Assembly: GCA_029555025.1 (NCBI GenBank)
Contig: JAKPTZ010000044.1
Span: forward strand, 1-41,810
DNA from: Deltaproteobacteria bacterium
Lineage (GTDB): Bacteria > Myxococcota_A > UBA9042 > DTJE01
Direction of reading: 5' to 3'
Length of the DNA stretch: 41,810 bases
Below, in pieces: positions 1 through 41,810 of the stretch. The position numbers were made by a program, and so were the translations under genes. The first letter of the stretch is position 1. Every line of letters begins with the position of its first letter. Below the pieces are notes generated by a model that saw only the letters and a list, made by a program, of their open reading frames with translations, made no database searches and was not told where the DNA came from.

Positions 1-158
1 GTGCATCAGCCGACCGAGCCGACGCCCGAACGAACGACGTGAACGCCCCGCACTCGCACGGGAAGGGGTGAAGGGGGAGCCGCGGAAGGGTTTACCGCCG
101 ACCGCCAACCATCACGGGGCGTACTCCCTTTCCTATGAGGCGGTGACTCAGTCAACCA
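1..158. other. No assignable gene at window start
   Basis: No coding region here can be supported. One plus frame stays open through this stretch, but it continues antisense into the permease gene and has no recognisable product. The minus-strand permease ends at 159-161, and no hairpin followed by a T-run is visible behind it. Confidence 0.5.
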
Positions 159-1673
159 CTACTGCCCAGCCTGCCCGGACTCCTGCGGGAACCAGCGCAG
201 CATCGCGGCAAGGGCGGCGCCGGTCAGCACGTAGGCCGCCGCAAGTTCAAACGAACGCGCGGCCTCGGGAAGACGTGGCAGGTAAAGGCCGCCGCCCGGC
301 GCGACCGAATGAATGACGCCGAACAGGCTGAACACGCCAAGGGTGACAAAAGTCAGCAAAACGGCGAGTGGCTTCCTGTCTATAAGAAAGACCAGCGCAG
401 ATCCCCACAGAATCGCGGTAACTATGAACCCGTTTCCAAGAATGGCCAGGATCCCGAGTTGTGCCGCCAGCGACGGATCCGGCCTTGCGCCGGCGCCAAG
501 AAGCTGGCCTGTATAGATGGTTATCACATAGGCCAGGCAGGGAATGATCGAGAAGGCCACCGCCATCATGTGACGCCGGGGCGATGCGGAAAATGCCTGT
601 TCGGTGATTGCCAGGCCAACAAACAGAAGAACCGGCGCGACCACGACCTCGGGAACGAAATCGATGATGACCCCCAGAACGCCGAAAATGCCCGCAAGGC
701 CGATGACAATGCCGGTAAGAAACGTATAGCCCGCCCTGGCGCCCATCGCCTTGTAAGCGGGATGACCGATGTACGGGGTCGATTGGGCGACACCGCCAAG
801 AGCGCCGGCAATAAGGGTCGCGACCGATTCGACAAGAAGGATGTCGCGAGTCCGGTAGTCGTCGCCGGCCGCCCTGGCCGAAGCGGTCGTGTTGATTCCG
901 CCGACGATTGTCAGAAGGCCGAACGGGATGCTGACCGGAAGATACCTGATTGCGCCGGCCATTCCGGACGTCAGGGCGGAAAGATCGATTCCCGGCCAGT
1001 TCAGGCCGATTGTAGCCGAGTGGGTTACAGGTGCCGGTGAAAGTCCCGCAATGGCCATGACCCAGTAAATGATCAGGCCTGCCACAACGGCCAGCAGCGC
1101 GCCCGGAATTCTCATCGGAAGCCTGAACCCGGCCACGATTGAGTACAGGATCACGCCGGTCGCGAAAAGGCCGGCAACCGGCGCCGAAAAGATGCGCATG
1201 ACAGGGATAAGACCAAGCAACGCAAGGCCAATCCCGGCAAGCGGCCCCAGCAGGGCCGGAAGCGGCACGATTCGCTGCACCCAGTCGCCGGCGAACGACA
1301 TGACGACCTTGAAAAGACCCATGATGAACAAGGTCGCCATCCCGACCGACCAGGCGGTCATTGCGTTGCCGGACTCAAGAAATACCGGCCCGATGACGGC
1401 GATCGTCATGCCGATGGTCGATGGCGTGTCAAGGCCAAGGGGCATGGCCGTCATCCTTCTGCCGCGCCGGCAGGCCATCCACGTGTAGGCCAGATCACCG
1501 AACATCACGCCGATCGCGGTTCCAGGAATCATTCGCGTCAATATGAAGTCCTGGGGCATGCCGAACTGACCCGCCAGGATCGCGGTCAACATCACAAGGT
1601 TGACGACGTTATCGACGAACAGGGCGAAAAAGGCGTTCAGGTCGCCCGAGACGAACCACTTGTCTGCTTTCAC
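159..1673 (-). CDS. NCS2-family xanthine/uracil permease-like transporter
   Basis: This 504-residue, highly hydrophobic protein has about 12 to 14 apparent membrane segments and is probably an inner-membrane nucleobase or related solute carrier. The N-terminal stretch with FFALFVDNVVNLVML and the later PLGLDTPSTIG segment resemble the AzgA/xanthine-uracil permease superfamily. The substrate cannot be read from the sequence. The start is GTG (1671-1673), preceded by only a weak GGGTGAAG-type ribosome site. The gene lies 103 bp downstream of ssb on the same strand, and a TATAAT box in the gap suggests its own promoter. A sulfate-permease-like assignment is less likely because no STAS domain is present. 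Confidence 0.8.
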   Translation of the reverse strand: MKADKWFVSGDLNAFFALFVDNVVNLVMLTAILAGQFGMPQDFILTRMIPGTAIGVMFGDLAYTWMACRRGRRMTAMPLGLDTPSTIGMTIAVIGPVFLESGNAMTAWSVGMATLFIMGLFKVVMSFAGDWVQRIVPLPALLGPLAGIGLALLGLIPVMRIFSAPVAGLFATGVILYSIVAGFRLPMRIPGALLAVVAGLIIYWVMAIAGLSPAPVTHSATIGLNWPGIDLSALTSGMAGAIRYLPVSIPFGLLTIVGGINTTASARAAGDDYRTRDILLVESVATLIAGALGGVAQSTPYIGHPAYKAMGARAGYTFLTGIVIGLAGIFGVLGVIIDFVPEVVVAPVLLFVGLAITEQAFSASPRRHMMAVAFSIIPCLAYVITIYTGQLLGAGARPDPSLAAQLGILAILGNGFIVTAILWGSALVFLIDRKPLAVLLTFVTLGVFSLFGVIHSVAPGGGLYLPRLPEAARSFELAAAYVLTGAALAAMLRWFPQESGQAGQ

Positions 1674-1702
1674 GGGAACTTCACCCAGCCGGGGACCGAC
1701 GG

Positions 1703-1708
1703 ATTATA
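1703..1708 (-). promoter_or_regulatory. Putative -10 box of the permease gene
   Basis: The minus strand reads TATAAT here, about 30 nt upstream of the GTG start of the permease. The -35 region is weak, with TGTACC at about 16 bp. The promoter is inferred only from the -10 match and its position. Confidence 0.4.
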
Positions 1709-1776
1709 CGACAGGCCGGATTCAGGTACAGACTGGACGGCGAAAGGATTGTCCGTGGCCGAATTCGGAGCCGGTA

Positions 1777-2217
1777 TCAGAAGGGAACATCCACGTCGTT
1801 GATGGCGCTGGGGGTCGTCACCGGCATGCCGACCGGCTCGGCCACCGGGGGCTCGCCGTAGGACTGGTGCGCGTTGTCAGCGCCGCCGCGGCCGCCGATC
1901 GACTGGACGTTGCTGGCGACGATTTCGGTCGTGTAGCGCTTCTGGCCGTCCTTGTCGTCCCAACTCCTGGTCTGGATCCGACCCTCGACGAACACCGTGC
2001 TGCCCTTCTGAAGGTACTGGCCGCAGAATTCGGCCTGGCGCCCCCAGACGATGACCTTGTGCCACTCGGTGCGCTCCTGCTTCTGGCCGGCCTTGTCATT
2101 CCAGACCTCGTTCGTCGCGACACTCAGGGTCGCGACCGTCTGTCCACCGCCAGTCGTGCGGATTTCCGGCGCCGAACCAAGGTTTCCGATGATGAGAACA
2201 CGATTCAGGGATGCCAT
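1777..2217 (-). CDS. ssb: Single-stranded DNA-binding protein
   Basis: This 146-residue SSB binds single-stranded DNA during replication, repair and recombination. It has one OB-fold domain at about residues 1 to 110, with the family landmarks MASLNRVLIIGNLG near the start, a WHKVIVWG segment, and GRIQTRSW with K-YTTEIVA after it. A short Gly/Pro-rich linker leads to the acidic tip DVDVPF, which in this family docks SSB partner proteins. The ATG at 2215-2217 is chosen because it matches the family N-terminus and has AGAGGT 7 nt upstream; the frame is open 10 codons further. It follows the aspartate kinase gene by 81 bp on the same strand. Confidence 0.96.
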   Translation of the reverse strand: MASLNRVLIIGNLGSAPEIRTTGGGQTVATLSVATNEVWNDKAGQKQERTEWHKVIVWGRQAEFCGQYLQKGSTVFVEGRIQTRSWDDKDGQKRYTTEIVASNVQSIGGRGGADNAHQSYGEPPVAEPVGMPVTTPSAINDVDVPF

Positions 2218-2298
2218 GATTAACCTCTTGCAAAAGGGTTTCTTCAAACACCGCCGCGGCGGCGCACGTTTCCTTCTTTCGAACGGGAACCCGAAGCG

Positions 2299-3465
2299 TT
2301 ACGCAAAAAACACCTCATGCAGTTCCCTTGTGACCGAATCGACCTTGTCCGCATCGACAAGAAGCGTCATCGCCGCAGGCGCCAGCATCATCCCGCGAAG
2401 ATGCCCGATTGACCTGACATGCGAAATCGCGGCCGGGCCGGATGGATCCGCAAGCACGTCACCGACCACCGTGACCGCGCCGATGTCCTTGACAAGGGTG
2501 GCCCCTTCCGGAAGCGACGCCGTCAGGAAGCCGTCCAGAGCAAGGTTGTCGGTGCGCGAAAAAACCATCCACGTCCCGCCGCCGCCGGCCGCGCAGACGA
2601 AGCACGGCGTCAGTCCACCGGCCGCAAGCATCGAAAGGGCCTGGTCGGAAACGCCGCCATCGGACGAAAAGCGAAGCGCGACGACGTCCTTGCGGGCCGT
2701 GACGCCAACGACCGAACGCGGCGGTGCGTCAGGATTGACGCGTACTACCGTCCCCTCTTTCAACGGGTCCATCGATGACCGTGTGTAAATCGCGATTCCA
2801 GCGCGCCGGGCGAACTCGACCGCATCGGCGTTCAAGACCTTCGCGCCGTGACGTGACAGGGAAAGCATCTGTTCGTAATCCAATTCCTGGAATTGACGGG
2901 CGTTGATGACGACGCGAGGATCCGCGGAACACACAAACAGCACATCGGAATATATTTCGCACCGTTCGGCGTTCAACGCCGCTGCCAGCGCGACCGCGGT
3001 GGTATCGCTGCCGCCACGGCCAAGCGTCGTGATTTCCCTTTTGTAGCTGGTTCCCTGAAAGCCGGCCACGATCACGATCTTTCCAGCCTCGAGTTCGTCG
3101 AGAACCCTGAACGGCCGAACCTCGACGATTCTTGCGTGGCTGTGGCTGTGGTTGGTCATGATGCCGCACTGCGAACCGGTCAGGGAGATCGCGTCCTGGC
3201 CCATCGCCTGGATTGCAATCGAAAGCAGCGCCATCGTGATGCGTTCGCCGACGGTAAGAAGCATGTCGAGTTCGCGCATCGAAGGTTCCGGATTGATGTC
3301 CGTCGCCATCCGCATCAGTTCGTCGGTCTTGCCGGACATGGCCGACACGACGACCACCACGTCGTGCCCTGCCCGCCTGGTCTCGACGACATGACACGCA
3401 ACCTTCTTGATCCGCTCCAGGTCGGCCACCGAAGTTCCGCCGTATTTCTGGACAATGATCGACAA
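2299..3465 (-). CDS. lysC: Aspartate kinase
   Basis: This 388-residue enzyme phosphorylates aspartate, the first step toward lysine, threonine, methionine and diaminopimelate. The kinase domain (residues 1 to about 240) shows the nucleotide-binding KYGGTS motif (K7), [22 protein letters not shown] and a SADPR motif. The C-terminal third should be two ACT regulatory domains, but it is poorly conserved. The usual STSEIKIS effector motif is absent and VTVVGDV is followed by unusual sequence, so lysine or threonine feedback may differ. The start is TTG, supported by GAGGTGA 4 nt upstream and by the KYGGTS position. A TGGTATAAT promoter lies about 33 nt upstream. argS diverges from it across 168 bp. 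Confidence 0.94.
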
Positions 3466-3497
3466 CCGGTCACCTCGGGAATGGACGCAACACGCGA

Positions 3498-3503
3498 ATT
3501 ATA
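3498..3503 (-). promoter_or_regulatory. Extended -10 promoter of lysC
   Basis: The minus strand reads TGGTATAAT, an extended -10 element that can work without a good -35. It lies about 33 nt upstream of the TTG start, predicting a short leader of about 25 nt. Confidence 0.55.
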
Positions 3504-3633
3504 CCAGCAAGCCGGCATTTGGAATCCCGAACGCGCGTCCGCGGGATAATAACTGTGCAAGAAACCGGGGCGCGCGCGGGAAAACAAACTTGCCGAAACG
3601 CCCGCGCGCCCTTATAAGGAAAGCGACAAATCG

Positions 3634-5376
3634 ATGGGGGACCGTTCCCGCGCCATGAATCGGAATTTTGAAGAAATCGCGGCCGGCACGCTGGCCGAGG
3701 CACTTGACAAACTGAAGGCCGCAGGCGGCGTGCCCGATGACTTCGAGCCAAAAATCGTTATCGAAAGGCCGAAGAATCCGGACTTCGGCGACTTCGGCTG
3801 CGCCCTGCCGATGCTGATGTGCAAGGCCACAAGAACCGCACCCGCCATATGCGGCAGGAACCTGATGGACAAGATCCAGGCCCCGCCCGGCATCTTCGAC
3901 GAAATCTCGTTCGCGCCCCCCGGATATATCAACTTCCGGGTCAGCCCGACCGCATGGTTCGAAGGGCTTCAGGCGGTCTGCGACATCCCGGACGTCGGCC
4001 ATGGACAGAAAGTCCTTCTTGAATTCGTTTCGGCCAACCCGACAGGCCCCCTTCACGCCGGACACGCCCGCGGGGCCGTACTGGGAGACATCGTCGCGAG
4101 GCTGATGAAGGTCGCGGGATACGAAGTTGAAACGGAATACCTGCTTAACGACGTCGGCAACCAGATGGCCATGCTCGGGCTGTCGATTTTTTATCGTGGC
4201 CGACAGGCGCTTGGACTGGCATCCGAGGTGGACTTCCCGGAAAACGGATACCGTGGCGATTACATCAGGGAAATCGCGGCACGTTTCGTGTCGGGACAGG
4301 AAGGCCGTGATTTCTGCGCGGCTTCATACCCGGAGGGTGCGGGCCGTGACGACAATCCCGCGGTAAGGTTCGCGGCCGGTCTGCTGACCGAGGAAATCCG
4401 GAAAACCCTGGACTGCCTTGCAATCAGGTTCGACCACTGGTTTTCGGAAAGAAGCCTTCACGATTCGGGCCGGGTGGCCTTCCTTGTGAACCGCCTTCTT
4501 GAATCGGGGGCGGCCTACCGGACGGACGACGGGGCGATCCTGTTTTCGATGGAAGGCGACGAGGACGGGGAAGATCGCGTCGTCGTGCGGGGCAACGGGG
4601 TTCCGACCTATTTCGCGGCAGATATCGCCTATCACGATGAAAAGGCCAGACGGGGATATGACCGCCTGATCAACATATGGGGCGCGGATCACCACGGATA
4701 TATCCCAAGGGTCAGGGCCGCGATGGGCGCGCTTGGACACAGTCCGTCGATGCTTGACGTGATCCTTGTCCAGATGGTGACGCTTACAAGAAACGGCGAA
4801 GTCGTTCCCATGGGCAAACGCCTCGGACGCTTCGTGACGCTTCAGGATCTGGTCGATGAGGTCGGCGCCGACGCCGTCCGCTTCATCTACATCATGCGTC
4901 GGGCCGACGCCCAGATGGAGTTCGACCTGGAACTGGCGAAGCAGAAGACGATGGACAACCCGGTCTATTACGTCCAGTACGGCCACGCGCGTGTCGCCTC
5001 GATCGTGCGAAAGGCGACCGGGATGGGATATCAGGTGCCGTCCTTCAGCCCGGATCTCCTGTCAAGCCTGACGCTGCCGGAAGAACTGGCCCTGGTCAAG
5101 GATCTGTGCCGGTTCCCCGGCATCGTTGCCCAGTCGGCCGCGAACTGCGAGCCGCACCATGTCTGCTTCTTCCTGATGGAACTGTGCAAGGGATTCCATT
5201 CGTACTACACGAAATACAAGTCTTCCGAACGCGTGGTCTCGGACGACCGGGACAAGACGCTCGCGCGCCTTTATCTTGTCTCGCGGATCAAATCCGTGCT
5301 TGGATACGGACTCGGGCTTCTTGGAGTGACCGCCCCCGAAGAGATGCGGTGCGAGGGAACGGATGTCGAATCCTGA
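3634..5376 (+). CDS. argS: Arginyl-tRNA synthetase
   Basis: This class I synthetase of 580 residues charges tRNA-Arg. The order is family-typical. An N-terminal tRNA-binding Add-1 domain carries NPDFGDFGCALPM. The catalytic domain follows with the HIGH-type motif HAGHARG (H141 from this start). MGKRLGRFVTL replaces KMSKS, as is common in this family, and is followed by DEVGADAVRF. A helical anticodon-binding DALR domain ends the protein. Two starts are possible: ATG at 3634, with AAGGA 13 nt upstream, and ATG at 3655, which gives an N-terminus closer to family length. The 3' end overlaps the SPOR gene by 14 nt, so the two are translationally linked. Confidence 0.97.
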   Translation: MGDRSRAMNRNFEEIAAGTLAEALDKLKAAGGVPDDFEPKIVIERPKNPDFGDFGCALPMLMCKATRTAPAICGRNLMDKIQAPPGIFDEISFAPPGYINFRVSPTAWFEGLQAVCDIPDVGHGQKVLLEFVSANPTGPLHAGHARGAVLGDIVARLMKVAGYEVETEYLLNDVGNQMAMLGLSIFYRGRQALGLASEVDFPENGYRGDYIREIAARFVSGQEGRDFCAASYPEGAGRDDNPAVRFAAGLLTEEIRKTLDCLAIRFDHWFSERSLHDSGRVAFLVNRLLESGAAYRTDDGAILFSMEGDEDGEDRVVVRGNGVPTYFAADIAYHDEKARRGYDRLINIWGADHHGYIPRVRAAMGALGHSPSMLDVILVQMVTLTRNGEVVPMGKRLGRFVTLQDLVDEVGADAVRFIYIMRRADAQMEFDLELAKQKTMDNPVYYVQYGHARVASIVRKATGMGYQVPSFSPDLLSSLTLPEELALVKDLCRFPGIVAQSAANCEPHHVCFFLMELCKGFHSYYTKYKSSERVVSDDRDKTLARLYLVSRIKSVLGYGLGLLGVTAPEEMRCEGTDVES

Positions 5377-6568
5377 CCTGGAAAATGACGCTCCGGAACA
5401 CGCAGGTGGCTCCGACACGGCCCGCAGGGTCAACGAAATCGAACTGCGCGATTTCGACCGCATTCGTGAACGAACTCCGTTCCAGTTGAAGCCGGTTCAT
5501 GTCAAAGTGGGGGCCGCCGCGGCACTTGCGACCATCGTGCTGGCCGTCGTCGCCGGTTGGATGCTTGGAAGAAGCGCCGACAAGGGGCGCCCCGCGATTC
5601 AGGAAATAACCGGGGATACGAAGCTCACGTCGGTTGAAACGGTTGCCGAAGGCGATCGTCCGGCGCTCGACGTCCCGACAGAATCGACCGGCAAGAAGCG
5701 ACGCAGGGTTCAGGGCAGCGTGCTTCCCCTGCCCGGGGCCGAACCTCGGCCGTCCGAGATGGTTGAAACGATCCGCCGCGGCCTGGATGAAGTGTCCCGG
5801 GAGGCCCCCGAGGTACAAGCCTTCGAGTGGTGGGAATACTTCGTTGCCATCAACTGCGCGTTTTCATGCCTCGAACCTTATTGCGCGTGCTCGGACGACC
5901 TTCCGGCGGCATGTCCGGAGCCGGAACCGGCCCCGGCAGTACCAGACGAACCGGAACCGGTGCCGGAACCAGCCCGGGAGCCTGTGCCTGAACAGGTGGC
6001 GGACCCTGGCCCGCAACCAGTGCCGGAAACCAAACCCGATGCCGCCCCGGAACCTGATGCGGTTTCTCCCGCCCACGCCAATGCCGAAGCGGAACCTGCC
6101 GACGGACAACGGCCGCCCGCGGACGCAGGAAGCAAGCCTGCCGCCGCGACGGAAGGGGCCACCGGGCCCCAGGCTCCGGCACAAATGGAACCTCCCGTGG
6201 CTTCCGGGGAACCGGCTGGCTCGAGTTCCCCGACACCAGACGGGGCTGTCCCGGAACACAGGCAGGCCGATCGGAAACAGGCGGTTGAGGCCGCCCGCAG
6301 GCAGGCGCCCGAAAAGAAGCCGGTTCCGCCCACGAAGTACTCGGTGCAGATAAGATCCTTCAAGGAAGAGGCCATCGCAAAGGACTTCGCCCGCGAATTC
6401 GGCGCGAAGGGGTATGATACTTTTGTCGTAAGCTATGTTGACCCGGCCGGGACGACCTGGTTCAGGGTGCGGACCGGACATTTCTCGACCGCCGCGGAAG
6501 CAACCGCCTTCGCGGCCCGGGTCAATTCGAAGGAGGCCGAGCAGGCCATCCCGGTGGAGGCAAAATGA
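5363..6568 (+). CDS. SPOR-domain membrane protein
   Basis: This 401-residue protein is predicted to sit in the inner membrane with a periplasmic C-terminus. It has a cytoplasmic segment (1 to 45), one membrane helix (about 47 to 68), a long Pro/Glu/Ala-rich linker, and a C-terminal SPOR domain (about 328 to 398, beginning TKYSVQIRSF). SPOR domains bind denuded peptidoglycan at division sites. A compact cysteine cluster around residues 157 to 182 sits at the start of the linker and is unusual for the family. The ATG at 5363 follows GAGGGAAC inside the end of argS. An argS-SPOR pair is a recurring arrangement in deltaproteobacteria. The stop overlaps the next ATG in an ATGA. Confidence 0.88.
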   Translation: MSNPDLENDAPEHAGGSDTARRVNEIELRDFDRIRERTPFQLKPVHVKVGAAAALATIVLAVVAGWMLGRSADKGRPAIQEITGDTKLTSVETVAEGDRPALDVPTESTGKKRRRVQGSVLPLPGAEPRPSEMVETIRRGLDEVSREAPEVQAFEWWEYFVAINCAFSCLEPYCACSDDLPAACPEPEPAPAVPDEPEPVPEPAREPVPEQVADPGPQPVPETKPDAAPEPDAVSPAHANAEAEPADGQRPPADAGSKPAAATEGATGPQAPAQMEPPVASGEPAGSSSPTPDGAVPEHRQADRKQAVEAARRQAPEKKPVPPTKYSVQIRSFKEEAIAKDFAREFGAKGYDTFVVSYVDPAGTTWFRVRTGHFSTAAEATAFAARVNSKEAEQAIPVEAK

Positions 6569-6942
6569 TTCCAATCATCGTCCCGAGAAAGGTCGAAAAG
6601 CCGTGGGGCTGGGAACTCTGGGTCGCCGTGACCGAGAAATACGCGGGAAAAATCATCCACATCAACCCGGGCCAGAAGCTTTCAAGGCAGTACCACATCA
6701 TCAAAGATGAAACCGTCTATGTGATCTCCGGCAGGCTGGTGGTCGAAATCGGCCAGGCAGGCACCGCCGAACGCTTCGATCTGCCGGCCGGCAAATCGAT
6801 GCGGGTTACCGCGGAAACGGTTCACAGGTTCATGTCGCCCGACGACGAGGCGGTCGAAATTTTCGAGACCTCGACCCCGGAGCTTGACGACGTGGTTCGG
6901 CTTGAAGACGTTTACGGACGCGAGGGGACTTCACGTCCCTGA
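6565..6942 (+). CDS. Cupin protein, mannose-6-phosphate isomerase type II-like
   Basis: This 125-residue single-domain cupin resembles the C-terminal isomerase domain of type II phosphomannose isomerase/GDP-mannose pyrophosphorylase and small YP-type sugar cupins. Visible features are VEKPWGWELW at the start, GQKLSRQYHIIKDETVYVISG (metal-ligand motif 1 with H and E), and a later TVHRF motif supplying the second histidine. Its activity and substrate are uncertain: it could be a sugar-phosphate isomerase or a binding cupin. It is translationally coupled to the SPOR gene through an ATGA overlap and precedes ridA by 27 bp, so it is probably in the argS operon. Confidence 0.8.
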   Translation: MIPIIVPRKVEKPWGWELWVAVTEKYAGKIIHINPGQKLSRQYHIIKDETVYVISGRLVVEIGQAGTAERFDLPAGKSMRVTAETVHRFMSPDDEAVEIFETSTPELDDVVRLEDVYGREGTSRP

Positions 6943-6969
6943 TTTGAATCCAGAATCAAGGAGTTCCAG

Positions 6970-7359
6970 ATGAAGGGCAACAATCCGGTTTTCACGACGG
7001 ACGCGCCGGCCGCGATCGGGCCATACTCCCAGGCGATTGAGTGCAGGCCTTCCAGGATGCTTTTCGTTTCGGGCCAGATACCAATCGACCCGGCGACCAG
7101 CGCGATCGTGCCCGGCGGGATTGAGGCGGAGACCCGCCAGGCGTTGCGCAACATCGACGCCATACTTACCGCCGGCGGCATGGACAGGACGAATGTCGTC
7201 CGCGCGACCATTTTTCTGGCGAGCATGTCCGACTTTCAGGTCGTCAACGGCATTTACGCGGAATTCTTCGGGGAACACAAACCGGCGCGGGCCGCGTTCC
7301 AGGTCGCCGCACTGCCCAGGGGCGCCCTTGTTGAAATCGACGCGATTGCCGTCGAATGA
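6970..7359 (+). CDS. ridA: RidA family enamine/imine deaminase
   Basis: This 129-residue protein belongs to the RidA/YjgF/TdcF family, which hydrolyses reactive enamine/imine intermediates made by PLP enzymes such as threonine dehydratase. It shows AIGPYSQAI near the N-terminus, FVSGQIPID, a central NIDAIL helix, and PARAAFQVAALPRGALVEIDAIA. R107 is the carboxylate-binding arginine of true RidA members. The ATG follows AAGGAG at 6 nt. It is the last gene of the argS cluster and converges with the SDR gene across 30 bp, with no obvious intrinsic terminator between them. Confidence 0.95.
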   Translation: MKGNNPVFTTDAPAAIGPYSQAIECRPSRMLFVSGQIPIDPATSAIVPGGIEAETRQALRNIDAILTAGGMDRTNVVRATIFLASMSDFQVVNGIYAEFFGEHKPARAAFQVAALPRGALVEIDAIAVE

Positions 7360-7389
7360 AGCCTGGCGCCGTCGGCCTGATTGACCGCA

Positions 7390-8157
7390 CTACTGCTGTC
7401 TTCTGCAAACCGTCCGCAGGTCGCCCTGTTCGCGCGGTTTGATCGTTATGCGATCGATATTAACGTGCGAAGGAAGCGTTACCACCCAGCGGACGCACTC
7501 GGCGATGTCTTCGGCCGTCAGCGGGGTCATGTCCTTATAAACCTGGGCAGCCCTGTCGGCATCCCCGAGCCTGACGATCGAAAACTCGGTTTCGACCATT
7601 CCAGGATCAATTGAAGAAACCCTTATCGGCTCGGCAAGCAGTTCAAGCCGCAGCGTCTGCGTCAACGCGTCCAGCGCGTGCTTGGTCGCGCAATAGACCC
7701 CGCCGCCGGGATAGACGCCCTGACCCGCGATGCTGCTGATGTTGACGATGTGCGCGCGCCCCGACTTCCGCAGATGGGGCAGCGCGGCCTGGGTCAGCCG
7801 GATCACCCCCTCGACGTTTGTATCGAGCATCTGCCGCCAGGTTTCGGGCGCCACCGCGTCCAGGCGATCAAGCCCACGCGCCATGCCGGCATTGTTGACA
7901 AGCACATCGATGCCGCCCAGCGCCGCAACGCCGTCGTCGACAAATGCGGCAACCGACCGGCCATCCCTTACATCCAGGGTGCCGCACCAGACCGGAACAC
8001 CGAATTCGGCCCTGATTCCGGCGGCCAACTGTTCGAGCCTGTCCATGCGCCGCGCGCCAAGAAGAAGGCCATACCCTTCCCGGGCAAGCGCCCGTGCCGA
8101 TGCGGCACCGATTCCCGCACTCGCCCCGGAAATAAGCGCAACCAGCTTTTCAGCCAT
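7390..8157 (-). CDS. Short-chain dehydrogenase/reductase, YdfG-like
   Basis: This 255-residue classical SDR is likely an NAD(P)H-dependent cytosolic oxidoreductase. The cofactor motif GASAGIG is at about residues 10 to 16 with an arginine pair GARRMDR favouring NADP. NNAG follows near residue 89, the catalytic Ser is in VNISSIAG, and Y155/K159 form YCATK. Sequence and length fit the YdfG group (3-hydroxy acid dehydrogenase/malonic semialdehyde reductase), but the substrate cannot be fixed. It begins 17 bp after nadE with CAGGTGA before its ATG, so the two genes probably share a transcript. Confidence 0.9.
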   Translation of the reverse strand: MAEKLVALISGASAGIGAASARALAREGYGLLLGARRMDRLEQLAAGIRAEFGVPVWCGTLDVRDGRSVAAFVDDGVAALGGIDVLVNNAGMARGLDRLDAVAPETWRQMLDTNVEGVIRLTQAALPHLRKSGRAHIVNISSIAGQGVYPGGGVYCATKHALDALTQTLRLELLAEPIRVSSIDPGMVETEFSIVRLGDADRAAQVYKDMTPLTAEDIAECVRWVVTLPSHVNIDRITIKPREQGDLRTVCRRQQ

Positions 8158-8174
8158 CTTTTCACCTGCATCAG

Positions 8175-9833
8175 TTACTTGTTCATATCCCGGAAACGGT
8201 TAGTGACCGGATACCTTCTGTCACGCCCGAAATTCCTTGACGAAATCTTGACCCCCGGGGCGGCCTGGCGTCTCTTGTATTCAGACTGGTACAGCAGATT
8301 TTCCACCCGGCACACCGTCTCGGCCGCATGGCCTTCCGCACCGATGTCCGAAAGGGACTTCTCGCCCTCAACCAGGCTTTCAAGGATTGCGTCCAGTTCC
8401 GCGTACGGGGGCAGCGAATCCTGATCCTTCTGATCCGGCCGCAATTCCGCGCTTGGCGGCCGTTCAATCGTGCGATCCGGCATAACGCGCCCTTCCGGCC
8501 CCTTGAACTGACTGACGAAATTGGCGTTCCGCCACCGCGACAGGGCAAACACATCGGTCTTGTAAATGTCCTTCAGGACGGAATAGCCCCCGCACATGTC
8601 GCCATAAATGGTGGCGTAGCCGACGGAAGATTCGGACTTGTTTCCCGTCGTAAGCACCATCTTTCCAAATTTGTTGGAAATCGCCATCAGGACTATTCCG
8701 CGCACCCTGGCCTGAACGTTTTCCTCGGTGATGTCCGGGTCACGCCCCGCGAAAAGACCGGAAAGCATCAAGGACAAAGCCTCGACCGCAGGGGCGATCG
8801 GAACGACGTCATACCTGGCGCCCAGCAGGGCCGCCGTGGCGGAGGCTTCCTGAAGGCTGACCCCGCTGGTGAAGGTGTATGGCATCATCACCAGATGAAC
8901 CTTGTCCGAACCAAGCGCATCGACCGCGACTGCCGCGGTCAGCGCGCTGTCAACGCCACCCGAAAGACCAATCAGCACGCCGGGGAAGCGGTTCTTGACG
9001 ACGTAGTCGCGCAGGCCCACGACCATCGCCATATATATCGATTCAAGCCTGCCTGGACGAGGTTCGACGCGGCCCGGTTCACATGTCCACCCGCCGTCGT
9101 CACGAAGAAAGACGACGTCCTGGCCGTCCTCGTCCCATGAACGAAGCCCCGCCCGCAGGTCACCGTCGCGACCAAGCACGAACGAAGCCCCGTCGAAGAC
9201 AAGCTCGTCCTGACCGCCGAACTGGTTGACATAAACCATCGGAAGCCCGGTCTCGCGCACCCTTGACGACGCGGCTTCAAGTCGCCGGCCCTGCTTGTTG
9301 ACGTCGAAGGGAGAACCGTTGATGGAAACCAGGATCTCGGCCCCCTGGCGCCGGAGTTCCCGGCATACGTCCGGCTTCCAGATGTCCTCGCAGACCGGGA
9401 GCCCAAGCCTGACGCCACGGAAATCGACCGGCGACGGCACCGGCCCGGGGCAGAAGACGCGCATCTCGTCAAAAACCCCGTAATTCGGCAGTTGACGCTT
9501 CAGGCTGGCCGCCTTGACGCTTCCGCCTTCAAGCAGCAGCGCCGCGTTGAATACCCGGCCTTCGACTTCCCACGGACAGCCGATCACGATTCCGGGCCCG
9601 TCCGCGCACGACAAGGCCAACGCGTGTGCCGCATCCATCGCCCGACGCAGGAAGACCGGCTTCAGAACCAGATCCTCCGGTGGATAACCGACGATAAAGA
9701 GCTCGGAAAAAATCACCAGATCGGCACCGGCCGCGCGGGCCTGGGCCCATCGGGCCATCGCAAGCGCGACATTCCCGTCGATATCACCCACCACCGGGTT
9801 GGCCTGAACCAGATGCATGCGAATCGATTTCAT
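8175..9833 (-). CDS. nadE: Glutamine-dependent NAD+ synthetase
   Basis: This 552-residue bifunctional enzyme makes NAD from deamido-NAD with ammonia released from glutamine. The N-terminal nitrilase-like glutaminase (1 to about 265) shows FSELFIVGYPPEDL (catalytic Glu), a Lys in the KRQLPNYGVFDE segment, and the nucleophile in LPVCEDIWKP. The C-terminal NAD synthetase domain has the PP-loop SGGVDSALTAAVAVDALG and the downstream TTGNKSESSVGYATIYGDMCGG motif. The ATG at 9831-9833 is chosen because GGAGG sits 7 nt upstream and MKSIRMHLVQANP matches family N-termini; the frame is open 14 codons further. It heads a two-gene unit with the SDR. Confidence 0.96.
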   Translation of the reverse strand: MKSIRMHLVQANPVVGDIDGNVALAMARWAQARAAGADLVIFSELFIVGYPPEDLVLKPVFLRRAMDAAHALALSCADGPGIVIGCPWEVEGRVFNAALLLEGGSVKAASLKRQLPNYGVFDEMRVFCPGPVPSPVDFRGVRLGLPVCEDIWKPDVCRELRRQGAEILVSINGSPFDVNKQGRRLEAASSRVRETGLPMVYVNQFGGQDELVFDGASFVLGRDGDLRAGLRSWDEDGQDVVFLRDDGGWTCEPGRVEPRPGRLESIYMAMVVGLRDYVVKNRFPGVLIGLSGGVDSALTAAVAVDALGSDKVHLVMMPYTFTSGVSLQEASATAALLGARYDVVPIAPAVEALSLMLSGLFAGRDPDITEENVQARVRGIVLMAISNKFGKMVLTTGNKSESSVGYATIYGDMCGGYSVLKDIYKTDVFALSRWRNANFVSQFKGPEGRVMPDRTIERPPSAELRPDQKDQDSLPPYAELDAILESLVEGEKSLSDIGAEGHAAETVCRVENLLYQSEYKRRQAAPGVKISSRNFGRDRRYPVTNRFRDMNK

Positions 9834-9977
9834 CAACGCCTCCGGACCTGACATCCGGCGGATGCCGGCGGCCACAAGTTACCAGCACGGCGACCATTTT
9901 TCCAGAGGGTGGAGCAGCGCCGCGAAATCCGGGCTATCATTTCACGGGCCGTGTATTCCTTCAGGACGGAGGTACAG

Positions 9978-10967
9978 ATGTCACACAGGGTTTTCGTTTC
10001 CAGGCTGATCCCCGAAGCGGGACTTGAAATTCTGCGCGCACGAACCGATCTCGACGTGTGGAGTGGGGAAATGCCTCCGTCGCCAACCGAACTGCGCGAT
10101 CGCGTTAAGGGATGCGACGGCGCGATATGCCTGCTTTCCGACACCATCGATGCCGCCTTTTTCAAAGCCGCGGGACCGGCGTTGAAGGTGGTCAGCCTGT
10201 TCGCGGCCGGGTACAACAATGTTGACATGAACGCGGCCCGCGAGGCGCGCGTGATCATAACCAACACCCCGGATCAGTTGACCGAAGCCACCGCTGAACT
10301 GGCCTTCACGCTTATGGCCGCCGCCGCCAGGCGCGTAAAGGAAGGCATCGACAACGTACGGGACGGCCAGTGGAGAACCTGGGGACCTTTGATACTGCGG
10401 GGCCGGGATCTGCGCGGTTCGACGCTCGGCATCATCGGGATGGGGCGCATCGGCGCCGCTCTGGCCCGGCGGGCAGTCGCATTCGGCATGCAAGTCGTCT
10501 TCTTCGACCCGTCGCCGTTCATGATTCCGCCAGGCGACGCACCGGTGACAAGGGTAGCCACGCTTGACGAACTGCTGGGACGATCCGACTTCGTGTCCCT
10601 GCACTGCCCGCTGACGCCACAAACCAGGCACATAATCCGCAAGGAAACGATCGCATTGATGAAGCCGGGGTGCGTCCTTGTTAACACGGCTCGCGGCCCG
10701 TGCATCGACACGGACGCGCTGGTCGATGCCCTGAAGAAAGACCGGATTTTCGCGGCAGGCCTGGACGTGACCGATCCGGAACCGCTTCCGGCAGACCACC
10801 CGCTGGTATCCCTGCCCAACTGCCTGATCCTTCCCCACGTCGGAAGCGCGACATTCTCGACGCGGGATGCCATGGCCGTCGGGGCAGCACGGAACCTGCT
10901 GGACGTACTTGATAACAGGCTGCCGGCGGACACTTTGAACCCCGACGTCTTTTCACTTCCTCATTGA
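9978..10967 (+). CDS. D-2-hydroxyacid dehydrogenase (glyoxylate/hydroxypyruvate reductase type)
   Basis: This 329-residue cytosolic NAD(P)-dependent reductase likely reduces glyoxylate or hydroxypyruvate. The D-isomer dehydrogenase landmarks are present: a Rossmann motif GIIGMGRIGAALARRA, NTARGPCID with the substrate-binding Arg, DVTDPEPLPADHPL with the catalytic Glu, and LPHVGSAT with the catalytic His. The overall sequence is closest in style to the GRHPR/GyaR group, but other 2-hydroxyacids remain possible. The ATG at 9978 has a strong GGAGG 6 nt upstream; the frame is open 23 codons further without a better start. It diverges from nadE. Confidence 0.93.
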   Translation: MSHRVFVSRLIPEAGLEILRARTDLDVWSGEMPPSPTELRDRVKGCDGAICLLSDTIDAAFFKAAGPALKVVSLFAAGYNNVDMNAAREARVIITNTPDQLTEATAELAFTLMAAAARRVKEGIDNVRDGQWRTWGPLILRGRDLRGSTLGIIGMGRIGAALARRAVAFGMQVVFFDPSPFMIPPGDAPVTRVATLDELLGRSDFVSLHCPLTPQTRHIIRKETIALMKPGCVLVNTARGPCIDTDALVDALKKDRIFAAGLDVTDPEPLPADHPLVSLPNCLILPHVGSATFSTRDAMAVGAARNLLDVLDNRLPADTLNPDVFSLPH

Positions 10968-11007
10968 GGATCTTCATTGACGATCTTCCAGCGGCCGGCT
11001 TTTGTGG

Positions 11008-11013
11008 TAACAT
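11008..11013 (+). promoter_or_regulatory. Weak extended -10 upstream of the duplicated-domain gene
   Basis: TGGTAACAT gives a TGn-extended -10-like element about 34 nt upstream of the ATG at 11047. A TTGACG at 10977 is too far upstream (25 bp) for standard spacing. Confidence 0.3.
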
Positions 11014-11046
11014 TTTTTGAGACTTTTTTACGGACGGGGAACCCAT

Positions 11047-11958
11047 ATGAAAAACCTTATCTGTGCCGCGATCGCGCTTTCACTGCTGCTTCCGGCAGTC
11101 GCATCCGCGAGGCCGGGCGACACCGGTTTCGTCGTGACTTCAAGGAAGTACAACGAAAGGGAAAACTATGCGGCAATCTGCCACGAGGAATTCGGGATTC
11201 ACGCAAGGGTCGCCGATTTTGCAGACATCAGGGATCTGATTCGACGTGATCCCTACATGCGGGATTTCATCGAGGACACCGGGCTCCAGGCGTTCAAGTC
11301 GTCGGCCCTGCTTCATTTCCGTGGTCAGAAATGGGGTCCCCGCGGCGAGCCGTATTACATCCAGAAGCGCGACCACAAGCGTTCACGGCGAACCGAGGGC
11401 ATCATCGACCAGATCGGTGACGGCCTTTTCGAATTGAAGGTGCGCAAGAACAACGCCAAGCCGATCATGTGCTTCATTCCGCACGAACATCGTCGCGAGG
11501 CTCCCAGGGTAAGGCTGCCGCTGACACCGCCCCCGCCGCCGGTTCTGCGTGAACCGCCGCCGCCGCCCCCGCCGCCCCCGCCACCGGCAAGGGATCCAAG
11601 GCTTCTTTCGACGAAGCGCATGTACCGTGAACACCATTTCCTGAACGACAAGTGCCGCGCCGAATTTGGTCCCGGAGCACGGGTCGCCGACTGGGAAGAC
11701 ATTCAAAGGTACGTCCGTTCGGGACGCGACTTCGAACAGTTCCTGCGGGAAAACGACATACACCGCGGCAATCGCGACCGGCTGGTTTATTACCGGGGTC
11801 AGTACAAGGATCACCGCGATCGTCATTTTTATCTGATCTACAACGAAAAAGGCCTTACGCCCAGTGCGGTTACGCCGATCGATCGTGCCCACGGGAACCG
11901 GCTGAACCTGGCCGGCATGATGCACCTGCGGTCACCGATCCTCTGCCTGGTTCCTTGA
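11047..11958 (+). CDS. Secreted protein with a duplicated unknown domain and polyproline linker
   Basis: I do not recognise this 303-residue protein. A clear signal peptide (1 to 21, cleavage after VASA) is followed by two tandem copies of about 100 residues, at roughly 35 to 145 and 190 to 303. A linker of 11 consecutive prolines, with more nearby, joins them. The copies align through Y/M-x-E, C-x-E-F-G, ARVADF/W-x-DI, a charged D/R-F-x-x-F/L segment, and a closing IMCFIP / ILCLVP. Each copy keeps two cysteines at equivalent ends, suggesting one disulfide per domain. The ATG at 11047 fits the signal peptide. The protein is periplasmic or secreted. No enzymatic motif is visible. Confidence 0.72.
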   Translation: MKNLICAAIALSLLLPAVASARPGDTGFVVTSRKYNERENYAAICHEEFGIHARVADFADIRDLIRRDPYMRDFIEDTGLQAFKSSALLHFRGQKWGPRGEPYYIQKRDHKRSRRTEGIIDQIGDGLFELKVRKNNAKPIMCFIPHEHRREAPRVRLPLTPPPPPVLREPPPPPPPPPPPARDPRLLSTKRMYREHHFLNDKCRAEFGPGARVADWEDIQRYVRSGRDFEQFLRENDIHRGNRDRLVYYRGQYKDHRDRHFYLIYNEKGLTPSAVTPIDRAHGNRLNLAGMMHLRSPILCLVP

Positions 11959-11974
11959 CGATCAATCCACAAAT

Positions 11975-12001
11975 CGTCCGGGGGCGATGCGAACCCGGAC
12001 G
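11975..12001. repeat. Perfect 8-bp inverted repeat between genes
   Basis: CGTCCGGG and CCCGGACG flank an 11-nt loop, 16 bp after the stop of the duplicated-domain gene. No T-run follows, so it is not a standard intrinsic terminator. It could attenuate readthrough or protect the 3' end of the mRNA. Confidence 0.6.
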
Positions 12002-12055
12002 GGAAGACACTCGGCTACTTTGCGATCCCGACGGCGACATTTTCAGGTGAATGAA

Positions 12056-13219
12056 ATGAAAAACCGGGGCCTGGTAATCATGCTTGTTGTCCTGGCCGCC
12101 GGTTGCGCGGATTCGTCCGGTACTGGCAGCGATGCGTACGGGGATACTTCCCTGGCAGGACTTCCGACGATGCCGCTTCGGACTGAAGGTCGCTTCATCG
12201 TGGACGCCGAAGGCCGGCGGGTCAAGCTTGCGGGATACAACTGGAACGATGGCGAAGGTCCGATGTTCACGATGTCCGGGCTGGCCTCGCAGCACCGCGA
12301 CGACATTGCCCAAAGGCTGGCGCGGCTTGGATTCAACACAATCCGGCTTGTCTGGTCCAACCAGCTCGTCGAACAGAATCCCATGGTTCAGGCGAACCTG
12401 CTGGCCGCCAATCCGGATCTTGTCGGAAAGACGGCGCTCGAAGTCATGGACGCGGTGGTCGAATCGCTTGGCGAACACGGATTGATGGTTGTAATGAACA
12501 ACCACATATCGGACGCCATCTACTGCTGCAAGAGTGATGACGACAACACGCTGTGGTACAACGACCGCTTTCCGGAATCCGCCTGGATCAACGACTGGAA
12601 GACGATCGCCGCAAGGTATCGTGGTCATGCCAACGTCATCGGCGCCGACCTGCGCAACGAACCCAGGCTTTTCGCGTACTGGGGACCGGATGCCGGCAGC
12701 GAAATGGACTGGGCCGCGGCGGCCGAGCGCGCGGGAAACGCCGTTCTATCGGAAGCCCCGGACTGGCTGATATTCGTCGAGGGTGTCAATTACGCCCAGG
12801 AACTTGGCGGCGTCGCCCGTCGCCCGCTGGAATTTAAGGTGAAGAACCGGCTGGTGTATTCGGTTCACGACTATCCATGGTTCTTCAGGGACGAGTCGCC
12901 TGAAGAAATGCGGGCGAAGTGGGAACGGAACTGGGCCTTCATCTTCAGGGATCAGGGTAAGGCTGCCCCGGTATGGATCGGCGAATTCGGCCTGTGCAAC
13001 ACATGCTTTGAAGACAACGGAATGAACCAGGTCTGGTTCGAGACGTTCACGGCCTTCATCAAGGACAACGACCTGGACTGGTGCTGGTGGGTGCTTCATG
13101 AAGGCGACACGCCATACGGATGGGGCGTCTTTGATGAAAAGACGAACGAACCGTGGTCGCCCGGCCTGATGGAAGTTCATCGCGGCATGATTGCCCCGAC
13201 GAAGGGACCGGGCATTTAG
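12056..13219 (+). CDS. GH5-like glycoside hydrolase lipoprotein
   Basis: This 387-residue protein is a predicted lipoprotein (MKNRGLVIML signal, lipobox LAAGC) and so is likely attached to the outer membrane. The rest looks like a TIM-barrel cellulase-type GH5 domain. GFNTIRLVWSNQ is near the start, ADLRNEP supplies the acid/base E202, and WIGEFGL supplies the nucleophile E310, a spacing of 108 residues that fits the family. The late WCWWVLHEGD segment carries the aromatic substrate-binding wall. GH5 members cleave beta-glucans, mannans or related chains; the exact substrate is unknown. The ATG at 12056 has AGGTGA 6 nt upstream and fits the signal peptide; the frame is open 23 codons further. 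Confidence 0.85.
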   Translation: MKNRGLVIMLVVLAAGCADSSGTGSDAYGDTSLAGLPTMPLRTEGRFIVDAEGRRVKLAGYNWNDGEGPMFTMSGLASQHRDDIAQRLARLGFNTIRLVWSNQLVEQNPMVQANLLAANPDLVGKTALEVMDAVVESLGEHGLMVVMNNHISDAIYCCKSDDDNTLWYNDRFPESAWINDWKTIAARYRGHANVIGADLRNEPRLFAYWGPDAGSEMDWAAAAERAGNAVLSEAPDWLIFVEGVNYAQELGGVARRPLEFKVKNRLVYSVHDYPWFFRDESPEEMRAKWERNWAFIFRDQGKAAPVWIGEFGLCNTCFEDNGMNQVWFETFTAFIKDNDLDWCWWVLHEGDTPYGWGVFDEKTNEPWSPGLMEVHRGMIAPTKGPGI

Positions 13220-13229
13220 ATTCAAGGGC

Positions 13230-13315
13230 TGGTGCCAAGGGCGGGACTCGAACCCGCACGCCCTTGCGGACAAGGGATTTTAAGTCCCCTGCGTCTGCCA
13301 TTTCGCCACCTTGGC
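13230..13315 (-). tRNA. tRNA-Leu (anticodon UAA)
   Basis: The minus strand folds as a class II tRNA. The 7-bp acceptor GCCAAGG pairs with CCTTGGC, the anticodon loop is CTTAAAA with anticodon TAA, the variable arm is long and paired, and the T-arm is GCGGGTTCGAGTCCCGC. Discriminator A73 is followed by an encoded CCA (13230-13232). It reads UUA/UUG leucine codons. It sits convergent to the GH5-like gene and immediately precedes, on the other strand, the TPR lipoprotein gene. Confidence 0.97.
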
Positions 13316-13359
13316 GCGACTGAAGTATGCACCAGGAATGCCACACAAGGAAGATGCTT

Positions 13360-14283
13360 GTGGACTGCGCGACGGATTCCGTGGCGGCTGGCCTGGCAAC
13401 CTGCGACCGCCCGGCCCGGCCGCGGTTCATGGCGATTGCCGCAATTCTTCTTGCGACTGCGGGCGGATGTGCCGGACATCATGTCAGGACGGCGGTTCAG
13501 GGAACCGCGTCAGGTTCCTTGACCGCATGCGGGGCGGGCGTCGGGCTGTCGGCCGAACTGCCGATACTCGCCGACGGCCGCTTCTTCGACCTGCTTGAAG
13601 CGGAACAGGTCATGTGTCCCGGCGGCGCAATTGCGACCTTGGGTGGCGATCCGGACAAGTTATTGTCAATCGCCTGTCCCGGCGCGCGGATTGCGATTTA
13701 TTGCAAAGCCGACGCAATCCTGCCCGACTGCGTCCCGGAACCCCTCAAAACGCTCAATCCCGATGCCGCCCGAATGGCCGCCGCAGCGGTTTCGCGAATC
13801 GGCGCCGATCGCCGGACCGATTCGTTGAAGCTTGCGAAAAAGGCATCTGACATCCAGCCCGATTCGGAATTCATCCTGGCTGCCCTGGCATCGGCCCAGA
13901 TGGCGAACGGGGATTTCGCGGGCGCGGAAAAGACGCTTTCACGGGCGATCGGCATCAACCCGGATTCGCCGGCCCTGCGGCTGGCACACGCCGTCGCGAT
14001 GTCCGAACTGGGCGACAAGAACTCGTATGCCGCCGAAATCGCGCGACTGTACGACGATCTGCCGGTCGACCATACGATGCGCCCCGACCTTCAGTGCAGG
14101 CTTGCCGACAACCAGAACCGGCTGGGAAACCGGAAGGTGGCAATCACGATGGCCCGCGAGGCGTGCCGGGCGGGCGCCACGATGTGCTGCGGCATGGCGG
14201 CAAGCGATCCCGAACCTGTGGAAGTGGTGCCTTGGAAGGAACCGGGAATCGGGCAAGGCGATAAGGATCAGGGCTCGATGTAG
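13360..14283 (+). CDS. TPR-containing putative lipoprotein
   Basis: This roughly 307-residue protein has a signal-like stretch [18 protein letters not shown] that reads as a lipobox, then a unique N-terminal region with several cysteines. Next come two to three tetratricopeptide-type helical hairpins (around [19 protein letters not shown] and the [21 protein letters not shown] copy). TPRs mediate protein contacts; no catalytic motif is seen. The start is uncertain. GTG at 13360 has AAGGAAG 6 nt upstream; ATG at 13354, ATG at 13327 and ATG at 13429 are alternatives, the last lacking a charged n-region. The 3' end overlaps the convergent Cys-rich lipoprotein gene by 16 bp. Confidence 0.72.
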
Positions 14284-14669
14284 CGATCGTATGCGGTCGA
14301 TTCGCAAACGTTGCGGTATTCGTCGGCGGACCAGTTCTTGCCATAGACCCAGGTGGTGATCAGGCGGTCCTTCTGCCTGCCGTTCTGGCACCCGCCGATC
14401 GAGTTTTCACGCGGACATGTGCAGCCGAAGTAGAAGACGCCCTTCTGTTCCTTCTCGCAGATCTTCTTCATCCGGGCCTCGCCTTCCGACGTGAAGCACG
14501 TGCCATTCTTGTTGATCTCTTCGCACTGAAGATCCCAGCAACCCTTTTCATACCAGCACGAAGCCTGGGCACCGGTCTCGGGGCCGCAATTGGCCGGCTT
14601 TTCCGGTGTCCGATCACACCCGGCCGCAACAAGCACGAACGCGAAAATCACGAAAACAGACGACTTCAC
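14268..14669 (-). CDS. Small cysteine-rich lipoprotein of unknown function
   Basis: I do not recognise this 133-residue protein. It starts with a lipoprotein signal (VKSSVFVIFAFVLVAAGC). The mature part holds ten cysteines besides the lipidated one, an even number compatible with five disulfides, in a pattern that includes CWYEKGCWDLQC and GCTC. Such small disulfide-rich modules occur on the surface of deltaproteobacteria, often as binding or inhibitor-like domains. GTG at 14667-14669 is chosen because GGTGGTGAT precedes it directly and the signal peptide then starts normally; ATG codons 11 and 13 codons upstream are less likely. It lies 62 bp downstream of pgm on the same strand. Confidence 0.7.
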   Translation of the reverse strand: MKSSVFVIFAFVLVAAGCDRTPEKPANCGPETGAQASCWYEKGCWDLQCEEINKNGTCFTSEGEARMKKICEKEQKGVFYFGCTCPRENSIGGCQNGRQKDRLITTWVYGKNWSADEYRNVCESTAYDRYIEP

Positions 14670-14730
14670 ATCACCACCCGCAGAAAAAGCAGGACGGAAC
14701 ATTAACACATAAGTTCAGGCATGTCGCCAA

Positions 14731-16383
14731 CTACATCGGCGCGCCGGAACCATCAAGAACAGCATCGACCATGTCTCGTGCCTCGGCCAGGATACGATCC
14801 AGATGATCCTGCCCGACCAGGCTTTCCGCATAGATCTTGTAGATGTTTTCCGTGCCCGACGGCCGCGCCGCGAACCACCCGTCCGGGGCGACGACCTTCA
14901 ACCCGCCGATCGGCGCGTCGTTGCCCGGCGCGCTGGTCAGTCTGGCCACGATGGGCCGGCCGCCGAGCGTCCCGGCCCGGACCATTTCCGGACGAAGGTT
15001 GCCCAGGAGCCTTCTGGAAGATGCGTCGGCCGGGGAATCGACCCGTGCATAGAATGAACGCCCGAAGCGGGCCTCGATGTCGGCGTGCAGGCTGCCGGGA
15101 TCGCGCCCGGTCACGGCCATGATCTCGGCCGCCAGCAGGTTCGCGATAATCCCGTCCTTGTCGGTGGTCCATGCCGTGCCGTCGCGCCGCAGGAACGAGG
15201 CACCGGCGCTTTCCTCGCCGCAGAAGCCGAAACTGCCGTCAAGAAGGCCCTCGACGAACCACTTGAAGCCGACGGGAACCTCGACCACGCGCCTTTTTGC
15301 GGCCGCCGCGACAAGGTCGATTACCGAACTGGAAACAAGCGTCTTCCCGACTGCCGCGTCGGCACGCCAGCCCGGCCTGTGGGCAAAAAGATACTGGATC
15401 ATGACGGCCAGGTACGCGTTCGGCGACATCAGGCCGGCATGCCTGGTGACAATGCCATGCCGATCGGAATCGGGATCGTTTCCAAACGCGATGTCGAAGC
15501 GATCCCTGAAGTCAATCAGGCCGGCCATCGCGTACGGCGAAGAACAGTCCATTCGCACCTTGCCGTCGTGATCGACCCGCATGAAACGAAATGAAGGATC
15601 CATGCTGGTGTTCACCACCTGCAGATCCAGCTTCCAACGGTCGCGAATCCTTTCCCAGTATGGCAGGGACGCGCCGCCCAGCGGATCGACGCCCAGTTTC
15701 AGCCCGGCCGACCTGATCGCGTCCAAATCGACGACGTCGCCAAGATCATCGACGTACCTGGAAATGAAATCGTGAGGAAGGATCCCGGGTTCCCTGATGG
15801 CCCGTTCGAACGGAAGCCGCTTCACGCCGTCCAATCCGGATGCAAGAATCTCGTTTGCCCGCCTCTGGATTGCGGCCGTCTCGTTTCCGCCGGCCGGCCC
15901 GCCGTGTGGCGGGTTGTACTTGAATCCACCGTCGGAAGGCGGGTTATGCGATGGAGTCACGACGATTCCGTCCGCCAGCCCGGAAGTCCTGCCACGATTA
16001 TGAACCAGGATCGCATGCGAAACGGCCGGAGTCGGCGTCACGATGTCGGCGAACCGGACGGCAACGCCATTGGCGGCCAGCACCTCGAGGGCGGTTTCAT
16101 GAGCCGGCGCGGAAAGGGCATGGGAGTCCATGCCGATGAACAGCGGGCCGTCGAACCCCCGCGAGGCCCGGTACTCGCAGACGGCCTGTGTTACCGCAAG
16201 AATGTGATCTTCGTTGAAGGTGCCGTCAACCGATCTGCCCCTGTGACCCGAAGTGCCGAACGACACGGCCTGAGCCGGGGTTCCCGGATCGGGGCGGACG
16301 GAATGGTACGCACTGACGACCGAATCGACATCCTCGACAAGCTCCGGTGGCACCGGCTTTCCTGCAAGCGGTGAAACTGCCAT
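14731..16383 (-). CDS. pgm: Phosphoglucomutase, alpha-D-glucose phosphate-specific
   Basis: This 550-residue enzyme interconverts glucose 1-phosphate and glucose 6-phosphate for glycogen, trehalose and cell-envelope sugar synthesis. It matches the bacterial Pgm family across its full length. [11 protein letters not shown] is near the start, and the phosphoserine loop [15 protein letters not shown] holds S145, one residue off E. coli S146. The metal loop is [10 protein letters not shown], the sugar-binding loop [10 protein letters not shown], and the phosphate-binding RPSGTEN is near the C-terminus. The ATG follows GAGGT, with a TATAAT box about 27 nt upstream. The PPC-like lipoprotein gene ends 82 bp upstream on the same strand. 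Confidence 0.97.
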
Positions 16384-16409
16384 GAAACGACCTCGATTGC
16401 GACGGCCGC

Positions 16410-16415
16410 ATTATA
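16410..16415 (-). promoter_or_regulatory. Putative -10 box of pgm
   Basis: The minus strand reads ATATAATG with a perfect TATAAT, about 27 nt upstream of the pgm ATG. No good -35 is visible at 16 to 18 bp. Confidence 0.45.
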
Positions 16416-16464
16416 TGATGAAATCACAGGTACGGGACGGATGCGTTTCCGGCGGAACCGACAA

Positions 16465-17409
16465 TCAGAAGTCGCAGCACAGGTTCCAGTCGCCGGTGTA
16501 CTCGGAGTTCTGGAACAGGCTGGCCGAAAGCGAATAGGTGCCGGCGTGATCGCTTCCGGTGCTGTCAATGACGATCGTGTACCAGCCGGCCTCCGACTCG
16601 CTCATCGGCTTGATCTGGACGTTGTTGTACGTCGGTCGGTTGCCGTCCGACTGGTTCACGCATTGAAGCAGCGATTCGCGTTCAAGCGGACAAGTCCAGC
16701 CCCGATAGACTTTCACCATGAAGTCGATATGAATTCCCCAGTCCGGATGGTTGTAAATGAGGTGATCATCAACAGTGAAACTGAACAGATCCCCGGCCAC
16801 CAGGAAAACCCTGAAAAAGTGATCCAGGCCATCATCGTCGCATTCCGACTTGCACCACAAATCGTCGCCGCCACCAAAAATCGGGCAGCCCTTGGTGCTG
16901 ACGTCATCATCGTCTTCGTTACCGCCGGAATTTTCGTTAATGGTGTCGCTGTTCCAGGAAATCCCGCCGTTCAACAAAGTGAAACGGCCAAGGATCTGGG
17001 CGTCCGGGCAGGTCTTCCTGTTGGTTGACGAGTCCGGCAGGCACTCGTCCTGGCCAAGGAAGCACCGCGGCACATCCGGCTGATTCAAATCGGTGGCCGC
17101 GACATCCGTTTTGTCGGCGTCGTTGTCAACGACGTCGTCCGGCGGCTGGCCGTGATCTGCCCCCGAATCAACCGGGCCTTCGTCGGTATTGTCACCTTCG
17201 TCACCCGAAGTCGCGTCCGGCAGATCGGTTCGAACCGAATCGGGCTGAATCTGGCCGTCCGGCGCCACATCAATCGCCAAACCGTCCCCCGCGCCATCGT
17301 TCAGCCACATGTCTGGCAGCGGGATGAATACATCTCCATCGACACCAATTCCGCCCCCGCACCCCACCATCGACGCAAGCGCCACAAAAAGAACAAGGAT
17401 CTTTGTCAT
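16465..17409 (-). CDS. Lipoprotein with acidic tether and PPC-like domain
   Basis: This 314-residue predicted lipoprotein (MTKILVLFVALASMVGC) has a long Asp/Pro/Thr-rich tether (about 25 to 125). A C-terminal half looks like a bacterial pre-peptidase C-terminal (PPC)-type beta-sandwich: FFRVFLVAGDLFSFTVDDH, HIDFMVKVYRG and WYTIVIDSTGSDHAGTYSLSASL. Such domains often accompany secreted peptidases and may bind substrate or help folding; no catalytic residues are visible. Several cysteines (CFLGQDEC, CPDAQ, CPIF, CKSEC, terminal NLCCDF) may pair. The ATG at 17409 is chosen over an upstream in-frame start because it begins the signal peptide. It diverges from the zinc phospholipase-like gene. Confidence 0.75.
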   Translation of the reverse strand: MTKILVLFVALASMVGCGGGIGVDGDVFIPLPDMWLNDGAGDGLAIDVAPDGQIQPDSVRTDLPDATSGDEGDNTDEGPVDSGADHGQPPDDVVDNDADKTDVAATDLNQPDVPRCFLGQDECLPDSSTNRKTCPDAQILGRFTLLNGGISWNSDTINENSGGNEDDDDVSTKGCPIFGGGDDLWCKSECDDDGLDHFFRVFLVAGDLFSFTVDDHLIYNHPDWGIHIDFMVKVYRGWTCPLERESLLQCVNQSDGNRPTYNNVQIKPMSESEAGWYTIVIDSTGSDHAGTYSLSASLFQNSEYTGDWNLCCDF

Positions 17410-17604
17410 CGGCACACCCAGTCTTCGAACACGGCCATCAAGGCGGCGGCACATTCCGGCCCCGACGGAGGCTGGAAGTGTAGGTGAAACGAACGGATTT
17501 TTCACCCGCAACCGCGCCGTCAGCTCGCAACCAACCGAATATCAAGTAATTTCGGCCAGGAAGATCCGATCGACCATCACTCCCGCGTCAATGCCGATTG
17601 CGTG

Positions 17605-17633
17605 CTGACAGCATTGACCGGGAGTCCTATAAT
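17605..17633 (+). promoter_or_regulatory. Sigma70-type promoter of the zinc phospholipase-like gene
   Basis: CTGACA (17605-17610) and a perfect TATAAT (17628-17633) are separated by exactly 17 bp. The predicted transcription start near 17640 leaves a leader of about 40 nt before the ATG at 17680. The promoter likely also serves the agarase-like gene. Confidence 0.75.
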
Positions 17634-17679
17634 CTTGTCCGGCGTCAATCCCGGTCATTCCCGGAAAAGGTGATTCAGC

Positions 17680-20403
17680 ATGAAAAAACTGGAAATTGTC
17701 CTGGCGGCATCGATCTTGTCGCTGTGCGTCATGATTCCACGGGCGGCCCTGCCGTGCGGGCCCGGCGTCCACATCCGGGAATCCGACCGGATATGGTCGA
17801 AACTGACTGCCGAATTCCCGGCCTTCAAGGATCTGGAGGATACGCCGCTGTTTTCGACGTATCTGCACCTGGGTTCGATCATGCCGGACTTCCAGTGGTT
17901 CCTGCCTATTCACCAGGGCCACTCGTCGGAGTTTTCACAGTATCTGGTTCAGATGTCGATGGATCAGGATCCCAGGTTCCAAATCCTGGCCCTTGGGCAC
18001 CTGATGCACAACTCGGTTTCGGATCCGCTCTGCGAGCAGTTCTGGACCCCGACACTGATGGCTTCGGCGCCGCTTGGCATGGTCAGCCTTCTGGAAGGAT
18101 ACGCGGACGCGCACGGCATGGCCGAAGGCGTGACCGAAGTCCTTGGCGACCCGATTGTCGGCGACTGGGACGCCCTGATCGAGGCCATCTTCGACGTTTA
18201 CCTGGACGGCCCTGAAGCCGAGGCGCTTGGTCACGAGGCGATTACATGGTACGTCGATTCGATGAACGCCTATTACGGTTCCGACACCGATGGCGAGGCC
18301 GTGTGGCAGGGCCTGGTCGATAAGATCACCGAATACCAGTCATACCTCGCCGGTTTCGACCGCCAGGCCGCCAAACAGTTCTTCCACGAACTTCGCGGCG
18401 AAACCCCGGCCGACATGATGAACCTGCTTACCGGCGACCTGATTGCAAACGTCGCAGGCGATGCCGCGAAACGCAACCAGGATTACGACCTGAACATCGG
18501 GTTCGTCATGCAGTCCGCAATCGTTGATCAGGCATTCTGGGACATCTATCAGGATACCCTCCTGGCCGACCTGAGCAGTTTCTGGTACATCGATCGGCTC
18601 AACTCGTTCGCCGAAACACTCCTGCCGGAAGATGCTTCAACGATGATTCTTGGCTGGCCGTCGTGGAACCACTGGCCCATGGTGTCGGGCAACATCATGT
18701 CAACCATGCAGTTCCTGCCGGAACTTTACAACGTCGTCCCAGGCCTCATCGTCGATGAAGTCACGTGGATGGACTCGACCGGGGCGCCGATTGGACAGGT
18801 CACAACCGACATGCTGACTTCGACCATGAAGGTCAGAATCCGTTTCTACACGGCATATGATTTTAACGGCGACATCACGCTTGCCGTCAAGGGCGATCTT
18901 CCCGGCCTGGATCAGGCAGCCGACCCGACATACGGCCAGCACACCCAGGCGTTCGACCTTGACCCGCGCCTGTACGTTTCCGGCACGCGCAGTTTCATCG
19001 AGACTGAATTTCAGCCCGGGGCGGCCCTGGTTGACGGATTCTACTTCGAGCTTTTTGCAAACGGCGAGACGAAGCCCTGGTTCACCGGCAACTGGGACGA
19101 AATCATGGCCAGTGGCAAGGTTCCCGTCTATCAGGATATTTACCGCGACAACTTCGCCACCTACGGGAAATGGCCACCTTCACTGCCGATGGCGGCGGGT
19201 TCGGGTTCGCGGGACTGCGAATTCATGGTCATGGCCAGGACGTTCCCGAACGGCGGGCCGATTCCCGACGTGACTGTGACGGTCGGCCCCGCCGGCGAAC
19301 CGGGCGACGGCGACGCGGAATCGACGCGTACCAGAGCCAACGGGATTGCCGCTTTCGACCTTGTTGAACCGGGACAATATGTGATCACCGGACGGCCCGA
19401 CGACACCAAGGGCAGTCGCTTTGTCGCCATCGACGAGAATCCGACGCCCGTCGAATGCCCGGACGGCGGCGGCACGTCATGGACAATGCTCCAGTATCAC
19501 GTCATTCCCAGGATCACTGTTCCCGGCGGCATAAGCGGCCGCAACGACTGCGTCGTGTTCAACACCAACTCCGACGAGTTCTGGGGAAGGGCCGAGCAGT
19601 TCATGATCACCGTCACCAATTACTATGACGAAACGGTGATCGCGCCTGAAGTCGCAAAGAAGGCACGACCAAGGATCGAGGCCTGCTTCCCGTCGCCCCT
19701 GGAAAACGGCACCACGATACAGATACGGGCGGTTCCGGTCTATGTGAACGGCGCGGGAACGGGCGTTGAAGGATTCAGCGGGCCGATCCTGGTCGATTCG
19801 ACCGTCCCTGTCGTCGATGACGTGCAGTTTGCCGCCACCGCGACGACCTGCCAGGATGGCGCCGCCGTGTTCCCGTTCGAGGTCGATATTTACGTCAGCG
19901 CCACTACCGGCCCGATCGACGTCGTCGAACTCCAGAACGACGAAGACGGATGGGACATCCTTCAGTTCGAGTCCGTTCCCGGCGAGATGCCCGGCACTGA
20001 ACGCCTGACGGTCGATTTCGTTGCGGACGGCCGCAAGCCAGGCGACACCCTGCTCTTCAGGCTGACCAACCGAGCTGGCGTATTCACTGAATACCCCGTC
20101 GATATCCCCGCGACGCTTGCCTGCCCCGTGATCGTTGAACCAATTCCGGACGCGACCGCCGACGTCATTGACGACTCCGGGGCGGTTGGCGACACAACCG
20201 AACGGGACGTGATCAACCTGGATCAGACGACCTCAGATTCGACCGTCACCGACACCGGCGTTGAAACGGACGATGGCGGCACCGAGACGAAGGGCGGCGG
20301 GTGCTCGGCGGGTGGCGCCAATGGAACCGGGGCCGCTGGATTCGCGCTTCTTTTCCTTATGCTTGCGGCCCTTGCCGTTTCAAGGCGCGCATTCGCGCGA
20401 TAA
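17680..20403 (+). CDS. Zinc-dependent phospholipase C-like protein with MYXO-CTERM-like tail
   Basis: This 907-residue secreted protein has a signal peptide (1 to about 25). An N-terminal domain (about 26 to 250) resembles the zinc-dependent phospholipase C family: CGPGVHI right after the signal, HLGSIMPDFQW, HQGHSSEFSQYL and LALGHLMHNSVSDPLCEQ, with His/Asp residues placed to bind metal. The middle contains a carboxypeptidase-regulatory-like/transthyretin-type beta domain (about 525 to 590, VTVTVGPAGEPG with GQYVITG). The C-terminus has an Asp/Thr tether, GGGCSAGG, a hydrophobic helix and an Arg-containing end, typical of MYXO-CTERM sorting. It could attack phospholipids of other cells; activity is inferred, not shown. 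The ATG follows AAGGTGAT. Confidence 0.82.
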   Translation: MKKLEIVLAASILSLCVMIPRAALPCGPGVHIRESDRIWSKLTAEFPAFKDLEDTPLFSTYLHLGSIMPDFQWFLPIHQGHSSEFSQYLVQMSMDQDPRFQILALGHLMHNSVSDPLCEQFWTPTLMASAPLGMVSLLEGYADAHGMAEGVTEVLGDPIVGDWDALIEAIFDVYLDGPEAEALGHEAITWYVDSMNAYYGSDTDGEAVWQGLVDKITEYQSYLAGFDRQAAKQFFHELRGETPADMMNLLTGDLIANVAGDAAKRNQDYDLNIGFVMQSAIVDQAFWDIYQDTLLADLSSFWYIDRLNSFAETLLPEDASTMILGWPSWNHWPMVSGNIMSTMQFLPELYNVVPGLIVDEVTWMDSTGAPIGQVTTDMLTSTMKVRIRFYTAYDFNGDITLAVKGDLPGLDQAADPTYGQHTQAFDLDPRLYVSGTRSFIETEFQPGAALVDGFYFELFANGETKPWFTGNWDEIMASGKVPVYQDIYRDNFATYGKWPPSLPMAAGSGSRDCEFMVMARTFPNGGPIPDVTVTVGPAGEPGDGDAESTRTRANGIAAFDLVEPGQYVITGRPDDTKGSRFVAIDENPTPVECPDGGGTSWTMLQYHVIPRITVPGGISGRNDCVVFNTNSDEFWGRAEQFMITVTNYYDETVIAPEVAKKARPRIEACFPSPLENGTTIQIRAVPVYVNGAGTGVEGFSGPILVDSTVPVVDDVQFAATATTCQDGAAVFPFEVDIYVSATTGPIDVVELQNDEDGWDILQFESVPGEMPGTERLTVDFVADGRKPGDTLLFRLTNRAGVFTEYPVDIPATLACPVIVEPIPDATADVIDDSGAVGDTTERDVINLDQTTSDSTVTDTGVETDDGGTETKGGGCSAGGANGTGAAGFALLFLMLAALAVSRRAFAR

Positions 20404-20439
20404 CCACCTGAAGTACGACCTCATTAACAGGGTGCAATC

Positions 20440-21990
20440 TTGCGAAGACTGATTCATGCCGTTGTTGTGATGGCGATGCTTGCCGTCGGCTGCAATACCG
20501 CGGCCACGGATTCCGACATCATTGCAGACGCGGCGGACACCGCGGCCGGAACCGATCTGGAAGCGCCCGACCTGGCTGCCGATGACGGTTCCACACCGGA
20601 TCTGCCCGATTCCGGCTGGCTTTCGGATGCCGCGGATGCTGGCGAAATCGACGCCAATGACGATGGCACGCCAGATGCCACCGCCGACGCGCCGGACAAC
20701 CTTTCCAAAGACGACACGACCGCGACTGACGAATCCGGCGACTCGCCCGGGGACGCCGGAGACACGACGGATGCCCCCGACGAAGGGCCGTCCGACACCT
20801 ATGTGACGCCCGACATCCCGGAACATGGCGAACTGCAGGGGAAGGGGTTCTTCACCGTTCAAGCCCATGAGGGGCGCTGGTGGTTCGTGACGCCGGACGG
20901 CCTGCCGTTTTATTCGATCGGTATTAACGCGTGCAACCCGAACGGTTCGGTTGACGCAAGCACCGGTGAGAACCGGTACAAGGCCGCCGTCGAAAACAAT
21001 TATCCCGGCGAAACCTGGGCGCAGAAGGCCGATTCATGGGCCGCGGCGACCGCCGACAGGTTGAAGTCCTGGGGTTTCAACACCGTTGGCGCGTGGTCCG
21101 ACTGGAACCGCCTTGGCAAGACGATGCCCTACACGGTCATCCTGAACATCTCCGGCGTCGATTGGCAGGTCGGGGACATTCCCGACTACTTCTCGCAGGA
21201 ATTCGCGGATCGGTGCGCGCAGGTCGCCAGGGACACCGTGGCGCCCAGACGGGATGACCCCAACCTGATCGGCTGGTTCCTTGACAACGAGCTTCGATGG
21301 GGCTGGGACTGGAGATCGCCGAAAACCCTGCTTCAGGATTACCTTGCCATGCCGGAATCGACGCCCGGCCACGCAGTCGCGCTTGAATACCAGGGAAGAC
21401 CTTACGAATTCCTGGCTGTTGTCGCCGCGAAGTACTTCCAGGTTACGACCGAGGCCGTACGGTCGGCCGATCCAAACCACCTGATCCTGGGAATAAGGTC
21501 AATCAGCGTGATGACGCATCCGCAGGTGCCCCAGGCGGCCGGGCCATGGGTTGACGTCTATTCGGTCAATAACTACGAGTTCCTGCCGGAGCTTTACGAC
21601 GCGATCGACGCCGCGGAACAGGACTTCCTGGACGAAGGCAACTGGCTGCTGAACTATTACGGGGTCACCGGGCGGCCAATCATGATAACGGAATTCTCGA
21701 TGCGTTCGAGCGAGGCGGACGTCCCCAGCACATGGCCCGTCTTCTATCCGACGTATCCCACGCAGGCCGAGCGTGCCGCGGCCTACCAGGCTTACACCGA
21801 AAACTGCTTCGCCAAGCCGTACATTATCGGGCAGCACTGGTTCCAATGGGCAGACGAACCGGCGGGCGGACGCTTCGACGGTGAAAACTCGAACTTCGGG
21901 CTGGTCGATGGCGACGACAAGCCTTACACCAAGCTGGTTGAAACGATGACGTTAATTCATGCCCAGGCGCCCGACCGGGCCCTCGAATGA
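20440..21990 (+). CDS. Agarase-like clan-A glycoside hydrolase lipoprotein
   Basis: This 516-residue predicted lipoprotein (lipobox LAVGC) has an Asp/Ala/Thr-rich tether of about 110 residues, then a TIM-barrel domain resembling beta-agarases and related clan GH-A enzymes. GKGFFTVQAHEGRWWFVTP and PFYSIGINACN open the domain. GWFLDNELRWG carries the probable acid/base E284, and IMITEFSMRSSE the probable nucleophile E418. QHWFQWADEP near the end is typical of the active-site rim. The substrate is uncertain; agar itself need not be the target. The start is TTG, preceded by AGGGTG at 5 nt; no ATG or GTG fits the signal peptide. It lies 36 bp behind the phospholipase-like gene and is likely cotranscribed. 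Confidence 0.82.
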   Translation: MRRLIHAVVVMAMLAVGCNTAATDSDIIADAADTAAGTDLEAPDLAADDGSTPDLPDSGWLSDAADAGEIDANDDGTPDATADAPDNLSKDDTTATDESGDSPGDAGDTTDAPDEGPSDTYVTPDIPEHGELQGKGFFTVQAHEGRWWFVTPDGLPFYSIGINACNPNGSVDASTGENRYKAAVENNYPGETWAQKADSWAAATADRLKSWGFNTVGAWSDWNRLGKTMPYTVILNISGVDWQVGDIPDYFSQEFADRCAQVARDTVAPRRDDPNLIGWFLDNELRWGWDWRSPKTLLQDYLAMPESTPGHAVALEYQGRPYEFLAVVAAKYFQVTTEAVRSADPNHLILGIRSISVMTHPQVPQAAGPWVDVYSVNNYEFLPELYDAIDAAEQDFLDEGNWLLNYYGVTGRPIMITEFSMRSSEADVPSTWPVFYPTYPTQAERAAAYQAYTENCFAKPYIIGQHWFQWADEPAGGRFDGENSNFGLVDGDDKPYTKLVETMTLIHAQAPDRALE

Positions 21991-22039
21991 ATCCCATGCG
22001 AGAGCTTGGGCCCGGGGGAACCAGATCCTGGCGGGCGCT

Positions 22040-22501
22040 CTACTTGCCGAACTCGTATTCCCGCCAGAGCTTGACGACTCGATGACGCTGTTCGGCGGCA
22101 AGCACCCCGGCCATGTCTGAAAAGGCCCGAATCATCCTGCGCAGATAGCGTTCAAAAAGCCGGGCCCCATCCGCCGCGACCTGTTCCAGGGCAACTGAAT
22201 CCACCGTTTCGGCGTCCAGGGCGTCCATTGCCTTCCTGACCAGGACACGGTTTTCGCCCTGAATATCGAAAAGATCGATGGACAGACCGTCCAGGATGCC
22301 ATCGACCGAATTCTTCTGCTCGGCAGTCGCATCGACCTTCCACAAGACCAGTTTCACGACCTTTTCCAGCTTCTTCTTAACTTCCTTCGGATTTGCCGGC
22401 TCCTTCGGCTTTCGGCAGCCGGTCGTGCCCAGACCAATCGCGGCAATTGCAAGAACCAGCAGAAATCTTCCTGCGACCCCACAACGACCACAGACTGCCA
22501 T
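22040..22501 (-). CDS. Small helical lipoprotein, Spy/CpxP-like
   Basis: This 153-residue predicted lipoprotein (signal ending LGTTGC) has an all-helical, highly charged mature part. Two segments, DATAEQKNSVDGIL and VLAAEQRHRVVKLW, resemble the LTxxQ motifs of Spy/CpxP-type periplasmic chaperone or metal-sensor proteins. The match is loose, so the function is a guess. The ATG at 22499-22501 has GGAGG 7 nt upstream; an upstream in-frame ATG at 22561 lacks this site. A TATATT box lies upstream. The gene is convergent with the agarase-like gene and divergent from the EGF-repeat protease gene. Confidence 0.68.
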   Translation of the reverse strand: MAVCGRCGVAGRFLLVLAIAAIGLGTTGCRKPKEPANPKEVKKKLEKVVKLVLWKVDATAEQKNSVDGILDGLSIDLFDIQGENRVLVRKAMDALDAETVDSVALEQVAADGARLFERYLRRMIRAFSDMAGVLAAEQRHRVVKLWREYEFGK

Positions 22502-22534
22502 GCTCAGTCCTCCATCGACTTTACAATTCCTTTT

Positions 22535-22540
22535 AATATA
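22535..22540 (-). promoter_or_regulatory. Putative -10 box of the Spy-like gene
   Basis: The minus strand reads GGTATATTAAA, giving TATATT about 34 nt upstream of the ATG. A 5/6 -35 match (ATGACA) lies only 15 bp away, shorter than usual. Confidence 0.35.
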
Positions 22541-22573
22541 CCTTTCAATGCGCCCTGTCATCCACTGAAACGA

Positions 22574-22602
22574 TTGCGAATTGACTGATTTTGATGTAAA
22601 TT
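22574..22602 (+). promoter_or_regulatory. Putative promoter of the EGF-repeat protease
   Basis: TTGCGA (22574-22579) and TAAATT (22597-22602, preceded directly by TG) are 17 bp apart, each matching consensus at 4 of 6 positions. The ATG is about 45 nt downstream of the -10. Confidence 0.4.
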
Positions 22603-22647
22603 CCGCGTCTGAATCCGTCGCTCATTCTTTTCCCCGGAGCATTAACC

Positions 22648-25600
22648 ATGATGAAGTACATCCTTGTCGCCATGACAGCCGTCACGGCTCTTGGCCAGGC
22701 GGCCGTGGCCTTCCCGGCAATCCAGCGCAAACCGGAAAGCCCGGCCTTCACGATTCGTACATCGGCACCGGCAAGGGTGCCCGTGACACCGAATGTGATC
22801 CGGCTGGCTGGTAACGAGGTTTCGCTGGGTCATATTCCCCACCCGTTCGGGGTCGATGCGAGGCAGGCCTCGTCCGAACTGGACGCCTTCATGGCAAGCT
22901 CCAGGGATCCGCTTCCCTGGTCGGCCGGGATCCTGCCGACAGCCTTTGACCTGCGCGACTTTCCGGGGCGGGTTCCTCCGATTCGGGATCAGGGCAATTG
23001 CGGTTCGTGCTGGACATTCGCCACGACCGGCTGCAACGAGATGATGCTGACACCAGCCCAGTCGTGGGACTTCTCCGAAAACAACATGAAGGACAGGCAC
23101 GGTTTCGACTGGGGTCCCTGCGACGGCGGCAACGTCTTCATGTCGTCGGCATACCTGGCGCGCCACGACGGCCCGGTGCAGGAATCAAGCGACCCGTACA
23201 AGGATTGGGACGACACTGCCGACCCGGGATGGACGCCGGTGACCGGGCCGATACCGATCAAGTATTACGAACTCAGACTTCTGGCGGCCGACGGCAGCAA
23301 CTCGTACGTCCAGTCGATTAAGCAGGCAATCATGGACTACGGCCCTGTCGAGGTTAACTTCCGGGTGGCCGTCGATGAGCTTGGCAACACCAACATGGAT
23401 GCCTGGTCGACAAACCTGGATGCCTTTTACAGCGGTGAGACAGACTACTCGAACCACGCCGTAATCGCCGTCGGCTGGGACGACAACTATCCGGTTTCAA
23501 ACTTCAACCCGGCCATACAGCCACCGGGACCGGGAGCAATCCTGATTCGCAACAGCTGGGGCGACATCCACAACGGCGACGGATACTTCTGGATTTCCTA
23601 CCACCAGATGATCGAAACGCCTGCCGTTCACATGCCCGATGTCATCGACGGAACGACCACACCGGCCGTCCATCACGTTTATCAATACGATCCGCTTGGA
23701 TTTGTCGCCCCGTGGGGAAACGACACGCCGGGAGTCTCCTGGACGATGGGCAACATGTTCAAGGCCACTTCAAGGCAGAACCTGGAAGCCGCGTCTGCGT
23801 GGATGGCGGCCGACGGTTCGGTGCAGGTAAGGGTTGGCACCGGGTGCGGGACAACGCCGGATTCCTGTGCTTTCAACGCAACCGTATATTCGCGCGCGTA
23901 TGACCTTCCCGGCCTTTACGCGATCGACCTTTCGGCACTGGGTATTGTCCTTGAACAGGACGAAAACTTCTTCATCGAATACACGATTGGCAGTTCGACC
24001 AGCGGATACATGATCCCGACCGAGATGTACTATGCCGACTACGCATCGGGCGCTTCGGCGCAACCTGGCGAGTCATTCTTCTATGACTCCGGAACCTGGA
24101 TCGGTCTGCAGGACGCCCTCGGCGATTCATCTGTCAACCTGAACATAAAGGCGTTTACCTCGGACGTGATGACGTTGGGCGGGCTTGTAATCAACGAGAT
24201 CGATTACGACCAGCCCAGTACCGACACGGCGGAATTTATCGAAATCGCCAACAGATCCGGCGCCACGGTCTCGCTTGAAGGGTACAAGCTGGAATTGATT
24301 AACGGCTCCGGCGAACTGCTTTACCAGACGATCAACCTGCCGGTCGTGGATCTGGGGGCCGGGGACTACTTCGTCATCTGCCAGAACCCTGCCAACACGC
24401 CGAACTGCGACATGACATTCTCAGCCCTTGCGGCCCAGAACGGCGCTCCTGACGGATTGAGGCTCGTAAAGGATGGGATTGTCATCGATTCGATGGGCTA
24501 CGAAGGCAACATGTCAACCACCGAGGGAACTTCCACCACGCTTGTCGATGACTCCAGCAAGACCGGCATGGGGCTTTCAAGATTCCCTGATTTGAATGAC
24601 ACGGACAACAACGACTTCGACTTCAGGTTCGTGTGCAATTCCCCAGGCTTCCCGAACATATCGGCGACGGCGGACTGCCCCTGCGCGACCGTGGTCTGCG
24701 GCCCCAGGGAGACGTGCAACCCGGCTTCCGGCACGTGCCAGTGCATGGGCGGCTTCACCGGCCCGACCTGCGAGGATTGTGTCGCCGGACACTTCGGCCC
24801 GAACTGCCTGCCGTGCCCGGCATGCGGGGATCACGGCACCTGCCTTGATGGCACGATGGGCGACGGAACCTGCGAATGTGACGAAGGCTGGGCAGGAACG
24901 GTGTGCGATTCGTGCGACTCCGGCTTCTTCGGCCCGAACTGCATGACCTGTCCCGCATGCGTGTCCGGCACATGCGACGACGGAACCGATGGAAACGGCA
25001 TGTGCGTCTGCGACACCGGCTGGGTCGGTCCCCTTTGCGACACGTGCGCATCCGGCTACTGGGGCATGGACTGCACCGAGTGTCCGTCATGCGTTAATGG
25101 TTCGTGCCAGGACGGCAGCATGGGCGACGGAACCTGCGAATGCTTTGCAGGATGGGACGGAACGCTTTGCGAAGACTGCGCCACTGACTACTGGGGCTCG
25201 ACTTGCCAGGCGTGCCCCGACTGCCGCCCCAACGGATACTGCAGGGACGGGATTGGCGGCGACGGCGGTTGTGAATGCAACCCGGGCTGGCAGGGAACAT
25301 ACTGTGACGCGTGCGATTCAGGCTTCTTCGGCTCCACCTGCCAGGGCTGTCCCGACTGCAACAACGGAGTCTGCCTTGACGGGCTTGACGGCGACGGATC
25401 GTGCGAATGCGATTCGGGATGGGATGGCCAGTTCTGCGACACTTGCGCCCCGGGATTCTTCGGTCCGACCTGCATGAGATGCCCGGACTGTGGAAACGGC
25501 ACGTGCAACGACCTGATGGCCGGTGACGGTTCATGCGAATGCGATGTCGGATGGGCCGGCTCATCATGCGACGCATGCGCTCCAGGATTCTGGGGCCCGA

Positions 25601-28347
25601 ACTGTCTGCCCTGCCCCGATTGCGGCGAAGGCTTCTGCGAGGAAGGAATCGGCGGCCGCGGCATATGCATCTGCGCCCCAGGCTGGACAGGACCGGAGTG
25701 CGACGAATGCCGCACCGGCTTCTTCGGCCCGCTTTGTTCCGAATGCCCGAATTGCAACAACGGCATCTGCGACGATTCGATCCAGGGCACCGGAAGTTGT
25801 TACTGCGATGTCGGCTGGGATGGCGAACTCTGCGACGAATGCGCGACCGGGTACTTTGGCCCGGACTGCGCCGAATGCCCTGATTGCTTCGCCGGCACCT
25901 GCGCCGACGGAATTGCCGGGTCGGGCATGTGCATCTGCCCGGAAAACTGGCTGGGCCTGGGCTGCGACAATTGCGCGCCAGGCTTCTTCGGACCGATCTG
26001 CCAGCCGTGCCCGGACTGCGGCAACGGAAGGTGCAGCGACGGGATAATGGGCGACGGATACTGCGAATGCGATGAAGGGTTCGTAGGCAGGTACTGCGAC
26101 GAATGCGCCCCGGGTCACTTCGGCCCGGACTGCGACCGTTGCGGCAAGTGCCGCGGCGGCATGTGCCGGGACGGCATGGACGGCGACGGCGGCTGTGAAT
26201 GCTTCGACGCATGGACTGGCGAAATGTGCGACGAATGCGCGCCCGGGTACTGGGGCGATGAATGCGATCCCTGCCCCAATTGCGAAATGGGTCAATGCAA
26301 TGAAGGCGACGATGGAGACGGCACCTGCGTCTGCGATCCGGGCTGGGACGGAACCCTGTGCGATATATGCGCGGATGGATTCTTCGGCCTGATTTGCGAC
26401 CCCTGCCCCGAATGCGTGCATGGAATCTGCGACGACGGCATTTTCGGTGGCGGGAAGTGTTACTGCGAACCGGGATACGCTGGCGACCTTTGTGACGACT
26501 GCGTTGCCGGACACTTCGGCAATTCCTGTCAGGAATGCCCCGACTGCTTCGCCGGAACCTGTGCCGATGGAATCCGCGGCAGCGGAACGTGCGACTGCGA
26601 TGACGGATGGGTCGGCCCGCTGTGCAACCGCTGTAACGACGGGTTCTTCGGCGCCTTCTGCCTGGCTTGCCCCGACTGCGGCCACGGCATCTGCATCGAT
26701 GGCAGCGAAGGCTCCGGTGAATGCAGCTGCGATCCGGGATGGGCCGGCGCCGACTGCACTGCCTGTGCCCCCGGATACTACGGATCGGGATGCGACGAAT
26801 GCAGAAACTGCGTTAACGGCACGTGCAGGGATGGCCACGAAGGTGACGGAACCTGCGCCTGCGACGAAGGCTGGGCCGGACCCGACTGTTCCGATTGCGT
26901 TGCCGGCCGCTTCGGCCCCGACTGCCTGCCCTGTCCCGCGTGCGTGAACGGAACCTGCAGCCAGGGCGTTATTGGAACCGGCAAATGCGACTGCAAACCG
27001 GGATTCACGGGACTGCTTTGCGACGCCTGCGAAGAAGGCCACTTCGGTGCCGGCTGCACCGCCTGCGCCGACTGTGGCAGCGGAACATGCATCGACGGGA
27101 TTGAAGGCGACGGCTCGTGCGAATGCCCGGAAGGATGGGTCGGCCAGCGCTGCACCGAATGCGAATCCGGCTACTTCGGACCGGCTTGCAGCATGTGCCC
27201 GGAATGCGTTCACGGAACGTGCCGTGACGGGATCGAAGGCGACGGCGCGTGTGAATGCGACGATTACTGGGACGGCATCCTGTGTAACAGCATGTTCTGC
27301 GAACCGGAATGCGGCGACAACGCCACGTGTCACGAAGCGAACGAATGCAGATGCAACGAAGGGTTCAGTGGCGACGGATATGTCTGTGAGGATACAAACC
27401 CGTGCGCCGGCAAGGACGACTGGACGTCCTGCGACGGTGGATACTGCTTTGATGAAACCTGCACAGTGCTTCCGGAAGGGGACGAGTGCGAAGCCGCGAC
27501 CGAATTGGAGGTCGGCGCGGAAATGGCTGGCTCGCTGGCCGGATTCAGGCCGGCAGTGACGAACAGCATCATCTGCCAGGTGGCGGTGGAAAACGGACCC
27601 GATCGCTGGTTCATGTTCCATGTGACCGAGGGACTCAAATACAGAGTCGAACTTACGACTCTGACCTTCAATGCCGTCATGCAGGTGATGGACACCTGCC
27701 ATTCCAGTTCCGCATGCATCGCCAATGCCGACGAGGACGACGGCGCCGGAATTGAATCGGCAACATTTACGGCCGCTTCCGGCGGATATCTTGTCGTCCG
27801 CGTTGCGGCTGTCCAGGATTCCGTCACTTCCGGTGATTTCGTCCTTAAGGTGGAAGAGGTCCAGGAACCGGTTGACAACGGCACTTCGCCGGAAGAATCG
27901 GCCGACGAGGCCGTCGCGGACGTAATCGAGGACGTCGGCCAGGAAGATGCCAGCGATGATGACGCATCAGCCGAAGACATAGCGGCAGAAGACGCCGGCG
28001 ATGTGTCAACCGGGGATCTTAATGCCACGGACACGAATGTGCAGGATCTGTCGGAACCGGACATATCGGCCCCCGACACGTCCCTGCCCGACAACGCCGG
28101 CGACACCGCGTCGCAGGATACGGCGGTAACCCCCGATCCCGGTCGGGACGAAGGCAACGACACGGCCGTTTCCCAGGACGAATCGAACGTCAACGACGTG
28201 ACCGCCGACGACGGCGCCGAAGAAATCGGCCTGGGTGGCGGCGGTTCGTGCTCCGCCGGAGGTTCCGCCGGCTCTTCCAGTGCCGCGCTTGTCCTTCTGC
28301 TGCTGGTCTTCTGTGCGTTCGTGATGCGTCGCCGCAGGGTTGCCTGA
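22648..28347 (+). CDS. Giant papain-like protease with lamin-tail domain, 19 EGF-like repeats and MYXO-CTERM tail
   Basis: This secreted protein has 1899 residues. After a signal peptide (1 to about 22) comes a C1A papain-type peptidase with an intact catalytic set: Q115 and C121 in QGNCGSCW, H270 in SNHAVIAVGWDD and N302 in IRNSWGD. A lamin-tail-type beta domain (about 510 to 600, GLVINEIDYDQ) follows. Residues 709 to 1546 are 19 tandem 44 to 45 residue repeats with eight cysteines each, plus EGF-like modules at both ends. A PPC-like domain (about 1600 to 1740), an acidic D/E/A-rich tether and a GGGSCSAGG plus hydrophobic helix plus RRRR tail complete it. The repeats resemble metazoan stabilin/laminin EGF modules. 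It is probably a surface-displayed, later released protease. Confidence 0.93.
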   Translation: MMKYILVAMTAVTALGQAAVAFPAIQRKPESPAFTIRTSAPARVPVTPNVIRLAGNEVSLGHIPHPFGVDARQASSELDAFMASSRDPLPWSAGILPTAFDLRDFPGRVPPIRDQGNCGSCWTFATTGCNEMMLTPAQSWDFSENNMKDRHGFDWGPCDGGNVFMSSAYLARHDGPVQESSDPYKDWDDTADPGWTPVTGPIPIKYYELRLLAADGSNSYVQSIKQAIMDYGPVEVNFRVAVDELGNTNMDAWSTNLDAFYSGETDYSNHAVIAVGWDDNYPVSNFNPAIQPPGPGAILIRNSWGDIHNGDGYFWISYHQMIETPAVHMPDVIDGTTTPAVHHVYQYDPLGFVAPWGNDTPGVSWTMGNMFKATSRQNLEAASAWMAADGSVQVRVGTGCGTTPDSCAFNATVYSRAYDLPGLYAIDLSALGIVLEQDENFFIEYTIGSSTSGYMIPTEMYYADYASGASAQPGESFFYDSGTWIGLQDALGDSSVNLNIKAFTSDVMTLGGLVINEIDYDQPSTDTAEFIEIANRSGATVSLEGYKLELINGSGELLYQTINLPVVDLGAGDYFVICQNPANTPNCDMTFSALAAQNGAPDGLRLVKDGIVIDSMGYEGNMSTTEGTSTTLVDDSSKTGMGLSRFPDLNDTDNNDFDFRFVCNSPGFPNISATADCPCATVVCGPRETCNPASGTCQCMGGFTGPTCEDCVAGHFGPNCLPCPACGDHGTCLDGTMGDGTCECDEGWAGTVCDSCDSGFFGPNCMTCPACVSGTCDDGTDGNGMCVCDTGWVGPLCDTCASGYWGMDCTECPSCVNGSCQDGSMGDGTCECFAGWDGTLCEDCATDYWGSTCQACPDCRPNGYCRDGIGGDGGCECNPGWQGTYCDACDSGFFGSTCQGCPDCNNGVCLDGLDGDGSCECDSGWDGQFCDTCAPGFFGPTCMRCPDCGNGTCNDLMAGDGSCECDVGWAGSSCDACAPGFWGPNCLPCPDCGEGFCEEGIGGRGICICAPGWTGPECDECRTGFFGPLCSECPNCNNGICDDSIQGTGSCYCDVGWDGELCDECATGYFGPDCAECPDCFAGTCADGIAGSGMCICPENWLGLGCDNCAPGFFGPICQPCPDCGNGRCSDGIMGDGYCECDEGFVGRYCDECAPGHFGPDCDRCGKCRGGMCRDGMDGDGGCECFDAWTGEMCDECAPGYWGDECDPCPNCEMGQCNEGDDGDGTCVCDPGWDGTLCDICADGFFGLICDPCPECVHGICDDGIFGGGKCYCEPGYAGDLCDDCVAGHFGNSCQECPDCFAGTCADGIRGSGTCDCDDGWVGPLCNRCNDGFFGAFCLACPDCGHGICIDGSEGSGECSCDPGWAGADCTACAPGYYGSGCDECRNCVNGTCRDGHEGDGTCACDEGWAGPDCSDCVAGRFGPDCLPCPACVNGTCSQGVIGTGKCDCKPGFTGLLCDACEEGHFGAGCTACADCGSGTCIDGIEGDGSCECPEGWVGQRCTECESGYFGPACSMCPECVHGTCRDGIEGDGACECDDYWDGILCNSMFCEPECGDNATCHEANECRCNEGFSGDGYVCEDTNPCAGKDDWTSCDGGYCFDETCTVLPEGDECEAATELEVGAEMAGSLAGFRPAVTNSIICQVAVENGPDRWFMFHVTEGLKYRVELTTLTFNAVMQVMDTCHSSSACIANADEDDGAGIESATFTAASGGYLVVRVAAVQDSVTSGDFVLKVEEVQEPVDNGTSPEESADEAVADVIEDVGQEDASDDDASAEDIAAEDAGDVSTGDLNATDTNVQDLSEPDISAPDTSLPDNAGDTASQDTAVTPDPGRDEGNDTAVSQDESNVNDVTADDGAEEIGLGGGGSCSAGGSAGSSSAALVLLLLVFCAFVMRRRRVA
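24772..27285 (+). repeat. Array of 19 in-frame ~132-bp repeats encoding eight-cysteine EGF-like modules
   Basis: The DNA encodes 19 head-to-tail units of 44 codons (two of 45), each running from an xxC-xxGxFG start to a GWxGxxC end. The spacing of eight cysteines is nearly invariant, and GDGxCxC and GWxG recur in almost every unit. Protein conservation is high but DNA copies differ, so the array is not a recent perfect amplification. Confidence 0.95.
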
Positions 28348-28686
28348 ACAATCCCGTACCCATCCGGCCACAAGGAAACAGCGCCGTCCGCGCTGCCGTC
28401 CGCCCCACACATGAAATTTTCCGGGACGGTGCCCGCGAAGTCCGCCGTCCCCGTGAAGTCCGCGGTCCCCGTGGAGTTCGCCATCCCTGCAGATTCCACC
28501 GCCCAGTGGATCGTGCCCTCCGTGAGAAGTCCGGCATCCCCCGGGATATGACTTCTTTGAGTAATGGCACTTCCTGACTCGGCGTACCGACTCAGACAAC
28601 GCCCGGAGACAACCCTGTCCTGCAATAAAAGACGATGTAAAATCTTGAAAAGAAACGATGAAGGGATGCTGAAAAAGAAAGGTCTA
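28348..28686. other. Gene-free convergent region
   Basis: No gene can be supported between the EGF-repeat protease and the formylglycine-fold lipoprotein, which converge here. It contains a short 18-bp tandem repeat (28426-28490) and, toward the right end, an A-rich segment. No clear hairpin with a T-run is seen for either strand. Confidence 0.6.
28426..28490. repeat. 18-bp tandem repeat, about 3.5 copies
   Basis: Units at 28437-28454, 28455-28472 and 28473-28490 share GNAGTYCGCSRTCCCYGY, with a half unit before them. The first two differ at one base and the third has diverged. It lies outside any supported gene. Confidence 0.8.
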
Positions 28687-29568
28687 TCAGTCGGCGTCGC
28701 CGGCGCAGCGGAAACCGGTGTCGAATCCGTTCGTCACCATCCGGTCGGCATCGTACCTGTTCGTGGTTCGAAGGTTGGCCATAACGTCGTAAATCCCGCC
28801 ACCACGCGACACATGGAATTCGCCGGAGTCCGGTCCTTTCGGATCGGTCACGGCATCCTTCGGGTATTTGCCGTACCAGTCGGAAACCCATTCCCATGCG
28901 TTTCCGGCCATGTCGCACAGGCCAAACGGACTGTCGCCGGCGGGTGACCTGCTGCACACCTTCACAGTACTGCCAGTTCCGCAGCCGACGCATACCGGCT
29001 TGTCGGTGCCCTCGCCACAATCGACGCCATCGACGCCATCCATCACGGCCAGCGCGCACGTCGCGTTTTCATCACCCCACGGGAACTTCCTTCCGTCATC
29101 GCCGCGTGCCGCAAACTCCCATTCAGCCTCGGTCGGAAGTCGCTTTCCGGACCAGGCGCAGAAATCCGATGCCTGCTTGAAAGACACGCACACGACCGGC
29201 CGGTTCGGATTCACGACGGGATCCCAGTTACAGCGCGGCGCCGTGCACCGGCCGTCTTCGACGCATTCACGGTAGGCAAGCCGGGTCACTTCGGTCTTGT
29301 CGATGCTGTAGGCCGAAAGGGAAACCTGGAATCCGAAGACCTGATCCTCGACCTTCTTCGCGACTTCATCGGCAGAGCAACCCATGTTCTGCCTGTCGCA
29401 CCCCTGAGTGAACGTCGAGGCAGGAATATCGACCATAGTGCCGTAGATGCCTTCCTCAACGGGATCGCCCCAGACAAGGGCGGGATCGACCGAATCGTCG
29501 CCGCATGAAGCGGCAAGCGCGGCAGAAAGTGCAACAAGTGCCATAAGGGCAGTCGATCGAAGATGCAT
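28687..29568 (-). CDS. Formylglycine-generating-enzyme-fold (SUMF1-type) lipoprotein
   Basis: This 293-residue predicted lipoprotein (signal ending LAASC) has an FGE-sulfatase/SUMF1-type domain. Landmarks are DIPASTFTQGC, IDKTEVTRLAYRECV, PVVCVSFKQASDFCAWSGKRLPTEAEWEFAARG, FPWGDE, GLCDMAGNAWEWVSDWYG, SRGGG and the closing TGFRCA. In this fold some members oxidise a sulfatase cysteine while many bacterial ones have other or binding roles. Its lipoprotein location and extra cysteines (CDRQNMGC, VCVGCG) argue against a classic sulfatase activator. The ATG at 29566-29568 has GGAGG 6 nt upstream; the frame is open much further but overlaps the tRNA gene. Confidence 0.87.
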   Translation of the reverse strand: MHLRSTALMALVALSAALAASCGDDSVDPALVWGDPVEEGIYGTMVDIPASTFTQGCDRQNMGCSADEVAKKVEDQVFGFQVSLSAYSIDKTEVTRLAYRECVEDGRCTAPRCNWDPVVNPNRPVVCVSFKQASDFCAWSGKRLPTEAEWEFAARGDDGRKFPWGDENATCALAVMDGVDGVDCGEGTDKPVCVGCGTGSTVKVCSRSPAGDSPFGLCDMAGNAWEWVSDWYGKYPKDAVTDPKGPDSGEFHVSRGGGIYDVMANLRTTNRYDADRMVTNGFDTGFRCAGDAD

Positions 29569-29619
29569 AGAAATCCTCCGAAGGTGCGGAAGGCGGCATG
29601 AAGCCGCCTGGCCATCAGG

Positions 29620-29703
29620 TGCCGGAGGTGGGGGTCGAACCCACACGTCCTTGCGGACAACGGATTTTGAGTCCGCCGCGTCTGCCTGTTTCACCACTCC
29701 GGC
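29620..29703 (-). tRNA. tRNA-Leu (anticodon CAA)
   Basis: The minus strand gives a class II tRNA. Acceptor GCCGGAG pairs with CTCCGGC, the anticodon loop is CTCAAAA with anticodon CAA, the variable arm is long and paired, and the T-arm is GTGGGTTCGACCCCCAC. Discriminator A is at 29620. The following bases read CCT instead of CCA, so the 3' CCA must be added by nucleotidyltransferase. Confidence 0.97.
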
Positions 29704-29719
29704 AACGGAATGCAGCGCA

Positions 29720-29748
29720 AGATTACACGCACAGGCGATGCCGGTCAA
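29720..29748 (-). promoter_or_regulatory. Sigma70-type promoter of tRNA-Leu(CAA)
   Basis: On the minus strand TTGACC (29748-29743) and TAATCT (29725-29720, preceded by TG) are 17 bp apart. The predicted start is about 10 nt before the mature tRNA 5' end. Confidence 0.7.
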
Positions 29749-29790
29749 CTGTGCTGTAATGCGTCATTGCGTCAAGCAGGCCCGGGGCCA

Positions 29791-30330
29791 TCAATCCTTC
29801 TTGCGGAAAGTCCAGATGTTGTTGGCGACGTAATTGATCACAAGGCCGACCAGGATGCCGGCCGAAGGGGCCGCGATGTGGTAAAGCCGGTAATCGCCCC
29901 ATATCTGGAAGTTGAAAATGACGGTCGCGCGCATCTGCGGAGACAGAACCGACGAGACGGCAAGCTGGACGGACGCGGCAATCGAACTTACCAGATAGAA
30001 CTTCGCAAGGCGCGACACGAAGCCGCCGCCCGGATTCGCTCGAACCCGATCTCCCCAGGTCCAGTAGTTGTTGAGAAGGAAGTTGGTGAAGATCGAGACG
30101 ACTATCCCGATCAAATACACGACGATGTCGCGAACTCCGACGGAGGTCAGTTCCGGGAAGCTGAACATGTCCGCCAGCAGGCTTCGCAGGCCGGAGAAGA
30201 CCGCGGCCGGCATCAGCGCCGTGGCAATGAATACCGTCACCAGGTTGACCGGCACGCCGGATCCGCCAACCATCAGAAACTTCACCAGCCTTCGCTGTTC
30301 CGGGGTCGTTTTCGATCTGACCCAGGTCAT
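29791..30330 (-). CDS. GtrA family membrane protein
   Basis: This 179-residue protein has four predicted membrane helices typical of GtrA-like proteins, which are thought to flip or help transfer lipid-linked sugars for O-antigen or other glycan modification. It shows VKFLMVGGSG at the start of helix 1, the FTNFLLNNYWTW motif and a C-terminal NYVANNIWTFRKK, both characteristic. The inserted loop between helices 1 and 2 is longer than usual. The ATG at 30328-30330 has GGAAG 5 nt upstream; a GTG at 30343-30345 is an alternative. No glycosyltransferase partner is nearby. Confidence 0.88.
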   Translation of the reverse strand: MTWVRSKTTPEQRRLVKFLMVGGSGVPVNLVTVFIATALMPAAVFSGLRSLLADMFSFPELTSVGVRDIVVYLIGIVVSIFTNFLLNNYWTWGDRVRANPGGGFVSRLAKFYLVSSIAASVQLAVSSVLSPQMRATVIFNFQIWGDYRLYHIAAPSAGILVGLVINYVANNIWTFRKKD

Positions 30331-30412
30331 CAGTCTTCCAGCCACTTCGCCCGCCCTTGCTGAATTAACGCCCCGGCCGACATGAAGCCAGCGCCAGGGT
30401 CAACTTTCACTA

Positions 30413-31270
30413 TCACAGCCTGTCACCCATGTCGAACAAATGAACCCGTGGACCGGTCACGCCGGCGACGGCGGCGTTGATCAATTCCCGCGCATCTTCG
30501 GGACGGTAGAACTGGCTGACATGATAAAGCACGACCGCCCTGTTTCGAGCAAGCGGCAGCAGTTTCAGCAATTCATCGACATGGGTGTGCATGCCCTTCT
30601 GGGCCGCCTGCGGATCCCGGCCACGGCCCAGGAACGTGCACTCCTGAAAAAGAACCCTTGCCTGGAGTACATGCTCGGGCGCCGCCGCAATCCATTCCGG
30701 GGTCGTGTCCCCGCTGACCGCGACCAGTGGCAGAACATCTTCGGTTACTATTCCCGGATCCCTTGACCTCGCCTCGGCAATCACCGGCCCCGGAAGTCCG
30801 ACGAAATCGCTTCTTAAGCGCCTGGTCACGCGGGAAAGCACGTATCCGCAGGCAAGACCATCGGCCAGATCGCCGGGATAGTGGTTCACGCGGAATGTCC
30901 CAAGACGCAGCCCGTTATCGAGATCCATTGTCCGGTCAAACTCGGGGGCTGGAACAATCCTTGCCTTGAACGGCTTGCCCTGGAGCCTTCCCAGGGAATC
31001 GATCAGATCGGTCATTGCGGCCACGGTACCGGGGGGAGTGATGATCGTGGGATCCGGCATGCCGTAAAGGCTGCGCACCCCCAGATACATCGCCAGCCCG
31101 CCGATGTGATCGGCATGGCCGTGCGTCAGCGCCACCACGGACGTCCGCAGGGCGGCGCCGCTGCATTCCCCGAGATCAATCGTGATATCCATCTCAGGAA
31201 AGGTGATGCTGGTCGAAATGCCCGCCAGCGACCGGCCTGAAACCTGGATTCCCTCAATCCGCTCTTCCAG
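30413..31270 (-). CDS. Metallo-beta-lactamase-fold hydrolase, RNase Z-like, with a non-standard start
   Basis: This protein of about 285 residues belongs to the metallo-beta-lactamase superfamily, near RNase Z-like and related hydrolases. The metal motif is LTHGHADHIGG, followed by VSGDTT, ECTF and LYHVSQFY. The substrate could be RNA or a small ester. The first ATG (31190-31192) would cut off the conserved N-terminal strand pair, but the open frame continues upstream with GRSLAGISTSITFPE, which family members need. Upstream to an in-frame TAG there is no ATG, GTG or TTG. CTG at 31268-31270 (GGTGA 4 nt upstream) is the chosen start; ATT at 31256-31258 (GGAAGAG upstream) is the alternative. 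Confidence 0.75.
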   Translation of the reverse strand: MEERIEGIQVSGRSLAGISTSITFPEMDITIDLGECSGAALRTSVVALTHGHADHIGGLAMYLGVRSLYGMPDPTIITPPGTVAAMTDLIDSLGRLQGKPFKARIVPAPEFDRTMDLDNGLRLGTFRVNHYPGDLADGLACGYVLSRVTRRLRSDFVGLPGPVIAEARSRDPGIVTEDVLPLVAVSGDTTPEWIAAAPEHVLQARVLFQECTFLGRGRDPQAAQKGMHTHVDELLKLLPLARNRAVVLYHVSQFYRPEDARELINAAVAGVTGPRVHLFDMGDRL

Positions 31271-31273
31271 AAC

Positions 31274-31301
31274 TTCACCGGGTTCAAAGACGCCCTATAA
31301 T
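31274..31301 (+). promoter_or_regulatory. Promoter of queG, possibly bidirectional
   Basis: On the plus strand TTCACC (31274-31279) and a perfect TATAAT (31296-31301) are 16 bp apart, with queG starting at 31330. The same bases read TATTAT on the minus strand, facing the metallo-hydrolase gene. The near-symmetric TATAATA could therefore serve both directions. Confidence 0.55.
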
Positions 31302-31329
31302 ACCGGAAGAATCCGGGAACGCCGCCGAA

Positions 31330-32259
31330 ATGACGCAACAGGAAATCGAGGAACTCGCGCGGGAATTCGGTATCGACGCACTTGCCGCGGTGCCTTCAAG
31401 GCCGGTTCCGGCCGACAGGAAGACGCTCCTTGACCTGTATGCCGGCTATCCGCCGGAATTCGCCTACCTGGCAAGGGGACTGGAAAAGCGCCTTGATCCC
31501 GGGCTAATCCTCGCTGGCGACAGATCCGTCTGGGTTGGACTCGTCGGTTACGGCGGACTGCCGGCAAGGCCTGATCCGCTTCCGGAAGGAACTGCATGGA
31601 TAAGCCGCTTTGCCTGGTGCCGGGACTATCATGAAACGGTCGGGGCAAGGTTCGAATCGCTGGCAGCCGCGCTCCGCGAACGCCATGGCGCGGCCGCAAG
31701 ATCATACGTTGACACGGGATCTATACTGGAAAAATCCTGGGCCTGCCGGGGCGGCCTGGGATTCATTGGAAGAAACGGCCTGCTGATATCTTCAGCACTC
31801 GGCTCATTCTGCTTCATTGGAACAATCATCACCGATATCGAGGTTCCCGAACCGCAACCTGTCGCCGGCAATGGGTGCGGATCATGTTCCGCCTGTGTTT
31901 CCGCCTGCCCGACCGGTGCCCTGCCCGGTGACGGACGCGTGGATGTGTCGCGCTGCCTTGCCCACATCACCGTGACCTCAAAGGAACCGCCGCCACCCGA
32001 CATCAATCTGGCCGGCAACCTGTTCGGCTGCGACATCTGCCAGGACGCCTGCCCGCACAACTCGCCGCGAAGGCCAACGCCGGTCGAATTCCTTCCCCGC
32101 GAAGGACTTTTCTGCCCCGACCTTCATGCCGTCCGGGGCGCATGCCGGAACCGGGATCGCTTCAAGGCCCTTTTCGGCCAGACGCCGGTATTCAGACGAA
32201 AGCCCGAGAGACTTCAGGAAACCGTTGATCGGCTGATGGCCGATCCGGCCGACTCGTGA
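31330..32259 (+). CDS. queG: Epoxyqueuosine reductase
   Basis: This 309-residue cobalamin- and iron-sulfur-dependent enzyme carries out the last step of queuosine synthesis, reducing epoxyqueuosine in tRNA. Visible features are SYVDTGSILEKSWA with the catalytic Asp, GGLGFIGRNGLLIS, GSFCFIGTIITD, and two [4Fe-4S] clusters from CGSCSACVSACP and GCDICQDACPHN. The protein is slightly shorter than E. coli QueG (about 379) because it ends after the ferredoxin domain without the HEAT-like tail, which is common. The ATG has a modest upstream GCCGCCGA rather than a strong ribosome site, and the queG promoter lies about 30 nt upstream. Confidence 0.95.
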   Translation: MTQQEIEELAREFGIDALAAVPSRPVPADRKTLLDLYAGYPPEFAYLARGLEKRLDPGLILAGDRSVWVGLVGYGGLPARPDPLPEGTAWISRFAWCRDYHETVGARFESLAAALRERHGAAARSYVDTGSILEKSWACRGGLGFIGRNGLLISSALGSFCFIGTIITDIEVPEPQPVAGNGCGSCSACVSACPTGALPGDGRVDVSRCLAHITVTSKEPPPPDINLAGNLFGCDICQDACPHNSPRRPTPVEFLPREGLFCPDLHAVRGACRNRDRFKALFGQTPVFRRKPERLQETVDRLMADPADS

Positions 32260-32383
32260 ACCGCGGCGCTCATGCACAGGCAGAAGCGATGATTTCGACA
32301 GCCCCGGAAGCACTTTTGAACACTTCCGGACTGCCGCGCGCACTGACGTCGGACGAATTCCAGACAGCCACGTTCCGCGAAAA

Positions 32384-32402
32384 TATCCGGCAAAACCGGA
32401 TA
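32384..32402 (+). terminator. Possible weak terminator after queG
   Basis: A perfect 7-bp hairpin TATCCGG-CAAAA-CCGGATA lies 125 bp after the queG stop. The downstream tract is only TTAAATT, so termination would be weak. Confidence 0.35.
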
Positions 32403-32544
32403 CTTGCCCCTTAAATTCGCACACATGTTCAAAACTTGTGCACAACTGATCGACCCGGCTTCAGTCGAAAAACGTCGACTCAAGTGCCTGGGATGCCGCG
32501 ATTGACCTTTTGAACCGATTACACACAGGCGCGGGAGCGAATTG

Positions 32545-32575
32545 TTGACACGATTTCGACAGGCTGACGTAGCAT
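32545..32575 (+). promoter_or_regulatory. Putative promoter of the PI-PLC-like gene
   Basis: A perfect TTGACA (32545-32550) is followed, after 19 bp, by TAGCAT (32570-32575). The spacing is longer than ideal. The coding start lies about 55 nt downstream. Confidence 0.45.
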
Positions 32576-32629
32576 ATGGCCCAGTGATTCCGTTACCTTT
32601 CCCAGGTTCCTGAAGGGGTGTTCAGTAAT

Positions 32630-33850
32630 ATGGCTGTCAATTCCCGGTTCGGAAGGTCGCTTTTACTGATGCTTGCCCTGACAGCGGCCGGATGCGGATC
32701 GTCGGGCTCGCAGGGGGCCGACCTTGCAGGTTCTGACGCGCTGGCGGACGACGTTGCCGACGCCTCGACGCCGGATGTGGCTGACGCCGCCGTCCACGAC
32801 ACGACCAATGACTCGGCGATTGATGCCGACGACGACTTGATCCCGTCCGACGTGACCTCCGACGATGGCGACGCATGGGTTCCATTTTATCCGGACACGC
32901 TCGTCATGGACGACGTCATCAGGCTCAATCAGATTCAGATAAAGGGTACGCACAACAGCTATCACATCGAGTCGCCGGAAAGCCTGCCGCAGTGGCGGTA
33001 CACGATGGCCCCGCTTGACGTGCAACTGGAAAGCCAGGCGGTGCGCCAGATCGAACTGGACATTCATCTTACATACGACAACGACCTTGAAGTGTTCCAC
33101 GTCCCCTTCGCCGACCCGCTTTCAACATGTGTGAAGTTCAAGGATTGTCTTCGGATTGTGCGAAACTGGTCCGACCGCAACCCTTCACATCTGCCGATAT
33201 TCATCCTGATCGAACCGAAGGACGACATGGACGGCGAGGATCTGAAACTTGTCGGGCGCCTGGATCTGGTGGAACAGGAAATCCTGACCGTATTCAGAAG
33301 GGAACGAATCATCACGCCCGACGAAGTCCGCAACGGTCATTCAAGCCTTCGCGAGGCCCTGGTGCAGGACGGCTGGCCGACGCTGGGACAATCCCGTGGA
33401 AGGGTCATGTTCCTGATGCTTGATAACGCGGAGCACCTTGACGCATACGTGCTCCAGCGCCCGAATCTTGAGGGTGCCCTGATATTCGGCCGCAACGGAC
33501 GCGGAGAACCGTGGTCGTCGATTCTTGAACTGATGCACCCCGACAGGGAATCCAGGTTCCAGGAAATTCAATCGGCCGTTGATGAAAACTATCTGGTTCG
33601 TTCAAACGCCGACGATTCGGATACCCCGGCCGCCGAAGCCGAAGTGAAGGGGGCAAAGGCCATCGAATCCGGCGCTCACCTGATCAACACCGACCACCCG
33701 GTCATGGGATCCGTTTCAAACCAGGATCCTGACTACAAATTCGACCTGCCTGACGGCGTCACGGCGATCTGCAATGCGAAAAACGCGCCGGAAGGCTGCA
33801 CTCCGGAAATCCTGGAACGGCTGAAGCCAGACTACGGCGCATCGAATTGA
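32630..33850 (+). CDS. Phosphoinositide-specific phospholipase C-like lipoprotein
   Basis: This 406-residue predicted lipoprotein (lipobox LTAAGC) has an Asp/Ala/Thr-rich tether of about 65 residues, then a domain like the calcium-dependent PI-PLC group of bacteria. IQIKGTHNSYHIES carries the first catalytic His (H108), QIELDIHL the metal-binding acidics, LEVFHVPF the second His (H157), and FILIEPKDD further ligands. These enzymes cleave phosphatidylinositol-type lipids; whether this one does is inferred. The ATG at 32630 has AAGGGGTG 9 nt upstream; a GTG four codons earlier is an alternative. It is convergent with the large minus-strand RNA and shares its terminator hairpin. Confidence 0.86.
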   Translation: MAVNSRFGRSLLLMLALTAAGCGSSGSQGADLAGSDALADDVADASTPDVADAAVHDTTNDSAIDADDDLIPSDVTSDDGDAWVPFYPDTLVMDDVIRLNQIQIKGTHNSYHIESPESLPQWRYTMAPLDVQLESQAVRQIELDIHLTYDNDLEVFHVPFADPLSTCVKFKDCLRIVRNWSDRNPSHLPIFILIEPKDDMDGEDLKLVGRLDLVEQEILTVFRRERIITPDEVRNGHSSLREALVQDGWPTLGQSRGRVMFLMLDNAEHLDAYVLQRPNLEGALIFGRNGRGEPWSSILELMHPDRESRFQEIQSAVDENYLVRSNADDSDTPAAEAEVKGAKAIESGAHLINTDHPVMGSVSNQDPDYKFDLPDGVTAICNAKNAPEGCTPEILERLKPDYGASN

Positions 33851-33879
33851 ACCGGCAACCGTACCTGTCTCCGCGACAG

Positions 33880-33917
33880 AAAAAAAAAGGGCGCCGTACC
33901 GAAGCACGACGCCCTTT
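33880..33917 (-). terminator. Strong intrinsic terminator of the large minus-strand RNA
   Basis: Read on the minus strand, an 8-bp stem AAAGGGCG/CGCCCTTT, extended by an inner CGT/ACG after one mismatch, is followed directly by nine T. This is a classic intrinsic terminator. For the plus-strand PI-PLC-like transcript the same stem is followed only by TAATAG, so it is weaker in that direction. Confidence 0.9.
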
Positions 33918-34998
33918 AATAGACGTGAAGACAGGTGGACGACCGTTGTCCCCCCCAGAGCTGAATATTTCCAGGTTGCCGCAACGACATCGCTGCCGTT
34001 CGGCATCCTCTCTTGCAGTTAACGTGTCTCTCGAAGATCCCCCGACAGCCTGGCGTCTTACTGGTTCGACGCTCCCGTCCTGCGGTTCTGGCCGCTTCAC
34101 GGTTTTCGGCTGAAGGGCGCGCCCCCTGTTACGAGGTTCGCGAAACCTTCCTCAGACTTCGCTCTGCTTCAGAGTTTGAGCCTGGAATACCCTGCATCGC
34201 ATTCGCGATGCCCGCTCTCACGAGGTTTCTCGCCCCTTCGACGCAACCCGGACGCTCGAGCAACCACCCCCGGGCCATCCAGACCCGGGTCAAGTTACGT
34301 CCTTCCGCTTACCATGCGGTTCGACGTCTTGCTCCCGAAGCGACCTCCCTGGTGTCTTTCAACCAGGCGCGTCCATGGGGTTCGGTTCCCTTCAGAGCTT
34401 GCCCAAACGGAAATCACCGCTGCCTCTCGGCCGCGGTATCCCCTCCTGCGATTGGCAGACGGTTGGATCACGCGCCTTTTCGACCCGAAGGTCGATTCAG
34501 CAACCTGTCTCCCCGGACCCCGACATATCCACGCCGCTCTCGCAGCCGGCCTTTGTCGGTACGCCTCCGGCCGCGCCGTGCTTTCGCATGTTGCCACCTT
34601 TGGTTCCGGTTCATCGACAGGGTGTCCGCGATCGCCGCGTGACTTCGTCAATGACGAGTCACGGCCTCGCTTCAGGGGTTTAAGCCTTCCGCTGGTTGGG
34701 TCCCGACGTAAGGTTTCCCCCCGTTTCAAGGACCTGGCTCTCCTGGGTTTTTCCCTTCCTGAGGCCTTCCCCTTCCCCGGCCTCGGCCTTTCGGCCTCCT
34801 GACGGGTACTTCAGGAAGGTTCCCGGTCTGGGTACCTTTCCCTGTACTTCAAAGTTTCAAAGAACCGGGGAAATTGGCTTGTCTCTTCCGAGACTGCCGG
34901 CCTTTTCAAGGTTCTTGTCCTTGTTCCCTTCGCGACCCCTTTCGGGTTCGTTTCAGGATTTCGGACCGGCCATCCGACTTCCCGTCGTCACGTCCATT
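33880..34998 (-). ncRNA. Large structured noncoding RNA of unknown class, about 1.1 kb
   Basis: The unit runs from a near-consensus promoter (35003-35031) to an intrinsic terminator. The minus strand is purine-rich, with many stable hairpins. Examples are GGCC-GAAA-GGCC (34785-34796), GTCTC-GGAA-GAGAC (34881-34894), a GAGA-capped stem (34533-34546), TCGACC-TTCG-GGTCGA (34480-34495), a 7-bp stem at 34194-34211 and a 6-bp plus 4-bp bulged stem at 34639-34662. A three-way junction joins 34754-34760 with 34813-34819 and 34761-34766 with 34779-34784. GNRA and UUCG loops are correctly oriented only on the minus strand. No protein with a ribosome site or recognisable domain is found on either strand. 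I saw no rRNA, tmRNA, RNase P or group II domain V signature. Size is like GOLLD/ROOL/OLE-type RNAs, but none is recognised. Confidence 0.72.
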
Positions 34999-35002
34999 CA
35001 GG

Positions 35003-35031
35003 AATATAGGACGGCCCCAGCCAAAGGTCAA
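35003..35031 (-). promoter_or_regulatory. Near-consensus promoter with AT-rich upstream block driving the large RNA
   Basis: On the minus strand TTGACC (35031-35026) and TATATT (35008-35003) are exactly 17 bp apart. Upstream of the -35, 35041-35120 is strongly AT-rich with A- and T-tracts in an otherwise GC-rich genome, like an UP element of stable-RNA promoters. The predicted start is about 34998. Confidence 0.75.
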
Positions 35032-35320
35032 TAGCGGTGTCCAAATTACGCAAAAACACCTTGATTTAATTGAATAATTAAAACAGGACAAATAAGACCT
35101 CCGAATTTTTTATACAACTTTTGAACAGGCGTTACAGGCAGTCCAATAGCCTCATTTCGGCGCTCAATTCCGGAAAATGTGCGACCAGTGCGGGCGACAT
35201 GGCTATCGACATACGCAAAGCAGCACCGGGACTGGGTCTGACGAACATTTTCGACAGGGGTTGCCAACGGCTCCCGTCTTCGACGGCCCGATCTTCTTTA
35301 CAATTTTTTTTGAAACATTT
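35032..35320. other. Gene-free AT-rich region between the histidine kinase and the large RNA
   Basis: No gene is supported here. The left part is AT-rich and forms the upstream block of the RNA promoter. A short minus frame beginning TTG at 35267 encodes 73 residues with no recognisable match. A CCGTC-GAA-GACGG hairpin (35273-35285) lies after the kinase stop without a following T-run. Confidence 0.5.
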
Positions 35321-38300
35321 TCACTTCTTGACCGAGCCACCCAGAAGTGCACGAACTTCAAGAAGAAACTGCCTGGAACTGTATGGCGATGAGATGACCC
35401 GCCCACCTACCTCGGCAAGGTATTCCATTGATACTACCGTTGAGCTCGGCCCCTGGATGAACAGCACCGGCGTCTTGGAATGATCCATGAGGTATCTGTC
35501 ACAGATGTCCCTTCCGCCCATGCCGGAGATCACCAGATCAAGAACCATCAGATTGATGCCCCCGCTTTCATCGGCATCCCATAGCCGCTGCATCGCTTCG
35601 GGCCCGCTGGAGGCCGTAATAACCTTCATTCCAGCCTTCCCGAGGGTCGCCGCATCGGCAGCCAGGGCAGCCGCGTCGGCACGAACCAGCAGAACGACGG
35701 GCTGACCGGCCTTCTCCGGCATCTCCAGGCCCGGAAGAATGGCTTCGCCACGCCTCTGGCTCTCCGGCTGGTACTGCGGCAGGAACACCTTGAATTCGGT
35801 TCCCCGCCCCATCTCGCTGGCCACTGTGACAAAGCCGCCAAGGCTCTCGACAACGCCATAAACGGTGGACAGGCCGAGCCCGGTTCCCTTTCCAACCTCC
35901 TTGGTGGAAAAGAAGGGCTCCCAGACGTGTTCAAGGACTTCCCTTGGAATACCGATGCCGGAGTCCCTTACCGCCAGCGATATCCATGGGCCCGACGCCG
36001 CCTTCGGGTGACCCGAGGCGGAGGGATCGTCCGCATCCACGCAAGTCACCGATATCGCGAGGGTGCCTCCGTACGGCATGGCATCGACCGCATTGACCGT
36101 CAGGTTCATGATCACCTGCTCAATCCGGCTTCTTTCGGCGAAGACACTGTACCTGCCAACCGGGGCGTCCAGATCGACCCTGATATCCGCACCGATAAGT
36201 CGCTGAAGCATCTTAAGCAGTTCTGATGCGGCCTTGCCGATATCCACAGCCTCACGCGTGCTGCTTTCCTGTCGACTGAAAGTAAGGAGTTGTCGGATAA
36301 GCGACATCGCCCTGTCGCCGGCGTCGAGAATGTGATCGAGATCTTCAGAGGCCGCCCCCCGGACGGCCTTCGACACCTTCAGGGAATCCGCCGCCCCGAT
36401 GATGACCTGAAGGATGTTGTTGAAATCGTGCGCGATGCCCCCCGCAAGGCGACCAAGCGCCTCCATGCTGCGGCTCTGGTGTGCAAGGCGTTCAATCTGC
36501 TGCTGCTGCGTGACGTCCTCAACGATTCCTATGATCAGCGTCACGGTTCTGTCGCTGTCTATGACCGGAACCATCCGAACCCTGACATTGCGACCGCTGG
36601 AATCGCCAATCCATGAATTCTCCAGGACAACCGAAACGCCCTGCCCCGTCACCTCATCGTCGGCCTTCCTTATTCTTGCCGCCACATCCGGCCCGAAGAT
36701 CTCCACGTCGCGACGTCCGACGACCTGGCCCGGAATCAGCCCCGAAAGCTTCGACAGGGTTGAATTCCAGATCACGTACCGCCTTGAAGGTATTTCCTTG
36801 ACGAACGCACCAAGCGGCATGTTCTGAACGAGTGCCTCCATCATGCTGCGCTGACGGCGGATCTCGGCGTCTCGGGCCCTTTCCGCGGTGACGTCGCGAA
36901 GAACCCCGTTGAGTATCCATGCGTTCCCGCCTTCACTTGACTCGGTCAGATCGATCCTCCCGGTCGAGCTGAACCATCTCCACCCGTCGGCGTCGCTGCC
37001 CATCCTGAAATTGAAACCGCACTCCCTCGAACCGTTGCCGCTGTGCCTGATCTCCCGCTGGATCAGGGCCAGGTCATCGGGGTGGATCATTCGGCTCCAC
37101 TGGCTCCAGTTCGATGGAACCTCACCGGTCGAGCAGCCCACGACCTTCGACCAGTTGCGGTGAACCCACAACGCCCCGGAATCGAGATTCATTTCAAAAA
37201 TGCCTTCACGCGCGGCGGACAGGATGTTATCCAGGCGCCAGCTGGTTCTTTCAAGCTGCGCGGTCGTCCGCTCACGCTGCGAGACGTCCCTGAAGGTCCA
37301 GACTCTGCCATCGATTCGCCCTTCGAACATGAACGGCACGGACGACATCTCGATAATCCGTCCATCCTTCATCTCGAAACGCTCGAATGCTTCGGCACCG
37401 GGCGACTCCAGCAGCGCCCCGGTTTTCTGGCGAAGATGTCCGGCCTTGATCGCACTCCGTATCGCGCGATTGATGAACATGGACACATGTGCATCGCGTT
37501 CGACCTCGACACCAAGGCCGCAGAAGATCCGAAACCGCATGTTCATCGCGATCACAATGCCATTCAGATCGCTGACGACAATGGCGTCAACCGCCGCCGA
37601 TATGGCGGCCTCAAGCTGGCTCCGGGAACGGCTGATCATCTGGATCGGCAATTCCAGCCCACGCCATGTAAGGATCTCGAGCACCAGGTACCAGCCCGCG
37701 ATTACGAGCATGGCATCGGCCCAGGCAATCCAGGAATACCGGTTCAGATAGAATGCCGACAGGATCGCCGCCATCAGGAAGAATGCGACGGCGACCAGCA
37801 TCAGAACCGCCTTTTCCCGATCAATGCTCGATTCCTTGCGACGGTGTCCGGAAATTACGGTTCGAAGGAGTTCGCCGGCCGCCAGAAGAAAGCCGGCACA
37901 TATGCCAATGTCAACGAAGATCTTACCGCACGGCCCCTGGGAGCCTTCAAACAGGCACATGGGAATCCAGTCGGAAAACACGAGGACGGAAACCATCGCG
38001 ATCCCGACCCCGAAAGACGAGGCGGTGAGCAGATACCTGTGAATGCCGGCTCTCGACAGAAGGGGTGCCAGGAGTATGACACCCATCTCCATCAATCTTG
38101 AGGCGTTGCGCAATTGAATCGAGAGTCCGTCGTGGAACTCCGGGAAGATCCCGAATTCCCTCATCGAAAGAACTTCGAAAATCCTTGTGAGGATTACCCC
38201 GGGAAGCACGGCCCCGATGAACAGGAACCAGCGATCCTCGGTCAGTCTGAACGTGCGCGTGGCGAATATATAAACCGCGACCAGCAGGATGATCGCCCAA

Positions 38301-38428
38301 CCCTGAAGAAGGATGTGTCCGGCAGTCGGACTGATCGAGCTTACGACGGCAATCACCGCACCGATGCCGACGTAGGTCAGCAACGACTGCCTGCGGAACA
38401 TCCGTTCGCGGTCGGCAACCATGGACAC
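35321..38428 (-). CDS. Hybrid histidine kinase with membrane sensor, three PAS domains and a degenerate receiver
   Basis: This 1035-residue inner-membrane sensor kinase starts with about seven or eight membrane helices (1 to about 260) that resemble a MASE3 sensor (FHDGLSIQLRNASRLMEMGVILLAPL). Three PAS domains follow (about 275 to 390, 400 to 520, 528 to 650). The kinase core has H667 in GGIAHDFNN, the N box VIMNLTVNAVDAM, G1 RDSGIGI, the F box WEPFFSTK and G2 GKGTGLGLS. The C-terminal receiver (about 910 to 1030) keeps D964 (VLDL) but lacks the usual acidic pair (R916-A-D918), the Thr/Ser and the Lys. The start is GTG at 38428 or ATG at 38422. The partner response regulator is not in the window. 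Confidence 0.93.
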   Translation of the reverse strand: MSMVADRERMFRRQSLLTYVGIGAVIAVVSSISPTAGHILLQGWAIILLVAVYIFATRTFRLTEDRWFLFIGAVLPGVILTRIFEVLSMREFGIFPEFHDGLSIQLRNASRLMEMGVILLAPLLSRAGIHRYLLTASSFGVGIAMVSVLVFSDWIPMCLFEGSQGPCGKIFVDIGICAGFLLAAGELLRTVISGHRRKESSIDREKAVLMLVAVAFFLMAAILSAFYLNRYSWIAWADAMLVIAGWYLVLEILTWRGLELPIQMISRSRSQLEAAISAAVDAIVVSDLNGIVIAMNMRFRIFCGLGVEVERDAHVSMFINRAIRSAIKAGHLRQKTGALLESPGAEAFERFEMKDGRIIEMSSVPFMFEGRIDGRVWTFRDVSQRERTTAQLERTSWRLDNILSAAREGIFEMNLDSGALWVHRNWSKVVGCSTGEVPSNWSQWSRMIHPDDLALIQREIRHSGNGSRECGFNFRMGSDADGWRWFSSTGRIDLTESSEGGNAWILNGVLRDVTAERARDAEIRRQRSMMEALVQNMPLGAFVKEIPSRRYVIWNSTLSKLSGLIPGQVVGRRDVEIFGPDVAARIRKADDEVTGQGVSVVLENSWIGDSSGRNVRVRMVPVIDSDRTVTLIIGIVEDVTQQQQIERLAHQSRSMEALGRLAGGIAHDFNNILQVIIGAADSLKVSKAVRGAASEDLDHILDAGDRAMSLIRQLLTFSRQESSTREAVDIGKAASELLKMLQRLIGADIRVDLDAPVGRYSVFAERSRIEQVIMNLTVNAVDAMPYGGTLAISVTCVDADDPSASGHPKAASGPWISLAVRDSGIGIPREVLEHVWEPFFSTKEVGKGTGLGLSTVYGVVESLGGFVTVASEMGRGTEFKVFLPQYQPESQRRGEAILPGLEMPEKAGQPVVLLVRADAAALAADAATLGKAGMKVITASSGPEAMQRLWDADESGGINLMVLDLVISGMGGRDICDRYLMDHSKTPVLFIQGPSSTVVSMEYLAEVGGRVISSPYSSRQFLLEVRALLGGSVKK

Positions 38429-38475
38429 CCCGCATTCAAGAGTGGATCGGGTACCAGGCTCGCAACCAGGAAATT

Positions 38476-38481
38476 TTTATA
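38476..38481 (-). promoter_or_regulatory. Putative -10 box of the histidine kinase gene
   Basis: The minus strand reads CTGTATAAA, giving TATAAA preceded by TG, about 50 nt upstream of the start. The -35 region is poor. Confidence 0.35.
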
Positions 38482-38524
38482 CAGGAGGATTTTAGCACCG
38501 GGCGCCGGAATTTGCACGCCGACC

Positions 38525-38553
38525 TTGACGAACCGCATCAATCCGTTTAGGAA
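38525..38553 (+). promoter_or_regulatory. Putative promoter of the lipase-N-like/FadL operon
   Basis: TTGACG (38525-38530) is followed after 17 bp by TAGGAA (38548-38553). The -35 is good and the -10 weak. The ATG at 38666 is about 110 nt downstream. Confidence 0.35.
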
Positions 38554-38665
38554 ACAGTCAGTACATCAGCGGATCCGGCGGGGGCCGGCCGGGTCGGGGG
38601 CGCACTGATGAAGCGTGCCCGTCCTTTGTGCGGTTCACATTCACAATTCCCTGGAGGAACCTTCA

Positions 38666-40465
38666 ATGCGACATGCGCGCTGGTTCAAGAGACTCCCGGT
38701 GCCCGCGGCGGCCATATGCGTGCTGCTGGCGGCAGGATGTCTGGGCAAGCCTGAAATGACGGTGCCGGAAGCATACGACTACGAAAGCCGGCCGATCCTG
38801 ATCAATAACGCCGACTGGGGTGTAATCCCGCTTCCAAACAACTTCCTGAACCCGGTCAAGCAGGCCGAAATCGTTTACATCCCGGGCGTGCCTCTTCCGA
38901 ACGCCATGCCGACGGGGATGGCGCTGCCCGTGGTGGATGAAACTGCCGCCGCGGTCGCGCAGGCGCTGGGGTACCCGGTTGTCGAGGACACTGCCCTGAC
39001 CAAATCGCTGATTGCGGGCATGAACAGGCTCAATGGCTGGGTCACCAGCTTCGCGCCGAAAATCCCGTTCTCGAAGATACCGGCTTACGATTCAATCGTT
39101 CCGTTTGACGGAACAAACGGTGACACGGCAAACCTGTTCTTCCTGGATATCACGGATCCGGCATCTCCGGTCGTGATAATGCCGGGCGATTATTACAGGA
39201 TCATCAACTACAACCGTTCCGAGGCCTATCCTTATTATCTGTCGCTGCGCCTGAAGCCTGGCGCTATCCTTCAGCCGCCGCAGGACTTCACCCCCGGTCA
39301 CACCTACGCGGTGGTTGTTACTGGAATGACAGAGGAAACCGGCATCAGGGCCGTAGTCGGCAAGGATGAGACCGACGCCGACATCACCGCGCCGGTCGAA
39401 GTCGATAACACGTTCCTGGTGTTCGCGGCGCGTGACGAGGAATGCCCGACCGAAGGCAAGTGTGATTTCAAGGTCAAGCATCCCGTGACCGAACAGGAAT
39501 TCGGACTCGCCTATATCGGGTCACAGGGCAATCCCGTCAACAGCGTGCTTGAGGGACTGGATGCGGCCAGGCAGGCCGAAGGGGCCCGCCAGATCACCAA
39601 CTACGTCCTGAAGATCTGGGAAGGCCTGGGCGGTGTGAAGGATGTCAGGGACCGAACCGAAGTGGTCGCGGCCTTCCAGTGGACGACCACGTCGAACCCG
39701 ATGCCGACGTTCTTTGACGCCAGCGCCGCGCTGATGGGCGGCAACCCCGTCGTCGCTTCACCGGCCGACTACGTCAACGGCGACGGAGAACTGGTGCCGG
39801 TCAAGATCAAATGCGATCCGGCAATCGGCTTCGGCTTCAAGGTCGCGATGGACACGGCCACAATCAACCAGGACACGGTCAAGCTGTTCAAGGTCACGGG
39901 CGGGCAGGACGTCACGCTGGAAAAAGTGGATGTGACCGTGACCCCGACTGTCGAGGACGGGATGACGAACGTTCTCGTCAAGGCGACGGCGCCTCTTTCC
40001 GCCGATTCGAAGTATCTTGTGATCGGCACGAACGGGATGAAGGACGCGGCCGGCAACGTGGCCGTCGATGAGACGTATTTCGGCCTGACCAGAACCGGAC
40101 TCGCGGTCAGGAACGGCGACGGCGTCGTGACTTCGTACATCGACACCCCCTTGCTGACAGAGGACAAGACCACATGGAACAGCCCGAACCTGGACAGCCG
40201 CCTGGACACCATGATCCTTATCCATGTCATGAACACCGGCGATCCCGATCCGGTCGAGCGCCCGATCAGGGAAGTCGATGCCGACCTGCTTGAACTGGCA
40301 GGCAGCGGGCCTTTCGGCGTCCTCGGGGTCCTGAAGCTGCTTGACGGGCTGCGCGCCCTTCACAAGCCGCTGTTTGACGCCGTCGTCCTTCAGGCGAAGG
40401 CAGTCGAAACCAGGGAAGACATCGTGATTGGCTGGACGTTCACCACCAAGGCCACATGCGAATAG
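38666..40465 (+). CDS. Lipoprotein related to the N-terminal domain of VolA-type surface lipases
   Basis: This 599-residue predicted lipoprotein (lipobox LLAAGC) resembles the N-terminal domain of bacterial virulence-factor lipases such as VolA. The resemblance is in NADWGVIPLPNNFL, the LNGWVTSFAPKIPF segment, YYLSLRLKPGAIL and FTPGHTYAVVVTGM. A later region (about 395 to 490, MDTATINQDTVKLF through GMKDAAGNVAVDE) looks like an SbsA-type Ig-like domain. No GxSxG lipase motif or alpha/beta-hydrolase fold is visible, so it probably binds or presents lipids rather than cleaving them. The ATG at 38666 has GGAGG 8 nt upstream. The FadL-like gene starts 14 bp after its stop, suggesting a joint role in lipid uptake. 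Confidence 0.78.
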   Translation: MRHARWFKRLPVPAAAICVLLAAGCLGKPEMTVPEAYDYESRPILINNADWGVIPLPNNFLNPVKQAEIVYIPGVPLPNAMPTGMALPVVDETAAAVAQALGYPVVEDTALTKSLIAGMNRLNGWVTSFAPKIPFSKIPAYDSIVPFDGTNGDTANLFFLDITDPASPVVIMPGDYYRIINYNRSEAYPYYLSLRLKPGAILQPPQDFTPGHTYAVVVTGMTEETGIRAVVGKDETDADITAPVEVDNTFLVFAARDEECPTEGKCDFKVKHPVTEQEFGLAYIGSQGNPVNSVLEGLDAARQAEGARQITNYVLKIWEGLGGVKDVRDRTEVVAAFQWTTTSNPMPTFFDASAALMGGNPVVASPADYVNGDGELVPVKIKCDPAIGFGFKVAMDTATINQDTVKLFKVTGGQDVTLEKVDVTVTPTVEDGMTNVLVKATAPLSADSKYLVIGTNGMKDAAGNVAVDETYFGLTRTGLAVRNGDGVVTSYIDTPLLTEDKTTWNSPNLDSRLDTMILIHVMNTGDPDPVERPIREVDADLLELAGSGPFGVLGVLKLLDGLRALHKPLFDAVVLQAKAVETREDIVIGWTFTTKATCE

Positions 40466-40479
40466 GGAGGACTCCGGGA

Positions 40480-41810
40480 ATGAAAAGACTGACTCACAGA
40501 ATAAGGATTTTCTCGGTCGTCCTCGCGGCGGCCATGTCCCTGACTTCGGCCGCGGCTTCGGCCAACGGATTCTACATCCAGGAAATGACAGCGCCCGGGC
40601 TCGGACAGGCTGGCGCCATGGTCGCGGCCGGCGAAGGGCCCGCGAACCAGTACTGGAACGCGGCCAACCTGGCATACTCAAAAGGCTTCTGGTTCGAAGC
40701 CGGCCTTACCACGTTCATTCCGATAAGCTGGTACCGTAACGATGTGACCGGAGTCAAGACGTACGCGTCGGACGCGCCCCAGCCCGTGCCGGCTGCATTC
40801 GCCTCCTATCGGATTAACGACTGGCTTACCGTGGGCATCGCCGAATTCACCAACTTCGGTCTTGCCATCAACTGGCCAAAGGACTGGGAAGGCAACCACA
40901 AGATCATCAGTTCCTCGATGCAGACGTTCACGATCAACCCGAACATCGCATTCGGCCCGTTCAAGGGATTTTCCATCGGCGTCGGATTCGACGCGATGTA
41001 CGGCAATTTCAAGATCAAGAAGGCCCTGACCCTTGGGCTTGACGATCGACCTGGAAATCCGTTGAACCTGATCAACCTGTCAGGCGAGGCGTGGGGATTC
41101 GGGGCCAACATCGGCCTGATGTACCAGCCTGTCAAATGGGTAAGGATTGGCGCCTCGTACAGGACGGCCATCAAGATCGCGGCCGACTCCGGATATGTCG
41201 ATTTCGACGTGTCCGAACCGTGGGCCGCCAGGTTCAAGGACCAGCGCTTCTCGGCGGAAATCAACCTGCCCCACATCGTCTTTTTGGGGGTTCGCTTCTT
41301 CCCGGCAAAGGGTTTCAGCCTTGAGCTGGACGCCCAGTGGATTCAGTGGTCAACCTGGGATACACTGAAATTCAAGCTGTCGGAAGGCATCCCGCTTGGA
41401 CCGACCGGAAAGCAGGATGAACTTTCCGAGGTGTCGAAGTACCATGACGCCTGGCAGGTTCGCATCGGCGGCGAATACCGGTTCTTCAAGAACCACTTCG
41501 CGGTTCGCGCCGGCTTCCTGTGGGATCAGAACCCGGCCAGCGCCCAGTACCTGAGCCCGATGCTTCCGGATTCGAACCGCGTCATGCCGTGCATCAGTTT
41601 CGGCACCGAATGGGCCGGATTCTTCATCGACGTGGCGTACATGCCGGTTTTCACGCTGCAGCGCACGGTCACCTGGGAAGGCGACGGCAACAACTTCCCC
41701 GGTACTTACAAGAACATCACGCACGACCTGACTGTTTCGCTGGGATACCATTTCGACGTGGTCAAAGGCAAGGCGCGGATTCCGAAGTACACCGACAGGG
41801 AAGATGAAGA
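40480..41810 (+). CDS. FadL-like outer-membrane transporter, 3' end beyond the window
   Basis: At least 443 residues are visible; the frame is open to the window end. After a signal peptide (1 to about 28, ending AASA) the mature protein begins with NGFYIQEMTAPGLGQAGAMVA and NQYWNAANL, the conserved N-terminus of FadL-type long-chain fatty-acid and hydrocarbon porins. Alternating beta-strands with aromatic girdles follow (GFGANIGLMYQP, WVRIGASYRTAIK, AWQVRIGGEYRFF), and TVSLGYHFDV looks close to the natural C-terminus. It likely brings hydrophobic molecules through the outer membrane. GGGAGG lies 9 nt upstream of the ATG. It is the second gene of an operon with the lipase-N-like lipoprotein. 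Confidence 0.9.
   Translation, partial: MKRLTHRIRIFSVVLAAAMSLTSAAASANGFYIQEMTAPGLGQAGAMVAAGEGPANQYWNAANLAYSKGFWFEAGLTTFIPISWYRNDVTGVKTYASDAPQPVPAAFASYRINDWLTVGIAEFTNFGLAINWPKDWEGNHKIISSSMQTFTINPNIAFGPFKGFSIGVGFDAMYGNFKIKKALTLGLDDRPGNPLNLINLSGEAWGFGANIGLMYQPVKWVRIGASYRTAIKIAADSGYVDFDVSEPWAARFKDQRFSAEINLPHIVFLGVRFFPAKGFSLELDAQWIQWSTWDTLKFKLSEGIPLGPTGKQDELSEVSKYHDAWQVRIGGEYRFFKNHFAVRAGFLWDQNPASAQYLSPMLPDSNRVMPCISFGTEWAGFFIDVAYMPVFTLQRTVTWEGDGNNFPGTYKNITHDLTVSLGYHFDVVKGKARIPKYTDREDE

Follow-up and report, generated by a model that had tools for sequence, protein, structure and literature searches.

Few very large bacterial RNA classes have conserved folds, and the best known of them recently proved to be RNA-only assemblies. 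GOLLD is a multi-domain non-coding RNA of more than 800 nt, of unknown function and with a variable linker, and ROOL is a large, ornate, stand-alone RNA (PMC12286853). OLE, about 600 nt long and found mostly in Gram-positive extremophiles and anaerobes (PMC9723947), is a structured RNA whose exact function is unknown and which assembles into an RNP and into an RNA dimer (PMC12286853). Precursors of rRNA operons carry a boxA and a leader-trailer helix (PMC10250234). The RNA described here comes closest in style to OLE, ROOL and GOLLD (PMC12286853), and none of their testable defining features was found in it.

The window, a 41,810-nt stretch of DNA from an uncultured myxobacterium deposited as Deltaproteobacteria, contains a region that the initial annotation, made from the letters alone, took for a large structured non-coding RNA. 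The analysis supported this reading and added a span of two phyla, related domains and a boxA-like element; the locus almost certainly represents a real structured RNA class. Judging from the fold, the homologues and the covariation, the transcript of about 1.1 kb would occupy 33879-34998 of the minus strand, with a helix closing its 5′ and 3′ ends and an intrinsic terminator, and these ends agree to within a few bases with the 33880-34998 originally proposed. The near-consensus minus-strand promoter reported at one end is of sigma-70 type, TTGACC-17-TATATT (35031-35003), and is the sole promoter-like match in 33800-35300, where 0.3 were expected. A similar promoter stands 6-8 nt 5′ of the RNA body, just before the first aligned base, in the 12 homologues having upstream sequence: at the best match the distance from the end of the -10 box was 6 nt in ten of them and 8 nt in two. 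Three of these promoters are weak, those of L033, L038 and L041 being individually no better than shuffles. At the other end the intrinsic terminator (33879-33917, minus strand) was recovered as a 14-pair hairpin (33917-33886) followed by a T run. The scan found two terminator-like sites against a shuffle mean of 2.0, so by itself it is weak evidence for a terminator; a terminal hairpin with a T-rich tail is present at the same place in 11 of 13 homologues, the T run being missing in L039 and L042. Across the homologues the promoter is conserved and the terminator mostly so. Folding of 34200-34998 gave z = -5.2 for the minus strand and z = -3.0 for the plus strand (20 shuffles each); promoter, terminator and folding energy all agree with the minus strand as the RNA sense strand.

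A blastn search over 53 relatives located the RNA in 12 further genomes from the family and the class; one match, at 80% identity, covered nearly the full length. An exact-pattern scan of public genomes identified these carriers as Myxococcota MAGs, of which several had been deposited as Deltaproteobacteria and one as Oligoflexales; it also added one Planctomycetota MAG. The contig deposited as Oligoflexales (L063, DUVQ01000126) is apparently the same as one (G002:C69) that falls in the window's own family in the genome search. A covariance model of domain B, described below, was positive in at least 16 of the 52 genomes in the class. In Myxococcota as a whole it matched at least 36 of 379 genomes, representing 25 of 236 genera, and in Planctomycetota at least 7 of the 392 that were sampled; overall, at least eight Planctomycetota genomes carry the RNA. 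Searches of more than 40 genomes ran under stricter filters, and the genome counts are therefore lower bounds. None of 396 genomes in a third phylum, that of an Acidimicrobiaceae genome, matched the model, and the Acidimicrobiaceae candidate (L057) was rejected as a chance match. The family is common to Myxococcota and Planctomycetota. Planctomycetota members measure 1.07-1.25 kb and have a similar promoter and an analogous closing helix, with a terminator-like hairpin in several. Genomes hold one to three copies, two or three in some cases; L109/L110 and L111/L112 are pairs of RNA subtypes within the same genomes, the second subtype having conserved neighbour genes.

Helix covariation among homologues, which the initial annotation had listed among its checks, was strong. 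With 13 full-length members aligned by MAFFT, RNAalifold gave 281 pairs, 143 of them with compensatory double changes, as compared with a mean of 86 such pairs in shuffles. The full-length fold was 91.1% paired against 80.9% after shuffling, and its covariation was 0.371 against 0.179 in shuffled and at most 0.12 in slid controls. A second run of alignment (MAFFT) and folding gave 224 pairs, 115 with double changes, and seven Planctomycetota members folded separately gave 298, of which 153 had double changes. For the domain B model, with 55 sites, 92.6% of cells were paired (65.5% in shuffles) and covariation was 0.622 (0.176 in shuffles); model pairs filled the first 14 places of a mutual-information ranking made on an alignment that had been fitted to the model. 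In the full-length fold the transcript's 5′ and 3′ ends are also paired with each other. The 5′ strand of this leader-trailer-like closing helix lies at 34967-34996 and its 3′ strand at 33920-33945 (both minus strand), the latter seen in the full-length fold as well as by RNAalifold, which found 12 double-change pairs in helices placed at 15/1091 and 36/1074 of the RNA.

In the consensus fold four domains branch off the closing helix, all on the minus strand. The 5′ domain A (34754-34966) has the most conserved sequence in the homologue comparison and includes the GGCNNYCTCGNNAGAGRNNAGCC hairpin. It is followed by a middle domain (34388-34747, from the RNAalifold consensus) with a region of variable-length insertion; it is here that L045, whose RNA is about 2.3 kb long, has an insertion of about 1.4 kb rich in UUCG-capped hairpins (5203-6678). 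Domain B (34231-34383) and the 3′ domain C (33950-34225, core 33971-34178) were delimited with covariance models R1 and R3, respectively. Domain B is also matched by the 3′ domain model within the RNA itself (24 bits, E 5e-7), and domains B and C therefore look paralogous. Domain B is itself duplicated in tandem in L123 (4998-5407) and L130 (5331-5784). The RNA thus appears to contain tandem domains that are partly related to one another. Of the stems capped by GNRA or UUCG loops that had been described, the GNRA loops were present in the alignment (RNA positions 121-126, 582-587 and 1017-1022), and UUCG caps the terminator in only some members. The consensus contains eleven 3x3 internal loops, about ten of which are of one type. 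The outer purine pairs of this recurrent loop switch between G.G (162 of 270 outer non-canonical pairs) and A.A (78 of 270), and the middle position is free. Ranks 15 and 17 of the mutual-information list for domain B went to the outer pairs of one 3x3 loop, left unpaired by the model; one of these two is G.G in 41 cases, A.A in 13 and G.A in none.

Large regulatory RNAs exist, and the many conserved unpaired purine loops seen in the alignment could belong to a trans-acting regulator, antisense or protein-titrating, rather than to a scaffold. We regard this as rather unlikely, since what is conserved over two phyla is structure together with tertiary-like modules rather than an exposed antisense seed.

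The size, the GNRA loops and the multi-domain layout would also suit a ribozyme or a mobile, self-cleaving or self-splicing intron-like retroelement such as a divergent intron of group I or II, as would the presence of more than one copy in some genomes and the large variable insertion in L045. This explanation is improbable, because the RNA has its own promoter and terminator in place of exons, no reverse transcriptase was found among the flanking genes tested, and the Rfam search for introns came up empty, at E up to 5 for the window and at the gathering score for 15 other loci. Those 15 loci matched no other family, and in the window no family reached the gathering score; only terminator look-alikes appeared at E up to 5. 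The Rfam models of SSU and LSU rRNA had no match in the window, those of the group I and group II catalytic cores did not recognise it, and those of GOLLD, ROOL and OLE likewise did not match; a hit to rRNA or a known intron, which the initial annotation had listed as refuting its reading, was thus absent. The family was not found in the sources searched: besides the lack of an Rfam match, blastn found nothing among 50,697 phage or 72,556 plasmid records, and a search of an open-licence library of papers turned up no description of it, although one may exist elsewhere.

These phage and plasmid searches also bear on a third possibility, that of a prophage- or plasmid-borne RNA of GOLLD or ROOL type serving a mobile element. 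Its size and style are alike and its function is similarly unknown, but this origin is very improbable. Carriage by phages or prophages, often near tRNAs, as in GOLLD and ROOL, was not detected in the phage, plasmid, viral and PHROGs searches, and the nearest tRNA gene is more than 4 kb from the RNA. (The window has two tRNA-Leu genes, TAA and CAA, at 13230-13315 and 29618-29703 of the minus strand; at 22648-28347 of the plus strand it also has an ORF of 1899 aa matching papain-like protease, lamin-tail, laminin-EGF and teneurin-EGF.) The locus is syntenic in close relatives. Apart from this orthologous synteny, no flanking gene family is common to different loci, and this difference in neighbours indicates that the gene is autonomous. 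Ordinary genes flank the loci (histidine kinase, PI-PLC, BipA, aminopeptidase P, beta-lactamase fold), no partner protein was found, and ten neighbours compared with PHROGs gave generic enzyme domains, with the exception of the replicase of one viral contig. This contig, L067 (IMGVR_UViG_3300038164_000012) of IMG/VR, has a levivirus-type replicase and provided the one true match in the viral collection; nine further viral contigs from looser pattern scans were chance matches according to the covariance models. Its end (2280-2643) consists of 364 nt from the 5′ region of the RNA, with 71% GC against 45.5% for the rest of the contig, and the fusion is most likely an assembly or template-switch chimera. 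To our knowledge levivirus-type RNA phages have no DNA stage, so the library was probably made from RNA and a metatranscriptomic origin is probable; the fusion therefore suggests that a member of the RNA family is expressed.

That the region codes for protein, or once did, and mimics structure through its base composition is practically dismissed: in agreement with the earlier view that no credible protein is present, substitutions relative to the 80%-identical homologue were spread over the three codon positions as 74/80/68, i.e. without codon periodicity, gaps were mostly 1-2 nt long, and the opposite strand has open frames up to 259 codons long plausibly because the RNA strand is poor in T.

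A boxA-like element, GGTTCTTTGAAAC, is proposed at 34854-34866 (minus strand) from the conservation of TCTTTGA and from comparison with rRNA leaders. Every one of the 13 close homologues has a single TCTTTGA; the word is found as well in L044, L104 and L105 and, 80-95 nt after the -35 box, in six of the seven members of one Planctomycetota set. L045, L049 and several others lack it. The rRNA leaders of related Myxococcota have GCTCCTTGAAAACT and that of one planctomycete has ATCTTTGACA, and the word in the RNA differs from the boxA that rRNA leaders of related genomes carry. The motif is suggestive, but not proof, of an rRNA-type antitermination site.

Taken together, we favour an autonomous giant-RNA gene with boxA antitermination, a closing helix and a role as a scaffold, oligomer or RNP, and give this statement as a whole a probability of about 0.5. 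The data demonstrate where the gene begins and ends, its fold, its conservation and its autonomy; the rest is our interpretation. The RNA would be transcribed from its own promoter, and the boxA-like site may recruit the Nus machinery of rRNA antitermination, by which an untranslated transcript of 1.1-2.4 kb could escape Rho and perhaps become abundant. Its ends would then pair into the closing helix from which the four domains branch. By analogy with OLE, ROOL and GOLLD, the folded RNA would most likely, as our best guess, act as a structural scaffold, either an RNA-only homo-oligomer or the core of an RNP. Somewhat more tentatively, and at a little under even odds, we suggest a previously undescribed giant structural RNA class of two phyla that is made like rRNA and whose tandem related domains self-assemble by means of a new, recurrent 3x3 homopurine module.

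Compared with the known systems, the RNA shares with GOLLD its large size, multi-domain non-coding character and variable region; GOLLD, however, resides in phages and prophages, often near tRNA islands, whereas the present RNA has other hosts and no phage or plasmid copies. ROOL is likewise large, ornate and stand-alone, but its length is about 600 nt, and the RNA studied here is longer, chromosomal in Myxococcota and Planctomycetota and without an Rfam match. OLE is shorter, has other hosts, and its model does not match. The rRNA precursors differ in carrying rRNA sequence and a different boxA word, yet they resemble this RNA in their paired transcript ends and in the boxA near the 5′ end, whose counterpart here is the putative boxA-like element. 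With a length about double that of OLE and a presence in two widespread phyla, one more unrelated class would make it possible to test directly whether quaternary structures of RNA are common; it also brings a non-canonical loop module that recurs and may provide a link to rRNA antitermination.
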